Source: Rhodothermales bacterium (GTDB lineage Bacteria > Bacteroidota > Rhodothermia > Rhodothermales > Bin80). Taken from it: a stretch of 64,000 nucleotides of DNA. A program made the position numbers and the translations under genes. The notes under the pieces were generated by a model. It was given only the letters and a program-made list of their open reading frames with translations, was not told the origin of the DNA and did no database searches. The stretch lies in the NCBI GenBank assembly GCA_958296045.1, contig CATQHT010000002.1, positions 1 to 64,000 of the forward strand. The letters run 5' to 3'. Positions 1-64,000 of the stretch are shown piece after piece (the stretch's first letter is position 1; each line of letters starts with the position of its first letter).

Positions 1-683
1 TTTATTTCAACCCGCCAGTTTAACTCCGAAGCGCAACATATGCAAGCAGGTCAGTGTGCTCGCAAGTAGAAACAGAGGTTAGCGAAGAGAGCAGGATGGA
101 ACGGCGTCAAGCAGACTGAAACAGCGCCTTGGGCCCCAAGAGCTTCGGCGGCGGGGCAAACGTACCCCTCCCCTGCAGACAGCCACATCGCAATGCAATC
201 GTGCGCGGCGCGTTCTTCTGTCTGACACGATGCCTGAGCGCCCTCGTGCGCGAAAACCCGACTGACGTCGCTGATAAATTAGCAACGTGGCGCGCGAAGC
301 CTAACATGCTTGTCACTACCCGCCAGTGTGTAGCTTACATCGTGGCGTGAGCCGCACCTTGCTGGGCCCAGGCACCGCCTCGGTGATCTAAGACCTTGCA
401 AAATCGGCAGCTTCGTGCTGGTAGAGCCTCGGAGCACCACACGGCAGTGCAGAATCTACAGCGTTCTGCCTGACGGTCCGGGCAAAACAGATGGCATACG
501 CGTATCACACAAAAGGTGTCGATCGTGCCATGAAAGCTGCCAACACAAGTCTCCTTAAGGATGCTGAAATCAAGGCGATCGCAATTAGGCTCACACTCGG
601 GATGATCCAGCCTGATACCAAGTCCGGTGTGGAGCTGGTGCCGCGCCGTCAGAGCACAAGACGCAGCTACAGCATAGAATCGA
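1..683. other. Non-coding stretch, no supported gene
   Basis: I see no convincing gene here. The few short open frames give arginine-rich, low-complexity translations with no recognisable motif, and the longest minus-strand frame merely shadows the transferase that starts at 684. No tRNA or clear terminator was recognised. The promoter of the surface-polysaccharide genes that follow presumably lies at its right end, but I cannot point to a specific box. Confidence 0.5.
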
Positions 684-1631
684 ATGGGTAAGTCGCAGCA
701 TAAGCGTCTACGTCCCACTCTTGTGTTCGAAAGCCTTGCCGCGGGCGATCCTGCAGCAGAGGCCAGATGGAAGGCTCTCTGGGAAAACTCACCCCAACGC
801 TCTGCCTTCTCTTCCATAGCATATGCCCAAGGCGCAGCAGCCGCCTTTGGGCTGCGCCTGAATATGCACCTGGTCAGCCGCGACGGCATCGACGAAGCCG
901 GGGCCTTCATATGGTGGCGGCAGCGCCTGGGCACCCGCCAGGCAACGCTCCCTCCGTTTACGCAGTATTCCGCCGTAGTAACACGCAAGACCCCAACACC
1001 GGCCGCCATAAACCGGCGCCAGGCACCACTTGAAGCACTGCTACAAGGGCTTAAGGCACGGTACAAGGGCCTGCTCTTGCTTCTTGACGTCGCAGATCCT
1101 CGTCCAGCCCAGTGGCGCCACTGGCGCGTATCGCCGCTCTTCACCTACCGCCTAGACCCAGCGCTTAGACAGACGCCCTGGTCCACCACCACGCGGCGCA
1201 CCTGGCGCAAATACGGACGGGTCTTTAAGACCACCGAATCCCAGGACAGAGCACAGACCATAATCCGACTCTGCGAAGCCAGCTACCAGCGCCATGGCCG
1301 CAAGCTCCCGGCCAGCGAAGGTACCCTGCTCCGGCTGATTGAACACCTTGGGCCCAGTGTGCGGTGCTTTGTCACCGCGCGCCCAGACGCCGCGCATCCC
1401 GAAGCTGGGCTAGCCGTGCTACACGATGGACGTACCGCTCACTACTGGGTCGCGGGCAGCACCAAGGGACCCTCCATGACCGTGCTGATCGGCCATGTGC
1501 TTGAACTCCTGCATGACGCCGGCATCACCACGTTCGACATGGTAGGCGCCAATACCGCGTCGATTGCAGAATTCAAGCGGCAGTTTGGCGGCGAACTTAC
1601 TCAGTACTTTGCTATAAAGACTCCCCGATGA
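684..1631 (+). CDS. GNAT/FemAB-like acyltransferase (BioF2-like)
   Basis: A 315-residue cytoplasmic protein resembling the FemAB/BioF2-like GNAT family, which transfers acyl or aminoacyl groups to cell-envelope precursors. The C-terminal half carries the family signature: a conserved-looking block near residues 255-305 with the run FDMVGANTASIAEFKRQFGG, close to the usual 'F(D)xxGANxxSIxxFKxxFG' ending. The length fits a single-module family member. The next gene starts inside this one's stop (ATGA overlap at 1628-1631), so the two are translationally coupled. With the membrane protein and flippase downstream it probably decorates an extracellular polysaccharide or lipid-linked sugar. The substrate is not inferable. 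Confidence 0.7.
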   Translation: MGKSQHKRLRPTLVFESLAAGDPAAEARWKALWENSPQRSAFSSIAYAQGAAAAFGLRLNMHLVSRDGIDEAGAFIWWRQRLGTRQATLPPFTQYSAVVTRKTPTPAAINRRQAPLEALLQGLKARYKGLLLLLDVADPRPAQWRHWRVSPLFTYRLDPALRQTPWSTTTRRTWRKYGRVFKTTESQDRAQTIIRLCEASYQRHGRKLPASEGTLLRLIEHLGPSVRCFVTARPDAAHPEAGLAVLHDGRTAHYWVAGSTKGPSMTVLIGHVLELLHDAGITTFDMVGANTASIAEFKRQFGGELTQYFAIKTPR

Positions 1632-3232
1632 CGCCCAAGTCCAACCTCTTATCGTTGCTAAAACCCCAAGGGCGCACGGCACGCCCCGCATCCGATGCGA
1701 GCCATATCCCATGGTTTTTAGTGCTCCTCACCCTTGCCGGCTACCTCCTCCTTAAGGACTACGGCTTTGGTGACGGCGATCATGACGACTTCGTGCCGCA
1801 CCTGCTCCACCTTCTAGATCCGGGAACCCTGGCGACGGACTGGTATGTGGCATCGCAGGCGGAGCAATTCGGACCGCGTACTGTGTTTCTATATGTAATG
1901 CTCCTACCGTCGAAGTTGCTGGGCCCGTCCACCGCCTTCGCCGTAGGCTTCTTGGCCTGCTTCGGCGCCATCGCAGCCGCGATCTACGCGCTCACCTTCG
2001 AAATCACCCGGGACCGCCTTACAGCAGCAGGCGCAGTCGTCGCCGTACTCCTGGCCACACCCAAATTCACGCTCGGGGGCAACGATATTGTCGGCCCGCA
2101 GCTGTCACCCAGCCTAGCAGCCTGGACGCTGTCTATTTGGGGAATGGTGATGCATTTACGACAGCGAACAGCGATAACTGCACTGCTGTTTGGCTTGGCC
2201 GCCTCTCTGCAAGCCCTTGTCGGATTGCATGTCGCGCTCCTTGGAGGCGTACTGATGCTCTGGGAGCACCGCCCGTGGCGCGCCATATTCACCTATGCTG
2301 GTATCTTCGTGGGATGTGCAATACTTGCGCTTGGTCCCATGGTGCTGCAGCAGTGGCACGCCAGCACCACAGAGCCCTCCCTGTTCTATATCCTGTTTGA
2401 ATTCAGAGCGCCGCACCACTATATCCCGACCCGATTCTACAGACCAAGCGCGCTCGCCTTCTTTGGGCTGCTCGTGATGGGGCTCGTCAGTCTGCGGCTG
2501 ATTCCCTCTGACCAGCGCGTATTTCCGCTGCGGGCGCTCGGAATTATTGGGGGCATGTGCCTGATCGGCCTCGTCGGCATAGAGCTCTTCAGAAGCGAGT
2601 TTGTCGGTAAGCTGCAGCTATTCAGGATGACCGTGTTTGCCAAAGTCGTACTTGCACTGTTGGTGTCGGCTGCGATCGGCCGCCATCTGCCGCAAACTGT
2701 GCGCCGGTTGGCAGATTGGGTTTTTGACCATTCCCGCTTGGCCACGCTCGGCGCAGTGCTGGTGCTGGGCATGCTTACGGCATTAAGCCCTGACGCATTG
2801 GGTTTTCGGCCACCGCCAGTCACCACTGAAAGCCCAGCCCCGCTGCAGGTCGCCGAATGGGCACGCACCTCCACGCCGCCAGAGGCCATCTTCGCGATAC
2901 CCCCCTCCTGGCACACGTTTCGCAGCAAGGCAGAGCGCGGGGTTGTCGTGACCTTCAAGGCCGTGCCCTTTACCAATGAGTACAACCTCGAGTGGTTTCA
3001 CCGGATCTTAGCAATAGCGCCCGTGGACACTTCGCAACAGCAACGCATGCTTCGGCTCATCCCTGACCTGGATGCGGCGTTTTTTGCGCAGCCAGAAGAG
3101 AAAGCTATGGAGGTGAGTCGCACCTACGACGCCGACTACCTAGTGCGCCGGCGAACTTTGGGGTCCCCGTCGGAACCTGATCCTGTCTTTGTTGCCAGCG
3201 ACGTGGTCGTGTTGCGTGTTGAGAAGCACTGA
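1628..3232 (+). CDS. Polytopic membrane protein, DUF6798/GT-C-like
   Basis: A 534-residue integral membrane protein. An N-terminal hydrophobic segment lies near residues 28-43, followed by about nine more up to residue 390, then a soluble, probably periplasmic tail (about 400-534). The motif GGNDIVGPQLSPSLAAW (about 155-171) and the alternation of short loops with long helices recall DUF6798 and GT-C type envelope glycosyltransferases. I cannot identify catalytic acids with certainty, so glycosyl transfer is inference. The start overlaps the stop of the acyltransferase (ATGA) and only two bases separate its stop from the flippase, so all three appear to form one transcription unit for a surface glycan. 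Confidence 0.55.
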   Translation: MTPKSNLLSLLKPQGRTARPASDASHIPWFLVLLTLAGYLLLKDYGFGDGDHDDFVPHLLHLLDPGTLATDWYVASQAEQFGPRTVFLYVMLLPSKLLGPSTAFAVGFLACFGAIAAAIYALTFEITRDRLTAAGAVVAVLLATPKFTLGGNDIVGPQLSPSLAAWTLSIWGMVMHLRQRTAITALLFGLAASLQALVGLHVALLGGVLMLWEHRPWRAIFTYAGIFVGCAILALGPMVLQQWHASTTEPSLFYILFEFRAPHHYIPTRFYRPSALAFFGLLVMGLVSLRLIPSDQRVFPLRALGIIGGMCLIGLVGIELFRSEFVGKLQLFRMTVFAKVVLALLVSAAIGRHLPQTVRRLADWVFDHSRLATLGAVLVLGMLTALSPDALGFRPPPVTTESPAPLQVAEWARTSTPPEAIFAIPPSWHTFRSKAERGVVVTFKAVPFTNEYNLEWFHRILAIAPVDTSQQQRMLRLIPDLDAAFFAQPEEKAMEVSRTYDADYLVRRRTLGSPSEPDPVFVASDVVVLRVEKH

Positions 3233-3234
3233 TA

Positions 3235-4701
3235 ATGAGGCATCTCGCCAAGAGGTTGTTTTCAGGCCAGGGGCTGCTGGGTCCGGTCGTCACCCTCATG
3301 TCTGGCAACTCGGTCGTGCTGGCCATCGCATTCCTGTCGCAACCGATCCTGACGCGCCTGTACTCTGAAGCGGAGTTCGGCGTTTACGGCTACTTCGCGT
3401 TTCTGATGGCCATCCTGATCACGTTTTCCTCGCTCCGTTACGAGGATGCGCTGATGCTGCAGGACAAAGACCGCGAGGCTGGCGTGGTGGCGTGGCTCGG
3501 ACTGATGGTGCTGGCCTTTTTCGTCTGCCTTACGGCCATCCTGTCCATATGGCGCATGGAACTGGCCGAGCTGGCCAAGGCTCCTAGAGTGGCGCCCTAC
3601 CTGCTTCTGGTGCCGATAGCACTACTGGCTATGCGCGGCACAAAACTGGCTGAGCTCTGGCTGGCTCGTAAGCGTTCCTTTCGCGTCATCAGCGCTAGTC
3701 AGGTGGCCAACGCCAGCACCATGAATGCCTCACGCATCACAGCAGGCCTGCCTCAGATTGATGCTGGCGCCGCAGGCCTGGTGGGAGGCCACGTGGCAGG
3801 CAACGTGTTGTCGCTGGTGATTCTAACTACGATCATACTTCGCAGAAGCGGCCGCCTTTTGCGCCAGGCCTTCTCGTGGCGCGCCGTGCGGGCCGCTGCC
3901 GTACGTTACCGGCGTTTTCCGCTCTTTTCTACGCCTTCGACATTGACCGCGGCACTGGTGCTGCGCGCCCCGATCTTTGCGATCCCATTCTTCTTTCCGA
4001 CGGACGGGGAGGTCATCATGGGCCTGTTCTTTGTTGCATACAACAACGTGACTATCCCGCTGGGATCCTTTTCGCGCGCGGTGGCCCAGGTATTCTTTGT
4101 GAGCGCCGCCGAGGCACATCGCGAACAGCGCCTGGCAGTCATTGCCGAGGGCGTCCACCGGCGCCTCGTGATGGTGATGCTGTTTCCAGCGCTGGTCATC
4201 CTGGTGTGCGGACCGGACATCTTCGCAGTGGTGTTCGGCGAGCCGTGGCGCGATGCGGGCAGCTATGCGCAAATCCTGGTGCCCTGGCTACTTATGAGCA
4301 TGATTTGCGCGCCCCTTACGCGTATCTTTGATGTAACTGAGCAGCAGCGGCAGGACCTCGCTGTAGGACTGGTATCGATGGCTGTCATGGTGGCTGCGCT
4401 CTTTATTGGAGGGCGCTCTGGCGATATTACGGTATTTCTTGTGTGTCTGTGCTCGGGTGGTTGCCTAGCGCGCATATTTCAGCTTGGCGTCTTAGCATCA
4501 CTGGCAAAAGTTCGCATCAGTCGCCTTCTGATGCCCTACGTGAGATATCTTGCTTTTTCAGTCCCGGGCCTCGCGCTGATGACAGGCGTGCTACAGCTCG
4601 GCAAGCCGGTGCTGACGCTGGTAGGTAGCATCCTGGCGACAGGCATCTATGGCGCGCTGCTGCTGCGCAAAGAGAAGCTGTTCGGTACTACCTCCGCATA
4701 G
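3235..4701 (+). CDS. Wzx-like oligosaccharide flippase
   Basis: A 488-residue membrane protein with about 12 hydrophobic segments and the N-terminal pattern of MOP-superfamily polysaccharide exporters: 'SGNSVVLAIAFLSQPILTRL' near residues 23-42, followed by 'Y..AEFGVYGYF', equivalent to the common 'iltRlysPeefGlfglf' start. Known members flip undecaprenyl-linked repeat units across the inner membrane. The gene closes a three-gene unit with the FemAB-like transferase and the polytopic protein, which supports a role in capsule, exopolysaccharide or O-antigen export. No polymerase or glycosyltransferase cluster is visible here, so the locus may be a fragment of a larger one upstream of the window. 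Confidence 0.8.
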   Translation: MRHLAKRLFSGQGLLGPVVTLMSGNSVVLAIAFLSQPILTRLYSEAEFGVYGYFAFLMAILITFSSLRYEDALMLQDKDREAGVVAWLGLMVLAFFVCLTAILSIWRMELAELAKAPRVAPYLLLVPIALLAMRGTKLAELWLARKRSFRVISASQVANASTMNASRITAGLPQIDAGAAGLVGGHVAGNVLSLVILTTIILRRSGRLLRQAFSWRAVRAAAVRYRRFPLFSTPSTLTAALVLRAPIFAIPFFFPTDGEVIMGLFFVAYNNVTIPLGSFSRAVAQVFFVSAAEAHREQRLAVIAEGVHRRLVMVMLFPALVILVCGPDIFAVVFGEPWRDAGSYAQILVPWLLMSMICAPLTRIFDVTEQQRQDLAVGLVSMAVMVAALFIGGRSGDITVFLVCLCSGGCLARIFQLGVLASLAKVRISRLLMPYVRYLAFSVPGLALMTGVLQLGKPVLTLVGSILATGIYGALLLRKEKLFGTTSA

Positions 4702-4869
4702 TTGCTGCGTCTTCCTGCCATCTTAGGCCCCAATCTGCCTGCACGATTTTCGCAAGCAGGTGCCATATTCGCCGCGCCATGCGGATCTGGAGCTGCGCAT
4801 AATTGCCGCATTCCGGTCGTATCCAAGTCACTCTCTTGAATTCAAGCATCGGCTACTTTTTGTTAACAT

Positions 4870-6174
4870 GTGTCGAATACTCTTTTGCCAGCCCTCATGC
4901 GGGATTACATGAGCAAGACTGATGCGTCGAACAATAGCCATGGCGCCCATAACGGAGCCCCTGCGCTAGATCTGGTACAGATTCATCCGGCTCTTCCCAA
5001 GCTCTTGCGGAACACGCGGCGCGCCTTGCACGCGCAGCCAGAGCTGGGGTACAAGGAAGTGAAGACCTCACACATGCTGCAGTCACTACTCGCGTCCCGC
5101 GGACTCGATGTCAAGGGACCGGTTGCGCACACGGGCTTCTATGTCGACATCGTCGGTGCACATGACGGTCCCTCAGTAGGGTACCGTGCGGACATGGATG
5201 GCCTGCCGGTGAAGGATGCCAAACAGGTGCCCTATGCTTCCCGCAATGAAGGTATCTCGCATGCATGTGGCCACGATGCGCACATGGCCATCGGCGCCGG
5301 CGTCGCTCTAACGCTGCATCGGCTGCGCCTGAATATGCACGGGAAAGTGCGCGTCTTTTTTCAGCCGAATGAGGAGGGCGCGCCAAGCGGCTCCCTCCCA
5401 ATGATCAAGTACGGGATTCTCAAAGACCTAGAGGCCCTCTACTGCATCCATGTGGATCCCACGCTGGATGTAGGAACGTACGGCCTGATTGATGGCACTG
5501 TCACCGCGGCCTCAGACCGGTTTCGGGTACGTCTGGACGCCCGTGCAACAGGCCACTCGGCTCGGCCCCACAAGGCCAAGGATACCATCTGGATCGCGTC
5601 GCAGCTTCTCAACCATTACTATCAACTCGTCGGCCGCATCACGGATGCGCGCAACCCGTCCGTGCTGACCGTATGCATATTCAAAGCGGGCACCGCGCAC
5701 AACGTGATCCCCAAAGAGGTGGAATTCGAAGGGGGCCTCCGCTTTCTAGGGGAAGCGGACCGCGACTTCCTGAGAGAATTCATGCTGCGCGCAGCGGAGC
5801 AGTTTGGCGCATTGCACGGAGTCCGTATAGATCTGCGATTTTTTCCTGGCCTTCCCAGCGTGGTCAATGACCACACCTTGGTGTCGCATGTGCGGCGCAC
5901 CATTGAAGCGTTATTCACCCGCCGCGCCATCCACGAAATACCCGTACCGAGCATGGGGTCGGAAGACTTTGCCAACTACCTCGAATACCGTTCCGGCATG
6001 CTCCTGCGCGTGGGTACCAGGAGCAATCGCCACACAAGCTACCCGCTGCATGACGCCAACTTTGACCTCGACGAGCGGGCGCTCGCACCCACGGTGCAGC
6101 TGATGAGCACCGTGCTGATGAGCCACCTGCACCAGAACATTATGGAACAACAAAGGAGGGTTCGGCATGCCTGA
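4870..6174 (+). CDS. M20 family metallo-amidohydrolase
   Basis: A 434-residue zinc peptidase-family hydrolase of the M20D type (hippurate, N-acyl-amino-acid or IAA-conjugate hydrolase-like). Metal ligands are visible: C133, H135 and H138 in the CGHDAH motif, E168/E169 in PNEEGA, H194, and a late histidine in YPLHDANF. The dimerisation-domain signature 'GHSARPH' is present at about residues 227-233. The enzyme should remove acyl groups from amino acids in the cytoplasm. The longest frame opens with GTG at 4870; in-frame ATGs at 4900 and 4909 are plausible alternatives because the first 30 residues are not conserved. It stands alone, 168 bases after the flippase. Confidence 0.85.
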   Translation: MSNTLLPALMRDYMSKTDASNNSHGAHNGAPALDLVQIHPALPKLLRNTRRALHAQPELGYKEVKTSHMLQSLLASRGLDVKGPVAHTGFYVDIVGAHDGPSVGYRADMDGLPVKDAKQVPYASRNEGISHACGHDAHMAIGAGVALTLHRLRLNMHGKVRVFFQPNEEGAPSGSLPMIKYGILKDLEALYCIHVDPTLDVGTYGLIDGTVTAASDRFRVRLDARATGHSARPHKAKDTIWIASQLLNHYYQLVGRITDARNPSVLTVCIFKAGTAHNVIPKEVEFEGGLRFLGEADRDFLREFMLRAAEQFGALHGVRIDLRFFPGLPSVVNDHTLVSHVRRTIEALFTRRAIHEIPVPSMGSEDFANYLEYRSGMLLRVGTRSNRHTSYPLHDANFDLDERALAPTVQLMSTVLMSHLHQNIMEQQRRVRHA

Positions 6175-6279
6175 TGCACATCGCGCACGTCGAGTGTGTT
6201 TCTATTGTGTGGCCGAAACCCCAGTCAGCGAAACAATTCCATTCTACTGCGGTTCCCCTACAAACAATGTTGCTCGTCT

Positions 6280-6633
6280 ATGAATGATGCCACTGTAGCG
6301 CGCAGGTCCCCTGTACAGCTTAGTCCGCGCGCACATACCGAGGTAGCCCGGATACTTAAGGCACAGTCGATCCCGGAAGGCTATGGCCTTCGCGTAGGAG
6401 TCCGCGGAGGAGGATGTTCCGGCATGAGTTACATCCTGGGTTTTGACAAACTCAGGGAGCATGACATCACGTTCGATGCCGACGGCGTGGAAATGTACAT
6501 TGACAAACGCCACGGCTTGTACCTGTTGGGTACGACCATAGACTATCACGACGGACTCAATGCCCGCGGCTTCGTATTCGAGAATCCGAATGCGACGCAG
6601 ACATGCGGATGCGGGTCCAGCTTCGCCGCCTGA
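6280..6633 (+). CDS. A-type iron-sulfur carrier (IscA/ErpA/HesB family)
   Basis: A 117-residue Fe-S cluster carrier. The three cysteines that define the family are all present: C46 in GGGCSGMSY and C109/C111 in the C-terminal CGCGSSF. I start at the ATG at 6280 because homologues begin just before the 'VQLSPRA' strand; the open frame continues 28 residues upstream to 6196 but that part is unlike the family. A-type carriers receive clusters from scaffold proteins and pass them to apo-enzymes. No isc or suf genes lie nearby. IscA, ErpA and SufA cannot be told apart by sequence alone, so no symbol is given. ClpC follows 30 bases downstream. Confidence 0.92.
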   Translation: MNDATVARRSPVQLSPRAHTEVARILKAQSIPEGYGLRVGVRGGGCSGMSYILGFDKLREHDITFDADGVEMYIDKRHGLYLLGTTIDYHDGLNARGFVFENPNATQTCGCGSSFAA

Positions 6634-6663
6634 CGGCATCAAGAAACACGACAACCTCCAGCT

Positions 6664-9198
6664 ATGGACGCTAACTTTTCTCGTCGCATGCGGGACGTGA
6701 TCACCTATGGTCGCGAGGAAGCGCTGCGCCTTGGCAACGACTTTATCGGGACGGAGCACCTGCTTCTGGGCCTCCTCAAAGAGGGAAAAGGGCCGGTGAT
6801 TGATCTTCTGCGCGCTTTGGGTTGTGATGTGGGCAGGCTGAGGCAACTCGTCGAGGAGCATATTCCGAGCTCTGGCGGAACACTTACCGCAGGCCACAAC
6901 CTCCCGCTAACGAAACAGTCAGAGAAGGTGCTCAAGGTGGCCTTCCTTGAATCCAAGCTGCACAGAGCATCGGTGGTTACGACAGAGCATCTGCTCTTGA
7001 GCCTGCTCAAAGACGAAGACAACGTCTCGGCACAGATTCTGCGCCGGGAGTATTCCGTGACCCACGAAGCGGTGCTGCGGGAGATTGAGTCCAAAAGCGG
7101 CACGAAGACGGGCCGCCCTCCGCAAGGCAACCGCGGCTCTGGCCGCTCCCGATCCCCAAGCCGTGACCGCGAATCCGAGAAGTCCAAGACCCCCGCCCTA
7201 GACAACTTCGGGCGCAACCTGACCAAAATGGCCGAAGATGGTAAGCTTGATCCGGTGATTGGCCGCAACCGCGAAATTGAGCGCGTAGCGCAGATCTTGG
7301 GGCGCCGCAAAAAGAACAACCCTGTACTGATTGGCGAACCTGGGGTAGGCAAGACGGCCATCGCCGAAGGGCTCGCCATGCGCATCATTGAGCGCAAAGT
7401 GTCGCGCGTGTTGTACAACAAGCGGATCGTGACGCTCGACCTGGCAGCGCTGGTGGCTGGCACCAAGTACCGGGGACAGTTTGAGGAGCGGATGAAGCTT
7501 GTGATGAAAGAGTTGGAGAATTGCTCCGACGTCATACTCTTTATCGACGAGCTGCACTCGATCGTAGGAGCCGGCTCTGCGTCCGGGTCACTGGATGCAT
7601 CCAACATGTTCAAGCCCGCCCTTGCGCGGGGCGAGATTCAGTGCATCGGAGCGACCACGCTTAACGAATACCGCAAATTCATCGAAAAGGACGGCGCACT
7701 GGACCGCCGATTCCAGAAGGTCACAGTAGATCCTTCCACGCCGGAAGAGACGCTGGAAATTCTGCGCAACATCAAGACGCATTACGAAGCATACCACCGG
7801 GTTCGCTACACGGATGACGCCTTGGCCCTAGCGGTGCAGCTCTCTGAGCGCTACATCTCAGACAGGTACCTGCCCGACAAAGCCATCGATGTCATCGATG
7901 AAGCCGGCGCACGCGTGCATCTCACCAACATCCGGGTGCCAGATAAGATCATAGAGCTAGAAGAAGAGATTGAGCAGACGGGCGCCAAGAAGCTTGAGGT
8001 GGTCGAAGCCCAGCGCTTCGAAGAGGCGGCCCGGCTCCGGGATCGCGAATCCAAGCTTCAGTCGCAGCTGGCGCGTTCCCGCAAACGGTGGGAGCAGGAA
8101 GAGGAAAAGCGAACGAGCGACGTCACGGTGGATGACATCAGTGAAGTAGTCGCCATGATGACGGGGATCCCCGTGGACTCTATCAGCCGTCCAGAGCAGA
8201 AGAAGCTGGTGGCGCTCGAAGCATCGCTCAGCGAGCACATCATCGGGCAGGACGAGCCGATCGCCCGGCTGGCCAAAGCCATTCGCCGCACCCGCGCCGG
8301 CCTCAGTGACCCGCGTCGACCCATTGGCTCCTTCATCTTCCTGGGACCCACGGGGGTGGGCAAGACGGAGCTGGCCAAGGTGCTCACCCGCGCCTTGTTT
8401 GATTCAGAGGATGCCCTGGTGCGTATCGACATGAGCGAGTATATGGAGAAGTTTGCGGTGAGCCGCCTCTATGGGGCGCCCCCAGGCTATATCGGATACG
8501 ACGAGGGTGGCCAGCTCACTGAAAGGGTACGTCGCAAGCCCTACTCCGTAGTTCTCTTGGACGAAATAGAGAAGGCCCACTCGGATGTCTTCAACCTGCT
8601 CCTGCAGATGCTGGACGACGGCATCCTGACCGACAGCACCGGGCGCACGGTAGACTTCCGCAACACGGTCATCATTATGACCAGTAACATCGGTGCGCGC
8701 GACATCAGCACCATGGGCCAGGCCATCGGCTTTGTCAAAGACACCGGCCCGATGGACTACGAATCCATGAAGTCCACCGTGGAAAAGGCGGCCAGGAAGC
8801 TGTTCAACCCAGAGTTTTTGAATCGGGTGGACGACCTGATCGTGTTTCGTCCTTTGAATCGGGATCACATACTCAAAATTATCGACCTGATGACTCGGGA
8901 GCTACTGCAGCGAACCCGGGATCTGGGCATCGATGTGACTATGGACCCAAGTGCCAAGACGTTCATCCTTGACAAGGGGTTTGAAGCCCGTTATGGGGCG
9001 CGCCCTTTGCGCCGGGCGATCCAGCGTATGGTCGAAGATCCGATGGCGGAAGCCATCCTTGGCCAGGGGCTGGGTTCGGGCGATGCCATCGTGATCCGGC
9101 ACCAGGAAGGTCAGGAGAAGCTCACGTTTGAGGTCAGTCGTCAGAGCTCCGATGCTAAAGCGCCGGAGTCGTCTGAGCTTTCGGTCACCCCGTCCTGA
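6664..9198 (+). CDS. clpC: ClpC-type AAA+ unfoldase
   Basis: An 844-residue Hsp100 ATPase that unfolds substrates for ClpP. In order: double Clp-N domain (about 3-145), first AAA+ module with Walker A GEPGVGKT at 224-231, a middle domain containing a UVR-like segment (about 430-465), second AAA+ module with Walker A GPTGVGKT at 561-568, pore loop GYIGYDEGG, and Walker B LLDEIEKAH. An IGF tripeptide at 688-690 sits where Clp ATPases dock on ClpP, so it is a proteolytic ClpC rather than a ClpB disaggregase. Length is typical. The residue before the pore loop is Y (SRLYGAPPGY) where most family members have I, a minor oddity. Confidence 0.96.
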   Translation: MDANFSRRMRDVITYGREEALRLGNDFIGTEHLLLGLLKEGKGPVIDLLRALGCDVGRLRQLVEEHIPSSGGTLTAGHNLPLTKQSEKVLKVAFLESKLHRASVVTTEHLLLSLLKDEDNVSAQILRREYSVTHEAVLREIESKSGTKTGRPPQGNRGSGRSRSPSRDRESEKSKTPALDNFGRNLTKMAEDGKLDPVIGRNREIERVAQILGRRKKNNPVLIGEPGVGKTAIAEGLAMRIIERKVSRVLYNKRIVTLDLAALVAGTKYRGQFEERMKLVMKELENCSDVILFIDELHSIVGAGSASGSLDASNMFKPALARGEIQCIGATTLNEYRKFIEKDGALDRRFQKVTVDPSTPEETLEILRNIKTHYEAYHRVRYTDDALALAVQLSERYISDRYLPDKAIDVIDEAGARVHLTNIRVPDKIIELEEEIEQTGAKKLEVVEAQRFEEAARLRDRESKLQSQLARSRKRWEQEEEKRTSDVTVDDISEVVAMMTGIPVDSISRPEQKKLVALEASLSEHIIGQDEPIARLAKAIRRTRAGLSDPRRPIGSFIFLGPTGVGKTELAKVLTRALFDSEDALVRIDMSEYMEKFAVSRLYGAPPGYIGYDEGGQLTERVRRKPYSVVLLDEIEKAHSDVFNLLLQMLDDGILTDSTGRTVDFRNTVIIMTSNIGARDISTMGQAIGFVKDTGPMDYESMKSTVEKAARKLFNPEFLNRVDDLIVFRPLNRDHILKIIDLMTRELLQRTRDLGIDVTMDPSAKTFILDKGFEARYGARPLRRAIQRMVEDPMAEAILGQGLGSGDAIVIRHQEGQEKLTFEVSRQSSDAKAPESSELSVTPS

Positions 9199-9255
9199 GG
9201 TGACCTGGGCAGGCAGGCAGCCCGGGAGTCGGCCTGTGCTGTTGCTATAGCTACG

Positions 9256-10344
9256 ATGCGGCGCATATCCATCGTGGGCGTGGGGCTGATCGGTGGCAGC
9301 TTGGGGCTTGCCTGGAAAGAGCGTCGCACGGACCTGTGCGTGACGGGATGGGACAGGCAGCCCGTGCTCGAAGAAGCGCTAAGGTGCGGTGCCATAGACC
9401 GCGCGGCGCCATCATTGGCTGAGGCCGCGCGCGAAGCCGACGCGGTCGTTCTAGCCGTGCCGCTGGACGCGATGGAGGATGTGCTCCAGGGCTGCGCTCC
9501 GCATGTCCGTCCCGGCACGCTGGTTACCGATGTCGGCTCGGTTAAGGTCGAGGTGCTGCGCGCAGCCGAGCGAATCTTGCCAGTGACGGTCCCATTCATA
9601 GGGGGGCACCCGATGGCGGGTGCCGCAGAGGGTAGCTTGGCCAAAGCGGACGCCTTTCTCTTTGAGAATGCTACCTATGTGCTGTGTGGCCAAGCTGCGA
9701 GCGCACCTCTGCTGGCGGTGGCACACTTGGTGGAATCTCTCGGGGCGCGTGTCATCTTTATGGATGCCAAGCAGCATGATCGCGTGGCGGCATGCGTCAG
9801 TCACGTGCCCCAACTCGTGGCCACCACGCTGATGACCGTGGTGGGACAGCGCAGCGGGCTAGATGAGACCTACCTTCGGCTCGCTGCGGGCGGCTTTCGG
9901 GACATGACACGCATCGCCTCGTCACCGTTTGCCACCTGGCAACCCATCCTGGAGCACAACAGGGCCATGGTGCTGGAGGCGATGGAGGAGTTTCGGGCCA
10001 TCTGGCAGGATCTGACGACCTGCATTCAGGAGGGCGAAGTGGATGCCTTGGCGCCCAACTTTGATCGGGCGCGCGTGGTCCGCACCTCAATACCTAGAGA
10101 TTTCAAAGGCTTTCTGGCACCACTGTGCGATGTGTTCGTCTATGCTGAAGACCGACCGGGTACGCTTACGCACATCACCAGCACCTTGTACAGCCACGGC
10201 ATCAACATAAAGGACATCGAACTGCTCAAGATTCGCGAAGGTACAGGCGGAGCATTCAGGTTGAGCTTCGTGGATGAGCCCGCTGCGGATGCCGCGATCA
10301 CGGCGCTGAGCGATGCGGGATGTCGTGCACATAGACTTACCTGA
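9256..10344 (+). CDS. tyrA: Prephenate dehydrogenase with C-terminal ACT domain
   Basis: A 362-residue enzyme of tyrosine biosynthesis that oxidatively decarboxylates prephenate to 4-hydroxyphenylpyruvate. The N-terminal Rossmann motif GVGLIGGSLG (about 7-16), the DVGSVK segment and GGHPMAGAAEGS (about 116-127) are diagnostic. The helical dimerisation domain runs to about residue 280, and an ACT domain (about 285-360, with 'EDRPGTLTHITSTLYSHGIN') follows, typical of feedback control by tyrosine. It lies 57 bases after clpC and 18 bases before the truncated gcvT. Confidence 0.93.
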   Translation: MRRISIVGVGLIGGSLGLAWKERRTDLCVTGWDRQPVLEEALRCGAIDRAAPSLAEAAREADAVVLAVPLDAMEDVLQGCAPHVRPGTLVTDVGSVKVEVLRAAERILPVTVPFIGGHPMAGAAEGSLAKADAFLFENATYVLCGQAASAPLLAVAHLVESLGARVIFMDAKQHDRVAACVSHVPQLVATTLMTVVGQRSGLDETYLRLAAGGFRDMTRIASSPFATWQPILEHNRAMVLEAMEEFRAIWQDLTTCIQEGEVDALAPNFDRARVVRTSIPRDFKGFLAPLCDVFVYAEDRPGTLTHITSTLYSHGINIKDIELLKIREGTGGAFRLSFVDEPAADAAITALSDAGCRAHRLT

Positions 10345-10362
10345 ACTTATTACCCTGATGCC

Positions 10363-11139
10363 ATGCTGAAGAAGACGCAGCTATATGATAGACATCTGTC
10401 TTTGGGGGCTCACATGAGCGCTTTTGCTGGCTTTGACATGCCGGTTCGGTATCAGGGCATTCGCGCAGAGCATATGGCGGTACGCGAAGCCGCGGGACTG
10501 TTCGACGTGAGCCATATGGGCCAGATTTTCGTAATGGGCGACGAAGCAGGCGCGCTTGTCCAGCATTTGGTCACCAACGACGTGTCGAAGCTAAAGGACG
10601 GCCAGGCATTGTACACCCTGATGTGCAACCATGATGGCGGCATCCTGGACGACCTTCTCGTGTACCGACTCCGCGATTACGCCTACATGCTGGTGGTCAA
10701 CGCAGCTAACACGAAGGAGGACCTCGCCTGGATGCAAGCCAACAATGAAAGAGAGGCGATGCTGCACGACACCTCCGAGCACATCGCACTCCTTGCGCTG
10801 CAGGGCCCCAGGTCGTTGGACATCATGGCACGGCTGACGGATATTCCCGTGCATGACATCCCGCCATACCACTTCGTGCGCCCGGCTCCTGGCGCCTTTT
10901 TCGGCTGCGAGAAGGCGATCGTGGCGCGCACCGGCTATACAGGAGAGATCGGCTTGGAAATCTACGTGGAGCGGGAGGCTGCCGGTCGTCTATGGGACGC
11001 CATCATGCAGGTGCGCACGCCTCTGGGTTTGCTCCCGGCAGGGCTTGGTGCGCGGGACACGCTGCGCCTGGAGGCCGGATACGAATTTATGCCTATCTCT
11101 TGCGTCATTCATAGCGCCAGGACGCAGTTCTGCTCCTAG
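10363..11139 (+). pseudogene. gcvT: Truncated aminomethyltransferase (glycine cleavage T protein)
   Basis: The first about 242 residues are a good GcvT: start LKKTQLYDRHLSLGAHM, substrate-loop GLFDVSHMGQ, and the conserved GLGARDTLRLEAG near 231-243. Right after that motif the sequence changes to IS1380 debris, giving a 15-residue foreign tail and a stop at 11139. Normal GcvT is about 360-370 residues, so the whole C-terminal barrel and part of the folate domain are missing. The remainder was not found in this window. T protein transfers a methylene group from H-protein-bound aminomethyl to tetrahydrofolate; the truncated product is unlikely to work, so glycine cleavage must rely on another copy or be lost. 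Confidence 0.85.
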
Positions 11140-11748
11140 CACATCCCCCGTGGGCCCGCATGTGGCCACCATAGGCAAATATATCCTGTGCCTATAGTGA
11201 GCATTATATTCGCTGCCTTCCTGCTTCCCGTACACTTCTACGGGATAGCTATCCACGTCGATGACCAGCTCCGGCACGCGCTTGCCTCCGTTGCGGGTGT
11301 ATATCGTCTCCATTCCCAGCCGGGTGACCGTATCGGCCAGATGCTGGAGGTTGGGCTCTTCGCTGAGCCGGTCAATAGTGCGTGACAGCGTCGGCTGCGA
11401 AGCTAAGCGGTGTTCGCGCTCTAGCACCTTCGCACCACGCTGATCACGGCTGGCCACGCGGAAGGCGGGGTCGTTCTTTAAGTCTTCCGCTGAGCGCAGA
11501 CGATCCCATCCCTGCATGAACGACAGCAGCACCTGCTGCAGCAGCTCACGCAGCGAGTGCCGGACACGGCTCTGGTCGCGGGAGTCCGCCAAGCCCTTCA
11601 TCAGCATCGCAATCAAGCCCGTCAAGTCCAGCAGGCGACGACCAATAAGGGCGCCCGCATCGGACGTCACCTGATCGGGCTTATCAAAACTCACCTTAAC
11701 CGAGCGGTTGTGCGACGCGAACGTTTTCAACGTGTTGGATGCGGACAT
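11090..11748 (-). pseudogene. IS1380-family transposase, N-terminal half
   Basis: On the minus strand an open frame from the ATG at 11748 encodes about 220 residues closely resembling the N-terminal half of IS1380-type DDE transposases: 'VTSDAGALIGRRLLDLTGL', 'SRVRHSLRELLQQVLLSFMQ', 'NDPAFRVASRDQR', and the catalytic-core block VIDVDSYPVEVYGKQEGSEY with the first aspartate pair. Family members are about 430-460 residues, so this copy stops at mid-protein where the sequence joins the truncated gcvT near 11090. It cannot encode an active transposase. Its loss together with the 3' part of gcvT suggests one deletion that removed both. Confidence 0.8.
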
Positions 11749-12929
11749 GTGGCTCACTGGATCATGGATGGTACGTGTAGCGGTACTTCTGGCACCGTGA
11801 CGCGCTCGTGCTGGTGTGCGCAAGCCCGCCCAGCGGTAAGGGGACCCCCTGCCTCATGGCTGCTGTACCGTCCTACACGCTGCAACAATGAGGCAGTCCA
11901 CAGGCATCCATTGTTTTTGTCAAAGTCAAGTATGAGAGTCAAATCGTGCGTAATGCCGCTTCGCGTGCCATGGTCCGCAGCCCTTTGGCCATCGCTGCCA
12001 GGGTCCATAACCCTGGCCCAGCGCTCCCGGCCCGGCGCAGACAGCCCATGACCATCCTGCACCAGTGCCGTGCATGCGACCGATGCAGGCCGCACACGCA
12101 ATGCCGAATCGGCCATGACAATGTCCGCCGTCTAGCAGACCGATCCGCCTGCCTTTTGGTGCCCCTCTCAAGCTCGCCCAGGCGCAGAAATCCCCGGCTC
12201 TGCCCGGGAAGTGGGCACCTGCTAGGACTGGCGAAGAGGGCCCTAAATAGGCCACGGAACGTTCACCCAGCGGGTGAATCCGTACTATCCCGCCAACTGC
12301 CTCAAAACGCATATAAACAATGTATATACAATGGTCTCAATGCCATCAAACGGGCGCGTAGAAACGCACCAAACCCTTGTTCAGAGGCCATCCGTTGTAG
12401 ATCTATAGGCAAAAGCCCCTGTTTTCATGGATATGGGACCATATAAACCCCTTCTTAACTGAAAAGCGGCGCACTCAGGATAACGTGCATTGTAACAAAG
12501 TATCCATGCAATACTTTGCTGCTGTTTTATGCAAATCTCAGACGTGAATTATGCGGGATGAACCATTCTCTGCTACCGGCCATCCGTACGTAATACTGCA
12601 CCTAGGATCCGCCCTTACGTACGCGGGCATACCTGCGTGACTATTCCGCATACATGCCAAAAACGCATGTCAACCCCAGTCCGCATGGCCGCTCGATTAT
12701 TGACCAGGTGCGCCCTCAATAGAAGATCACCCGCACCCGCACCCAGATTCCCGAAGAACATCGGCGAATAGCGATACCTGTCAGAGCTACCAGTCATGGC
12801 TGCTCTGCTGAGTTGAGTATTCCTCAACCTGCCCGAAGCCGAGGTTACCGCATAGCCATAGAGGACCGCACCCAAACATAAGCAGGGCAAATCTCCCGGC
12901 TTAAATGCCCTTTACGGGACAGTTACGTT
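11749..12929. other. Degraded intergenic/IS debris, no supported gene
   Basis: About 1.2 kb between two IS1380 fragments. The longer open frames on both strands give arginine/proline/cysteine-rich translations without motifs and I do not support any. The left end should contain the upstream end of the IS1380 copy at 11748. No tRNA, CRISPR or clear regulatory element was seen. Confidence 0.45.
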
Positions 12930-13206
12930 GGTCTGCTGCCAGAGTCAAGTAGCAACGGCATCGCCGAAGCAAACACCGAGAAGCACGGCAAGCAGATGAA
13001 GCCTGAGCCCGTACACGCGCCGCTCATGCATGTGCGCAGATTCAGGGAGAACGTGCTCAAGGTAGGGGACGCATGACCAGACATGCACGGCAGCTGATCT
13101 TCTATCTGGCCGAGTCCGCTAGGGCGCTGTGGGAGACCTTCTGGGGAAACACCTGGAAGCTGCGCTGGCAGACCCTGTGCTGGCGGAATCTGCCTCGACG
13201 GTGCTA
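12930..13206 (+). pseudogene. IS1380-family transposase, C-terminal remnant
   Basis: Read in two plus-strand frames joined near 13070, this stretch gives 'MHVRRFRENVLKVG' and then 'RMTRHARQLIFYLAES' followed by about 25 residues and a TAA at 13204-13206. That arrangement matches the C-terminus of IS1380 transposases, where a KVGG-R-x-x-R-x-A-R segment precedes a hydrophobic strand. A one-base frameshift separates the two parts and everything upstream is missing, so it is a dead fragment. It lies on the opposite strand to the N-terminal half at 11090-11748, so the two do not form a single simple copy. Confidence 0.55.
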
Positions 13207-13255
13207 AGAGGCAACCGCCCGGCTTCCTGAGCACGTTAACGGGCGGTGAGCCATT

Positions 13256-13268
13256 ATTAGTGGAAACG
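13256..13268 (+). repeat. Left terminal inverted repeat core of the IS256 element
   Basis: The bases attagtggaaacg are the exact reverse complement of 15678-15690. Similarity continues outward (ggtgagcca here, ggtgggcca in the partner read inward) and inward for four bases (cggc against tggc), giving roughly 25-28 bases with a few mismatches, a normal length for IS256 terminal repeats. Confidence 0.7.
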
Positions 13269-13326
13269 CGGCACGCTCAGGGGGGGACAATGCACCTGAG
13301 CTCCCTAACCACAACGCACTTTATCG

Positions 13327-14406
13327 ATGCCATTAGAAGGACGAAATGCTGTAATACCTGCCGTATCAGGTGATGCTCTGACGAGCGTCGACGGCTGGCG
13401 GTTGTATCTCTTGAAGCAATGCAACCTGATCATTGAGCTTCTGGGTCGCGAGTGGCCCGATCCTCCATTGCAATCTCTGGTGGCCGCTGACGAGGCGGGT
13501 TCAGAGACGCAGGGAAACACAGATGGTAAGTCGGCTGTACCGTTATGCTCGACGTGTGGTAGTGATTCCGAGCATCAAGAGAAAACTGAAGATCCGCTCT
13601 TATCGCATTATCGGCTGGAAGCAGACCGTGCGGATCGTGCTTATGGGGAGTTTTGCACACGCTCGTTTACTGACGAGAACTTCGTGGCTCTCTGGATGAG
13701 TGCCGCATACGTCCAGGCGGTGCAATACACCTTCGTTGTGGGCGTCACGGAAGCCGGGTACAAGCGGATATTGAGCCTGGCAGCCTGCTCGTTGCAGCAT
13801 ACGGAGGCATTAAAGGGAATGCTGGAGCAGCTTGCGCGCCGCGGGTTGCGCATGAACGAAAGCCTGTTGTACGTAATACCGGGCGCTGTGGGACTCAGGC
13901 GGGCGTTGGTGGCCCACTCGGGTGACCGCATCGTTGTGCAGCGCTGCCTTGCTGAGAAGCGTGCGCGGGTACTGAGCTATCTGCCGCAGGAGTATCGTCT
14001 GAAGGTGGGCCGTGCGCTGCATCATGCATGGGGCGCGCTGGAATATGGTGATGCTCTTGGGGCCCTGAAGCGGCTGCAACAACGGGTGCACCGCATCAAT
14101 GAGTCGGCTGGCCGCGCGTTGGCCAAGGGGCTGGAAGAGACGCTCACCGTGCACCGTGCCGGGGCCTATGTGGCATTGGGGCGCAGCTTAACGACGACGC
14201 GCGTGATTACGCGTCTGGCGCAGCGACTCTGTGGGCGCCTGCGCCAACGCTCAGACTGGATGCCATCGGATCAGCGCAGTACCTTTATGGCCCTTGACCT
14301 GATGGCCATGGAAGCAGGGATGTACCGCTTGGGCCACGCCGCGTATCTTCCGGCGCTGCGTGAGCAGCTTACCGGCTTAAATCAACCCCACTCTACGAGA
14401 ACATGA
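13327..14406 (+). CDS. Catalytically dead IS256 transposase paralogue
   Basis: A 359-residue protein whose last about 260 residues align colinearly, without gaps visible by eye, to the transposase encoded next door. The catalytic triad is lost: where the neighbour has FIDGKYF, VVDGAKG and NCIENLN, this protein has WMSAAYV, VIPGAVG and RVITRLA, so D-D-E became S-P-T. The zinc/histidine segment QRCCWHK is QRCLAEK. Structural positions such as LLYV, GLEETLTVHR and LGRSLTTT are kept and the frame is open. The N-terminal 100 residues differ from the normal DNA-binding domain. Overlap with the transposase (ATGA) implies coupled translation. It could be a regulatory or targeting subunit, or a young pseudogene. 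Confidence 0.65.
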   Translation: MPLEGRNAVIPAVSGDALTSVDGWRLYLLKQCNLIIELLGREWPDPPLQSLVAADEAGSETQGNTDGKSAVPLCSTCGSDSEHQEKTEDPLLSHYRLEADRADRAYGEFCTRSFTDENFVALWMSAAYVQAVQYTFVVGVTEAGYKRILSLAACSLQHTEALKGMLEQLARRGLRMNESLLYVIPGAVGLRRALVAHSGDRIVVQRCLAEKRARVLSYLPQEYRLKVGRALHHAWGALEYGDALGALKRLQQRVHRINESAGRALAKGLEETLTVHRAGAYVALGRSLTTTRVITRLAQRLCGRLRQRSDWMPSDQRSTFMALDLMAMEAGMYRLGHAAYLPALREQLTGLNQPHSTRT

Positions 14407-15689
14407 GCGCATTTACGATCACAATCACGGCTGACGGGCGAATAACAGGGCTCCAGGAAGCCTTTTCGAAGATGAGCTTGGCTGACCTCATCGCTCGCGT
14501 GGTCAACTGGCCGAGTCTGCATCTGAAAATGATCATAGCCGTCATGGCTGCGGAGGTCGAGGCGCTTTGCGGCAAACGCTACAGCAGGAAGGGTGCCAGC
14601 CAGAGGCCTTGCTACCGGCATGGCACCAACCCCGGTACGGTCCGCATTAGTGGGCGCCGTGTGCCGATCAGGGTGCCTCGGGTACGCGACGTGAAGGTAA
14701 AGTGCGAGCGTGTCCTGCGCAGCTATCGCGCGTTTCACGAGGCGAGAATCAATGAAGATGCGCTCATGCGCACCTTGTTCTTCGGCGTCAGTCAACGCAA
14801 CTACGAGGCCATCGCGGACGAGTACACCGATGCGTTCGGGCTGAGCCAATCATCGGTAGGTCGCATCTTCCGGCGCAGCGCTGCGAAGGTACTGAAGGAA
14901 TTCTATGAACGCCCGCTGAACGACTACGATCTGGTAGGTCTGTTCATCGATGGCAAGTACTTTCGCAAGCACCAGGTGCTCATCGCCATGGGGCTGACCT
15001 CTGAAGGTAAGAAGGTCGTTCTTGGGTGCGTCGAAGTGGGGTCCGAGAGCCAAGAGGCCACCAAGGGGCTCTTAGAAGACCTGTTCGACCGGGGTCTGCA
15101 AATACATCAGGGCCTGCTCTGCGTCGTCGACGGCGCCAAAGGGCTCCACGCCGCTATCAAAGAGGTCTTCGGCGGCTTCGTGCAGGTGCAGCGCTGCTGT
15201 TGGCACAAGCGGGAAAACGTCGTGGCCCACATGAGCAAAGAAGATAAGCTCGTATATCGGGCGCGCCTGCAGAAAGCCTATCAAATTCCAGACTACAGAG
15301 ACGCGAAGGCGGAACTCCTATCGATCAAGGACGACCTGGAAGCCTCCAACCAACTCAAGGCCATGAAGAGTCTGGAGGAAGGCATGGAGGAAACGCTCAC
15401 GATCCAAAGGCTCGGAATAGCCAAAGAGCTCGGCCAAAGCCTGCGTACCACCAACTGTATTGAGAATCTCAATAGTACCCTCGGCAGATTGACGCGCAAT
15501 GTTTGCAGTTGGAAAAACTCGGCACAGGTCCACCGCTGGATGACGCTGGCGCTCATGTATGCAGAACCCAAACTGAAAACCATCCCCAATCACCAACACC
15601 TGCTCAAGCTCCGAGAGGCACTTATAAAGGCCAAGACCCGACTGCCAAACCCCAAAATCCCCTTCTCCCCCCAGCCACGTTTCCACTAA
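14403..15689 (+). CDS. IS256-family (mutator type) transposase
   Basis: A 428-residue transposase of normal length. The N-terminal zinc-ribbon-like/helix region includes 'CYRHGTNPGTVRISGRRVPI', and the catalytic DDE residues are visible in FIDGKYF (D), VVDGAKGL (D) and NCIENLNS (E). The insertion-domain signature QRCCWHKRENV and the GMEETLTIQRLG helix are present. No frameshift or internal stop is seen, so it may be active. Translation is probably coupled to the upstream dead paralogue. The stop codon lies within the right terminal inverted repeat. A diverged remnant of a related element is at 56200-56443. Confidence 0.95.
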   Translation: MSAFTITITADGRITGLQEAFSKMSLADLIARVVNWPSLHLKMIIAVMAAEVEALCGKRYSRKGASQRPCYRHGTNPGTVRISGRRVPIRVPRVRDVKVKCERVLRSYRAFHEARINEDALMRTLFFGVSQRNYEAIADEYTDAFGLSQSSVGRIFRRSAAKVLKEFYERPLNDYDLVGLFIDGKYFRKHQVLIAMGLTSEGKKVVLGCVEVGSESQEATKGLLEDLFDRGLQIHQGLLCVVDGAKGLHAAIKEVFGGFVQVQRCCWHKRENVVAHMSKEDKLVYRARLQKAYQIPDYRDAKAELLSIKDDLEASNQLKAMKSLEEGMEETLTIQRLGIAKELGQSLRTTNCIENLNSTLGRLTRNVCSWKNSAQVHRWMTLALMYAEPKLKTIPNHQHLLKLREALIKAKTRLPNPKIPFSPQPRFH

Positions 15690-15690
15690 T
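15678..15690 (-). repeat. Right terminal inverted repeat core of the IS256 element
   Basis: Exact reverse complement of 13256-13268, overlapping the last codons of the transposase. The following bases (tttggcccac) correspond to the outer part of the left repeat, and the same end can be recognised in the decayed copy near 56458-56477. Confidence 0.7.
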
Positions 15691-15872
15691 TTTGGCCCAC
15701 CCCCGTGGGAAAACATGCATCTAAATTTAGAATCGCTGTGGGCTCCCGGGTCGACTTGCCCTTTTCACCCTAGTGTCCTTACCTTTGGTGCGCAAACTAG
15801 GGTGCAACGTTATGGTAAGCTCTAAAGCAATGCTATATCCGATCCAGGGCGCAGCCCGGCGTCTGGAAAATT

Positions 15873-15882
15873 GGGGGGGGGG
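15873..15882 (+). repeat. Run of ten G upstream of the giant adhesin
   Basis: Ten consecutive guanines lie 68 bases before the first start codon usable by the adhesin in the present frame. The tract is inside an open frame beginning with ATG at 15812. Removing one G would fuse that frame to the adhesin, giving an N-terminal extension of about 46 residues that includes a hydrophobic run VFLTLLSALL. This is the arrangement of slipped-strand contingency loci. The tract could instead influence promoter spacing. Homopolymers are also frequent sites of assembly error. Confidence 0.6.
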
Positions 15883-15950
15883 TATTCCTCACGCTCCTTT
15901 CTGCGCTGCTTCGCGGTGCTCTGCCCCGATGCGCTGGCTGCTCGCTGCGC

Positions 15951-18900
15951 GTGGGTCTGGCAGCGATAGCCTGTCTATCGGCGGCGCACGTTGGCACGGC
16001 ACAGGACATCGAAACCGTTGTATTCCCAGCTCTGAAGGCCATCTACAAAGCCACTAACGGCGGCAACTGGACGAATACCAAGCTTAACCGAAAGCCGTGG
16101 GATACGACCAGCGTACCGACTGCAACGGATTTGGATAATTGGAGTGGGGTTCTGTACCTGAATGGCAATCTCATATTGCTGAATCTTGCCGACAACGAGC
16201 TTTCTGGTTACATCCCGAATGAGTTGGGAAACCTGACAGAATTGTCGTGGTTGAGACTGAAGGGCAATGCTCTTACTGATACGATCCCGAGGACGTTGGG
16301 AAACCTGACAAAGTTGTCGACCTTGACCCTAAGAGACAACCAGCTTATGGGGAAATTGCCCTCGACCCTAGTAGCTCTGAGCAGCCTCTCAGAATTCAAT
16401 TTTGACAACAATAATGGTCTTTGTGCGCCCACCGACGATGCCTTTCAGATGTGGCTCGACGATAATTTTTATAACCCCGGTCCCGATTGTCAAGCGCTTG
16501 AGTTACCAGATATCAAAGATAGGAGGTATGAAACAGGTCTAATCGTTTCAGGGGACAGGCTTCCGGCTCCGAAGTACGGTATTACGCCCTACGCTTCAAT
16601 TACGCTGATGCCGGATCTGCCGTCAGGACTGACAATTAGTTCCGACAGTATCATTAGCGGCACGCCAACGGCGGTGTATCCTCAGACGGAGTTTACGTAT
16701 ACAGTTACGGATGCGGCAATGGAGACCCTGTCAAAGACATTTCATATTGAGGTAGTGGAAGGGCTGGCACTGCCGTCGGTGGATCCGTTGGAGTTGGAGT
16801 ATAACATAGCGTACTCCAAAGTTTTACCAGTGGCTACGGGGGGTACTCCTCCCCATACGTATGCAATCGTTCCCGGAGACCAAGCTCCCACGCTGGCTTC
16901 GCTGGGGCTGACTTTCGCCAGTGGTACGCGCACGTTGAGTGGCACGCCGTCCCGTGCCACTCCAGCCTATTCCTATCAGTATCGGGCTCAGGATGCGGAG
17001 GGTGTGTTTGTAGAGGCAGCATTCACTCTGACCGTGCTTCTTGGTCTCGCTTCCATAGATAATCAGAACTATTCCGCAGGCGAGGCGATTGCCGACCTGA
17101 CACTCCCAGAGGCCATGGGCGGCACGGATCCGCACACGCATGCGTTGACGCCTGCTTTGCCTGCGGGCCTGACGTTTGATGCCACGACGCGCGTGCTTAG
17201 CGGCACACCGACTGCGGGTCAAGCGGCGACCGAATACACCTACACGGCGACGGACGGTGCCACTCCCGCGCTGACTCGTTCACGGATGTTCACTATTGAG
17301 GTGGCACTGGGCTTGGCGGAGATAGCAAATCAGGAGTATGAGTATGACGAAGCAATACCGGACTTGGTGTTACCCGAGGTGGTGGGTGCAACGGGGACGG
17401 TCACCTATACGCTGACGCCGGCGGAGCCGCCAGGACTGACGTTTGATGCGTCCACGCATACGCTGAGCGGTACACCGACGGCGGCTACTGGTGCGACCAC
17501 CTACACGTACACGGCAATGGACGACGGCGGGCAGACTAGTTCGCGGACGTTCACCATTGAGGTGTTGTTGGCGTTGGCTGCTATTGGTGATGAGGTGTTT
17601 AATGCGGGCGTTTCCATCTCGCCTGTAGAACTTCCCGAGGCTCTGGGCGGCACGGCGCCCTATACGTATACGCTGACGCCGGCGGTGCCTGCGGGCCTGG
17701 AGTTTGATGACAACACGCGGATCTTAAGCGGCACGCCGACCGCGGGCTTCGCGCTGACCACATACACCTACACGGCGACGGACGCTGCTACTCCCCCGCT
17801 GACTCGCGCGCGTACGTTCACCATGGAGGTGGCACTGGGCTTGGCGGCGATAGCAGATCAGAGGTATGAGTATGACGAAGCAATACCGGACCTGGTGTTA
17901 CCCGAGGTGGTGGGTGCGACGGGGACGGTTGCGTATTCGCTGACGCCAGCGGTGCCAGATGGCCTGACGTTTGATTCTGGCACGCGTACGCTGAGCGGTA
18001 CACCGACGGCGGCTACCGCTTCGACCACCTACACGTACACGGCAGAGGACGATGGTGGGCTGGATGTTTCGCGGACGTTCACCATTGAGGTGTTGTTGGC
18101 GTTGGCTGCTATTGGTGATGAGGTGTATGCGACGAACGTTCCCATCCCGCCTGTGGAGCTTCCCGAGGCTCTGGGCGGCACGGCCCCCGTTGCGTATGTG
18201 TTGGAGCCTGGTCTGCCTGCGGGCCTGGAGTTTGATGGTAACACGCGGATCTTGAGCGGCACGCCGACCGCGGGTTTAGCGCCGACCGGTTACACGTACA
18301 GGGCGACGGATGCTGCTGGGCTGACCCGCACGCGTACGTTCACTATGGAGGTGACACTGAGTCTGGCGGAGATACCAGATCAGACGTATGAATATGGCGA
18401 AGCGATACCGGACCTAGTATTACCCGAGGTAGCGGGTGCCCCCGGGGCGTTCGCCTATATGCTGACCCCTGCTCCGCCGTCAGGACTGCAGTTTGATGCG
18501 TCCACGCGTACGCTGAGCGGTACACCGACGGCGGCTACCGTTTCGACCACCTACACGTACACGGCCACGGAAGCTGCTGGCGGGCCGACCGGTTCACAGA
18601 CCTTTGCTATGGAGGTGTTGTTGGCGTTGGACGATGATGATATTGGTGAGGAGGTGGTATTTACGACGAACGATCTCATCTCGCCATTGGAGTTTCCAGA
18701 GGCTCTGGGTGGCACGGCGCCCTACACGTATGCGTTGACCCCTGAACTGCCTGCGGGCTTGGTGTTTGATGCTACGACGCGTGTGCTTAGCGGCACGCCG
18801 ACCGCGGTCACAGCCCCGGCCCTGTACACTTATGAAGCCACGGATGGTGTTGGGCTGACCCGTTCACGAGTGTTCACCATCGAGGTTGTTACGGCGGGGT

Positions 18901-21900
18901 TGTTTTTGCGGGAAGTGCCAGACCAGAAGTATGTGTTCGGGGAAGTGGTCTCCTTTCTTCTTCCTGAGGCACGCGGCGGCGTCCCGCCGCACCGCTACGC
19001 GCTGACGCCGGATGATCTGCCAGAGGGACTGGTGTTTGACGAGAACACGCGTGAGCTCCGTGGTACGCCGACCGAAGTCGTTGCGCGACAGGAGTACACG
19101 TACACGGTAACAGATAGCGTGCAGGCGACCGAATCGGAAGGGTTTGGCATCGAGGTGACGTTGGCTTGGGCGGAGGTGCCAGATCGGACCTATACCTTTG
19201 ACGAGCCTATCGTGCCCTTGGAGCTTACCGAGCCTCTTGGCGGCACGGCTCCTTACGAGTATACCGTTTCTCCAGCGCCGCCGCCGGGTTTGGCGTTTGA
19301 TGAGCAAGCAGGGTCACTCACGGGCACGCCATCGGTGGGTGTGCCGCTAACGGAGTACAGGTGGGGAGCGAGGGACGCTGCCGGCTTCGTGGTGGAGCGG
19401 TCCTCGTTTATGGAGGTGCGGTTGGCGTTAGCCGCGCTCCAGGATTATTCGTTCGTGTTAGGAGAGGAGATTGTTCCGCTGGTGTTCCCTTTGGCGCACG
19501 GTGGCATGGAGCCGGTCACGTACACGCTGACGCCGCCGCTTCCTGAGGGTTTGGACTTTGATGAGTTTGCGCGCGTGCTCTTCGGCACGCCGACCGAAGC
19601 TATGGGAGAGACCGAGTACACGTACCGGGCCGAGGATGCGGTGGGCGCTTTTGGTGAGCAGACCTTTTCTATGGAGGTGCTATCACTGGTTTTACCTTTC
19701 GTTGCGGACACGGTCTTTGTGGTGGGCGAGGCGGTCGACTGGGTGTTGCCCCCGGCTGTGGGCGGTACGCCTCCCTTAGTTTATACGTTGGATGGGGCGC
19801 TTCCTGAGGGCTTGGAGTTTGAAGACTCTACGCAGAGGCTCCATGGCGTGCCGACGGCGGTGGCAGACGTGCAGGACTATGTGTATCAGGTTGTGGACGG
19901 GGAGGGTTTGACGGCGCAGGCGCCCTTCACCATAGCGGTGGTGTTAGCAGCGGAGCTGCGGCTGCCCCCGGTAGCGGCGCAGCACTATGTGGTAGGGAGG
20001 GAGACGTCCGAGGTGCTGCCTGCTGCCGCGGGCGGTACGGGTCCGTATGACTATACGCTTGTGCCGGATCCGCCAGCAGGACTGGGCTTTGATGCGCGCA
20101 CGCTCAGTGGTACGCCGGTGTTGGCGATGCCACGCGCGGAGTATCGGTACGGGGTGGAGGATGCCGAAGGCGATACGACATCGCAGGCGTTCGTTATGGA
20201 GATCCATGGCGCGTTCACCTTGCCGTCTGTGTCAGACCAGGACTTTGCGGTAGGGGTGGCGCGCTCGGTGGTGTTGCCGCCGGCGTCGGGCGGCTTGGGT
20301 TTGCCCACGTATATGCTGACGCCGGCGTTGCCTTCGGGGCTCACCTTTGATGCGTCCTCGCGTGTGCTGAGCGGCACGCCGACCGCCGTCGCGGCTCCTG
20401 TGACGTACACGTATGCGGCGACGGATACGACCGGAACCCCTGTCGAGCAGGAGTTTATGCTGGCGGTCTACGACGCGCTGACGTTGCCCGAGGTAGCGGA
20501 TCAGCGTTATGTGTACGGGGAGCAGATTGCGTGGGCTTTGCCACCGGCTGTGGGAGGTACCGCGCCGTACGCGTATAGCTTAATGCCGGATCTGCCGGAG
20601 GGACTGACCTTTGATGCCGCCACGCGCGTGCTGAGCGGCACGCCGTCCGAGGCTACGGGCGCGGTGCCCTACACCTACCAGGCGACGGATGCAGACGGTG
20701 AGGCGGCCTCGGACACCTTCTATATTGAGGTGGCCTTGGCGTTGGCATCCATTGATGATCAGAAGTATCGGGTGGGAGAGGCTGCGAGCGTGGTGCTTCC
20801 CGCAGCGCTGGGTGGCGCGGATCCGACGTATATGCTGACGCCGGCGTTGCCTTTGGGGCTGACCTTTGATGCGGCCACGCGTACGTTGGGTGGCACGCCT
20901 ATGGAAGCCACCGCGCCTGTGGAGTACGCGTACGTGGCGACGGATGCGGCCGGTCTGGCGGCTTCGGACACGTTCCTTATTGAGGTCGCGTTGGCGTTGG
21001 CCTCGGTGGCGGATCAGGAGTATGAGGTCGACGTTGTGGCTTCGGATGTGCTTCCCGCAGCGCGGGGCGGCACGGATCCGTACACGTACGTGCTGACGCC
21101 CTCGCTGCCTTTGGGGCTCACGTTTGATGCGTCTACGCGTGTGCTGGGTGGCACGCCGACCGAGGCTACCGCGCCTGTGGAGTACACGTATGTGGCGACG
21201 GATGCGAACGGCTTGGTGGCTTCGGACACGTTCCTTCTCGAGGTGCAGCTGGCGTTGGCTTCCATCGCGGATCAGGCGTATGCGGTGGGAGAGGATACGA
21301 GCCTGGTGCTTCCTGCAGCGCGTGGTGGCACGGATCCGTACAGGTATGAGCTGACGCCGGCGCTGCCTGCGGGTCTGGCGTTTGACCGTACCACGCGTGT
21401 GCTCAGCGGCACGCCTACCGTAGCCGCCGCGCCCAAGGAGTATACGTACGCGGCGACGGATGCGGCCGGCTTGGCGGCTTTGGACACGTTCCTTATCGAG
21501 GTGTATTCGGCGCTGATGCTGCCGGGGGTGGAGGATCAGGTGTTCGGGGTAGGCCAGCAGGTCACTTGGGTGTTACCTGCGGCCGCGGGGGGTCAGCGTC
21601 CGCACGGGTATCGGCTGGATCCGGCTCCTCCAGACGGGCTGGCCTTTGAGGCCTCTACGCGCACGTTGAGCGGGGTGCCGACGGCGGTGATGGCTGCCAC
21701 CGGCTATACGTATACGGTGGAGGACGCCAGCAGTCGGCAGGCTTCCCAACCGTTTAGCATAGAGGTGTTGGGCTCGCTCCTGTTGCCTGCGGTGGAGGAT
21801 CGGGTCTTTACGGTGGACGAAGATATCGTGCCGTGGGAGCTTCCGCCAGCTACCGGTGGCAGGAGTCCGTACGAGTATGTGTTGCATCCCGACCCGCCTG

Positions 21901-23819
21901 CGGGGTTGGTGTATGACGAGGCGTCGCGTACCCTCAGCGGCCGCCCCTTGACGATACTGTTGCCACAGCCTTATACGTATACGGTGACGGATGCGTTGGG
22001 CATGGAGACCGCGCGGACGTTTGATATCACGGTGGGGGCGCCGGCTGCTTTGCTTGCCGACCGTGCGGCGCTGATGGCGTTGCATGAGGACACCGGTGGC
22101 GAGCGCTGGACGGACCGCAGCGGCTGGCTGGATCCGCCTGCCGACGTGGTAGCGTTCACCGCGGAGGCGCTGGAGGCATGGTTTGGGGTTTCGGTGGACT
22201 CCGGCCGCGTGGTGGCGTTAACGCTGCCGCACAACAATGTGGAAGGCACGTTGCCGGAGGCGTTGGGGGATCTGACGGCGCTGGAGCAGCTGCACCTCTA
22301 CGGCAATAGGTTGCAGGGCCGCATCCCTGCGGCGCTGGGGCGGCTGGACAGCCTGCGCGGGCTGTTGCTGCACGACAACGCGTTGGCGGGCACGATCCCG
22401 TCTTCGCTGGGACGGCTGGCGGCCCTGGAGCAGCTGCACTTGCACAACAACGAGCTGACGGGCTCTATCCCAGACTCTTTGGGTCGGCTGGTCCATCTGC
22501 GGGAGCTGTGGCTGTATGGCAATGCGCTGGGGGGTTCGCTGCCCACCACGTTGGGGCAGCTAGACAGCTTGCGTGGGTTGCTGCTGCATGGCAACGCGCT
22601 GGTGGGCACGATACCGCCTGCGCTGGGGGATCTCGTGCGGCTGGAGGATCTGTGGTTACAGGACAACCGTCTGGAGGGCTCGATACCGCCCACGTTGGGG
22701 CAGCTGGACCGTCTGCGTACGTTGCTGTTGCATGGCAACGCGCTCACGGGTACGATACCGCCTACGTTGGGAGATCTGGTGCGGCTGGAGGATCTGTGGT
22801 TACAGCACAACGGTCTGGAGGGCTCGATCCCGAGCGCGTTGGGGCAGCTGGACCGCTTGCGTGGGTTGCTGCTGCATGGCAACGCGCTGGTGGGCACGAT
22901 ACCGCCTGCGTTGGGGGATCTGTCCGCGCTGCGTTGGCTGCAGTTGCAGCAGAACGCGCTAGAGGGAGGGGTACCGTCCGCGCTGGGGCAGCTGGCACAT
23001 CTGGAGCGGTTGCAGCTCGAGGGCAACAGGCTGACGGGCGCGTTGCCCGACTCTTTGGGCGAGCTGGCGGCGCTGACGCATCTGTATGTGCACGACAACA
23101 TGTTGACAGGCATGTTGCCGCAGGCTTTGCGGCAGCTGACCGCATTGCAGGAGTTGTTCTTTGGTGGTGCGGACCAGGCGCTCTGTGCGCCGGTGGATGC
23201 ACCCTATCGGGCGTGGTTGGCGTCATTGGAGGCGGTGCGGGGTCCGCACTGCGGGGAGCACGGGCTGGTGTTTGTGGCCTCGGTGCCGGATCTAGCGCTC
23301 ACCGCGGGTCAGCGCGTAGCGGATGTGGCGTTGCCGCCTGCCGAGGGGGGCACCGCGCCCTATCGCTACGTGCTGGATCCGGCGTTGCCCACCGGGCTGG
23401 CGTATGAGGCTGACGCACGCGTGCTGCGCGGGGTGCCGGTGGCATCCACAGCGCCGGTGACCTATACGTATACGGCGATGGATGCGACAGGGCGTACCGG
23501 GCAGCTGTCGTTCACGCTGGCGGTAGCGCCACCGATGGCCGAGGGGCTACAGCTCCATGGCAACTATCCCAACCCGTTTAGGGACTACACGCATGTGGAG
23601 ATCAGCCTGGCGCACGATGCCGACGTGCGCCTAGCGGTCTTTGACCTGTTGGGTCGCCGCGTGGTGGATCAGGCGCTGGGGCGCCTGCCAGCGGGCGCGC
23701 ATCGGCGCCTGGCGATACAGGTGCCCGATAGCGTGCCAGGCATCTACCTGTATCGCGTCGTGGCCACGATGCCAGACGAGACCATCGTGCGCACAGGCCA
23801 TTTGACCGTGGTACGCTAA
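15951..23819 (+). CDS. Giant T9SS-secreted adhesin: Ig-like repeats plus LRR arrays
   Basis: A 2622-residue surface protein. In order: short hydrophobic signal (1-18, GTG start, ending GTAQ), small LRR block (about 60-165), 21 tandem Ig-fold repeats of about 88 residues of the He_PIG/cadherin-like type (about 187-2033, each with a 'LSGTPT' turn and a 'YTYTATD' strand), 13 plant-type 24-residue LRRs (about 2086-2403, LxxLxLxxNxLxGxIPxxLG), a 22nd Ig-like repeat (about 2440-2527) and a T9SS type A sorting domain (about 2532-2622, beginning NYPNPF). Export should be by Sec then T9SS, with the tail cleaved. The signal peptide lacks a basic n-region, and a G tract upstream could alter the N-terminus. 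Ten bases separate it from the next gene, so it heads the motor/usher operon. Confidence 0.88.
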   Translation: MGLAAIACLSAAHVGTAQDIETVVFPALKAIYKATNGGNWTNTKLNRKPWDTTSVPTATDLDNWSGVLYLNGNLILLNLADNELSGYIPNELGNLTELSWLRLKGNALTDTIPRTLGNLTKLSTLTLRDNQLMGKLPSTLVALSSLSEFNFDNNNGLCAPTDDAFQMWLDDNFYNPGPDCQALELPDIKDRRYETGLIVSGDRLPAPKYGITPYASITLMPDLPSGLTISSDSIISGTPTAVYPQTEFTYTVTDAAMETLSKTFHIEVVEGLALPSVDPLELEYNIAYSKVLPVATGGTPPHTYAIVPGDQAPTLASLGLTFASGTRTLSGTPSRATPAYSYQYRAQDAEGVFVEAAFTLTVLLGLASIDNQNYSAGEAIADLTLPEAMGGTDPHTHALTPALPAGLTFDATTRVLSGTPTAGQAATEYTYTATDGATPALTRSRMFTIEVALGLAEIANQEYEYDEAIPDLVLPEVVGATGTVTYTLTPAEPPGLTFDASTHTLSGTPTAATGATTYTYTAMDDGGQTSSRTFTIEVLLALAAIGDEVFNAGVSISPVELPEALGGTAPYTYTLTPAVPAGLEFDDNTRILSGTPTAGFALTTYTYTATDAATPPLTRARTFTMEVALGLAAIADQRYEYDEAIPDLVLPEVVGATGTVAYSLTPAVPDGLTFDSGTRTLSGTPTAATASTTYTYTAEDDGGLDVSRTFTIEVLLALAAIGDEVYATNVPIPPVELPEALGGTAPVAYVLEPGLPAGLEFDGNTRILSGTPTAGLAPTGYTYRATDAAGLTRTRTFTMEVTLSLAEIPDQTYEYGEAIPDLVLPEVAGAPGAFAYMLTPAPPSGLQFDASTRTLSGTPTAATVSTTYTYTATEAAGGPTGSQTFAMEVLLALDDDDIGEEVVFTTNDLISPLEFPEALGGTAPYTYALTPELPAGLVFDATTRVLSGTPTAVTAPALYTYEATDGVGLTRSRVFTIEVVTAGLFLREVPDQKYVFGEVVSFLLPEARGGVPPHRYALTPDDLPEGLVFDENTRELRGTPTEVVARQEYTYTVTDSVQATESEGFGIEVTLAWAEVPDRTYTFDEPIVPLELTEPLGGTAPYEYTVSPAPPPGLAFDEQAGSLTGTPSVGVPLTEYRWGARDAAGFVVERSSFMEVRLALAALQDYSFVLGEEIVPLVFPLAHGGMEPVTYTLTPPLPEGLDFDEFARVLFGTPTEAMGETEYTYRAEDAVGAFGEQTFSMEVLSLVLPFVADTVFVVGEAVDWVLPPAVGGTPPLVYTLDGALPEGLEFEDSTQRLHGVPTAVADVQDYVYQVVDGEGLTAQAPFTIAVVLAAELRLPPVAAQHYVVGRETSEVLPAAAGGTGPYDYTLVPDPPAGLGFDARTLSGTPVLAMPRAEYRYGVEDAEGDTTSQAFVMEIHGAFTLPSVSDQDFAVGVARSVVLPPASGGLGLPTYMLTPALPSGLTFDASSRVLSGTPTAVAAPVTYTYAATDTTGTPVEQEFMLAVYDALTLPEVADQRYVYGEQIAWALPPAVGGTAPYAYSLMPDLPEGLTFDAATRVLSGTPSEATGAVPYTYQATDADGEAASDTFYIEVALALASIDDQKYRVGEAASVVLPAALGGADPTYMLTPALPLGLTFDAATRTLGGTPMEATAPVEYAYVATDAAGLAASDTFLIEVALALASVADQEYEVDVVASDVLPAARGGTDPYTYVLTPSLPLGLTFDASTRVLGGTPTEATAPVEYTYVATDANGLVASDTFLLEVQLALASIADQAYAVGEDTSLVLPAARGGTDPYRYELTPALPAGLAFDRTTRVLSGTPTVAAAPKEYTYAATDAAGLAALDTFLIEVYSALMLPGVEDQVFGVGQQVTWVLPAAAGGQRPHGYRLDPAPPDGLAFEASTRTLSGVPTAVMAATGYTYTVEDASSRQASQPFSIEVLGSLLLPAVEDRVFTVDEDIVPWELPPATGGRSPYEYVLHPDPPAGLVYDEASRTLSGRPLTILLPQPYTYTVTDALGMETARTFDITVGAPAALLADRAALMALHEDTGGERWTDRSGWLDPPADVVAFTAEALEAWFGVSVDSGRVVALTLPHNNVEGTLPEALGDLTALEQLHLYGNRLQGRIPAALGRLDSLRGLLLHDNALAGTIPSSLGRLAALEQLHLHNNELTGSIPDSLGRLVHLRELWLYGNALGGSLPTTLGQLDSLRGLLLHGNALVGTIPPALGDLVRLEDLWLQDNRLEGSIPPTLGQLDRLRTLLLHGNALTGTIPPTLGDLVRLEDLWLQHNGLEGSIPSALGQLDRLRGLLLHGNALVGTIPPALGDLSALRWLQLQQNALEGGVPSALGQLAHLERLQLEGNRLTGALPDSLGELAALTHLYVHDNMLTGMLPQALRQLTALQELFFGGADQALCAPVDAPYRAWLASLEAVRGPHCGEHGLVFVASVPDLALTAGQRVADVALPPAEGGTAPYRYVLDPALPTGLAYEADARVLRGVPVASTAPVTYTYTAMDATGRTGQLSFTLAVAPPMAEGLQLHGNYPNPFRDYTHVEISLAHDADVRLAVFDLLGRRVVDQALGRLPAGAHRRLAIQVPDSVPGIYLYRVVATMPDETIVRTGHLTVVR
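17304..18875 (+). repeat. Tandem about 528-bp two-domain duplications in the adhesin
   Basis: Near-identical DNA recurs with a period of two Ig-like domains: copies begin near 17304, 17832 (period 528) and 18354 (period 522). For example gaagcaataccgg occurs in the first two copies at the same offset, and 'ggtgttgttggcgttgg' recurs in the alternate domain. DNA-level identity this high inside a diverged array points to recent dimer expansion and to a site prone to recombination. Confidence 0.75.
22557..22988 (+). repeat. 144-bp LRR pair repeats
   Basis: Three successive units of 144 bases (48 residues, two LRRs) start near 22557, 22701 and 22845. The segments coding LLLHGNAL(V/T)GTIPP and VRLEDLWLQ are almost identical in DNA. 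The pattern indicates expansion in steps of two LRRs and could change copy number by recombination. Confidence 0.75.
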
Positions 23820-23829
23820 TACTAGAGGT

Positions 23830-24522
23830 ATGATGAAGAGAACATTGTTGATGGCGGGGTTGATGGCTCCCCTTGTGGTGTTGGCGCAGCCGCAGGACGC
23901 GGATGTGAGCCAGTGGGTGCTGCCCGCTGCCGAGGTACACGACCTGGCGTTTGTGCGTCAGTTTCTAGAGGACCAGATCATCGTTCCTGCGCATGCGGCG
24001 TACACGTCGGCGGTCTTTTTGGATGTGACGCAGGACGGGTTCGGCACCAATGATTTGTTGGTGTTGCAGCCCAGCCGGGAGCAGTTTCTGTTGAGCGCAT
24101 ACTTGCCAGAATCGATGCTCAGCGCGCTGACGGCGCTCAACTTGGCGCAGGACTATCGTCTCACTACGGTGCGTGCGCAGAGCGAGGTCATCACCGAGGA
24201 GGCCGAGCAGGAGGCACATCCGCGCAAGGCGTTAGCGGGCGCGCTGTTGCGCTCGGTGCTGCCCTACTATCCGGAAGGATCGCTAGACATCTATCTGCGT
24301 CAGCGTGGTAACGACATCAACATCACGCTGTGGGGGTATGAGCAGGCCTTGTTTCGGTTTGTGCCGCAAGCCACCCAATGCGTGCTGCCGCCGTCGGAGC
24401 CGTTGATGGTGGAGCTGTATTCGGAGCCGACGATCCGCACGCACCTCGACTTCGAGGGGTGCGTAGTGGTGGAGACGTGGACCGCAGACGGTAACGTAGT
24501 GTCTCGCGCGTGCAACGAATAG
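23830..24522 (+). CDS. Secreted protein of unknown function in the motor-adhesin operon
   Basis: A 230-residue protein with a clear signal peptide (MMKRTLLMAGLMAPLVVLAQ, cleavage after about 20). I do not recognise the mature domain. It is mixed alpha/beta in appearance, with two late cysteines (about 181 and 212) that could form a disulphide and a third near the C-terminus. It lies 10 bases after the adhesin stop, and the first ExbD-like gene starts directly after its TAG, so it is part of the same transcription unit. A periplasmic or surface accessory of the adhesin, or a connector between motor and envelope, would fit, but this is context only. Confidence 0.75.
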   Translation: MMKRTLLMAGLMAPLVVLAQPQDADVSQWVLPAAEVHDLAFVRQFLEDQIIVPAHAAYTSAVFLDVTQDGFGTNDLLVLQPSREQFLLSAYLPESMLSALTALNLAQDYRLTTVRAQSEVITEEAEQEAHPRKALAGALLRSVLPYYPEGSLDIYLRQRGNDINITLWGYEQALFRFVPQATQCVLPPSEPLMVELYSEPTIRTHLDFEGCVVVETWTADGNVVSRACNE

Positions 24523-24924
24523 ATGGAAGCGCATCGCACCGACCTACAGCTGTTCGTTGATCTGGGCTTTATCCTGCTGGCGGCCTTCTTTCTGTTGACC
24601 GAGCAGGTGCCGCGCTTGCAGGTGCCTCTGCCAGGAGAGGAACAGGAGGCCGAGGCGCCCGAGGCGGTCACCGAGGTCTATACGGTCCACTTTGATGAGC
24701 GCATGCAAGTGGTGGTGGTACATGAGCCGGAGCAGACACCGTTTTGTACGGCCGCTACCGTGGCAGCGCTGCAGACCTGTCTGGTCCGGGTGCATGTGCA
24801 GACGCCAGAGAGCGTGCTGTTGCTTTCCCCGCAGGGTGATGCCACGTTGCAGCAGCTGGTCACGTTGCTGGACCTGTGTCTGGCCCAACGGTGGGCGTGT
24901 ACGATAGCGCAGCAGCCAGAATGA
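24523..24924 (+). CDS. ExbD/TolR-like protein 1
   Basis: A 133-residue protein with ExbD/TolR topology: a short cytoplasmic N-terminus, one transmembrane helix (about 9-26) and a periplasmic domain. D13 in the segment FVDLGFILLAAFFLLTE sits at the start of the helix exactly where ExbD has its essential proton-carrying aspartate (FIDVMLVLL). The periplasmic part has a proline/glutamate-rich linker (about 30-45) and a compact domain with two or three cysteines. ExbD family proteins couple proton flow through an ExbB pentamer to periplasmic work. The ExbB partner is the last gene of the operon. It overlaps the next gene by ATGA. Confidence 0.75.
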   Translation: MEAHRTDLQLFVDLGFILLAAFFLLTEQVPRLQVPLPGEEQEAEAPEAVTEVYTVHFDERMQVVVVHEPEQTPFCTAATVAALQTCLVRVHVQTPESVLLLSPQGDATLQQLVTLLDLCLAQRWACTIAQQPE

Positions 24925-25895
24925 ATAGGAGGCGACGTCTGTGGGAGTGGGGCACGTTCGGGGCGTTGCTCTGCCTGATCGGTGTGGTGCTGACGCTGCT
25001 TCCGGTGCCTCGGGGCGGCCGCTCGCAGGTGGTGCCGGACCGCCTCTTCTTTTTGCCTATCGTGCCCCCGTCACTGACGCTGGAGCCTATAGAGCCGGAG
25101 GCTTCCGAGTCGTTAGAGGAGGAGGCTGAGGCGGCGCTCACGGACGACGCGCTGGCGCAGATGCTTTCCGAAGCGTTCGGGACGCCGGAGGCGGCCGCCG
25201 TAGCGTCGGTGGATCTGGCGTCGCAGTCCACCGAGGCGCTGGCGGTCGACGGGCTGGACCTGAGCAGCTGGGGCACGGGCCAGGACCAGCGGGGGCTGGG
25301 CACCGTGCAAGCGCAAGACCTGGATCTGCCAGGACGCACCAGAGCGACGCCCAGGCTGGCGCCCACGCTGGTACAGCCGGAGGTGTCTGGCAGCGGTGGC
25401 AGCGACCTGCGGTGGACGCTGGACGCGCGCAGCGACACCACGGCGCCAGCGCTCACGACGCAGGCGGTGGCGCGACGGGCCCCCGTGACGCTAGAAGACT
25501 TTAGCGAGGTCGTAGTCAACGATGCGCTGGCGCAGTGGATTATGGCTGCGCCGTCACCCCTGGATCCGGGCATACAGTCGCTCTTTGGCGCCGGACCCGA
25601 GGTGCACACGTCCCGCCATGTCGTCACCGTGGCGGGCACCCCCTTCGAGCTGCAGCTGATGCTCGCGCCCATCAATGGCGAGATACGGGTCGTGCTGATC
25701 CAACAAGAGAAGCTGTATTACTTCGTCAGCCCGAAGGGGCAACAGCAGGCCAGCTACTTTCAGGTGGGCACGGTGCGGCGCGATGCCCAAGGGCGCATCG
25801 TCACCGTAGAGAGCGAAGACCTCTCTCCGCAAGGGGCCGAAGCGCAAGCCTTCTATCGCCTCTTTGTCGACTGGTGGCACGCCCAAGACCCATAA
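24921..25895 (+). CDS. TonB-like single-span periplasmic protein
   Basis: About 324 residues from the ATG at 24921, which overlaps the previous stop as ATGA; the longer frame from 24876 is not needed. A basic N-terminus (MNRRRRLWEW) is followed by one transmembrane helix (about 11-28), an acidic Glu/Ala-rich linker (about 50-150) and a folded C-terminal region (about 185-324) rich in beta-type sequence. This is the topology of TonB/TolA-type energy transducers, but I do not see the canonical TonB C-terminal signature. Placement between two ExbD-like genes supports a role as the moving or force-transmitting element across the periplasm. The assignment is by architecture and context. Confidence 0.6.
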   Translation: MNRRRRLWEWGTFGALLCLIGVVLTLLPVPRGGRSQVVPDRLFFLPIVPPSLTLEPIEPEASESLEEEAEAALTDDALAQMLSEAFGTPEAAAVASVDLASQSTEALAVDGLDLSSWGTGQDQRGLGTVQAQDLDLPGRTRATPRLAPTLVQPEVSGSGGSDLRWTLDARSDTTAPALTTQAVARRAPVTLEDFSEVVVNDALAQWIMAAPSPLDPGIQSLFGAGPEVHTSRHVVTVAGTPFELQLMLAPINGEIRVVLIQQEKLYYFVSPKGQQQASYFQVGTVRRDAQGRIVTVESEDLSPQGAEAQAFYRLFVDWWHAQDP

Positions 25896-25898
25896 GCT

Positions 25899-26249
25899 AT
25901 GGACGAATCGCTGGTGGATATCATCCTTATCCTGTTGGCTGGCCTGGTGGCGGTCAGCACCATGCCCCAGTTTGCTGTGGAGCCTCCGGTGAGTGTGGAG
26001 GTCAACGAGGGGGCACAGGTGCTGATGCCCCTCCAGGTGGCCCTCACGCCCGAGGGGGCGCTGCGCAGCGGGACCCCGGTCCGTACGATAAGCGCACAGG
26101 AGCTGTACGACCTGGTGCGCGCGGCCGCACCAGACCAAGCCGTGGAGCTCACCGCAGACCACAGCGTGCCAGCACGGCTGGTGATCCAGGCCAACATGAT
26201 TGTTCAACAAGCCGGACGAGAAGCGGTCATCATCGTTCAGGCAGACTAA
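25899..26249 (+). CDS. ExbD/TolR-like protein 2
   Basis: A 116-residue second ExbD-like protein: D7 in SLVDIILILLAGLVAV at the start of the single transmembrane helix corresponds to the ExbD/TolR proton-binding aspartate, followed by a periplasmic domain with the usual 'L.....Q..V.I..D......VV.......AG...V.I' pattern of the family ('ADHSVPARLVIQANMIVQQA'). It begins three bases after the TonB-like gene. Having two ExbD paralogues with one ExbB is as in the Myxococcus AglR/AglQ/AglS gliding motor, where both stator partners are needed. The last codons lie inside a 17-base tandem duplication. Confidence 0.78.
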   Translation: MDESLVDIILILLAGLVAVSTMPQFAVEPPVSVEVNEGAQVLMPLQVALTPEGALRSGTPVRTISAQELYDLVRAAAPDQAVELTADHSVPARLVIQANMIVQQAGREAVIIVQAD

Positions 26250-26265
26250 TCGTTCAGGCAGACTC
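26232..26265 (+). repeat. 17-bp tandem duplication at the end of the second exbD-like gene
   Basis: Two adjacent 17-base copies of atcgttcaggcagact(a/c) at 26232-26248 and 26249-26265 differ only in the last base. The first copy contains the final codons and the TAA of the ExbD-like gene; the second forms the spacer just before the ATG of the lipoprotein gene at 26267. It looks like a recent slippage event that created the spacer. Confidence 0.85.
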
Positions 26266-26266
26266 A

Positions 26267-27739
26267 ATGGCTATGCTTCGGAGCGTTGCACTGATCCTCG
26301 TTGTTATCCTGGGTGCGGGGTGTTCCACGTCGCGCGAAGCGGTGGTGCCCCCACCCCCAGCCCCTACGGAGGCGCCTATCGTGTCGCCCCCCTTGGCGGG
26401 GGTCGACTCGCTGGTAGTCCACGAGGTGGCGACCGCGTTTGATAGCACGTTTGTGGCCGCACCAAGAGAGCAGGCCGGCGAGGCGCGCTTTCTGGAAGGG
26501 CGCCAGGTGCAGCAGCGCCTCGACAGCCTGCTCCAACAGCGGCACGGCGCTGCCCCGCGGCACCGCAGCACCACCGAGCCCGACACGGCCGCGTACGAAG
26601 CGGCACAGCGCACGGTGCTAGACGCCGTACAGGCCCAGGCGCAGCAGGATAGCGCGCGCGCACTGACGCTGCTTGGGGACGCGCAGCGCCTCTATGAAGC
26701 AGCGCTGCAGCACAACCCCACCCACGAAGAGGCCCGCTACCAGTTGGCGCGCCTATACCGTATCCAGGCAGAACAGTACCGAGACCAGCAGCGCTGGGAG
26801 ACGGTGCTGCAGATGCTGCGCGGGCTGCTCACCCTCCATGCCGATCAGCATGTGCTGTGGGCCGAGCTCGCTGCCGTGCTCGATACGCTACGGCAGCACG
26901 AAAGCAGCGGGATGGCATGGATGCAGGCCGCCGCCGTGGCGCTCGACGACGCCCAACTGGCCTTTGTCGATAGCACGCTAGCCCCCGATAGCCTGACGCT
27001 GTTTCGGTATTACCAGCGTGCGTACCAGGTCTTGGTGCAAGCCCGCCATGGCGCGGGCGTGCGCGAAGCGCTGACGCACGCCATCCACTATGCGGCCGAT
27101 AGCGCGCAGCACGCGTACGCCATAGGAGAGCTCACGTGGGCTACCTGGGACGGAGACCGCTTCGTGCACCGCCTGAGGTTTGATAGCCTGCTGACGCGGG
27201 CCACCGACCACCCACAGGACGCGCGCCGTGGCCTGACAACGCTCTTAGCGCACCTAGAACAACACGCGGCCACCCTGGAAGCCAACTATAACGTGGCGAT
27301 CCTCTCCTGGCAGCTCCAGGAGCACGACCGGGCCCTCGACACGCTGCAGGGACTATGGCACCAGGCAAAGGACGCGGTGTCCTTGCCCTATGAAGCCTTC
27401 CAGGAAGACCTGCGCGAGACCTATGCCAGTCTGCTGTTTCAGCGGGGACTGCAGCACCGACAAGACGGCGCTTCGGCCAAAGCGTTTACCTACCTGCTTA
27501 TGGTTACCGAGCTGGATAGCCGCCATACCGGTCCCGCCTACCTGGAAGCGCTTCGGCTCACGCGCAGCAACCCGGACCAGGCGCGGCAGCTGCAGCCGCG
27601 CATCGAAGCGGTGTTCGATCGCCTCACGCCCCAACAGCAGCGCGCCTACCTCTCCCTGATGGGCAACCTCTACCGGAGGATCGGGGACCGCACCCAAGCT
27701 AAAGCCTTCCTGGAACGCTTCCAGGCAATACCAAACTGA
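26267..27739 (+). CDS. TPR-repeat lipoprotein
   Basis: About 490 residues from ATG 26267 (an ATG at 26273 is equally possible). A lipoprotein signal with lipobox LGAGC lies at about residues 15-19, followed by a proline-rich linker and helical repeats of TPR type from about residue 100 to the end, for example 'ALTLLGDAQRLYEAALQHNP' and 'AFTYLLMVTELD'. It should be anchored in the periplasmic leaflet of a membrane, most likely the outer one, and act as a scaffold. In the Agl-Glt gliding machine a TPR lipoprotein (GltE) has a comparable place. Its stop overlaps the next start (TGATG). The open frame continues upstream to 25535 but that part is antisense-like and lacks a start in context. Confidence 0.82.
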   Translation: MAMLRSVALILVVILGAGCSTSREAVVPPPPAPTEAPIVSPPLAGVDSLVVHEVATAFDSTFVAAPREQAGEARFLEGRQVQQRLDSLLQQRHGAAPRHRSTTEPDTAAYEAAQRTVLDAVQAQAQQDSARALTLLGDAQRLYEAALQHNPTHEEARYQLARLYRIQAEQYRDQQRWETVLQMLRGLLTLHADQHVLWAELAAVLDTLRQHESSGMAWMQAAAVALDDAQLAFVDSTLAPDSLTLFRYYQRAYQVLVQARHGAGVREALTHAIHYAADSAQHAYAIGELTWATWDGDRFVHRLRFDSLLTRATDHPQDARRGLTTLLAHLEQHAATLEANYNVAILSWQLQEHDRALDTLQGLWHQAKDAVSLPYEAFQEDLRETYASLLFQRGLQHRQDGASAKAFTYLLMVTELDSRHTGPAYLEALRLTRSNPDQARQLQPRIEAVFDRLTPQQQRAYLSLMGNLYRRIGDRTQAKAFLERFQAIPN

Positions 27740-30664
27740 TGCGCCCGATACGATACGCGCTGTGGTGCACGCTGGCTTTCGCGCCCGCCGTATGGGCGCA
27801 GGGGCCGCCCGTGACCTGCCAGCCGCTAACGCTGCACGCAGGCGAGACCGCGCCGGTGCCATGCACCACGCGCGACGCACAGGCAGAGGCGTACACCTAC
27901 CGGTGGGAAAGCCCCCAACACTTGCGCCTGCTGAGCAATCCCCATGTGCTGCGTCCCCTGTTTGGGGCGCCCTCGCCCCTGAGAACCACCTACACGCTCG
28001 TGGTGGAGACGCCCCAAGGCGCCGTGGTGCAGCGCGTGCCGCTGCATGTGCACGTCAAGCGGACCGAAGACACGGCGCTGCACGCCCTGCCGCCTGCCGT
28101 GCAGTGTGCGCCGGTGCTCCACCTCTATGAAGGGGAGCGGGGCACCCTGGCGTGCCAGGTGACCGATCGCCAGCCCTGCAGCGTGGCGCTACCGGTGGGA
28201 GGGACCGCTCATCACCACGCCCCCAGATGCGCCGCGTACCACGGTGGTGGCACCACCCCTGGTGGCAGGGCTCGAGACACAGTCGTATCCGATGACGCTG
28301 GCGGTGACCGCGCCGCACGCTACGCGGAGGGCACACGTCACCGTCGTCGTCCATAAGCGGGCGCCGCCCTTGCACTGCCCCACCCACCTGGAGGTGGCGC
28401 CCGGCAGTGCCGCCGTGCTGGCATGCCACACCACCGACACGCATGCCACCGTACGATGGACAGGACTGTGGGGGACCGCTACCGACCCGCTGAGCAGCAC
28501 CGAGGTGCTAGCGCCCACCTTTTTTGCCCCCGAAGATGCCCATGAGACGGCGTACCACTACGTCGTTCACCTGCCGTCGCACCGCATACGCCACCGGGTC
28601 ACCGTGCACGTCACGGGAGCCTTGCCCACGACCAGCGCCCCGTGGTGCGCCCCTTTGACGCTCTTCGAACGAGCACGCCAGTCGTTGCCCTGCCACGTGC
28701 CAGACGGCTATGCCCTGCGCTGGTACGGGCCCCAAGGGCCCCAGGCGCCCCGCATCGCCCACGGCATGCTCACCGCACCCCCCATACCTGCCGACACCGT
28801 CTTTGCGTATACCGTCGAAGCTTGCCCTACCCAGGGCGGCCCGTGCCTGCCCGGTGCGCTGTGGCACGTCACCGTACAGCGCCAGAAGCCACCAGCAGTC
28901 GCCTGCCAGACGAGCCACGACACCTATGCCGGTGAAGCCGACCTGCTACTACAGTGCGCCGTCTCCGGTGGTACCGACTATATGTTTGTGTGGACAGGAC
29001 CCGACACGGACCGCCTGAGCGCTACCGACGTGCTCTCGCCCACCTTTGATGTGCCACCCCAGGTCGAAGAGGATCGACAATACGGGGTGACGCTGACCGT
29101 CACCGATGCGGTTATCGGCAGCAGCAGCACCGAGGTGCGCATACGCGTGCATCGGCGCGGACAGGTCGTGCTGGACTGCCAGCGCCATGAATACTTCGTC
29201 TATGCCGGCAGCGCCGACTTCCCGCTGCAACCACAATGTGCCCTCTCAGGAGCGCCTCAGGACGGCTACTACCACCGCTGGGTGGCACCGCACGTGCCAC
29301 ACGATGCCGCGCGCCTGACCGATACGCGCGTGCGCCACCCCACCTTCCGTGTGCCCGACACGCTGGCGGCCGCCTACGTCTATACGTATACGTATGCCGT
29401 CGGCGCCCCGTACGCCGACGCGGCCGCCGTCGAGGTCCGCGTCACCGTGGATCCGTTCCCTACCGCGTTCGATATGACCGTTACGACCGCGGCGATGCAC
29501 TTTGGTGAACAGGCCGCCGGGCAGCAGGTGACGCTGGATCCCCTGACAGGACAGGTGTCGTCCAAAGTGCGCGGCACACATGCCCTCGGTGCCCTCGTTC
29601 TGGCCTCGCACCAGGCTACCGAAGCCACCGTGGAGCTGGCCGGCGGGCGCCTCTACCCGCAAGACGGACCACACCTGCTGGCGCTACAACCCCAGTGGGC
29701 CGTGTCCACCACGTGCCTGGCTTCGGCCTCCGAAGCCCTGGCCAGCCGCTATGCGGCCGTCACGCTGCAGGCCGAAGAAGGCGGCTGCCGTATCGTGCAT
29801 GTGGGCGGCATGCTGGACCTGCGCAGCGCCACACCAGGAACCTATGCCGGCACGCTGGACCTCACCGTGCGCACACCACAGGTGCAGGAGACCTTCCTGA
29901 TGCCAGTCTTCGTCACCGTGGTGGCGCCACGACCTACCGCAGTGGCCACCCCGCGCGGCGTATACGTCGAACCCGAAGGACACACCCCGGTCACCGACAG
30001 GCAACAGGTGCGGATCCATCCCATACGGGCCCTGCTGACGACAGCCACACCCTACGGCACCTTTACGCTGACGAACCCGTCCGTAGTGACCCAAGAGATC
30101 TCCGTGCAATCCGTCTTTGGATATACCGCCGCACGCGGAAGTCACGAGACGATAGTGGCACAGCCCACCGAAGCCGTAGGCGACCTGGGCGCCGCCCTCC
30201 TAGTCTATCCCAAAGTGCTCACGCTGAGTCCGGGAGAGACCCGCTATGTGCACTATGCGCTGCGCGAAGACCAGCCGCTGCCCGATAAGGCGCACGCCAC
30301 CTTCTTGGAGTTTAGCAGCCGCCCCCGCCGCTTTGTCTCCATGGATCGCCTGCCCACCCCCGACGACGCTACCCGTGTCGCCCACGTGACGCTGCGCATA
30401 CAAAGCGCCTATATCCCCGCACCAGGCGGACAGGTGACCGTCACGCCGCTGGACGGGGACCGCCTGCGGCTCGAAGCCGTCGACGGACCCTTTGCAGGGG
30501 TCGTGGTGGCCACCGACGCCCAAGGCAACGAGCTGGCACGCCGAGAACTGCTGCTGCTCACTACCCGCCTCCTGGCATGGCCCCTGCCAACAGACACCGA
30601 CGTCACGCTGCACTTTATCACTTCGCACGCCACAGCGCCGCCACCGGTCACCCTGCGCCGATGA
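27739..30664 (+). pseudogene. Ig/DUF4402/PapD-like secreted protein, split by one frameshift
   Basis: The reading begins with a signal peptide (MRPIRYALWCTLAFAPAVWA) in one frame up to about 28171 and resumes one base later in the frame that ends at 30664. Skipping one C of the CCC at 28174-28176 restores a continuous 974-residue protein and joins CQVTDRQ to PAAWRYRWEGP, matching the YRW-E strand of the preceding Ig-like domain. Domains: cysteine-paired Ig-like repeats (to about residue 570), a DUF4402-like module ('AAMHFGEQAAGQQVTLDP' to 'LRSATPGTYAGTLDLTV', about 575-730) and a PapD-chaperone-like C-terminal part ('FTLTNPS', 'LVYPKVLTLSPGETRYV'). Resembles a pilin/chaperone fusion. As sequenced, the downstream part lacks a signal peptide. 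A sequencing error is a real alternative. Confidence 0.6.
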
Positions 30665-33084
30665 CGACAAAGACCATGCGCTACGCCGCCGTCGGCATGC
30701 TGATGCTGCTCGCCGCCGCCGGCGCACACGCACAAGAGAAGCAGGTCCGCTACGTGCAAGAAACGCCATGGACCCTTAGTGACCTGCGTATCACACCAGA
30801 GGCGCTGCCACTACTGGCCTACTGGGAACCCAACCAGCAACGCTACTTCCTACAGCTGGCCCCCTATCTGGCGCTCCTAGGGTTCGACGTCACCTCGGAC
30901 AGCCTCCGCATAGAAGCCACGCGCCAACACAGGCGCCTCGCCATAGAAGGGGCCACTGGCGCGGCAGAGACCGGGACCGACGCCTTTCGGCTCGATTCTA
31001 CCGAATTCTTCGTGAGCCAAGGCGCGCTATACCTCTCCTTTGGAGGCCTGCAGCGACTCTTTGCGCCAGAACGTATACACTTTGACCAGGATCGACTCCA
31101 TATCACCCATGCCGCCGCCATGAGGCGCCCACAAGCCCCGGCTCCGGTGCGCTACGGACGACACCGCCCGGTGTGGGGCGATACCCATGTGGACTATCGA
31201 TTCACCAGAACGCAATGGCAACAGCACGATGCCACCTATCACGGCTTGGTGCGCACACAAACCAACGCCCTGCGCGGACAACTTAAGGCCGAAGCCCACT
31301 TCTCACAAAGAGACAGCACACAACACATAGAGGTCCGGTCGTTAAGCTACCTGGCCGACTTTCGTCGCTCACGGTGGCTTACCCAGGTGCAGGCGGGGCG
31401 CCTACAACACTTCGGATGGCCCCAAACCACCGTCTATGATGGCGTGCGAGTAAGCAACCATCCGGTGGCCGATCCCTACATCCAACGGCAAACCCCGCTA
31501 ACCGGCGTGGCTGAACCCGGTGCCATCGTGACCGCTAGCATCGGCGGCGTACAGGTCGACCAGGTCTTGGCCGATGTACAAGGACGCTATACGGTGCGTA
31601 TCCCAGCATACTATGGCGCTTCCCGCGTGCAGGTGGAGATCGCACCGCTGGACGGACGCCCACCGCGCCAACAGACGCATCACCTCTTCGTCAGCGAAGA
31701 CCTGCCGCCGCCCAAGACGCTCTACTGGGATGTGCGGGCAGGACAGGATCGCTATGGACCCGCCCCCGTCCTGGTGGCCGAAGCCCGCTATGGGATCCTG
31801 CCGGGACTGGCCGCGCGAGCCGCCTACCACCATGCCGGCATACCACTGGTGGGCATCACCCAACACTGGCACGGAGTCTCGGCCGATGCCGAAGTGGCAC
31901 TGCCCATGGCCGCAGCACGCCTTAGACTGTGGGGACAAAGCGCACGCCTAAGACTCCAAACAGAAGCCGCCTTCTCCCAAGAAAAGGCATGGACCTACTA
32001 TCGCCGAAGCCTGAGCGGACACCTCGGATGGCTACATACGCGCGGCACCCTGTCGCTAAGAGCCGAGCATTACGCCACCTTCGACGACAGTCGTACCACC
32101 CACATGACCAGCACCGGTACCGCCCGCCTCTCTGGTACCATGTACGCGCTGGTGACCGCAGGGCTCTCGCGCCAGCAATGGGCAGGACACGAAGCCCCCT
32201 GGCGCATGCGATGGCAGGCCTCCGTCACGCATGCCGTGGCGCACACATGGCGCATAGGGCTGCAAGGCGAAGGAGGCTTGGTGCACGACACGGACTTCGT
32301 CGGCGCCACGCTCCACGGACAGTGGCGAAGCGCCTCGCTAGGACTGCGCCTAGGATACGACCAAGGCATGGCCGCCGCCATCACGCTGCGCTTCGATACC
32401 CCCTACGTGAGCCTCACCAACCGATCCGCGCTCAGCACCGATACGCCGCAGTCCCATAGCCAAAGCCTGTATGGATCCGTGGCCCTGGGACCAAACCCCC
32501 AAATGATGCGGCAATCCCCCGCCCACAGCAGCGCCCTCTTAAGAGCGTTCCTGGACGACAACCGCGACGGACGCAAAGATGCGGACGAAGCCTACCTCCA
32601 CGACATAGAGATCCACGTGGATCACACACACGCACGACACATCAGCCCCGGCACCGTGCACGCCGATATGCTGGTCCCATACCAACAGTACCTGGTGACC
32701 ATCGATGCCCGATCCCTCAACAACCCGCGGTACGAACTTACGCCAGGCACACGCTTTCGCTTCGTGGCCGATCCCGGACAAACGAAACGTATCGATATCG
32801 CCGTCCAGAAACAAACCATCATCGATGGCGCCCTGGATAAGGCACCACCCTTTGCCGCCTCCCGAATCCTCGTCCTCTTCCTGCAAAATAACGCCGAGAG
32901 GGCCCGAGCCGACATGTCCCAAGAAGGACGCTTCAGCGCACGACTGGCTCCAGGACACTACACCATAGCACTGAAAGACCGCTTCGATGCCGTGGACCTG
33001 CGCTACTACCAACAGCCACTAGAAGTGCTGGAACAACCTGAACAAACGCTCCACCTTGATCCCTTCCCATCCAATGAACCGTGA
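30661..33084 (+). CDS. Usher-like outer-membrane protein
   Basis: An 807-residue exported protein (signal peptide within the first 25 residues, ending AGAHAQ). The central part shows the plug/Ig module of fimbrial ushers: 'TTVYDGVRVSNHPVADPY', then 'PLTGVAEPGAIVTASIGGVQ', 'GRYTVRIP' and 'PPKTLYWDVRAGQDRYG', which parallel the FimD series 'RGIARTNARVTV ... G.FEI.DL ... VRYELAAGEYRSG'. Beta-barrel-like alternation surrounds it. A calcium-type loop LDDNRDGRKDADE precedes a small regulatory domain near the C-terminus. Size is that of an usher (about 800-870). It overlaps both neighbours by ATGA-type junctions and follows the DUF4402/PapD-like gene, as in chaperone-usher operons. Distant homology, judged by eye. 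Confidence 0.65.
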   Translation: MTTKTMRYAAVGMLMLLAAAGAHAQEKQVRYVQETPWTLSDLRITPEALPLLAYWEPNQQRYFLQLAPYLALLGFDVTSDSLRIEATRQHRRLAIEGATGAAETGTDAFRLDSTEFFVSQGALYLSFGGLQRLFAPERIHFDQDRLHITHAAAMRRPQAPAPVRYGRHRPVWGDTHVDYRFTRTQWQQHDATYHGLVRTQTNALRGQLKAEAHFSQRDSTQHIEVRSLSYLADFRRSRWLTQVQAGRLQHFGWPQTTVYDGVRVSNHPVADPYIQRQTPLTGVAEPGAIVTASIGGVQVDQVLADVQGRYTVRIPAYYGASRVQVEIAPLDGRPPRQQTHHLFVSEDLPPPKTLYWDVRAGQDRYGPAPVLVAEARYGILPGLAARAAYHHAGIPLVGITQHWHGVSADAEVALPMAAARLRLWGQSARLRLQTEAAFSQEKAWTYYRRSLSGHLGWLHTRGTLSLRAEHYATFDDSRTTHMTSTGTARLSGTMYALVTAGLSRQQWAGHEAPWRMRWQASVTHAVAHTWRIGLQGEGGLVHDTDFVGATLHGQWRSASLGLRLGYDQGMAAAITLRFDTPYVSLTNRSALSTDTPQSHSQSLYGSVALGPNPQMMRQSPAHSSALLRAFLDDNRDGRKDADEAYLHDIEIHVDHTHARHISPGTVHADMLVPYQQYLVTIDARSLNNPRYELTPGTRFRFVADPGQTKRIDIAVQKQTIIDGALDKAPPFAASRILVLFLQNNAERARADMSQEGRFSARLAPGHYTIALKDRFDAVDLRYYQQPLEVLEQPEQTLHLDPFPSNEP

Positions 33085-33758
33085 TGCACATGATTGCTAC
33101 TGGCCTGTGGACGCTGCAAGAAGCAGCAAGTAACGCAGGAACCTCCCTGACCCTATCCTCCTTCTGGGATATGGTCGGATACGCCCGAGGATTTGAGTAT
33201 CCTATCGGGCTGGTCTTCGTGGTAGGACTGTTCTTTATCTGCACCGCCTATGTGCGGGCGCTCTTCCAGTGGAAAAGCCATAAAATCCTGTCACAACTCA
33301 ACCCCAACGACATACACCAAGACACGCTTGAAGAAGCGCTCCAACGCACTCCCGAAGCCAACCCCTACCGGAAAGCCTGTGAAAAAATGCTGGCCGGACA
33401 CCAACACAAAAATACCCTGGAATACGTCCTACAATATATCGACCTGGACCATGAACGATACCGAGAAGTCGACCGGTACATCAATGCCGCCGTCTACGTC
33501 GTCCTCAGCCTAGGACTGCTCGGTACACTGCTCGGCATCTTCGTGCTCTTTACCAGCAGCGGACGACATGAATCGTCCGACCTCGTAGGACTCGGCATCG
33601 CCGTAGTCTCTACGCTGCTCGCACTAATCGTACGACTCATCCTCTGGCCCGCCAACCTCTTTGTGCAAGCCTGGGTGCGAAGACGATACCACCACCTCAA
33701 AGAATGGTGCACCATGCTGGCACTGAAACTGGCTAGAGAAACCCAAAATAACCCGTAA
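33081..33758 (+). CDS. ExbB/TolQ/MotA-type proton channel
   Basis: A 225-residue inner-membrane protein (GTG at 33081 overlapping the usher-like stop; ATG at 33084 is the alternative). It has the three-helix ExbB/TolQ plan: TM1 about 40-62, a cytoplasmic domain, TM2 about 140-160 with GLLGTLLGIFVLF (the GLxGTxxGI signature, including the conserved threonine) and TM3 about 172-195 (LVGLGIAVVSTLLALIV). The glutamate found in E. coli ExbB TM3 is replaced by valine. Paired with the two ExbD-like proteins it should form the ion-driven stator. It is the last gene of the operon, about 6 kb from its partners, which is unusual since exbB normally precedes exbD. Confidence 0.85.
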   Translation: MMHMIATGLWTLQEAASNAGTSLTLSSFWDMVGYARGFEYPIGLVFVVGLFFICTAYVRALFQWKSHKILSQLNPNDIHQDTLEEALQRTPEANPYRKACEKMLAGHQHKNTLEYVLQYIDLDHERYREVDRYINAAVYVVLSLGLLGTLLGIFVLFTSSGRHESSDLVGLGIAVVSTLLALIVRLILWPANLFVQAWVRRRYHHLKEWCTMLALKLARETQNNP

Positions 33759-34231
33759 ATGCCCACCACCCTCTTCTGCTCGATAGACTGAGAGGCGAAT
33801 AACGTTGCGCTTTTTGCCGTCTAGTCGGTGCAGGGTCGCGCCGGCAGGCAGGCGCGCACCCGTCATGACCGGAAACTCTCGAACGGTCGGAGGCTGTATG
33901 CAACCTTTCACAGTGGTCTTGTTGCTGCAAAGGTGCAGACCGAGATCCAATGAGTCAGTGCGCCAAACCTTTCTGGAATAAGGTGCGCGGTGGGCGCAGT
34001 CACCGTATCGCATGTGCCGGGGTGCGCTGCTACTGCGTACAGTTCCCGACCCCCAGAAGGAAGAAGCTCCCGTAACGAAGTACGGTGTACATATCCAGGA
34101 AACCTCACCCCCGCAAGAACAGCAGGCGGTGAAATGCCCTCTATTGACCACGGTACCAGAGCACAGCGCAGAAGTAGCGGTGCAAATCCTGCATTAGAGC
34201 CCCGGCTGCTGCCTGCTATGGAATAACAGAA
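33759..34231. other. Convergent intergenic region, no supported gene
   Basis: About 470 bases between the convergent ends of the motor operon and the sugar-isomerase operon. Open frames in it have no motifs. I see no strong plus-strand terminator directly after the channel gene. Confidence 0.45.
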
Positions 34232-34256
34232 AACCTCCCGGTTTATACCCGGGTTG
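34232..34256 (-). terminator. Rho-independent terminator of the isomerase operon
   Basis: Read on the minus strand, aacccgg-loop-ccggg-a-ggtt forms a GC-rich hairpin followed by ttttctgtt, about 40 bases after the stop at 34296. A second perfect hairpin gcaggc-loop-gcctgc lies at 34262-34281. Both are in the right place to end the minus-strand catabolic operon. Confidence 0.65.
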
Positions 34257-34295
34257 GGGATGCAGGCAAAAAGATGCCTGCGGAGAGGTCTGGCC

Positions 34296-35207
34296 CTACT
34301 CCTCTGCCGCTAACTGCTTTTGGACCTCCTCCAAGGCGGCCTTAACCTCCAAGATGCCTTCAACCTCGCGGCCCTCAGGCCCATGCTCAATGCCGCAATA
34401 GCCATCCCAGCCCGCATCCAAGACAATGCGCATCATGCGCATATAGTCCAATGGGTGCGAATTACCGTCATCGTCAAACACCGTGGTCTTGACGCTCACC
34501 CCGCGGGCATAGGGCATCAGCTCCCCTACGCCACGATAGGAGTCATAGGTTTCGTCTTCGCTCACGCGAAAATTGCCGAAGTCCGGCAGCGTCCCAGCCC
34601 TGGGGTGGTCGGCCATCTCAATGGTGGCAGCCAGCCAGTCGCCGCGGCTGGAGTAGCCGCCATGATTCTCAATGATCACGTTAAGACCGTGCTCATCGCC
34701 GAAAAGGCAGAGCTGGTGCAACCCGTCAGCCACAAGCTTCATCTGCTCCTCTTCGGAGCCGTCGCTGTACCCGTTGACGCGTATGGAGTGGCAGCCCAGA
34801 TGCTTCGCGGCCGTGACCCACTTGTAGTGGCGTTCCACTGACTCCGTCCTCAGCGCCGCGTCTGGGTCGCCCAAACGCCCCTCACCATCGCACATAATCA
34901 ACAAACTCTTAGCACCCTGATCCTCGGCGCGCGCCTTCATCTCCGACAGATACGCCTTGTCCTCGGCCTTGTCCTTGAAGAACTGATTGACATACTCCAG
35001 CCCGTAAATGCCATTGCTGGTGGCTACCTTGGCGAAGTCGAGGTTGTCAATCTTCTCGGCAAACAACGACCGGTGCAACGACCACTGAGCCAGAGAAATC
35101 TTGAAAGGAGAGCGCGGCTGCGCCAACGTGTGACGGGAAAGACGCATACCGACAGCGGCAAAAGCGGAAGCCTGCAGAAATGCGCGGCGGTTTATTGTGC
35201 GTGACAT
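34296..35207 (-). CDS. Tat-exported sugar phosphate isomerase/epimerase (TIM barrel)
   Basis: About 303 residues from ATG 35207, chosen because a Tat-like signal starts there (MSRTINRRAFLQASAFAAVG; RR-x-F-L). The rest is an AP-endonuclease-2/xylose-isomerase-like TIM barrel: 'KISLAQWSLHRSLF' first strand, metal-ligand segments NVIIENHGG and CGIEHGPEG, and DFGNF. Such periplasmic barrels isomerise or epimerise sugars during breakdown of plant or algal glycans. It is the distal gene of a minus-strand operon with the ThuA-PQQ and DUF1080 proteins, all exported, which suggests extracytoplasmic sugar processing. A paralogue with a nonsense codon is at 50091-50984. Confidence 0.82.
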   Translation of the reverse strand: MSRTINRRAFLQASAFAAVGMRLSRHTLAQPRSPFKISLAQWSLHRSLFAEKIDNLDFAKVATSNGIYGLEYVNQFFKDKAEDKAYLSEMKARAEDQGAKSLLIMCDGEGRLGDPDAALRTESVERHYKWVTAAKHLGCHSIRVNGYSDGSEEEQMKLVADGLHQLCLFGDEHGLNVIIENHGGYSSRGDWLAATIEMADHPRAGTLPDFGNFRVSEDETYDSYRGVGELMPYARGVSVKTTVFDDDGNSHPLDYMRMMRIVLDAGWDGYCGIEHGPEGREVEGILEVKAALEEVQKQLAAEE

Positions 35208-35233
35208 CGTGCCAAGGTCGAAGATGTGTATGG

Positions 35234-38077
35234 TCAATTAGCAAGTACGCCGGACCCGTGAAAATGGATCCAATCCAGCTCCAGAAAGGTTCCGTCAGCG
35301 TCTGATTCGAAGGTTAACACCAGCGAGAACGTGCCTTCTGTATCCCTAAGCGGTACGGTGACTTCTCTCCAGCGGTCGTAGGCGCCTTCCCGAAGCTGAT
35401 TCAGTCCCGCCGCGTCGGGCGGAACACCCGCAAGGTATTCCGCCTGGTGGGGCACAGCCGGACGCCCGCCCTTTGGGCCTACAGCCACCACCGCCAAAGG
35501 CGTTGTCCGAAAACGACTCATTTGAATCGTGCCCGCTGCCTCCGCCCTGAAACGCACCGTGACCGAGTCAACCCCGGCAAGGTGCAGCGGATCATACTCC
35601 AGCACGGAACCTGCAGCGACCTGCATAACGGTGAGCGCCGTCCTGCCCCAGTGCTCGCTAGCCGGGCGCGCGGAATACGTGTGGCGCGTGGCATCCTTGC
35701 GGCGCGCCGTGTGCTCAGCCTCCTTCGTCCGAGGCTGCAAGCGAACACGATCACATGTCCCATTCAGGCACGCCTCCAGCGTAGCGAAACGGTCCACGTA
35801 GTGGATATTCGGCGTATGTGTGTACCGACGGGTAATCGTGAAGGTGCCGCGCGTACCCCGCAGCGTGTCCAAGCGCAGAGGGGAGGTATCAAAGACGGTA
35901 AACGTGCGAACCACAACCTCATCAGCGATGGCCTGATCGCTGACCGTAACATCGTATCTGATGTCCGTATCGAAATCGAATACGCCGCCATGCGGTGGCC
36001 AGGCGACTCCGATGGCCCCCGTAGCCGGTTGGACTCCAACAAGCGGGATACCTGGACGGGTCGTGCCGCCATAATAGTCCAGCCTGACTAGCTGTGCATC
36101 GGCATTGCTCCCCCAGAACTCCTCTCCCCACTCCACAATGTACAAGCGTCCGTCTGGACCCACCTCGATATCCATCGGACTGACATAGTCGAAGCCCGGC
36201 AGGAACGGATCAATCTTAAGCACACTGCCATCTTTGTCGAGGGTTGCCACCTGGACCCAGTTGCGCATCCACTCATAGATGAGCACCTTGTTGTCGTAAT
36301 AGCCAGGGAGTGCTTTGGCGTCCGCGGTCGCGCTGTCGTAGTGAAGCGTGGGGCCTGCCATGGGGTTTAGCCCGCCCGCACCAAGCTCGGGGTACTCGTC
36401 AGAAGGGCCGTAGAAATAACTTATCCAAGCGGGCTGGGCAGGCGGCAGCGCACGTGCGCCCGTGTTGTAGGGAGACAAGTTAAGCGGCGCCTCGGCGCTG
36501 GGCGCCGGCATTTCGTCCATACCATACACATAGTAGCTTGGATAGGGGTCGTTATACCCTGTGAACAGCGGCCAACCATAGAATCCGGGTTCCTGCGCCT
36601 GATTGAACTCATCCCAGCCGCCGGGCGTGCCCGGCCCCACATCGCCCCAGTACACCCAGCCCGTACTGTCATCGATCGAGATCCTGAACGGATTGCGGTG
36701 TCCCATAGACCAAATCTCGCCGCGGTGGAGCGAGTCTGCCTTGAACAGGTTACCGTCGGGCACTGAATATGTACCGTCCGGCTCAGGGCGGATACGAAGA
36801 ATCTTGCCGCGCAAATCATTGGTGTTGGCGCTGGTGCGTCCCTGATCCGCGTGGCGCCGGCGCACAAGGTCTGCATGATCGCGCGGACCCCCCGAGTTGT
36901 CACCGGTAGACAGATATAGCAGGCCGTCTTTGTCAAATTGGATCGAGCCCCCGCTGTGGCAGCACTGCACACGCTGTACGGGAATCTCAAGGACCGTGAC
37001 CTCGCTGTCCACGTCAAGCATACGTCCATCATAGAGGAAGCGGGAGAGACGGTTAACTTTGTCTGGTCCCGCGCTCCGTGCAGAATAGTACAAGTACAGC
37101 CACCGGTTCTGGTCAAAGGCCGGGTCAAGGGCGAGACCCAACAGCCCGTCCTCGATATCCTTCTCCACCGGAATCCATCCGATCACGCGCACAGCGCCGG
37201 TAGCCGGTTCCCAGACTTTGACGGCCCCAGCCCATTCGATGATGAAGACGCGCCCGTCTGAGGCGACATCGATCTCCATCGGGTCGGTGAGTTCGCCGGT
37301 CAGCACCACCTCGTCATACGCGGCAGCGCGTGTAGCCCAGACATCCGCCTCCTGGCGCCCAGCGGCCCACTCAATGGCGCCCAACAGATGCTGGTGCATC
37401 AACGGGTCCTGGTACGCTTCGACCGTGTGGCCCAACCCCGTATAGAAAGCGCGCCCGCCATCAAATTCGTGTGCCCAGGCAATCGGGTGGTCATGCCCCA
37501 TAGCACCGCCCTCATAGGACGCCTCGTCGACAACGGCCACCACATGCACATCGGCGCGCGGGTTGATGCGGTAGTTATACCACTCGTCGGTGTGGCGCCA
37601 ACGCAGAGGCAATGACGCAGTGGCTGGATGCATACGGTCGGTCACGAGCACGTCAGCCGGCTGCACAGCCGGGTGACTGTCAAAGTAGGCACCGACAAGC
37701 TGCCCGTACCACTCCCAATTGTATTCGGTGTCGGCAGCCGCATGAATGCCGACGAAGCCTCCTCCTTGCCGGATATATGACTGAAATGCCCGCTCCTGAA
37801 GGCTGTCAAGCACATCATGCGTAGTGTTGAGGAACACCACCGCTTCGAAACCACCCAGCAGCGGTGGCGCAAACATGGATGCCTCTTCGGTGGCCACCAC
37901 GGTAAATCCATGCTCCTGGCCCAAGTCCTTCAGTGAGGCCACCGCCGCCTCAATAGACCGGTGCCTGAATCCCTCTGTCCGGGTGAAGACCAGCACCTCG
38001 TACGGGCCACTGGTTTGTGATGCGGCATGCGGCGCGCTGGCCAGGCTGGCCAACAAGAGGATCAGAAGTGTGCGCAT
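35234..38077 (-). CDS. ThuA domain/PQQ-type sugar dehydrogenase fusion
   Basis: A 947-residue secreted protein with signal peptide (cleavage near AASQ, about 21). Order: ThuA-like glutamine-amidotransferase-fold domain (about 25-250, 'VLVFTRTEGFRHRSI', 'GGGFVGIHAAADTE'), a glucose/sorbosone-dehydrogenase-like beta-propeller (about 255-690, 'VQCCHSGGSIQFDKDG', 'GKILRIRPEPDGTY', 'MGHRNPFRIS'), an Ig/PKD-like spacer and a carbohydrate-binding-module-like beta domain at the C-terminus. ThuA is implicated in trehalose/keto-disaccharide catabolism and the propeller in PQQ-dependent sugar oxidation. Six bases separate it from the DUF1080 protein upstream. It likely oxidises sugars in the periplasm or at the surface. 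Confidence 0.85.
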   Translation of the reverse strand: MRTLLILLLASLASAPHAASQTSGPYEVLVFTRTEGFRHRSIEAAVASLKDLGQEHGFTVVATEEASMFAPPLLGGFEAVVFLNTTHDVLDSLQERAFQSYIRQGGGFVGIHAAADTEYNWEWYGQLVGAYFDSHPAVQPADVLVTDRMHPATASLPLRWRHTDEWYNYRINPRADVHVVAVVDEASYEGGAMGHDHPIAWAHEFDGGRAFYTGLGHTVEAYQDPLMHQHLLGAIEWAAGRQEADVWATRAAAYDEVVLTGELTDPMEIDVASDGRVFIIEWAGAVKVWEPATGAVRVIGWIPVEKDIEDGLLGLALDPAFDQNRWLYLYYSARSAGPDKVNRLSRFLYDGRMLDVDSEVTVLEIPVQRVQCCHSGGSIQFDKDGLLYLSTGDNSGGPRDHADLVRRRHADQGRTSANTNDLRGKILRIRPEPDGTYSVPDGNLFKADSLHRGEIWSMGHRNPFRISIDDSTGWVYWGDVGPGTPGGWDEFNQAQEPGFYGWPLFTGYNDPYPSYYVYGMDEMPAPSAEAPLNLSPYNTGARALPPAQPAWISYFYGPSDEYPELGAGGLNPMAGPTLHYDSATADAKALPGYYDNKVLIYEWMRNWVQVATLDKDGSVLKIDPFLPGFDYVSPMDIEVGPDGRLYIVEWGEEFWGSNADAQLVRLDYYGGTTRPGIPLVGVQPATGAIGVAWPPHGGVFDFDTDIRYDVTVSDQAIADEVVVRTFTVFDTSPLRLDTLRGTRGTFTITRRYTHTPNIHYVDRFATLEACLNGTCDRVRLQPRTKEAEHTARRKDATRHTYSARPASEHWGRTALTVMQVAAGSVLEYDPLHLAGVDSVTVRFRAEAAGTIQMSRFRTTPLAVVAVGPKGGRPAVPHQAEYLAGVPPDAAGLNQLREGAYDRWREVTVPLRDTEGTFSLVLTFESDADGTFLELDWIHFHGSGVLAN

Positions 38078-38083
38078 CAGGCG

Positions 38084-40708
38084 TTAGTCCAGGCGCTTGA
38101 CGCGAATGTTGCGATACCAGACGGGCTGCCCATGATCCTGTAGACCGATATGTCCTTCCCTGGCAAAGGCCGTGCCCGGCGTCGGAAACTTGTTGACCGA
38201 GCCGTCTGGATTCTGGTGCGGCACGCGCCATTGGGCGATGTCCATATCCACCACGCCCTTACCGTTGATCTCTACCTGAATGCGGCTTCCACGACACGTG
38301 AGGACATATGTGTTCCACTCGCCTGGAGGATGCACGGCATTGATGGTCGGCGCTATCAGGTCGTATATGGCGCCGGCGCTGCGGGTGCGTGAAGTATAAG
38401 GGAGGTCGTGTGAGCTAGTAACTTGCACCTCCAGGCCGCTGTAGACCGGATCGGTCAGGTCGTCCGTCCTGAAAAACACTCCACTGTTGGTGCCTTCGAT
38501 TACTTTGACGTCAAGCTCTAGAATGAAGTCACCATAGCGTCCTTCGGTCCAGAGGTAGTCCAGGTTGTGCTCCTGGCCATCGGGATCCTCCCGCTTAACA
38601 GTCAACTCTGCGTCCTCGACGACGAACTTGTTGTCTTCGCCCGTGATCCAGCCGGTCAGGTCTTCTCCATTAAAGAGCACCTCCCATCCTTCGTCGGTAT
38701 CTGCCGGATCCTCCTCCGCCAATAGCGGACCATCCAGCTCACGGATCCAGATGTTCCGAAACTGGATGTTGCTAGAGGTCAGATTCAGCGCCCCGGCTTC
38801 CTCGCCCCAGCCGCCATGGTGCTGCAGCGCCAATGGACCCCGCTGCGGCAAGCCGGGAATCTCCGCATCGGCGATCACCTGCTGGCCGTTGAGCATGACC
38901 CAGATACGGTTACCAACCAGCGTGATATCCATTGAATTCCATTCGCCTAGGCGGTTGTCTGCCCGCACCCTGGGCACAGCAGCAGCTCGCTGCTCAGGGG
39001 TGGCCTCCTCACTCGAACGCACACCCAAGAGCTCGCCTGAACCGACGCCCCAGTTCCAGAGGTTTACCTGTTGCTGGGTTCCGCGCAACAAAATGCCGGA
39101 ACCAGCGTCAGAGTGCGGCACCCAGATCATGTTGCCTTCCTCGTCGTGTTGCAAATAAAATCCCCATGGCCGGATGCCGGGGCTATCGTAGTGTCCGCTC
39201 GCGTCCTTGAACCGCCAGTCGACGTGAAGCTGAAAGTCGCCAAACTCGGCCTCAGTCCACAGATCCTTCTCGTCCGCTTCAGATAATGCCTCGTAGTCGA
39301 TCACATAGTCGATAACCCTCCAGTGTCCGCCGTCGCCTTCGGGGACCTTCCAGCCGGTAAAGTCCTGGCCATTAAAAAGCGTGCGGTACGCTGGCCACTG
39401 CCGCCAGGTCGGATACGTATAATAGGGCGGCAGCGCGTTGGCATACTTCGGCTTGGGCGGATTGCCCTGGTTGTAGAACACATACAGCCCGGTCTTACCA
39501 GCAAGGATGACATCCATGCGTCCATCCTTGTCCATATCCTTCACGTTGATTTTCATGCCGACGCCGACCACGTTGTTCGGAGGTGGACTGATGCCCCCCT
39601 CGTCTGGGTAGTACGGGACATGGTTGTAAGACAGGATGTGCCGCTTAAATTCTCCACCGCGGATGTCGTACCAGAACACGAATGAGGGGTCGCTCACACC
39701 CACATCGCCGCCATAGTGCGCAAAGAGCCTCTTCCCTGCGATAAGGTCGTCTTTACCATCCCCGTTGAGGTCGCCCAAGGCCAGCGTGTGAAACACGCTG
39801 TGGTCCGTCTCAATCCAGTGCCGCAGAAATGACCGGTAGCCCGCGTCATCGACCTGCTGCTCGTACCAGGCTAGACCGTAGGCATGGGCTGAGCCAATGA
39901 TGACATCGTTCAGCCCGTCCTCATTAACATCGATCACCAGGTCGGGATGGGCCGTGGCGCCGGCGCCCTCCGACAGCGCACTCTTAAAATCCCAGTCCGC
40001 ATGAAACGGCCATGGCCCCCGGGGCTCCTCTGGCTGCTCGTACCAGCCCTGACCCGTGACGATATCCATGCGGCCGTCCATATTGATGTCTCCCAGACCG
40101 TTGCCATGTGTGTCACCATCGGTTCCCACGATGTGCTCAATCCAGTAGGGGGGCTGCTCGATGTGTTCCAGCCATGTCATGCCCTGACCTTCGACCAGAC
40201 TCCAGTGGTTGACCAGGATGTCTTCATCCCCGTCTCCGTCAATGTCGCCATGGATCACGCCTTCCATGTTGAAGGCCTGATGGATCTTGTGTGACTCCCA
40301 CTGCTCACCAGACTCTAAGTCCCGCCCCGGGTTGCGATACCAGTAGGCGCCCTTCATGAACATCCATCCAGAACTGACGATGTCTTCCCAGCCATCAAAA
40401 TCCACATCGAGCGCAAACTCGCTGTTGGATTCGGTTTCTGGGCCGTTGGGCTCGGCGCCGGGGCGGAAGCGTTCGTGCTTGATCCAGAGTGGTGCCTCGT
40501 ACCAGTTGCGCCCAGCGGCGATGTCGTAATCGCCGTCATTGTCGAGGTCGGCCACTGAGGCCGTTTCCGAGTAGGGTCCGAACCAGTAGCTGTTCTGGAG
40601 CGGGTTGTGCACGGGCCCGTCAATCTTGACGGGTGTGAAGATGACTTCCTGGGACAAGGCCGGCGCAGCGGCTGCCGCCAATGTCAATAGCGCGGCGAAT
40701 CTGTACAT
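38084..40708 (-). CDS. FG-GAP repeat protein with two DUF1080 domains
   Basis: About 874 residues from ATG 40708, where a signal peptide begins (MYRFAALLTLAAAAAPALSQ). The first half carries seven calcium-loop FG-GAP/VCBS repeats such as ADLDNDGDYD, GDIDGDGDED and GDLNGDGKDD (about 50-420), forming a beta-propeller. Two DUF1080 (3-keto-disaccharide hydrolase-like, concanavalin fold) domains follow: about 445-650 ('LFNGQDFTGWKV') and about 670-874 ('LFNGEDLTGWITG', 'AREGHIGLQDHG'). DUF1080 enzymes cleave 3-keto-glycosides, so it pairs logically with the neighbouring ThuA-dehydrogenase. Two DUF1080 copies plus a propeller in one chain is a large architecture. The open frame extends to 40771 but without a better start. 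Confidence 0.87.
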   Translation of the reverse strand: MYRFAALLTLAAAAAPALSQEVIFTPVKIDGPVHNPLQNSYWFGPYSETASVADLDNDGDYDIAAGRNWYEAPLWIKHERFRPGAEPNGPETESNSEFALDVDFDGWEDIVSSGWMFMKGAYWYRNPGRDLESGEQWESHKIHQAFNMEGVIHGDIDGDGDEDILVNHWSLVEGQGMTWLEHIEQPPYWIEHIVGTDGDTHGNGLGDINMDGRMDIVTGQGWYEQPEEPRGPWPFHADWDFKSALSEGAGATAHPDLVIDVNEDGLNDVIIGSAHAYGLAWYEQQVDDAGYRSFLRHWIETDHSVFHTLALGDLNGDGKDDLIAGKRLFAHYGGDVGVSDPSFVFWYDIRGGEFKRHILSYNHVPYYPDEGGISPPPNNVVGVGMKINVKDMDKDGRMDVILAGKTGLYVFYNQGNPPKPKYANALPPYYTYPTWRQWPAYRTLFNGQDFTGWKVPEGDGGHWRVIDYVIDYEALSEADEKDLWTEAEFGDFQLHVDWRFKDASGHYDSPGIRPWGFYLQHDEEGNMIWVPHSDAGSGILLRGTQQQVNLWNWGVGSGELLGVRSSEEATPEQRAAAVPRVRADNRLGEWNSMDITLVGNRIWVMLNGQQVIADAEIPGLPQRGPLALQHHGGWGEEAGALNLTSSNIQFRNIWIRELDGPLLAEEDPADTDEGWEVLFNGEDLTGWITGEDNKFVVEDAELTVKREDPDGQEHNLDYLWTEGRYGDFILELDVKVIEGTNSGVFFRTDDLTDPVYSGLEVQVTSSHDLPYTSRTRSAGAIYDLIAPTINAVHPPGEWNTYVLTCRGSRIQVEINGKGVVDMDIAQWRVPHQNPDGSVNKFPTPGTAFAREGHIGLQDHGQPVWYRNIRVKRLD

Positions 40709-40758
40709 GAGTCTGCTTTTGAAACGTTCTCGATTCCAGGTCAAGCGATAGCAATGGA

Positions 40759-41727
40759 TCAGCGCAGCCATGCCTTCTTCACGTCTGGGTCTCCAGCGCG
40801 CGTGAGCTGCTCCATCTGGGCTTCCGACAGCGTCAGCTGCAGGGCGCCGACATTTTCCAGGATTTGCTGCTTATTGCTGCCGCCGATGATGGGAAGCACC
40901 TGGGGGTCGCTCTGTCGCATCCATGCGATGATAACTTGGTTCAGGGTGGCGCCGGTCTCCTGGGCGACGGACTTAAGGGCTTCCATACGATCGTCCGCTT
41001 CGGGACTGGCAAACTGAGCCGGGACAGGCTTGTCGTCTCTTGTATAGGCACCCTGCAGCAGGATGGAATAGGCCACAAGCGTTATGCCGTGGTGTGCGCA
41101 GTAGCGCTTCATATCTTCGGTAATGAAGATCTGGGGCCCGAAATCTGCGCCGTGCCTTGGCCGGAAGTAGGTGTAGCGCTGTTCGACCACGCTGTAGGGC
41201 GTCAGGCCCTGGAGGTCGCTAAGCATGTTAGCCTCTGCCACGCGCCATAGCCAAAGGTTGCTTGCACCAAGCACGCGCACCTTGCCCGCCTGGATAAGGC
41301 GGTCAAAGGCTTCCATCGTTTCCTCAAGGGGCGTATCGAAGTCGTCGCGATGCGCATAGTAGACGTCAATGTAATCCGTCTTAAGGCGCTGCAGGCTTTT
41401 TTCGCATTCGCGGGCGATCTCAGTAGCACTCAAGCCCCCGTCGCATCCCGGGTAGTCGAAGCCGAGCTTGGTGGAGATCACCGTAGCATGCCGGTTCCTG
41501 CGCGAAGCCATCCATCGTCCGATGGTGGATTCGCTCTCTCCCCCTACGCAGCCCGGATACCAACTGGCGTAAAAGTTGCCTGTATCGATGAAGGTGCCGC
41601 CTGCATCTGCGAAGACGTCGAGGAGCGCATGCGAGTCTTTTTCCCCGATGCGGCTGCCAATAAGGTCGGTGCCGTAGCACAGCGTGCTGACGGCTACAGA
41701 AGACTTGCCAAGCGAAAGCTGGTCCAT
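40759..41727 (-). CDS. Aldo/keto reductase
   Basis: A 322-residue cytoplasmic NADPH-dependent oxidoreductase. The catalytic tetrad is visible: D48 and Y53 (FIDTGNFY), K87 (ISTKLGF) and H126 (YYAHRDD). The C-terminal NADP-binding signature 'VLPIIGGSNKQQILEN' is present. Length and organisation are typical of the YhdN/AKR11-13-like group. It lies between the YdcZ-like gene (two bases away) and the DUF1080 protein in the same minus-strand operon, so it probably reduces a keto-sugar or aldehyde produced by the exported enzymes. Confidence 0.92.
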   Translation of the reverse strand: MDQLSLGKSSVAVSTLCYGTDLIGSRIGEKDSHALLDVFADAGGTFIDTGNFYASWYPGCVGGESESTIGRWMASRRNRHATVISTKLGFDYPGCDGGLSATEIARECEKSLQRLKTDYIDVYYAHRDDFDTPLEETMEAFDRLIQAGKVRVLGASNLWLWRVAEANMLSDLQGLTPYSVVEQRYTYFRPRHGADFGPQIFITEDMKRYCAHHGITLVAYSILLQGAYTRDDKPVPAQFASPEADDRMEALKSVAQETGATLNQVIIAWMRQSDPQVLPIIGGSNKQQILENVGALQLTLSEAQMEQLTRAGDPDVKKAWLR

Positions 41728-41729
41728 CG

Positions 41730-42191
41730 TCAGTTCAGGCGAAATATTTCTTCAGTGAATGTCACGATGAGGGCGCCGCCTATCATCACCACCACGCCGA
41801 TAATTTTGTAGATGTTGATCGGCTCTACGGGTGAGCCCAGCCACCCGTAGTGGGACATCACCATAGCTGTGATCACCTGCCCGCTGAGCAGCGAGATAAA
41901 CAGCCCCGCCGCGCCCACCTGGGGAATGAGGGCGGCGATGGCAAACACCAGCAAGGCGCCCATCGCTCCGGCGGTTAACAGTAGCGGATGTACTGAGGAG
42001 AGCTGGGCGAGTGCACCCGACTGCCATCCAGTCAGACCAATGATGACGGCGGTCACCGCGCCGATACACCAGAACACCGCATTCGCTACGCGTGGGTTGT
42101 CGATAGCTGCGCCAACCTTGCCGTTCATCGCAAGGTGCACTGCGAGTACCACTCCAAGGCCCAATGTGAGGGCAAAGAACGCTACTTTCAT
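41730..42191 (-). CDS. YdcZ/DUF606 family membrane protein (DMT-like)
   Basis: A 153-residue protein with five hydrophobic helices and DUF606/YdcZ signatures: N-terminal 'LAVHLAMNGKVGAAI' (usual 'Q...N..L......P') and C-terminal 'IYKIIGVVVMIGGALIVTF'. Members are small half-size drug/metabolite transporter-like proteins. It is the first gene of the minus-strand operon that runs to 34296; uptake or export of a sugar or sugar acid is plausible from context only. Confidence 0.85.
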   Translation of the reverse strand: MKVAFFALTLGLGVVLAVHLAMNGKVGAAIDNPRVANAVFWCIGAVTAVIIGLTGWQSGALAQLSSVHPLLLTAGAMGALLVFAIAALIPQVGAAGLFISLLSGQVITAMVMSHYGWLGSPVEPINIYKIIGVVVMIGGALIVTFTEEIFRLN

Positions 42192-42563
42192 GGTTTCCAG
42201 TTTGTTGAGTTGCCAGATGTCTTGCGGCAGCTGATCCTCCTCAGAGCGCGTCCCGGCTGGGTGGCTATCGAAGGTGAGCCGTGAGCATAGGATGCATCAC
42301 TCCAAGATACGCCCGGCATCGTTCCTTCACAAATGATGTTAAGACAGACATGTCGGCGGACAGCACTACAGTGGCGAGATCTGTAGCTTCTAAGAGGCTG
42401 GGCGCCAAGCGAGGCGAGTGTGCGGCTGCATGGGAGCGACCGGCAGTTGCACTCGATCCACATGCGGGCGGCCTCCTCAACCGAGCTGGATCCGCGGTGC
42501 AGCTTACGTTTCTAAGCGCATAACGCACTATTCCATCTCGGCTGACTTGCCACCTGCGGCGCG
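42192..42563. other. Intergenic region upstream of the catabolic operon
   Basis: About 370 bases between two minus-strand units. It should contain the promoter of the operon headed by the YdcZ-like gene. I see no open frame with motifs, tRNA or riboswitch-like structure. Confidence 0.4.
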
Positions 42564-43622
42564 TTACACTCCGATAGCGATACACGCGGGACTGGGCACC
42601 AGGGCCGGGGTGCCAACCGGACGGAGAAGGCCGCTGTCAGGGTCAATAAGCATTGCCGCAAGCGTGCCGGAATCCTGGTTAGCGACAACGAGAAAGCGGC
42701 CCTTGGGGTCTATTGCGAAGTTGCGTGGCGTGGTGCCCAGCCCATGCGCGTAGGCGCGCCCAAGGAGTCGGCCCGTGAAAACATCCACACGCATGCGCAA
42801 GATGGAATGGATCGAACGCAGCGATGTGTACAGAAACCTGCCCGAGGGATGCAGGTGGATGTCCGCTCCAGAGGGCGTGCCGCTGACGGACCTGGGCAGG
42901 GCATCCACGGTCTGGATCTCCTTGCATATCCCCTCATCATAGCTGCAGGCGACCACCGTCGCATCCAGCTCATTTATCAGGTATACAATACGACCGCTTC
43001 GATCAAAGGTCAGATGTCGCGGCCCAGCGCCCGGGCGTGTACGGAACGCCTCCTGAGGATTTGTCAGAACACCCTGGGCAGGATCGTAGGGGTACGACAC
43101 CACGGTGTCTGTGCCCAGGTCAGGCACCAGCGCATAGCGCTGCGGCGGGTCCAGGACGATGGCATGCGGATGAGGCGCCTCCTGGCGGGCGGGGTTGGGT
43201 CCTGACCCGTAATGCCGCTGGAGATCGGAAGCCGGACGCAAACCGCCATGACCATCTAGAGGCAACACCGCAACGGACCCGCCCAGATAGTTGGCCACCA
43301 AAGCATGGCGGGGATGGACATGCACATAGCAGGGCGCAGCCCCCTGTGTGGAGCGGCTCCCCAGACTGGTGAGCGCGCCCGTGGTGCGGTCTACCGCGTA
43401 GGCGAACAGCCGGCCAGCGGCATTGGTGACTTCGGCAACCGCATAAAGGCGTGTACCCGATGCATTGAGCGCGAGAAACGACGGGTTAACAATGCCCTGC
43501 ATGACGTGCATCTGCACAAACGAGCCCGTAGCTGCGTCAAACAGCATGCTGTAGATGCCCTCGCCCTGTCCATTGACATGGTCCTCGAGCTGCGTATAGG
43601 TGCCGACGAAGAGCCGGGTCAC
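42564..43622 (-). CDS. Lactonase family beta-propeller (6-phosphogluconolactonase-like)
   Basis: A 352-residue seven-bladed propeller of the YbhE/PF10282 type: start 'RLFVGTYTQ', repeated 'PSFLALNASGTRLYAV', 'PHPHAIVLDPPQRYALVPDL', 'PRHLTFDRSGRIVYLINE', 'GADIHLHPSGRFLYTS' and 'RNFAIDPKGRFLVVANQDS' blocks, one per blade. Such enzymes hydrolyse sugar lactones, which fits the sugar-oxidising neighbours. No signal peptide. The start overlaps the stop of the upstream dehydrogenase gene (43619-43622), so the two are coupled. Confidence 0.92.
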   Translation of the reverse strand: MTRLFVGTYTQLEDHVNGQGEGIYSMLFDAATGSFVQMHVMQGIVNPSFLALNASGTRLYAVAEVTNAAGRLFAYAVDRTTGALTSLGSRSTQGAAPCYVHVHPRHALVANYLGGSVAVLPLDGHGGLRPASDLQRHYGSGPNPARQEAPHPHAIVLDPPQRYALVPDLGTDTVVSYPYDPAQGVLTNPQEAFRTRPGAGPRHLTFDRSGRIVYLINELDATVVACSYDEGICKEIQTVDALPRSVSGTPSGADIHLHPSGRFLYTSLRSIHSILRMRVDVFTGRLLGRAYAHGLGTTPRNFAIDPKGRFLVVANQDSGTLAAMLIDPDSGLLRPVGTPALVPSPACIAIGV

Positions 43623-44527
43623 GGATCTGATGATGCTCTGCTGCCGACCGTGATACCGGAGAGATGCTCGAGCGCCTTAAGTAACGCATGGTTGCCTTCA
43701 TGGCCCAGGTTGCGCGCCTGAAGCGTCCGGTACAGCTGAAAGCACAGGTGGGTTGACGGCAGCGGTACGCCAAACTGATCGGCGGCCTCTAAGACCAGAC
43801 GGAGGTCTTTCTGCTGCAGGTCGATGGTAAAGCCTGGGCGCCAGTCGCGCTTCGCCGCCTGGGTGCCCCTGTTGGACAGCATCCAGCTGCCAGCCGCTCC
43901 TTGCTCTACTGCGGCCAGCGCTTTGGCCACATCAAGTCCGCCGGCTTCCGCAAAGATCAGCGCTTCACTGACGGCTAGCATCGTACCTACGACCAGGATT
44001 TGGTTGACCAGTTTGACGGATTGTCCAGCGCCGTGGCCGCCTACGTGGGTCACGGTCTGACCCACCGCGCGCAGGTAGGGCAGCGCGCGCTCAAACTGGG
44101 ACGCCTTGCCACCGACCATGATGCTCAAAGTCCCGCGCGCCGCGCCCTCGCTGCCGCCACTGATGGGTGCATCAAGCATCTCTACGCCGAGTGCTGCCAG
44201 GCGGTCGGACATGTCGCGGGTGGCAGCCGGGCTGATGGTGCTGCAATCGATCACCAGCGCGCCGGGCTGGACTCCCGTGGCCACCCCCTCGTCACTGAAA
44301 AGCACCTGCTCCACATCCAGCGTATCGCTGACGCACAGGAAGATGACAGTGCTCTTGGTGGCCAGCTCCGCACAGGAAGAAGCAGCAACAGCGCTGGCCG
44401 CCACCAGAGGGTCCATCCGCGAAGCCGTACGGTTCCACACCGTAAGCGCGCAGCCGGCGCGGAGAAGGTTGCGGGCCATGCCCCGACCCATGATGCCAAG
44501 TCCGACAAAGCCGACCGATTCGTTCAT
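43619..44527 (-). CDS. 3-hydroxyisobutyrate dehydrogenase-family oxidoreductase
   Basis: About 302 residues from ATG 44527, directly before the Rossmann motif FVGLGIMGRGMARN. The substrate motif DAPISGGSEGA (about 119-129) and catalytic K172 in GAGQSVKLVNQ define the beta-hydroxyacid dehydrogenase family (2-hydroxy-3-oxopropionate reductase, HIBADH, GLYR). The longer frame to 44578 has no family similarity. Coupled to the lactonase gene downstream, it probably handles a hydroxyacid derived from sugar-acid breakdown. Confidence 0.92.
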   Translation of the reverse strand: MNESVGFVGLGIMGRGMARNLLRAGCALTVWNRTASRMDPLVAASAVAASSCAELATKSTVIFLCVSDTLDVEQVLFSDEGVATGVQPGALVIDCSTISPAATRDMSDRLAALGVEMLDAPISGGSEGAARGTLSIMVGGKASQFERALPYLRAVGQTVTHVGGHGAGQSVKLVNQILVVGTMLAVSEALIFAEAGGLDVAKALAAVEQGAAGSWMLSNRGTQAAKRDWRPGFTIDLQQKDLRLVLEAADQFGVPLPSTHLCFQLYRTLQARNLGHEGNHALLKALEHLSGITVGSRASSDP

Positions 44528-44662
44528 AAGCTGTTGGACAGGAGGATGCCTGTGCCCAATCCCTGTTGCTAGGCACATGCCCGCAAAGGTACGAACCTCG
44601 CCTCTGAAGGCGTTTGCACCAAGTAGGTGCCCACTGCCGTGCGGGATGCGCCGCGCGCTGCC

Positions 44663-45943
44663 TTACCGCTGCGCATCGGTCGTGCCAGGTGGTGTGGATG
44701 CAGGTTGCAGACGATACAGATGTTCTCCCGCATTGGACACAAACAGCGTGTCCTGACGCATGCGCCAGGCGTTAAGATCTATCCTGTTGGGGTCCCGGTA
44801 TCTGAGCCCCAGGCGCTCGCAGGTTTGTCGAGGAATGCGACTGGCCAGCGACAGGCGGATCCTCGGTCGTTCGGTGGTGCCATCAAAGGTGGCATCGCCA
44901 CGAACATGCACGGAATGGGCCAAAACAGCCCACGGATAGTGCTTGAATCGGTTCCACTGTTTGACGTAGTAGGCGCTGCCGTGATAGCCGACCTGTTCCA
45001 GCATGGCACCATGCGTATAGGATAGGCTTTCAATGTGCGGAGCGTACAGGACCAGCTCACCGCCATCGGCGATCACCGCTTCGAGCTTGTACATGCCTTT
45101 GGCTCCGGTCCATAAGTCTTCGTACATCGCCGGGATGCATGCTAACGCACGCTTGTAGGGTTGCGCTACCCACGTGACATGCAGTTGGCCAGAAAGGCTG
45201 GCTGCGTTTGCCCATGCCACTTGGGGTGCACCAACGAACAGGCCGCGCAGCTTACCCTGGTGCACCACCAGGCTCGCGCACAGCTTCCGGTTCGGGATGT
45301 GCTGAGTCGCACGATCTATCAGAGCCCGAACGACGGTATTGCGCCGGCCAATGATGGCGCGGCTCGAAGACAGCGCCCCAAGCCAGTGCGTGACATGGAT
45401 CATCTCAGGGCCGCTGATGCCAGGGAAAAAGTACTTGTTACCACCGGAAAAGCCAGCCACCTCGTGCGGGTATGTGGGTCCGCAGATCAGTAGTAAGTCA
45501 TATTCCTGCACCATACGGTTGATGGTGACAGGTACCGCCATCGCCATCCGCCCATCCGTGATGGCCTGCACCTCCTCGCTTGTTATGGTACCCAGCGTGA
45601 TTAGCTGGTCCTTCTGGTCCCACCGGTGGTTGTACAGGCCTACCTTTCGGTATCGTGTGGTGCGCTCTTCGGTGCTGATGCCGACCAGCCTGTTCCGTGC
45701 CGCTTCGCTCATAAGGGGGTGGGTGCCGAGCGCCACGAGGAAGTCAAGCCTTCGGGTGTTCGGCAGGAGCAGCTCTGTCAGCACCCGAAAAAACAGCGGC
45801 ACGGGTGCCGTCCGTGTGGCATCGGGTATGATGACCAGCACGCGCTCGGCATCTGGGGCCAAAAAGGCCAAGGCTTCTTGCAGGATCGCGCGGACCTCGC
45901 CTTCGGCGATCTGTCTGTCTGGGCTGCCATATCCGAAGATCAT
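44663..45943 (-). CDS. LarA-family nickel-pincer racemase/epimerase
   Basis: A 426-residue DUF2088/LarA-type protein. Residues that build the active site in lactate racemase have clear counterparts: H106 (LYNHRW), H160 (TYPHEVAG), K170 (SGGNKYFFPG, the lysine that carries the pincer cofactor) and H186 (HVTHW). The spacings 160-170-186 equal the 174-184-200 of the Lactobacillus enzyme. LarA homologues racemise or epimerise alpha-hydroxyacids using the nickel pincer nucleotide. The cofactor genes larB/C/E are not in this window. Neighbouring lactonase and hydroxyacid dehydrogenase suggest a sugar-acid substrate. A divergent promoter with the sulfatase must lie in 45944-46043. Confidence 0.88.
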   Translation of the reverse strand: MIFGYGSPDRQIAEGEVRAILQEALAFLAPDAERVLVIIPDATRTAPVPLFFRVLTELLLPNTRRLDFLVALGTHPLMSEAARNRLVGISTEERTTRYRKVGLYNHRWDQKDQLITLGTITSEEVQAITDGRMAMAVPVTINRMVQEYDLLLICGPTYPHEVAGFSGGNKYFFPGISGPEMIHVTHWLGALSSSRAIIGRRNTVVRALIDRATQHIPNRKLCASLVVHQGKLRGLFVGAPQVAWANAASLSGQLHVTWVAQPYKRALACIPAMYEDLWTGAKGMYKLEAVIADGGELVLYAPHIESLSYTHGAMLEQVGYHGSAYYVKQWNRFKHYPWAVLAHSVHVRGDATFDGTTERPRIRLSLASRIPRQTCERLGLRYRDPNRIDLNAWRMRQDTLFVSNAGEHLYRLQPASTPPGTTDAQR

Positions 45944-46043
45944 GCCAAAGGGGGATCCATGAAGCCAGTGAGCTATGCAAACATGTGTGGGCCTCCTGGG
46001 GATCCGGCTCAGATGGCACCGTGCGGCGGCCTATATTCGCGGG

Positions 46044-47600
46044 ATGCGACGCGTGCTTCTATTGGTGGGGACTATCGGAGTGGCCGGACTCCTCGTGCTC
46101 TTCCTTTCTGGCTGCGGGCAGGAGCCGGTGGGGCGGCCCAACGTCGTCATCATCATGGCGGACGACCTGGGATATTCGGATATTGGCGCCTACGGCGGCG
46201 AGATACAAACGCCGAACCTAGATGCACTAGCAGCGGGTGGTTTACGCTTCCGGCAGTTCTACAACTCTGGGCGTTGTTGTCCCACCAGAGCCTCGCTGCT
46301 AACAGGTCGGTATCCACACGCCGCAGGCATGGGTGGCATGGTCAGCGCTGCCGGTCGCACGCTGCAGCCGGGCCCCTACCAGGGTTACCTAGACGAAAAG
46401 GTGCCTACCATCGCGGAATTGCTGCGCGCCTCGGGCTATAAGACGTACATGTCCGGTAAGTGGCATGTGGGTGAGCGGCCCCAGCACTGGCCGCGGCGAC
46501 GCGGCTTTGACCGGTATTTTGGTCTAATCAGCGGAGCGAGCAGCTATTATGAGTTGATACGAGACCAGCCGCGGGTGCGGACCATGGCGCTAGATGACAC
46601 CCCGTGGACGCCACCAGAGGAAGGATTCTACATGACGGATGCCTTCTCCGAATACGCGGTGGAGTTTTTGCGCGACCATGACGCTGCGGAGGCATCGGCA
46701 CCCTTCTTTCTTTATCTGGCTTATACGGCGCCGCATTGGCCTCTGCATGCCCCACCGGAGGATATCGCCAAGTACCGGGACCGATACCATATTGGATGGG
46801 ATTCGCTGCGCGCTGAGCGTCACCAGCGCATGACCCGGATGGGATTGATTAACGATCGCTATGTGTTGCCGCCGCGGCCTGCAGGGCTGAGCGCATGGGA
46901 GGAGGCTGACGGCCAGGAGGACTGGGCGTTGCGGATGGCCGTCTACGCGGCCATGGTGGATCGCATGGACCAGGGTATCGGCAGCGTGATGGACCAGCTC
47001 CGCGCGATGGAAGCCATAGACAACACGTTTGTCGTCTTTCTTTCTGACAACGGAGGCTGCGCGGAGAGCGTCGTCTCCCGACGGCTCCATGATCCTTCGA
47101 GCGCCGTGGGCGAGCGCGGGTCATACGTGGCGTATCAAGAGGGCTGGGCTATGGCGTCTAACACTCCATTTCGGCTCTATAAGCAGTGGGTCCACGAGGG
47201 AGGCATTCTGACGCCATTTGTCGCGCACTGGCCGCAAGGCATTGGAGCCGGCGGACGTATTATAGACGGTCCGGGCCATGTGATGGATCTTTTGCCCACG
47301 ATACAGGAGCTTTCCGGCAGTGCCGAGCCAGTCGCAGACGGAATCAGTCTGGTGCCAGCATTGACGAAGGCGCGCACTGCGCCGACAGGACGGACGCTAT
47401 ACTGGGAACACATCGGTAACCGGGCGGTGCGCAGGGGTGACTGGAAGCTCGTTGCGGATCGGCGCGATGGCCAATGGGAGCTGTACAACCTGGATACGGA
47501 CCCGGTGGAGCTCAATGACCTTGTTGCCAGCCACCCCGATGTGGCTCAAGAGATGGCGGCGCTATGGCAGGCGTGGGCGGACGAGGTGGGGGTACGCTGA
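46044..47600 (+). CDS. Lipoprotein sulfatase (arylsulfatase family)
   Basis: About 518 residues from ATG 46044, chosen because a lipoprotein signal begins there (lipobox LSGC, Cys24); the frame continues upstream to 45975 without one. Sulfatase motifs: N-terminal metal aspartates in IIMADDLGYSD (D40, D41) and the formylglycine motif C-x-P-x-R as C78-C-P-T-R82 within 'CCPTRASLLTGRYPH'. VFLSDNGG supplies further metal ligands. It needs a formylglycine-generating enzyme, not seen here. Anchored outside the inner membrane it would desulfate sugars or aryl sulfates before the exported sugar enzymes act. Confidence 0.93.
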   Translation: MRRVLLLVGTIGVAGLLVLFLSGCGQEPVGRPNVVIIMADDLGYSDIGAYGGEIQTPNLDALAAGGLRFRQFYNSGRCCPTRASLLTGRYPHAAGMGGMVSAAGRTLQPGPYQGYLDEKVPTIAELLRASGYKTYMSGKWHVGERPQHWPRRRGFDRYFGLISGASSYYELIRDQPRVRTMALDDTPWTPPEEGFYMTDAFSEYAVEFLRDHDAAEASAPFFLYLAYTAPHWPLHAPPEDIAKYRDRYHIGWDSLRAERHQRMTRMGLINDRYVLPPRPAGLSAWEEADGQEDWALRMAVYAAMVDRMDQGIGSVMDQLRAMEAIDNTFVVFLSDNGGCAESVVSRRLHDPSSAVGERGSYVAYQEGWAMASNTPFRLYKQWVHEGGILTPFVAHWPQGIGAGGRIIDGPGHVMDLLPTIQELSGSAEPVADGISLVPALTKARTAPTGRTLYWEHIGNRAVRRGDWKLVADRRDGQWELYNLDTDPVELNDLVASHPDVAQEMAALWQAWADEVGVR

Positions 47601-47663
47601 TCCAAGCCAATGATCCAATGGTGGCCACGGTACACGAAAATGACCGACTAAACAATTCAGTCT

Positions 47664-48863
47664 ATGAACTATCGACTCCAGCTGGTACGCATCCTGCTGC
47701 CCGCCTTGTTGCTGAGCACTCCGCTTCGTGCACAGGATGCCAGCCAATATGCGCGTATAGACAGCGTGATAACGTCACTGGTGACAGAGCAGGCGGTAGC
47801 TGGCGTGAAGGCGCTCCTGTGGCAGCAGGGCGAGGTCATTTATTCTCATTCAGAGGGTTTCCAGGATTTGGCGGCCAAAGTGCCGATCACGGATTCTACG
47901 CTGTTTAGGATTTACTCCATGACCAAGCCGGTCACGAGCGTGGCGGCGCTGATGCTGGTGGAAGACGGCGTGCTGGCGCTGCAGGATCCGGTTGCCAATT
48001 TCATACCCGCGTTTGGTGGCACTGAGCTCTATGATCGTGACGCTCCAGATCGTCGCGTACCATCGCCAAGGGAGATCACGATTTTCCACCTGTTGACGCA
48101 TACGGCGGGCCTGACGTATGGGCTATTCAGCAATACCGCGGTGGATTCACTGTACTGGGCCCACCAAGTCTGGTCACCGGGAACGCTGGATGAGTTTGCA
48201 GACCGCATTGCTGGTATCCCGCTCCTCTATGCGCCAGGCACGGACTGGCATTACAGTGTGGCTACGGACATCCTGGGACGGGTGATTGAGGTAGTGTCGG
48301 GTCAGCCGCTCAGCCAGTTCTTTAGCGAGCGCATCTTGGAGCCACTGAAGATGCACGACACGGCATTCAGTGTGCCTAAGGAGCGTATAGGTCGGCTTAG
48401 CATGCTTTACAGTCCCTGTTCCGATGGTGCATTAGCGGCGGTCGATGGGGGCCCAGACAGCGACTTTGCCGCTCCGGTGGAGCGCATGTCTGGAGGTGGA
48501 GGCCTGGTATCTACCCCCGAGGACTATCTGAGCTTTGCGCGGATGCTGCTCAATGGGGGCTCGCTCGATGGTGTCACGCTTCTGCAGCCGACCACGGTGG
48601 CTCTCATGACGCAGGACCACCTGGAGTCCGGCCCCGACGCAGCCTGGGGTTTTGGGCTGGGGTTTGAGGTCATTCTGGACCCGGAAGGCTTGGGCGATCC
48701 GGGCGTGGCTGGCACCTACGGATGGAGTGGCGCGGCGAACACGTTCTTCTTTATCGACCCGCAGTCCGAGCTTATCGGCCTGTTCTTCGTCCAGCGTCGC
48801 CCCTTCGACAAGAACCGTTTTCTACACCCGTTCAAGGAAGCTGTCTACGAATCGCTACGGTAG
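47664..48863 (+). CDS. Secreted serine hydrolase, beta-lactamase class C family
   Basis: A 399-residue exported enzyme with signal peptide (about 1-23, ending LRAQ). The catalytic S-x-x-K is S85-M-T-K88 (FRIYSMTKPVTS), the tyrosine motif is YSV in 'DWHYSVATDILGRVIE', and a glycine-rich SGGGGLVSTPEDY segment precedes the C-terminal part with 'GTYGWSGAANTFFFIDP'. This is the esterase/EstB-like group rather than a classical AmpC: the third KTG motif is replaced by a WSG-type segment. It follows the sulfatase by 63 bases and may be a deacylase acting on the same extracellular substrates. Confidence 0.9.
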   Translation: MNYRLQLVRILLPALLLSTPLRAQDASQYARIDSVITSLVTEQAVAGVKALLWQQGEVIYSHSEGFQDLAAKVPITDSTLFRIYSMTKPVTSVAALMLVEDGVLALQDPVANFIPAFGGTELYDRDAPDRRVPSPREITIFHLLTHTAGLTYGLFSNTAVDSLYWAHQVWSPGTLDEFADRIAGIPLLYAPGTDWHYSVATDILGRVIEVVSGQPLSQFFSERILEPLKMHDTAFSVPKERIGRLSMLYSPCSDGALAAVDGGPDSDFAAPVERMSGGGGLVSTPEDYLSFARMLLNGGSLDGVTLLQPTTVALMTQDHLESGPDAAWGFGLGFEVILDPEGLGDPGVAGTYGWSGAANTFFFIDPQSELIGLFFVQRRPFDKNRFLHPFKEAVYESLR

Positions 48864-48951
48864 CGCCGCAGCATTCGAATCCAACAGCACCAGCAGGAAT
48901 GCGCGACGTGTCCTCTATAGCGCGGGTTGCGCGCTACCGAAGAGGACTACC

Positions 48952-50094
48952 TTAGACTGTTACCCAGCGTTCGCGCTGTTGGCTTTCAAGGATGGCATCG
49001 CACAGCACGATTTCGTGGGCGCCCTGCGCAAATGTGGGATACAGCTCTTGGCCGGTGGGGTCTCCTGACGCAATAGCGCGATAGAATGCCGTAAAGCACC
49101 CTTTGAAGGCGTCAGGAAAGCCTTCGTTGTGACCGCCAGGGTAGCTCGAATAAGAGCGGGCAAGGTCATTCATGAGTGCTGGATCCCTCAGTAGCACTTC
49201 GCTAGGCTTGTCGCGGTGCCCCAGCCAAAGCTCATTGGGATGTTCGCTGTTCCATGCCAGTGCGCCCTGGGCCGTGGATATCTCGTATTGTAGCATGTTC
49301 TTACGTCCCGCGGTGACCTGCGAAACGAAGAGCATGCCCTGTGCGCCGCCCTTAAACCGAAACAGGATACATCCCGTGTCGTCGGTTTCTACGAGGATCG
49401 CCTCGCGCTCCACTTCGCTCGGCCCAGCGAAGGTTTTCACCTCGCCGACAGGGCGGTGGCGCACTTTGTGTACTGTATGCAGGTCCGCAAAGACACTTTC
49501 TACTTCTAGGCCTGTCACTGAGACGATGAGGTCCATCCAGTGCGTCCCGATGTCCGCCACGGCGCGCAGGGGGCCTCCCTCTTTGACGAGCACGCGCCAG
49601 TTATAGTCCGTGTCGTACAGCAGCCAGTCCTGCACATAGCGCCCTGTGACCGAAAAGATGCGCCCCATGCTCTTCAGGCGTTCGCGAGCATCCAGGTTAA
49701 GCGGGTAGAAGCGGATGTTGTAGCATACGCCGCCATGTAGCCGTGCCTCACGGGCGAGCTCGACCAGCTCATGTGCTCTTAAGGCGGACAGTGCCAGCGG
49801 CTTTTCGCACATGACGTGTTTGCCAGCCAGAAGCGCTTTGCGCGAAAATTCGTAGTGCAGCGTGTTGGGTAGGGCCAAGTGCACCGCGTCGACCTCTGGA
49901 TCCGCCAGCATTGCCTCATAGGAATGGTAGCCGCGCGGCAGCCCTAGACGCTGGGCGGCCGACTCCGAAGCCTCGGGTGTCCGTCCCAGTACGCCCGTTA
50001 TATGAACGCCGATGCGCTTAAGCGCCTCCACATGGACAGGCCCGATAAATCCTGTGCCTGCTACGGCGGCACCGATGCTGCTGAAGTGTTTCAC
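48952..50094 (-). CDS. Gfo/Idh/MocA family oxidoreductase
   Basis: About 380 residues from the GTG at 50094; the open frame extends to 50223 but the Rossmann strand (AAVAGTGFIGPVHVEAL) starts only 13 residues after the GTG. The EKPLAL motif (about 96-101) with the catalytic lysine and the 'GGPLRAVADIGTHWMDL' helix with its histidine mark the family, which oxidises or reduces sugars and cyclitols with NAD(P). The start overlaps the stop of the isomerase gene (GTGA), a coupling often seen between Gfo/Idh/MocA and AP-endonuclease-2 type sugar enzymes. Confidence 0.92.
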   Translation of the reverse strand: MKHFSSIGAAVAGTGFIGPVHVEALKRIGVHITGVLGRTPEASESAAQRLGLPRGYHSYEAMLADPEVDAVHLALPNTLHYEFSRKALLAGKHVMCEKPLALSALRAHELVELAREARLHGGVCYNIRFYPLNLDARERLKSMGRIFSVTGRYVQDWLLYDTDYNWRVLVKEGGPLRAVADIGTHWMDLIVSVTGLEVESVFADLHTVHKVRHRPVGEVKTFAGPSEVEREAILVETDDTGCILFRFKGGAQGMLFVSQVTAGRKNMLQYEISTAQGALAWNSEHPNELWLGHRDKPSEVLLRDPALMNDLARSYSSYPGGHNEGFPDAFKGCFTAFYRAIASGDPTGQELYPTFAQGAHEIVLCDAILESQQRERWVTV

Positions 50095-50984
50095 GGTAGG
50101 GGAGGTTGGGTGTACCAATCGTTTTTGATGCCGCGCAGCCCCATGCCGCGTACACGCTTGCGGTTGGCATTGAACGCTTCCAGCGACGGGTGGGACTCGT
50201 CTTCGTATTCGACCACATACCACTCTATGCCGCCTTCCGACTCGTTAGGCGCAAAGATCTCCTTCCATGGCAGTGTGTCGTCCCCGGTGAAGGGTGCAAA
50301 GGGATGCTCTGCGCCGTGGGCATACGGCTTGACATGCATGGAGCGGATGCGTCCCGCCGTTGTCCTGATGACCGCCGGTACGTCGGCGCCAGCGTTGGCT
50401 GCATTCCCAGTATCAAGCTGCATGATAAAGTCTTCGGGAGTGTTTGCGGCGAGAATATCCCAGATGCTCTGCCCTTACAGGGGTGTGTTAAAGCTGTACT
50501 TGTGGCAGTAGTACCCGGTGTTCATGCCGTGAGGGCGCAGTGCTTCTTGTATGTCAGTCAGCTCTTCAGTTGTGCGCATCAACGTGTCCAGGGGAGCGCG
50601 ACGGTCGTTGCCGATGGCTGGCACGATGAGGCGCGTGTTGCTGAGCTCTCCGTGAAAGTCTATGGACTGCTGCAGCTTATTGCCCAGCAGCAGTTCTATG
50701 CCGACATGTGCACCGCAGGGCGCCAGTCCGCGCCCGCTCGGGAGCCTAGTGACGTCCGCGCCGCTGTAGTAGTACCTGGCAAACTGTACGCCATCATATC
50801 CGAGCGTGGCAGTCTGCTCCCGGGTTCCTTCGAATTCCTGCTCCAGAACGTGGCGGAAGCAGTACACTTGCACGCCTACGGGCACGTTGGACGCAGCAGA
50901 ACGGAGTCCGGTGGCGCCAGTCAGCACAGCTGCGCCCAGAGTGCCGGCTGTGGAAGTCAGGAATTCTCGCTGCGACCAGCGCAT
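50091..50984 (-). pseudogene. Sugar isomerase/epimerase with in-frame nonsense codon
   Basis: A second TIM-barrel sugar isomerase with a Tat-like signal at its N-terminus (MRWSQREFLTSTAGTLGAAV). The frame from 50984 is interrupted by one TAA at 50475-50477 and then continues in the same frame with perfect family similarity ('GQSIWDILAANTPEDF', 'MQLDTGNAANAGADV', 'RSMHVKPYA') to a TGA overlapping the Gfo/Idh/MocA start. A single G-to-T change of a GAA codon would explain it (CTG-TAA-GGG from CTG-GAA-GGG). As sequenced, the product would end after about 170 residues. Recent inactivation, a sequencing error or readthrough are all possible. Confidence 0.85.
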
Positions 50985-51002
50985 CGGTGTGCAAGGGGGC
51001 AT

Positions 51003-51776
51003 CAGCAGTCAGTGTGAACGCAGCGACGTTGGTCGAAGGTAGGAAATCAGCCGAACTTGCCCGGTGTACAGGCGAGTTTCCGTGGCCGTCCTACGCTGCG
51101 GGATGGATCTGCCGACCCGCCGCTGCTACGGGTGGTGGCGGTGCCATGAACGTGCGCCGTGCTTCGGCGGCAGTACGGGGGTGTTTAATAGTTCGCTGTC
51201 AATCAGTATGGAGGTGCTCGTAAGAAGAACTACGCGTAGGTCTGTGGTTCGGGACATCCTACTAACCGGATCTCTGGTCGAATACGAAAAAGGGGCGACA
51301 GATGCACTAAAATCAGCCTTCCAGGACGAAAAGAGGGCGACATCGCCCCGAACTCCATAGACTGCCGATAGGCTGTCAGCCCGAGGGGCAAAGTTGCGCT
51401 AGGCGATTGTGCAGATTGTTGCTGACTGAGTGTGTTGTGGCTCCGATGTTCCAGGAGGGCGTTTCACGTCTGGCTGTAGATAGGGTGGCGTCTTACAACT
51501 CGAGGTGACCCACGCCGTTTCGCGCTTGCCAGGGAACAGGTGCCTGGCATTATGTAGGCAGCGCCAGTTTCTTGGCTGCCCCAATGGGCGAATCATGCGA
51601 TGTGTACGAATAGCAGACACCCACGGCTCGAAACCCACTAGTGACACCGAAACCAATGCCCCCTGCAAGCACCGCATTGGTTTCCGCGAAGGTTCCCCAG
51701 CGTTCCGAGGCCAATCTGGATCCGGGTGCGGTTCATCTAAACGGCGAAGCAGAAGTCACTGCCCTGCAGTGTCCAG
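51003..51776. other. Intergenic region, no supported gene
   Basis: About 770 bases. Several short frames exist on both strands, none with a motif or a family look. It separates the catabolic cluster from the accessory island that begins at 51777. Confidence 0.45.
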
Positions 51777-52592
51777 TCAGTTCAGCTTCACGGTATTCAC
51801 GCCACTTAGACAATCACTCCACCACTGGTCAGGCCAAGTCCGCGGCTGAACGTCCCTCTGCCGATCGATGTAGTACACGTAGACCGTTTCCAGTTGATCC
51901 CCTTGCTTGATTCTATTGCATTCGGACGCAATGGCAGGGCCATCCCCCTGCTTAGTGTAGCTGCTCCAAAGCGCAGTATTTTGGAGCATATCGGAAATCA
52001 TGATAATTGAGGTCAGATGGGAGTCCTGCTCTACCAGGCCAGCCATGGTCTCTACGATCGGTGACTTATCCGCTTCGTCCTGGCTCACCATATCTTGAAA
52101 GATCGTATCCAGCGTTGCTGAGAACTGATCAAACTTCGCCCTTAGAAATCTGGGATTCTCATGCACGGGATTGAATTCCTCACTCCTTTTAGGAACGCAA
52201 AGTGAGTCGGGCGGACTAATGATCTGCCCACCGGCCACTGCTGGTAACAAGAAGAATCGCACCTTCTGGTACCGTGGGGCCTCTTCTCTAGCCCATCTAT
52301 CGATAACTCGAAACGCGGCACTGGTGTCAGCTGCCGGTATGTTATTGGAGGTGTCTATTAGAATCGCGGTGTGCCCGGGAATCACAATGCCCTCGTTCTT
52401 CTGTTGCCGCGACTCTGGGTCTGGACAAAAGGACGGATGCACAAGCTTCAGATTATCTGTATAATGAAGGTAACAACCTACGCGCACAAAAGCCACGATT
52501 AACACTACAATCGCCAAAATCTTTAACCCATCCTCGCTTTTCACCCACCATGATTTCGCGCGCTGATTGATGGTTCGGTTTCCGCCTATCAT
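51777..52592 (-). CDS. Membrane-anchored VWA-like protein of unknown function
   Basis: A 271-residue protein with a short cytoplasmic N-terminus, one transmembrane helix (about 23-40, ILAIVVLIVAFVRVGCYL) and an extracytoplasmic domain. The segment HTAILIDTSNN followed by a helix and 'YQKVRFFLLPA' resembles the first strand, MIDAS loop and second strand of a von Willebrand A fold, and TSIIMISDML the later strand; the DxSxS metal motif is incomplete (DTSNN). I do not recognise a family. It lies downstream of the 570-residue membrane protein on the same strand (118 bases) and the two probably work together. Codon use is more AT-rich than in the flanking cluster, consistent with transfer. Confidence 0.7.
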   Translation of the reverse strand: MIGGNRTINQRAKSWWVKSEDGLKILAIVVLIVAFVRVGCYLHYTDNLKLVHPSFCPDPESRQQKNEGIVIPGHTAILIDTSNNIPAADTSAAFRVIDRWAREEAPRYQKVRFFLLPAVAGGQIISPPDSLCVPKRSEEFNPVHENPRFLRAKFDQFSATLDTIFQDMVSQDEADKSPIVETMAGLVEQDSHLTSIIMISDMLQNTALWSSYTKQGDGPAIASECNRIKQGDQLETVYVYYIDRQRDVQPRTWPDQWWSDCLSGVNTVKLN

Positions 52593-52710
52593 AGCATTAT
52601 CCTTAAGAACGGGTACGCTTCTCTCTGGAGATAGACCGCTAAGGAGGAGGCAAACCGGCTATCCCTCATTGCATCGTGTTTCGAAGGTGCGCTAGACCTC
52701 GCCACCTCTT

Positions 52711-54423
52711 CTAGAAGTTATCCTGCTTCGGTGGCCCTAGAATGAGAGGCTTATACCTTTTCCATACCTCCGTGACTTTTGCAAAGGCAGATTCGAGGCG
52801 ATCGTCAAACTCATCCCGACCTTCCTTCTTCCAGCCTTCGACTGCCTCGGCGGCATCCCGAAGAATTTCCGCATCACTTGTGGGCTTAGTCAGCGGATTT
52901 GGGTATTTCTCCTGGCGATGAGCTGCCACCTGCTCACGATCAATCTTCTCAGGGTAATTGGCATTGTGGGCCGCAACAAATGCGTGCTCCGCGGTGTCTA
53001 CCAAGGCCTGCCAGTTCTGCTCGTTATTAAGCCAGTCAATCTTGGTCTGCACTTCCCGGCGCTCACGGTCAAGCTTCTGATACCATCCAGCAACCTGGTT
53101 GCGCAGCTCATGCGCCAACCTGCGCCCGTAACGCTGGGGCAGTGACATGAACGTATCGAAAATCTGGGACTCGTTGTCTGCGTTGTTGGCCTCCAACTTG
53201 ATTTTGCCCTCAAAGTCCACCTGCGACACACTACCGACCCCCGAACGCTGCAATTCCACATCCTTGGGCTCATCACCTCTCAGCTTCCGCATGAACGTAA
53301 ACCCCTTCACACATCCAGCTGCGCAAACAGCGATACCCACCAAGCAAAATGCCAATGCTTGGAGGTCCCAGTTAATGGGAATCCACGATATCTCTGGAAG
53401 AAAACTACCGGGAGTCGGTCGCACACCAGTGGGATTGGCCGTGATCTCCTCGGCCACACGTCCGTATGCCTCCCTGTGACGACCCATTATCATGTTGAAG
53501 CCCAACATGAGCACAATCCAGCCGCCCCAAGCCGCGTGATACAGACCTCTTTTGGTCTGCCCAATCTTCCGTTGCAGAAACTGGAGCAACGTGCCCAATC
53601 CGATGCCCACTGCACCAACGTTCACGAAGGAGAGCAACAAAGCAAGCATGAAAGCCTCTACCGCGCCACCCTCCAAAGCACTTAGCAGCAGTCCGACATT
53701 CCAGAAGGATTCAAAAACAAGCAAGCATAGAGCGATCAAGATCAGACCCCAAATCTTGGTGGCAGACCCCTTGTCTGACTTCTCTGCAGGTGGAGGGCCA
53801 GCGGGTGCCTCTTCTTCTTTTCGCTCTGTTCCTTTGCCCTCGATTTCCAACTTCAAGAAACTAATTGGGCGTCCCCACTTGCGGCAAATCTCCAGTTTCT
53901 TGAGCTCCTCCTCCGCCTCCGAAACAAGCTGGCTGGGCCCTCTTTGGCGGAGCGAGCCGTGCGGCCCAAGCGGGTCGCTCATCAGGTCGCGGATTCGGAA
54001 AAGCCAGCGGTCCGCAAAGTCCTGAACATCAAGTTGCAGGCCACTCAGAAGGCTAAGGTGTGCTGACTTCCAGCGTCCTTGCCCTTCACGCGCGGCGTCC
54101 TTACCCTTCCTTTTGAGTCGTTCGGGAACGGATGGATCACGTTCCAACCGCACACGCTCCTTACGACGCGAACCGTCTGCGCCATCCTCTGAACCTTCAG
54201 TCTCGATGGTAAAGGCGTCCGATCCCGTGTCAGGGTCGACCCGTCCCCTTTTGCCGTCCCCCGTTTTGTGTGATTCAGAGTATTCCCAAGAGTGGTCACT
54301 ACCGGCGCGCTTTGCCGAATAGACCTCAACGGTGCGTTCACTTACCTCCGCTTCGCCATTCCCCCCAGACGGTTCCCTCACCCTGCTGGAGTCGTGCTCG
54401 TACCTACTGTTTTCCATAACCAC
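52711..54423 (-). CDS. Large membrane protein of unknown function
   Basis: A 570-residue protein. The first 130 residues are charged and low-complexity, probably disordered. Residues 130-195 look helical, and a proline-rich linker (APAGPPPAEK) precedes four or five transmembrane helices between about 222 and 375 (e.g. 'IWGLILIALCLLVFESFWNV'). The C-terminal 190 residues are charged and helical, possibly coiled-coil, and cytoplasmic. I recognise no family. The first gene of a two-gene minus-strand unit with the VWA-like protein, next to a restriction-modification locus, so a defence function is worth testing, but nothing in the sequence proves it. Confidence 0.7.
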   Translation of the reverse strand: MVMENSRYEHDSSRVREPSGGNGEAEVSERTVEVYSAKRAGSDHSWEYSESHKTGDGKRGRVDPDTGSDAFTIETEGSEDGADGSRRKERVRLERDPSVPERLKRKGKDAAREGQGRWKSAHLSLLSGLQLDVQDFADRWLFRIRDLMSDPLGPHGSLRQRGPSQLVSEAEEELKKLEICRKWGRPISFLKLEIEGKGTERKEEEAPAGPPPAEKSDKGSATKIWGLILIALCLLVFESFWNVGLLLSALEGGAVEAFMLALLLSFVNVGAVGIGLGTLLQFLQRKIGQTKRGLYHAAWGGWIVLMLGFNMIMGRHREAYGRVAEEITANPTGVRPTPGSFLPEISWIPINWDLQALAFCLVGIAVCAAGCVKGFTFMRKLRGDEPKDVELQRSGVGSVSQVDFEGKIKLEANNADNESQIFDTFMSLPQRYGRRLAHELRNQVAGWYQKLDRERREVQTKIDWLNNEQNWQALVDTAEHAFVAAHNANYPEKIDREQVAAHRQEKYPNPLTKPTSDAEILRDAAEAVEGWKKEGRDEFDDRLESAFAKVTEVWKRYKPLILGPPKQDNF

Positions 54424-54781
54424 TCATTAGGATTTGCGTTTCGAGTTCTGCAGTATGCAGCATCGCAAGCTGCGAAATATACGACCAACCGAGCCAAATC
54501 CCAAGCTGATCGATACGTTGATTTAGGTACGCTGGACGCGTTGGTTGCTCCAGATCTCCGCCGCTCATTCGCGCCTGGCAAAGGGTTCTAGGATCGGGTA
54601 GATTGCGATCGGTTGCCATATGTGTGGGACAGCTGATAGGTTATCAATGCATCCAGGTACGCACATTAGGTCGACCAGCATTTGGGTCAACGACACGGTA
54701 GGCGCGAATCATGTGGCTATGGGTATTCTTAGCTGTTAGCTGCGCCGATCACCCGCAGATCCGATAACTGCTTCAAAGCGA
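54424..54781. other. Intergenic region, no supported gene
   Basis: About 360 bases upstream of the membrane-protein gene. It should carry that gene's promoter on the minus strand. No motif-bearing open frame was found. Confidence 0.4.
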
Positions 54782-55155
54782 ATGTCTCTCAAGCAATCAG
54801 CAGCACTGGTCGGTGGAGCCGCCCTCGGTGGGTCCCGGATGCGGACGCAAAGGTTCGCGTCCAGTGATACTATTTCGCCTCGGGGCCATCGGCATCACCG
54901 GCATGGAGAGGGCCAATGTCCGTCCTTACCTCAAAATCACGCAAGTCGAGGTTACCTCACTATGCGACGTAGACCGCGATGAATTGGCGATGCGAGCCAA
55001 AGAGCTGCTGGAGATGATCGGCAGCGCACCAACGCTGTATGGCGACTAACGGGCAGTTCTGGAAACAGCGACCTGGGTGCGGGCATAAACGCTACGCTGG
55101 ATCACTGGCATCCGCCAATGACGATGCACACCTGCGAAGCTGGCACAGAGTAACC
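54782..55155 (+). pseudogene. Decayed Gfo/Idh/MocA oxidoreductase fragment
   Basis: Three plus-strand frames together give an N-terminal piece of an exported Gfo/Idh/MocA oxidoreductase: 'MSLKQSAALVGGAALGGS' (signal-like), then 'LGAIGITGMERANV' and 'VEVTSLCDVDRDELAMRAKE' ending YGD-stop-RAVLE, then in a third frame 'LDHWHPPMTMHTCEAGTE', which is the usual DHWHAPMTIxACEAGKxVYxEKP motif just before the catalytic lysine. At least two frameshifts, an in-frame stop and loss of the C-terminal two thirds make it a dead remnant. Confidence 0.75.
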
Positions 55156-56199
55156 GTCCCGTAGAGTGCATTTGACACGGGAGATTTGCCCTGCTAATCT
55201 TTGGGTGCGGTCCTTGCATGGCTATGCGGTAACTGAGTCTTTAGGCTGGTCGGGGGTGCGCCAAGCTAACTGGCACAATAGCGGGTGAGAGTCCCGTGCT
55301 ATGAAGCTTAAACCGAGCGCATATCTCCGCGAGCCGAGCGTAGTCTCTCGTGGGGGTGGCGGCGAAGCGTCGGTAGCGGTGCATGTGGCCCGGGACATTG
55401 AGCATCGAAAGGCATGTCGTTTGGGTCGTCGATGCTTTGTCTATGGTCGAAGGCGACATGTTCGTTCTCGCAACGGTGAGAGGGCGTACAGGCCCACGGT
55501 GTCCAAGACCCCGCGGACGCATGTAGGTATTCTGTCGGGACCTGGGAGGCCTCTCCATTACCTACCCATTCAGGGGAAGTCGCCAAAGCGTAGCGGACGT
55601 ACGGGAGCTCATCGGATAGCGACAGCGCCGGTCCAGGGTGATCGTCGTGCAGTACGAGTCCAGCATAACACCCATATATCGGGAAGCCATGGAGGAACTG
55701 GCCAAGCTGCTGGGCACCTCCATGTGTCTGGGTGTTAGTAGGGTTTCGGCTCAGCCTCCGCATTCGTACCGCCCGGGAAACTCTTCGCGGCGTTACCAGT
55801 GCAGTAGTGCGCTGCTGAGGTTGACTTTGCACAACACCGGCAGCTATCTGGACATTCTCGGGCGCTGCAGCGGGTCAAGATCGCCGCTTAAGCGAGCGAT
55901 AAGCGTATACCTGCACGTTATTGTGCCCAAAAAGGTCCTCCACGCGTCTCCATTAGCCCAGAAACACGCGCGTGAGCACACTATTGACCCAGTCTGGGCG
56001 GGCAGCACCCGCTGCACATACACACGCGACGAATAGCGTAACACATTGCTAAGAGTTATCTACATTACGGCCCCAGCCTGGCAGCGACCGCTCAAACCCA
56101 ACTAGGCGTAGTGCAATCCCGGTCGTCCCTGTCGCGAATCCGCGTCCAGCTGTGGTTGATCCCTTTGGCGTTTAGTCGAGTCCGAATCAGATTGCGAGC
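55156..56199. other. IS/intron debris; possible group II intron 5' remnant
   Basis: No intact gene. Around 55254-55310 the order gtgcgcc ... gcgggtgagagtcccg ... resembles the 5' end of bacterial group II introns (GUGCG start and a GGUGAGAGUCC-type segment). The stretch 55465-55600 (cgtacaggcccacgg, gtcgggacctgggaggcc) resembles sequence commonly found before intron reverse-transcriptase genes. No reverse-transcriptase motif (YADD) is found, so any intron is truncated. The call is from memory of such sequences and is tentative. Confidence 0.3.
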
Positions 56200-56477
56200 A
56201 TGGAGGAAGCGCTCACGCACCACGAACTGCATTGAGAATCTCAACGGCACCCTCGGCAGAATGACGCGCAATGTGTGCGGTTGGAGCAACACCGTGCGGG
56301 TCCACCGCTGGGTGGGTGGCTCGGGCACTCATATATGCGGAACCTAAACTGAGCTTCACACCCAACCGCGTACATCAGTCTATGCTCCGAAAGGCGCTAC
56401 TGGCTGCCAAAGACCGACCAGCAAGCCCCGATACCCCCTTGTAAGGCTTACTGCAAACCCCTAATATTGGCCCTCAC
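56200..56477 (+). pseudogene. IS256-family transposase C-terminal remnant
   Basis: The translation RTTNCIENLNGTLGRMTRNV matches the catalytic-glutamate region of the intact transposase at 14403-15689 (RTTNCIENLNSTLGRLTRNV). It continues with VHRWV and, after a frameshift near 56315, 'ALIYAEPKLSFTPN' and a C-terminus ending DTPL-stop at 56443. Bases 56458-56477 (cccctaatattggccctcac) correspond to the element's right terminal repeat. Only about the last 80 codons survive. The differences show a relative rather than a recent copy of the intact element. Confidence 0.85.
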
Positions 56478-57041
56478 TTAGCCGTTACCTTTTAGACATG
56501 CGCACATGGCGACGAATGCTACTGCGAGCTCAGCCAACGCGAGACCACGGGTTCATACGCGCTAGACTTCCAAAGGGAGCGTCGATTGTGCCCAGGTCGT
56601 CGTGGCTCCGTCGCTCCGTTCGTAGGGCTGTGCTCTGGCCCGCAAGATCCGTGGCTCGGTGTCGACCGTACGACAACGCCTACACCGTCAGGGTGCTGAC
56701 ATCTCTCCCAGATTTCGAGGAACCGGTTTTTTCCCTGGCTGCCTGCACACGGCTAAAGACCCAAGCGATCAGGCCCCACCGCAGCCCGGCGCGTCGACGC
56801 TCGAAGCTTCACGTTCTGTTAGGACCCTCGGCAATCAAAGAAGGGGCCGAGTCGGTGAGCCATGGACTCCTGGTAACCGGATTATCCGAGGCGCCGATCT
56901 CTGTGCTCGCGAAGATCCGCTCGCGTATCCCACACTAACCGTAAACGTAGTCTCCATCGAGCCAGCGCGCCATATGCGAGTCCAGATTGAATCAAACTGC
57001 ATCCCAAACGACGACAACCTCTGCTAGGTTGGGAAGAGACG
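56478..57041. other. Upstream region of the restriction-modification pair
   Basis: About 560 bases without a supported gene. The one longer frame is arginine-rich and motif-free. The promoter of the ATPase/methyltransferase pair should lie in its right part, where a clear -35/-10 pair was not evident. Confidence 0.4.
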
Positions 57042-59699
57042 ATGACGCCTGTAATACGGGAAACGGTAGGTGAACGCGTAGCTAGCATACCAGTCGAGCT
57101 TAGCACGCGTTTCTTGGAACATTTTAGCGAGCAGCTCTACTCGTCGCCCCAGAAGGCTTTCGAAGAGTTGATTTCAAATGGCTGGGATGCTGGCGCCAAC
57201 CTTGTGGACGTGCGTGTGGCCACTAATCTGCAGGCACCGGACGCCACCATGGCAGTGTTTGACAATGGGACATCAATGGACTTGGCTGGCCTTCGCAAGC
57301 TCTGGCACATCGCGTTTTCTCCAAAGGAAGGTCTCACGCAGGAGCACGGCCGCCCACTGATCGGCAAATTCGGGATCGGTAAACTGGCCACATACGTCCT
57401 CGCAAACCGGCTCACCTACATATGCAAGGCGGCTGACGGCGTTATCCGACGCGTAACAATGAACTACGGTGACGTCGACACTCAAGGAATCCAAGAGGAA
57501 CAAGAGGGAACGGGGCCCGATCGTCTGATCAACGATCTGCAGTTAGACGTTTTCAAGCTAGAAAGCAAGGACTTAGGCAGAGCACTGGAATCCGTTGATG
57601 GCGCCACTGAACTTCTTCGGTTGACCGACCAGCCGCTCAGAGATGGGCAGCTGACGCCAGACTCCAATCGTAACGCATCCACGGCCCACCAAGAGGAGTA
57701 CGGCGGCACCCCGTCTGAATTGGATCGGTCTGAGAGTGATACGTGGACGATCGTGGTGTTGTCCGATCTCAAGGCTGCTGGCCGCAATCTGAAGGTTGGG
57801 ATCCTGCGCAGGATGCTAGCGGCAGCCCTTCCCTTCGGTTCGGAGATGAGGATTTGCGTAAATGGCGACAGACTGAGATCGACCAAGATGGACGCAGTTG
57901 TGGCCAAGAAGTGGGTAATAGGACCAGATCTTGGAATCGACCACATCGAACTCGATAAGACACACGGTGGGCCCGAGACTGGCGGAGAAGCGTCAGACGA
58001 CGATGCGAATGGTGCCCGCCCCACGCGCATTCAACTCGTAACCGGGGAAGCCCCCTATCCTCACATCAAGCTGCCTAACATCGGGAGCGTCACCGGTGTG
58101 GTAAAGTTGTTCGATGAAAAGATCAGCGGGGGCAAGAGTAGACAACGGGGAGCGTCGAACGGTTTTCACGTCAATGTCCTGGGACGGATCGTGAACCAGC
58201 ACAATCCGAGCTGCGGCGAGGAAAACCTCAACCACGCTGTCTGGGCGCGCTTTCGCATGACCGTGCGTGCGGACGGTCTAAACCGATACCTCACTACAAA
58301 CCGGGAACAATTCAAAGAGCGTCGGGGGATGAAGATCTTTCGTGCCTTCCTGCGAGAGGCCTTCAACAAGGCGCGAAACGCCTACAACAGCGACAACAGA
58401 GCGATGATGCCGGACGGTAACGATGTGCTGGTGCAGTCGCTCGGAGTAGTCTCGCTTAGTCCCTTGCGCAGTGTGGTATCGGAGGCGCTTCGTACCCAGC
58501 CCGCTATTCCGGGGTTGTTTGATGAGACTGGAATAGGTGATCGGGAAGAAAAGAGACGGTCGTGGCGCGAAGAAACAGCCGAAAATATCAAGAATGCTCT
58601 GGGGGAAGTTAGGTACGAAAAACTCGATGACGATAGCTTCGTAAGATTCAGAATAAGGGACAGTTCTGTCGTAATCAATAAGGAGCACCCCTTCGTCATC
58701 GAGCATTCCCGCAGCAAAGCGGAGAAGGGACTGATGCGAACGATCGCCATGATCGCGCTGTTGACCGATGTATATGCGCTTGACATCGGAGTCGATGCGA
58801 GTCTGCTCGATAGTATGCGCGGCTATAGGGATAAACTCATGCGCTTCCGGGCGCTACAACGTCGTCAATCGGGTGTCCTTATCGCTCGACTGCTCAGGGA
58901 GATGCAACATGACAGCCAAAATAGCGATCGCTTCGAGGCGGCCGTCTCCGACGCGCTACGGTACCTAGACTTCGACGTTCGGGACCTCGGGGGCTCGGGC
59001 GAACCCGAGGGAATTGCGCGAGCGTTTCCAACTCCGACCACCGCTAAACCGACAGCGCATGACCCGGCTCCACCTTTATACAGCTTCTCGTTTGACGCTA
59101 AAGCGTCAAAACACTCCGTTGCAAAGACAGGGAACATCTCGCTTGATGCAGTCGCGGAACATCGTGACCGTTACAATGCCAACCACGCACTGGTGATTGC
59201 TCCAGGGTATAGTAGAGGAGCATTAACAACCCGATGTCGGAAACTAAGGGTCACACCGATAACGGCGAGAGATCTTGGCAAGCTACTTGAGTATACTGTT
59301 GAGTACGGAGCCATTCCGGTCACGACCTTTCGCGAGGTCTTTGAGTACTGTGATCCTCAGGAAGTGTCGGATTGGGTGGAGGCTCTCGCCGATAAATTGA
59401 AAGAACGCCGAAAGCTCACGATCGATGTATTCATCAATGCACTTGCGGAGCTCAAAGGAAAGGTGCCAGATACCCTATCGGCCTCATTGGTCTCCTACAT
59501 CTGTCGCGACACTCTAGGCGTGATCGACGTAGAGGAAGCCGACGTCATCTCACTTGCAAAAGGTCTTCAGGTGATTGTGCCTGACTTGGTCGGTGTCAAC
59601 GACGATAAGATCGTGGTCAATGCGAGCGCTTCTCATGTCGCCGCGGCGGTTAACACCCAGCTTGAGAAGCTCTACGGGGACGACGACGATGGCGAATAG
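57042..59699 (+). CDS. GHKL ATPase/PD-(D/E)XK nuclease fusion (MutL-homologue R-M type)
   Basis: An 885-residue cytoplasmic protein. The N-terminal 200 residues form an Hsp90/MutL-like ATPase: N-box E42-x-x-x-N46 with D50 (EELISNGWDAGA), G1 box D74-N-G and G2 box IGKFGIGKLA (107-116). A transducer-like region follows. Near residues 625-760 an endonuclease-like fold appears: 'FEAAVSDALRYLDFDVRDLG' as opening helix and strand, then FSFDAKAS supplying the D-x-K, and ALVIAPGYSRGAL. Bacterial MutL-homologous ATPases fused to or encoded beside REase-fold domains and methyltransferases are a described class of predicted R-M systems (the relatives of eukaryotic MORC). The methyltransferase overlaps it by 11 bases. 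Confidence 0.82.
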   Translation: MTPVIRETVGERVASIPVELSTRFLEHFSEQLYSSPQKAFEELISNGWDAGANLVDVRVATNLQAPDATMAVFDNGTSMDLAGLRKLWHIAFSPKEGLTQEHGRPLIGKFGIGKLATYVLANRLTYICKAADGVIRRVTMNYGDVDTQGIQEEQEGTGPDRLINDLQLDVFKLESKDLGRALESVDGATELLRLTDQPLRDGQLTPDSNRNASTAHQEEYGGTPSELDRSESDTWTIVVLSDLKAAGRNLKVGILRRMLAAALPFGSEMRICVNGDRLRSTKMDAVVAKKWVIGPDLGIDHIELDKTHGGPETGGEASDDDANGARPTRIQLVTGEAPYPHIKLPNIGSVTGVVKLFDEKISGGKSRQRGASNGFHVNVLGRIVNQHNPSCGEENLNHAVWARFRMTVRADGLNRYLTTNREQFKERRGMKIFRAFLREAFNKARNAYNSDNRAMMPDGNDVLVQSLGVVSLSPLRSVVSEALRTQPAIPGLFDETGIGDREEKRRSWREETAENIKNALGEVRYEKLDDDSFVRFRIRDSSVVINKEHPFVIEHSRSKAEKGLMRTIAMIALLTDVYALDIGVDASLLDSMRGYRDKLMRFRALQRRQSGVLIARLLREMQHDSQNSDRFEAAVSDALRYLDFDVRDLGGSGEPEGIARAFPTPTTAKPTAHDPAPPLYSFSFDAKASKHSVAKTGNISLDAVAEHRDRYNANHALVIAPGYSRGALTTRCRKLRVTPITARDLGKLLEYTVEYGAIPVTTFREVFEYCDPQEVSDWVEALADKLKERRKLTIDVFINALAELKGKVPDTLSASLVSYICRDTLGVIDVEEADVISLAKGLQVIVPDLVGVNDDKIVVNASASHVAAAVNTQLEKLYGDDDDGE

Positions 59700-60900
59700 C
59701 TTGAAGCATCTGGTATTGAAACCGATTCACCCGTTTCCAGCGAGGATGGCACCCAGTCTAGTGCTGCAATGGCTGGGTGAGATCGGCGAGAACCGTCGAG
59801 TCCTTGACCCGATGGCGGGGTCTGGAGTCGTACTGAGGCAGGCAATCGAGCTTGGCCACGAGGCAGTGGGCTTTGATCTCGACCCGTTAGCGGTATTAAT
59901 GGCACGGGTTTGGACGACACCGGTCACTGAGGAGAATCTTGACTACTGGGCGACTCGGGTCGTAAGCGAGGCCCAGGCGACTAGCGAGAATGAGGTGCAA
60001 CTGGATTGGATGGATGGTGATGTAGAGACCCGGTCATTCATTGACTATTGGTTCGCGACACGTCAGCAGGCCGATCTCAGACGGATAGCGTTTGTATTGA
60101 GCAAGATGGGCCAAGGGAATTGCGCCGAAGACAGAGTGTCGCTCGATGTTATCCGGTTAGCAATGAGTCGTATCATCGTCACCAAGGAGCCGCGTGCGTC
60201 GCTGGCAAGAGATACCTCGCACAGCCGCCCACACAAAGTTCTGAGCGAGTCCAACTTTGAAGTCTTCCCTGCCTTTGAGCAATCTATCCGCTTTCTGCGA
60301 CGACGATTGACACAGCACGCGCCGAGTGGCAAGGCCCATGTGGAGTCGGGCGACGCACGCAAATTGGCGGCCGTCGAGGACGAAACGATTGACGCGGTCA
60401 TCACATCTCCTCCATACTTAAACGCTATCGACTACCTCCGAGGGCATCGTCTCGCGCTGGTATGGCTAGGACACGGCCTCAGAGAGTTGCGGCACATTCG
60501 TTCAGCCAGCATCGGTGCCGAGCGTGCCCCAGACAATCTCACAACTGTTGCGGAGTTTTCGTGCATACGGAAGGCGATGGGAAATCTAGAGCGGCTGCCG
60601 AACCGCTACCGCTTGATAATTGCACGATACGCGGAAGACATTCACCGGATGATCTCCGAAATCGCCCGTGTCCTGCGCCCAGGTGGGACGGCGACACTGG
60701 TTGTCGGCAATAATTGCCTAAGGGGTACATTCATCAAGAACGCTGCGGGAGTAGCCGAAGCGGCGAGCATGGTGGGCCTCACGCCGACCGGTGTTCGCGA
60801 ACGCGCGTTACCAGATAATCGCCGCTACCTGCCAGTCACAAAGAAAGGCCAACTGGGGCGCAGAATGAGAACGGAGACAATCTGTAGCTTTGTTCGGTGA
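59689..60900 (+). CDS. DNA methyltransferase (TSPPY motif)
   Basis: About 403 residues from ATG 59689, overlapping the ATPase-nuclease gene by 11 bases; the open frame to 59575 is ignored because AdoMet motif I sits near the ATG. Motif I is LDPMAGSG (39-46) followed by 'GHEAVGFDLDPLAV'; motif IV is TSPPY (239-243), the form common in N4-cytosine and some N6-adenine methylases. 'ARVLRPGGTATLVVGNN' is a later strand. The two motifs are about 195 residues apart, with an insert likely to hold target recognition. It would protect host DNA against the partner nuclease. No separate specificity gene is visible. Confidence 0.88.
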   Translation: MANSLKHLVLKPIHPFPARMAPSLVLQWLGEIGENRRVLDPMAGSGVVLRQAIELGHEAVGFDLDPLAVLMARVWTTPVTEENLDYWATRVVSEAQATSENEVQLDWMDGDVETRSFIDYWFATRQQADLRRIAFVLSKMGQGNCAEDRVSLDVIRLAMSRIIVTKEPRASLARDTSHSRPHKVLSESNFEVFPAFEQSIRFLRRRLTQHAPSGKAHVESGDARKLAAVEDETIDAVITSPPYLNAIDYLRGHRLALVWLGHGLRELRHIRSASIGAERAPDNLTTVAEFSCIRKAMGNLERLPNRYRLIIARYAEDIHRMISEIARVLRPGGTATLVVGNNCLRGTFIKNAAGVAEAASMVGLTPTGVRERALPDNRRYLPVTKKGQLGRRMRTETICSFVR

Positions 60901-61246
60901 AGGTTGTAGGTCCAAAGTGACCGTCACGTAGAAGGCATAGAATGCAGGCCATGTGGCCATCTCATGTCTTGATGGGGCCTACATGGTTATGCGGTAATCT
61001 CAGCTCCGGTCAGGATGGGAGTATCCTCAGCCGTGACGGGACGGCTTGGATTTGCGGTTCCGGGCAGGTCTGTATAGGAGCGCTCGAGGCATGTAGTGGT
61101 AGCCACCGGCGTAGAATAAGGGTTCCGTAACCGTTCCGTAAATATGCGCGGCAATGCGGAATCTCATGCAATGGCAGAGCGGCCCAAGGCTGAACTTGTT
61201 CCTGAGGCCGCGCATGGTGCGTCGACGTTGGGTTGGTGCCAGCATC
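60901..61246. other. Intergenic region, end of the R-M island
   Basis: About 350 bases between convergent genes. It contains catggttatgcggtaa (60982-60997), a near copy of 55217-55232. No gene is supported. Confidence 0.45.
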
Positions 61247-63151
61247 CTATGGGGTGGGCGAAGACCCGAGTCGTAGCTGTATCTGGACATCAAAGGCCAA
61301 GCCTGTTGCGGCGCCTCCAGGGTGTGACCGGTACGGACGGTTGAGCAGGTTATGCAATGAGGCGCTTACGCGGAGCCGCTGGCGCCAGAATCGCTTGTGT
61401 ATCGTTAGGCTGCCATACAGCGCAGAAGGGATCGTGCTGACGTACCGCCCAGGTGCCGACGCGGCCACCAGATCGTAGTCGGCCCAGCGGGCGGAGCCCT
61501 GGTACCGGACCTTCCCAAAAAGGCTGAACCGGGAGTTGGGCGCAAAGAGCATATGCACCTGCAGCAGGCCGCGTGAGCGCCATGCCGTCGCATAAGAATC
61601 ACCGCCAGCCAACACATGTGCGTACCGGGCATGGGCCCCCACGCGGACGCGGCCATCCGCCTGGATATCCAGCTGGCCGCTTGCTACGGCCGCTGTGCCA
61701 GCAACCACCGCATGCGCGTCTCGAGTGCTCACCCCGAACGTAAGCGAATCATAGTCCAACCGGAAGCGGCTGACAGGCAAGTCCTGGTGGCGGCGTAAGC
61801 CCCCAGTCAGCGTCAGCTTCATGCGGCGGCCGCCCTGCCAGGCGAGGTCGGCGGAAGCCGTCGTGATTGCGTCAGGCTGATTCGGTACAGCGGCCTGCTT
61901 CAGTCCCCCTGGGCGGTAGCCTGCCCCGCGCCAGTACAAGAGGCCCTGTACGGCAGCCGGCGATCGCCGCGCCACATGCACCGTTAGCGTCAAGCCATGG
62001 GGGCGCGAGTGCGCCGTAGCCAGCACCTGGCCTCCCAGTCGTCCGTTGTCCAACGTAAGATGCAGGCTGGCGCCTAGCTGCATGGGGGCATGCGGCGTGG
62101 AATTCACGCTTGCGAAACCACTCTGCAGCCACAGTACGCGGTGACCACTCATGCCATAGCCCGTGGTGCGCGCCAGGGACGACTGCGCGCCGATGGCCAA
62201 TGCCGACCCAAGAGTCTTGTGCACAGCTAGCTCCGCAGCCACCTGATCCCAGTCTACGGAAATCCCCATCGGATTGGGGCGCGTCACCAGACGCGAACGC
62301 CGCGTGCTGAGCGACAGATGCACCTTAGGCCGCGCCAGATGGCCAGCAACGTGGCCGAGCAGAACCTCATGGTTGGCGGGAACCTCCAGCCCCACCGCCT
62401 CAGAGAACCGAAGATCTTCCAGGCGCGCGAACGCCGCCCAGCCATGGATTGAGCCCCGGCGTCCCCGTGACCCGATGTGCAGACCAGCAGCGCGGTGATG
62501 GATACGTGCGTCCTTCTCGCCCCGGTACAGCGTGTGCACGCGGGGACGGATCAGCGGATCGGTCGAATGATATTCATCTACCTGCCCGGTAAGGCGCACA
62601 TGCCCGCCTGCTTGTCCCCACGACACGGCGCTATGCGTGGCCGGGCCGGTACGGTCCACATTCGGGGCTTCATCTTGGACATACCGGAAAGGGCCCGGAT
62701 CGCCTGTCTCGCCACCGGCGCTGACCACGGCGCTAGCCGCAAAGCCTTGTGGTGGGGTGCATGTGCGCACGTCAATAGCACCGCTGGGGGCGAGGACAGC
62801 GCCGATCTGCACGGGCTGCCGGTAGAATGCTACTTCGCATATCTCCGGCACCGGAACCGGCAGCATGTTGAGGTTGCTGCGCCCCAACGCCCGCAGATCC
62901 AGCGGTACGCCATCCACAAAGAGCATCCATAAAGGCTCATGCTCCGGCGCGCTACCCAGCACCGTCGCATCCCACGCATAGCCGTCTGGCGACGATGCCA
63001 CCCACCCAAACGCCAGCCGGAATAGATCTGCTGGCCGTGTAATGCCTGCCTGTGCCAGCTCCTCTTGCGTAAAAACCTGCTGCGCACTAGCGTCAGATAT
63101 GCTGCCTAAGGCCAGTACCACGGCGGCAGCACATCGCAATCGGCACATCAT
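61247..63151 (-). CDS. TonB-dependent-receptor-like outer-membrane barrel
   Basis: About 634 residues from ATG 63151, which overlaps the upstream stop; the alternative ATG at 63148 is next to it. Signal peptide about 1-23 (ending ASAQQ). Residues about 30-130 look like a reduced plug domain ('LWMLFVDGVPLDLRALGR', compare the 'VLVDGVPL' strand of TonB-dependent receptors), and the rest is alternating beta strands ending LQIQLRLGS-like near the C-terminus. Shorter than typical SusC-like receptors and without a visible TonB box. It is the last gene of a three-gene outer-membrane protein operon. Confidence 0.7.
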   Translation of the reverse strand: MMCRLRCAAAVVLALGSISDASAQQVFTQEELAQAGITRPADLFRLAFGWVASSPDGYAWDATVLGSAPEHEPLWMLFVDGVPLDLRALGRSNLNMLPVPVPEICEVAFYRQPVQIGAVLAPSGAIDVRTCTPPQGFAASAVVSAGGETGDPGPFRYVQDEAPNVDRTGPATHSAVSWGQAGGHVRLTGQVDEYHSTDPLIRPRVHTLYRGEKDARIHHRAAGLHIGSRGRRGSIHGWAAFARLEDLRFSEAVGLEVPANHEVLLGHVAGHLARPKVHLSLSTRRSRLVTRPNPMGISVDWDQVAAELAVHKTLGSALAIGAQSSLARTTGYGMSGHRVLWLQSGFASVNSTPHAPMQLGASLHLTLDNGRLGGQVLATAHSRPHGLTLTVHVARRSPAAVQGLLYWRGAGYRPGGLKQAAVPNQPDAITTASADLAWQGGRRMKLTLTGGLRRHQDLPVSRFRLDYDSLTFGVSTRDAHAVVAGTAAVASGQLDIQADGRVRVGAHARYAHVLAGGDSYATAWRSRGLLQVHMLFAPNSRFSLFGKVRYQGSARWADYDLVAASAPGRYVSTIPSALYGSLTIHKRFWRQRLRVSASLHNLLNRPYRSHPGGAATGLAFDVQIQLRLGSSPTP

Positions 63152-63738
63152 CGGAAAAAGTCGGTCCACCCTTCACCGGCGCGCAGGTGCAGGCGCAGAC
63201 CAGCAGAATAGAACCAGAGCCCCAATGCAGGCCGGGTGTAGACGCGAAGCCGGTCGATGCGACCGACCACGGATACGGGACCTAACACTTGCCATGTCAC
63301 CGCACCCCCCAGGCCCACTGCCAGCTCACTCTCTCTGCTGACGCCAGCGAAGGTCTCTCCCGCACCGTCAAAGGCCATGAGGTAGTTGCCCAGCCGCACC
63401 GTGGTGCCAGCATTAAGGCGCTCGTTGATCGGCAGGCGCACGCCCCAGCCCACATACAGCAACATAGCAACGAAGTTGGGCAACTCGGTGCGGGTGGCAT
63501 AGCGGTGAACGGCAAGCCCGGCTTCAAACACGCCGACGTAGAAGGGCATCTCCATGCCAAGGCCGATGCCATGCCCCTGGTGCCAGTGCGGATGCAGAGG
63601 GGAAGGGCCGCTGCCGCGCGTCCAGTGCAGCTGAAGATCAATGGTGGAAAATGCGTCCTGCGCCTGTGCGCACGCTGGTAGCAGGGCCGCGCCCTGCAGC
63701 AGGCCAAGCGCAGCGACCAGACAAACGCGGCCTCTCAC
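63148..63738 (-). CDS. Small outer-membrane beta-barrel protein
   Basis: A 196-residue exported protein with signal peptide (about 1-26, ending CAQAQ) and strands alternating aromatic and small residues (FVAMLLYVGWGVRLP, VTWQVLGPVSVVG), as in 8-stranded barrels. The final residues are GWTDFFR. Both ends overlap neighbours by four bases (ATGA), so it is translationally coupled to the receptor-like gene and the partial barrel gene. Ligand unknown. Confidence 0.72.
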   Translation of the reverse strand: MRGRVCLVAALGLLQGAALLPACAQAQDAFSTIDLQLHWTRGSGPSPLHPHWHQGHGIGLGMEMPFYVGVFEAGLAVHRYATRTELPNFVAMLLYVGWGVRLPINERLNAGTTVRLGNYLMAFDGAGETFAGVSRESELAVGLGGAVTWQVLGPVSVVGRIDRLRVYTRPALGLWFYSAGLRLHLRAGEGWTDFFR

Positions 63739-64000
63739 AGCGATAGAGAGGTCTGCAACGAGAACCGCAGACCCACCATAACGCTGCCAGCCAGCCGCGT
63801 CTCGCCCCCGGTCCGGTTGACGCCGCCTTCGGCACCGGCAAAGAGCCAGGGCAAAGGATGATATGCCACATGGAGAGCAGCACGCATAGTGCGGACCACA
63901 TTGCCGCTAAGGATGTTGTCCAAGAGCTCGTCATTGGACGGAAACGGCTGCCTGATGTCGCGCTCACCCTGGTGAAGCATCGTCAGGCGGGGCTGCATCC
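63735..64000 (-). CDS. C-terminal part of a further outer-membrane barrel (runs off window)
   Basis: Only the last about 87 residues are inside the window. Strands such as MRAALHVAYHPLPWLFAGAE and a last strand SVMVGLRFSLQTSLSL suggest an outer-membrane barrel C-terminus. The frame is open to the window edge, so the true start is outside. Its stop overlaps the start of the 196-residue barrel gene. Confidence 0.55.
   Translation of the reverse strand, partial: MQPRLTMLHQGERDIRQPFPSNDELLDNILSGNVVRTMRAALHVAYHPLPWLFAGAEGGVNRTGGETRLAGSVMVGLRFSLQTSLSL

Follow-up and report, generated by a model that had tools for sequence, protein, structure and literature searches.

A small insertion sequence of the IS256 type, found in a member of the Rhodothermales, carries two genes, an intact transposase and a related protein that has lost catalytic residues, and the pair has been kept, copied and diversified together across related marine bacteria. 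This suggests that the element needs, or is controlled by, its non-cutting partner. That the element is a conserved unit with a dead partner is close to certain, whereas the mechanism proposed below remains tentative. IS256-family elements are treated as single-transposase elements, and no two-gene IS256 element with a dead paralogue was found in the open-access literature that could be searched, ISfinder not being included. A long-lived lineage with an apparently always paired dead paralogue suggests that an insertion sequence can evolve a specialised non-catalytic subunit. It also warns annotation pipelines, which would call the first gene a broken transposase.

The two genes and the ends of the element

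The element occupies positions 13242-15704 (plus strand, 2463 bp) of the window, i.e. the 64,000-nucleotide stretch analysed (contig CATQHT010000002.1 of assembly GCA_958296045.1, positions 1 to 64,000 of the forward strand). Gene 1 (13327-14406, plus strand) encodes a 359-aa protein and gene 2 (14403-15689, plus strand) a 428-aa protein, the two overlapping as ATGA (14403-14406). Gene 2 is an ordinary IS256 transposase, with 140.7 bits for PF00872 (Transposase_mut) and 228.6 bits for NF033543, above its curated cut-off of 150. Gene 1 matches the same models more weakly (39 and 88 bits, respectively) and only from its residue ~100 on. The two proteins align over 249 residues at 34% identity (E 1e-34). 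On a 23-row alignment, the catalytic residues D183, D243, and E354 and the histidine H268 of gene 2 correspond to S125, P185, T295, and E210 in gene 1 (gene 1 numbering counted from the invariant columns), whereas the cysteine of the CxxH motif is kept. In gene 2, D183, D243, and H268 are invariant and E354 is nearly so. The preliminary description, which had noted the loss of all four residues in this copy, was thus confirmed, but in other lineages of the dead protein the first aspartate and the CxxH histidine are still present. What all 11 aligned dead proteins lack is the second aspartate (replaced by Pro, once by Ser) and the glutamate. As this loss is common to all, whereas the first aspartate and the histidine survive in one subfamily, inactivation most simply preceded the radiation.

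The preliminary description also placed perfect 13-base terminal repeats around both genes. This perfect run, ATTAGTGGAAACG, is in fact the core of a longer imperfect inverted repeat (31 nt, 84%), whose left copy is GGCGGTGAGCCATTATTAGTGGAAACGCGGC (13242-13272, plus strand) and whose right copy is GGGGGTGGGCCAAAATTAGTGGAAACGTGGC (15674-15704, read on the minus strand). In the same 4.78-Mb genome, eight near-full copies of the whole element exist (92-100% identity), plus many fragments. Five of them, L001 (the window's own copy) and L002 to L005, are complete with both frames open; L007 lacks the left 187 bp, L006 has a broken gene 1, and L008 has both genes broken. Copies L004 and L005 are bounded by perfect 9-bp target duplications (CATGGGCAC and TGGGTTCAG, respectively) that flank both genes and fix the ends at 13242 and 15704. 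L002 has a 7-bp and L003 a 7-of-8 match, but the window's own copy, L006, and L008 have none. A stop at 13939 is shared by L006 and L008, but these copies do not group, so that it looks independent. A promoter scan gave results no better than shuffled sequences.

Recurrence, selection, and co-inheritance

The pair is not restricted to this type (type I). A second type in the same genome, about 32% identical and composed of a 343-aa dead protein and a 433-aa transposase, is found in four near-identical copies, one with an 8-bp duplication (L054) and one interrupted by an insertion. Further pairs, always with the dead gene first, lie in other genomes of the same family (Rhodothermales), referred to here as G015 (contigs C30, C83, C150, C100, and C151), G013, and G011. 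Inverted repeats enclosing both genes were found for all of these but C151, and 8-9-bp duplications for C150 and for C100, whose pair is split by an insertion (the G015 pairs L059 and L061). Public records matching these pairs are a Rhodothermales MAG and a Rhodothermaceae MAG, bin80, whose name appears in a paper on the microbiome of the sponge Aplysina aerophoba (PMC5649159). The 4-base overlap of the two genes is found again in type II (locus L053, 2735-2738) and in one bin80 copy (locus L131, 3916-3919). This overlap could suggest that gene 1 is the first half of a single protein made by programmed frameshifting into gene 2. However, other pair types have gaps of about 10-60 bp between the frames and gene 2 is a complete transposase on its own, which makes this explanation very unlikely.

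Among 114 genomes of the order and 395 genomes drawn from the phylum, dead-type matches that reach the N-terminus occur only in the window's family; outside it, only catalytically intact or fragmentary relatives, without a dead gene in the flanks examined, were seen. As an alignment of all dead proteins was too diverse for scanning larger collections, subfamily alignments were used. A collection of genome contigs gave only Rhodothermales MAGs, although this negative is weak since it rests on two short patterns. Viral contigs gave nothing, and plasmids only ordinary IS256 transposases at < 35% identity, with no DNA match.

In a 44-protein tree, all 15 dead proteins form one clade (100/100 support). 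Their transposases fall together (80/90) with a few fragmentary relatives and branch like the dead clade at the well-supported nodes: C83, C150b, and C100 group with G011, then with type II, G013 groups with C30 and C151, and type I stands apart. Distances between dead proteins and between their transposases are strongly correlated (Mantel r = 0.98, 0 of 20000 permutations), and remain so with one pair per lineage (r = 0.90, 1 of 720 permutations, the identity itself). The dead gene evolves under purifying selection, with omega values of 0.12-0.42 between lineages (Fisher p down to 2e-40 for a dead-dead comparison), comparable with those of the transposase (0.15-0.38). Between the more diverged copies in this genome omega is 0.29-0.45 (Fisher p below 0.02), whereas among the youngest copies it is about 0.5-0.67 and not significant, as expected for copies drifting after insertion. 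In 16 genomes of the family, every intact transposase gene of the partner clade that was found is paired, although rare solo copies may have been missed since assemblies are partly fragmented. The high-scoring exception, at C3:2265013, is the far half of the interrupted type II copy.

Taken together, these data refute the ordinary decay of a tandem insertion, which the preliminary description had set as the alternative to its non-catalytic partner. Gene 1 does lack catalytic residues and several copies carry stops or frameshifts, but the broken copies are mostly older or fragmentary, intact frames of single origin recur in several lineages with omega well below 1, and the terminal repeats enclose both genes with no repeat between them. 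A third dead-partner type in the window's genome (328 aa, open, related to type II; G000:C3:2341873-2342796, or 3562-4548 on the minus strand of locus L132) has no intact transposase next to it in the stretch examined. On contig C150 of G015 (L059), two dead partners of different subfamilies lie side by side, a complete subfamily-A pair being convergent with a subfamily-B dead gene whose transposase was not found intact.

Predicted anatomy and possible roles of the dead partner

AlphaFold models (mean pLDDT 80 and 85) and Foldseek searches, whose best hits are the ISCth4 transposase chains (6xg8/6xgw/6xgx; E 8e-9 for gene 1 and 6e-15 for gene 2), give the predicted layout of both proteins. The transposase has N-terminal helices up to residue 56, a beta hairpin (70-96), and helices (106-145), followed by the catalytic and insertion domains. 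By contrast, the dead partner has a single N-terminal helix (residues 21-40; 13387-13446, plus strand) at the place of the IS256 dimerisation helix, then a predicted disordered linker (residues 41-86, pLDDT < 50; 13447-13584, plus strand) in place of the end-binding NDB and HTH domains, and an RNase H-like domain with an all-alpha insertion domain and a dead active site (residues 90-351, pLDDT mostly > 90; 13594-14379, plus strand). The helix is conserved across lineages (0.36 mean pairwise identity), as are the catalytic, insertion, and C-terminal parts (0.35-0.40), whereas the linker is not (0.21). It resembles the N-terminus of solo IS256 transposases only weakly (-2.0 to 7.5 bits in three of them, with a conditional E of 9e-5 within one comparison), so that calling it the dimerisation helix rests mainly on its position. 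The dead proteins have also lost the basic charge of their transposases, with a pI of 5.7-8.9 against 9.2-10.1.

In the ISCth4 transpososome, dimerisation occurs mainly through the first two helices, one protomer (A) grips the end through its NDB and HTH domains, and the other (B) cuts in trans with its own NDB disordered (PMC7780238). A subunit without NDB and HTH cannot take seat A and, without D and E, cannot cut in seat B. A transposase-partner heterodimer, inferred here from predicted anatomy and not from a measured interaction, should thus hold an end without cutting it. Made upstream of the transposase gene, and in some types overlapping it, the partner would set the share of cutting to non-cutting dimers and so throttle and order the one-ended cleavage of copy-out transposition. 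This explanation is the preferred one, but it is only about as likely as not. The smaller ISCth4 dimer interface is formed by the HTH domains, which the partner lacks. In addition, a pure inhibitor would need only the helix, yet the whole scaffold is as conserved as the helix, and elements that lost an inhibitor should occasionally spread alone, of which none was seen in these partly fragmented assemblies. A more intriguing but unlikely possibility is that the dead subunit hard-wires the asymmetry of copy-out transposition: the donor end would be held by a transposase homodimer and cut, and the recipient end by a heterodimer that cannot be cut, so that a division of labour achieved in ISCth4 by conformational asymmetry would here be encoded in two genes.

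Conservation of the whole scaffold and strict retention of the pair leave an obligate structural role possible, and nearly as likely as the throttle. The dead protein would then be needed for transposition, e.g. to bridge the two ends or to hold flanking or target DNA through its insertion domain, which touches flanking DNA in ISCth4 (PMC7780238), and gene 1 would not primarily be an inhibitor. The absence of intact solo transposases among those found in the clade and an omega similar to that of the transposase are in line with this view. However, a near-neutral pI and the loss of the known DNA-binding domains argue against a DNA-gripping role, and single-gene IS256 elements, including those of the same order, manage without such a partner. 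It is unlikely that the dead protein acts outside the transpososome, e.g. by binding a host factor, choosing targets, or excluding rival IS256 elements. Its sequence has diverged far from transposases (a stem of 0.97 changes per column), but tight co-divergence with the transposase and the retained transposase fold point to the partner rather than the host. The preliminary description had proposed a non-catalytic partner, perhaps for regulation or target choice; the former is well supported, and the domain anatomy favours a heterodimer partner without end-binding ability.

The element shares with IS256 and ISCth4 the transposase family, the DDE residues and insertion domain, terminal repeats of about 25-30 bp, and an 8-9-bp target duplication. 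Known members, however, appear to encode a single transposase, as does ISCth4 (PMC7780238), whereas a second, dead paralogous gene is here a fixed part of the element. The inhibitor Inh of Tn5 (IS50), a protein abolished by the M56A mutation (PMC3347997), is probably likewise a non-functional relative of the transposase made by the element itself and lacking the end-binding N-terminus, but it comes from the same gene by internal initiation and not from a separate, long-diverged gene with a mutated active site. OrfA of the IS3 family and the KP repressor of the P element can probably pair with the transposase and regulate it, but these keep the DNA-binding part and lack the catalytic domain, the reverse of what is described here. 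In two-component elements such as IS21 (IstA/IstB), both genes are also enclosed by the ends, but the second gene is an AAA+ ATPase and not a transposase paralogue.

Upstream of the element, overlapping ORFs (10990-12312, minus strand) look by eye like a frameshifted transposase remnant, and the region seems to be an IS cluster. About 250 bp downstream of the element starts a 2622-aa ORF (15951-23819, plus strand) of repeated putative Ig-like and leucine-rich-repeat units with a C-terminal sorting-like tail, which the insertion just misses. Elsewhere in the same genome, a 3.3-kb repeated unit bounded by ~40-bp inverted repeats (L018:1961-5249 and L017:311-3598, 98.8% identical between the two copies compared) carries a 770-aa transposase-like ORF, by eye IS4/Tn5-like, and an open frame of ~176 aa that is the C-terminal part of this element's transposase (96% DNA identity). 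With at least nine copies of the IS256 piece, this is a captured IS256 fragment spreading in another mobile element.
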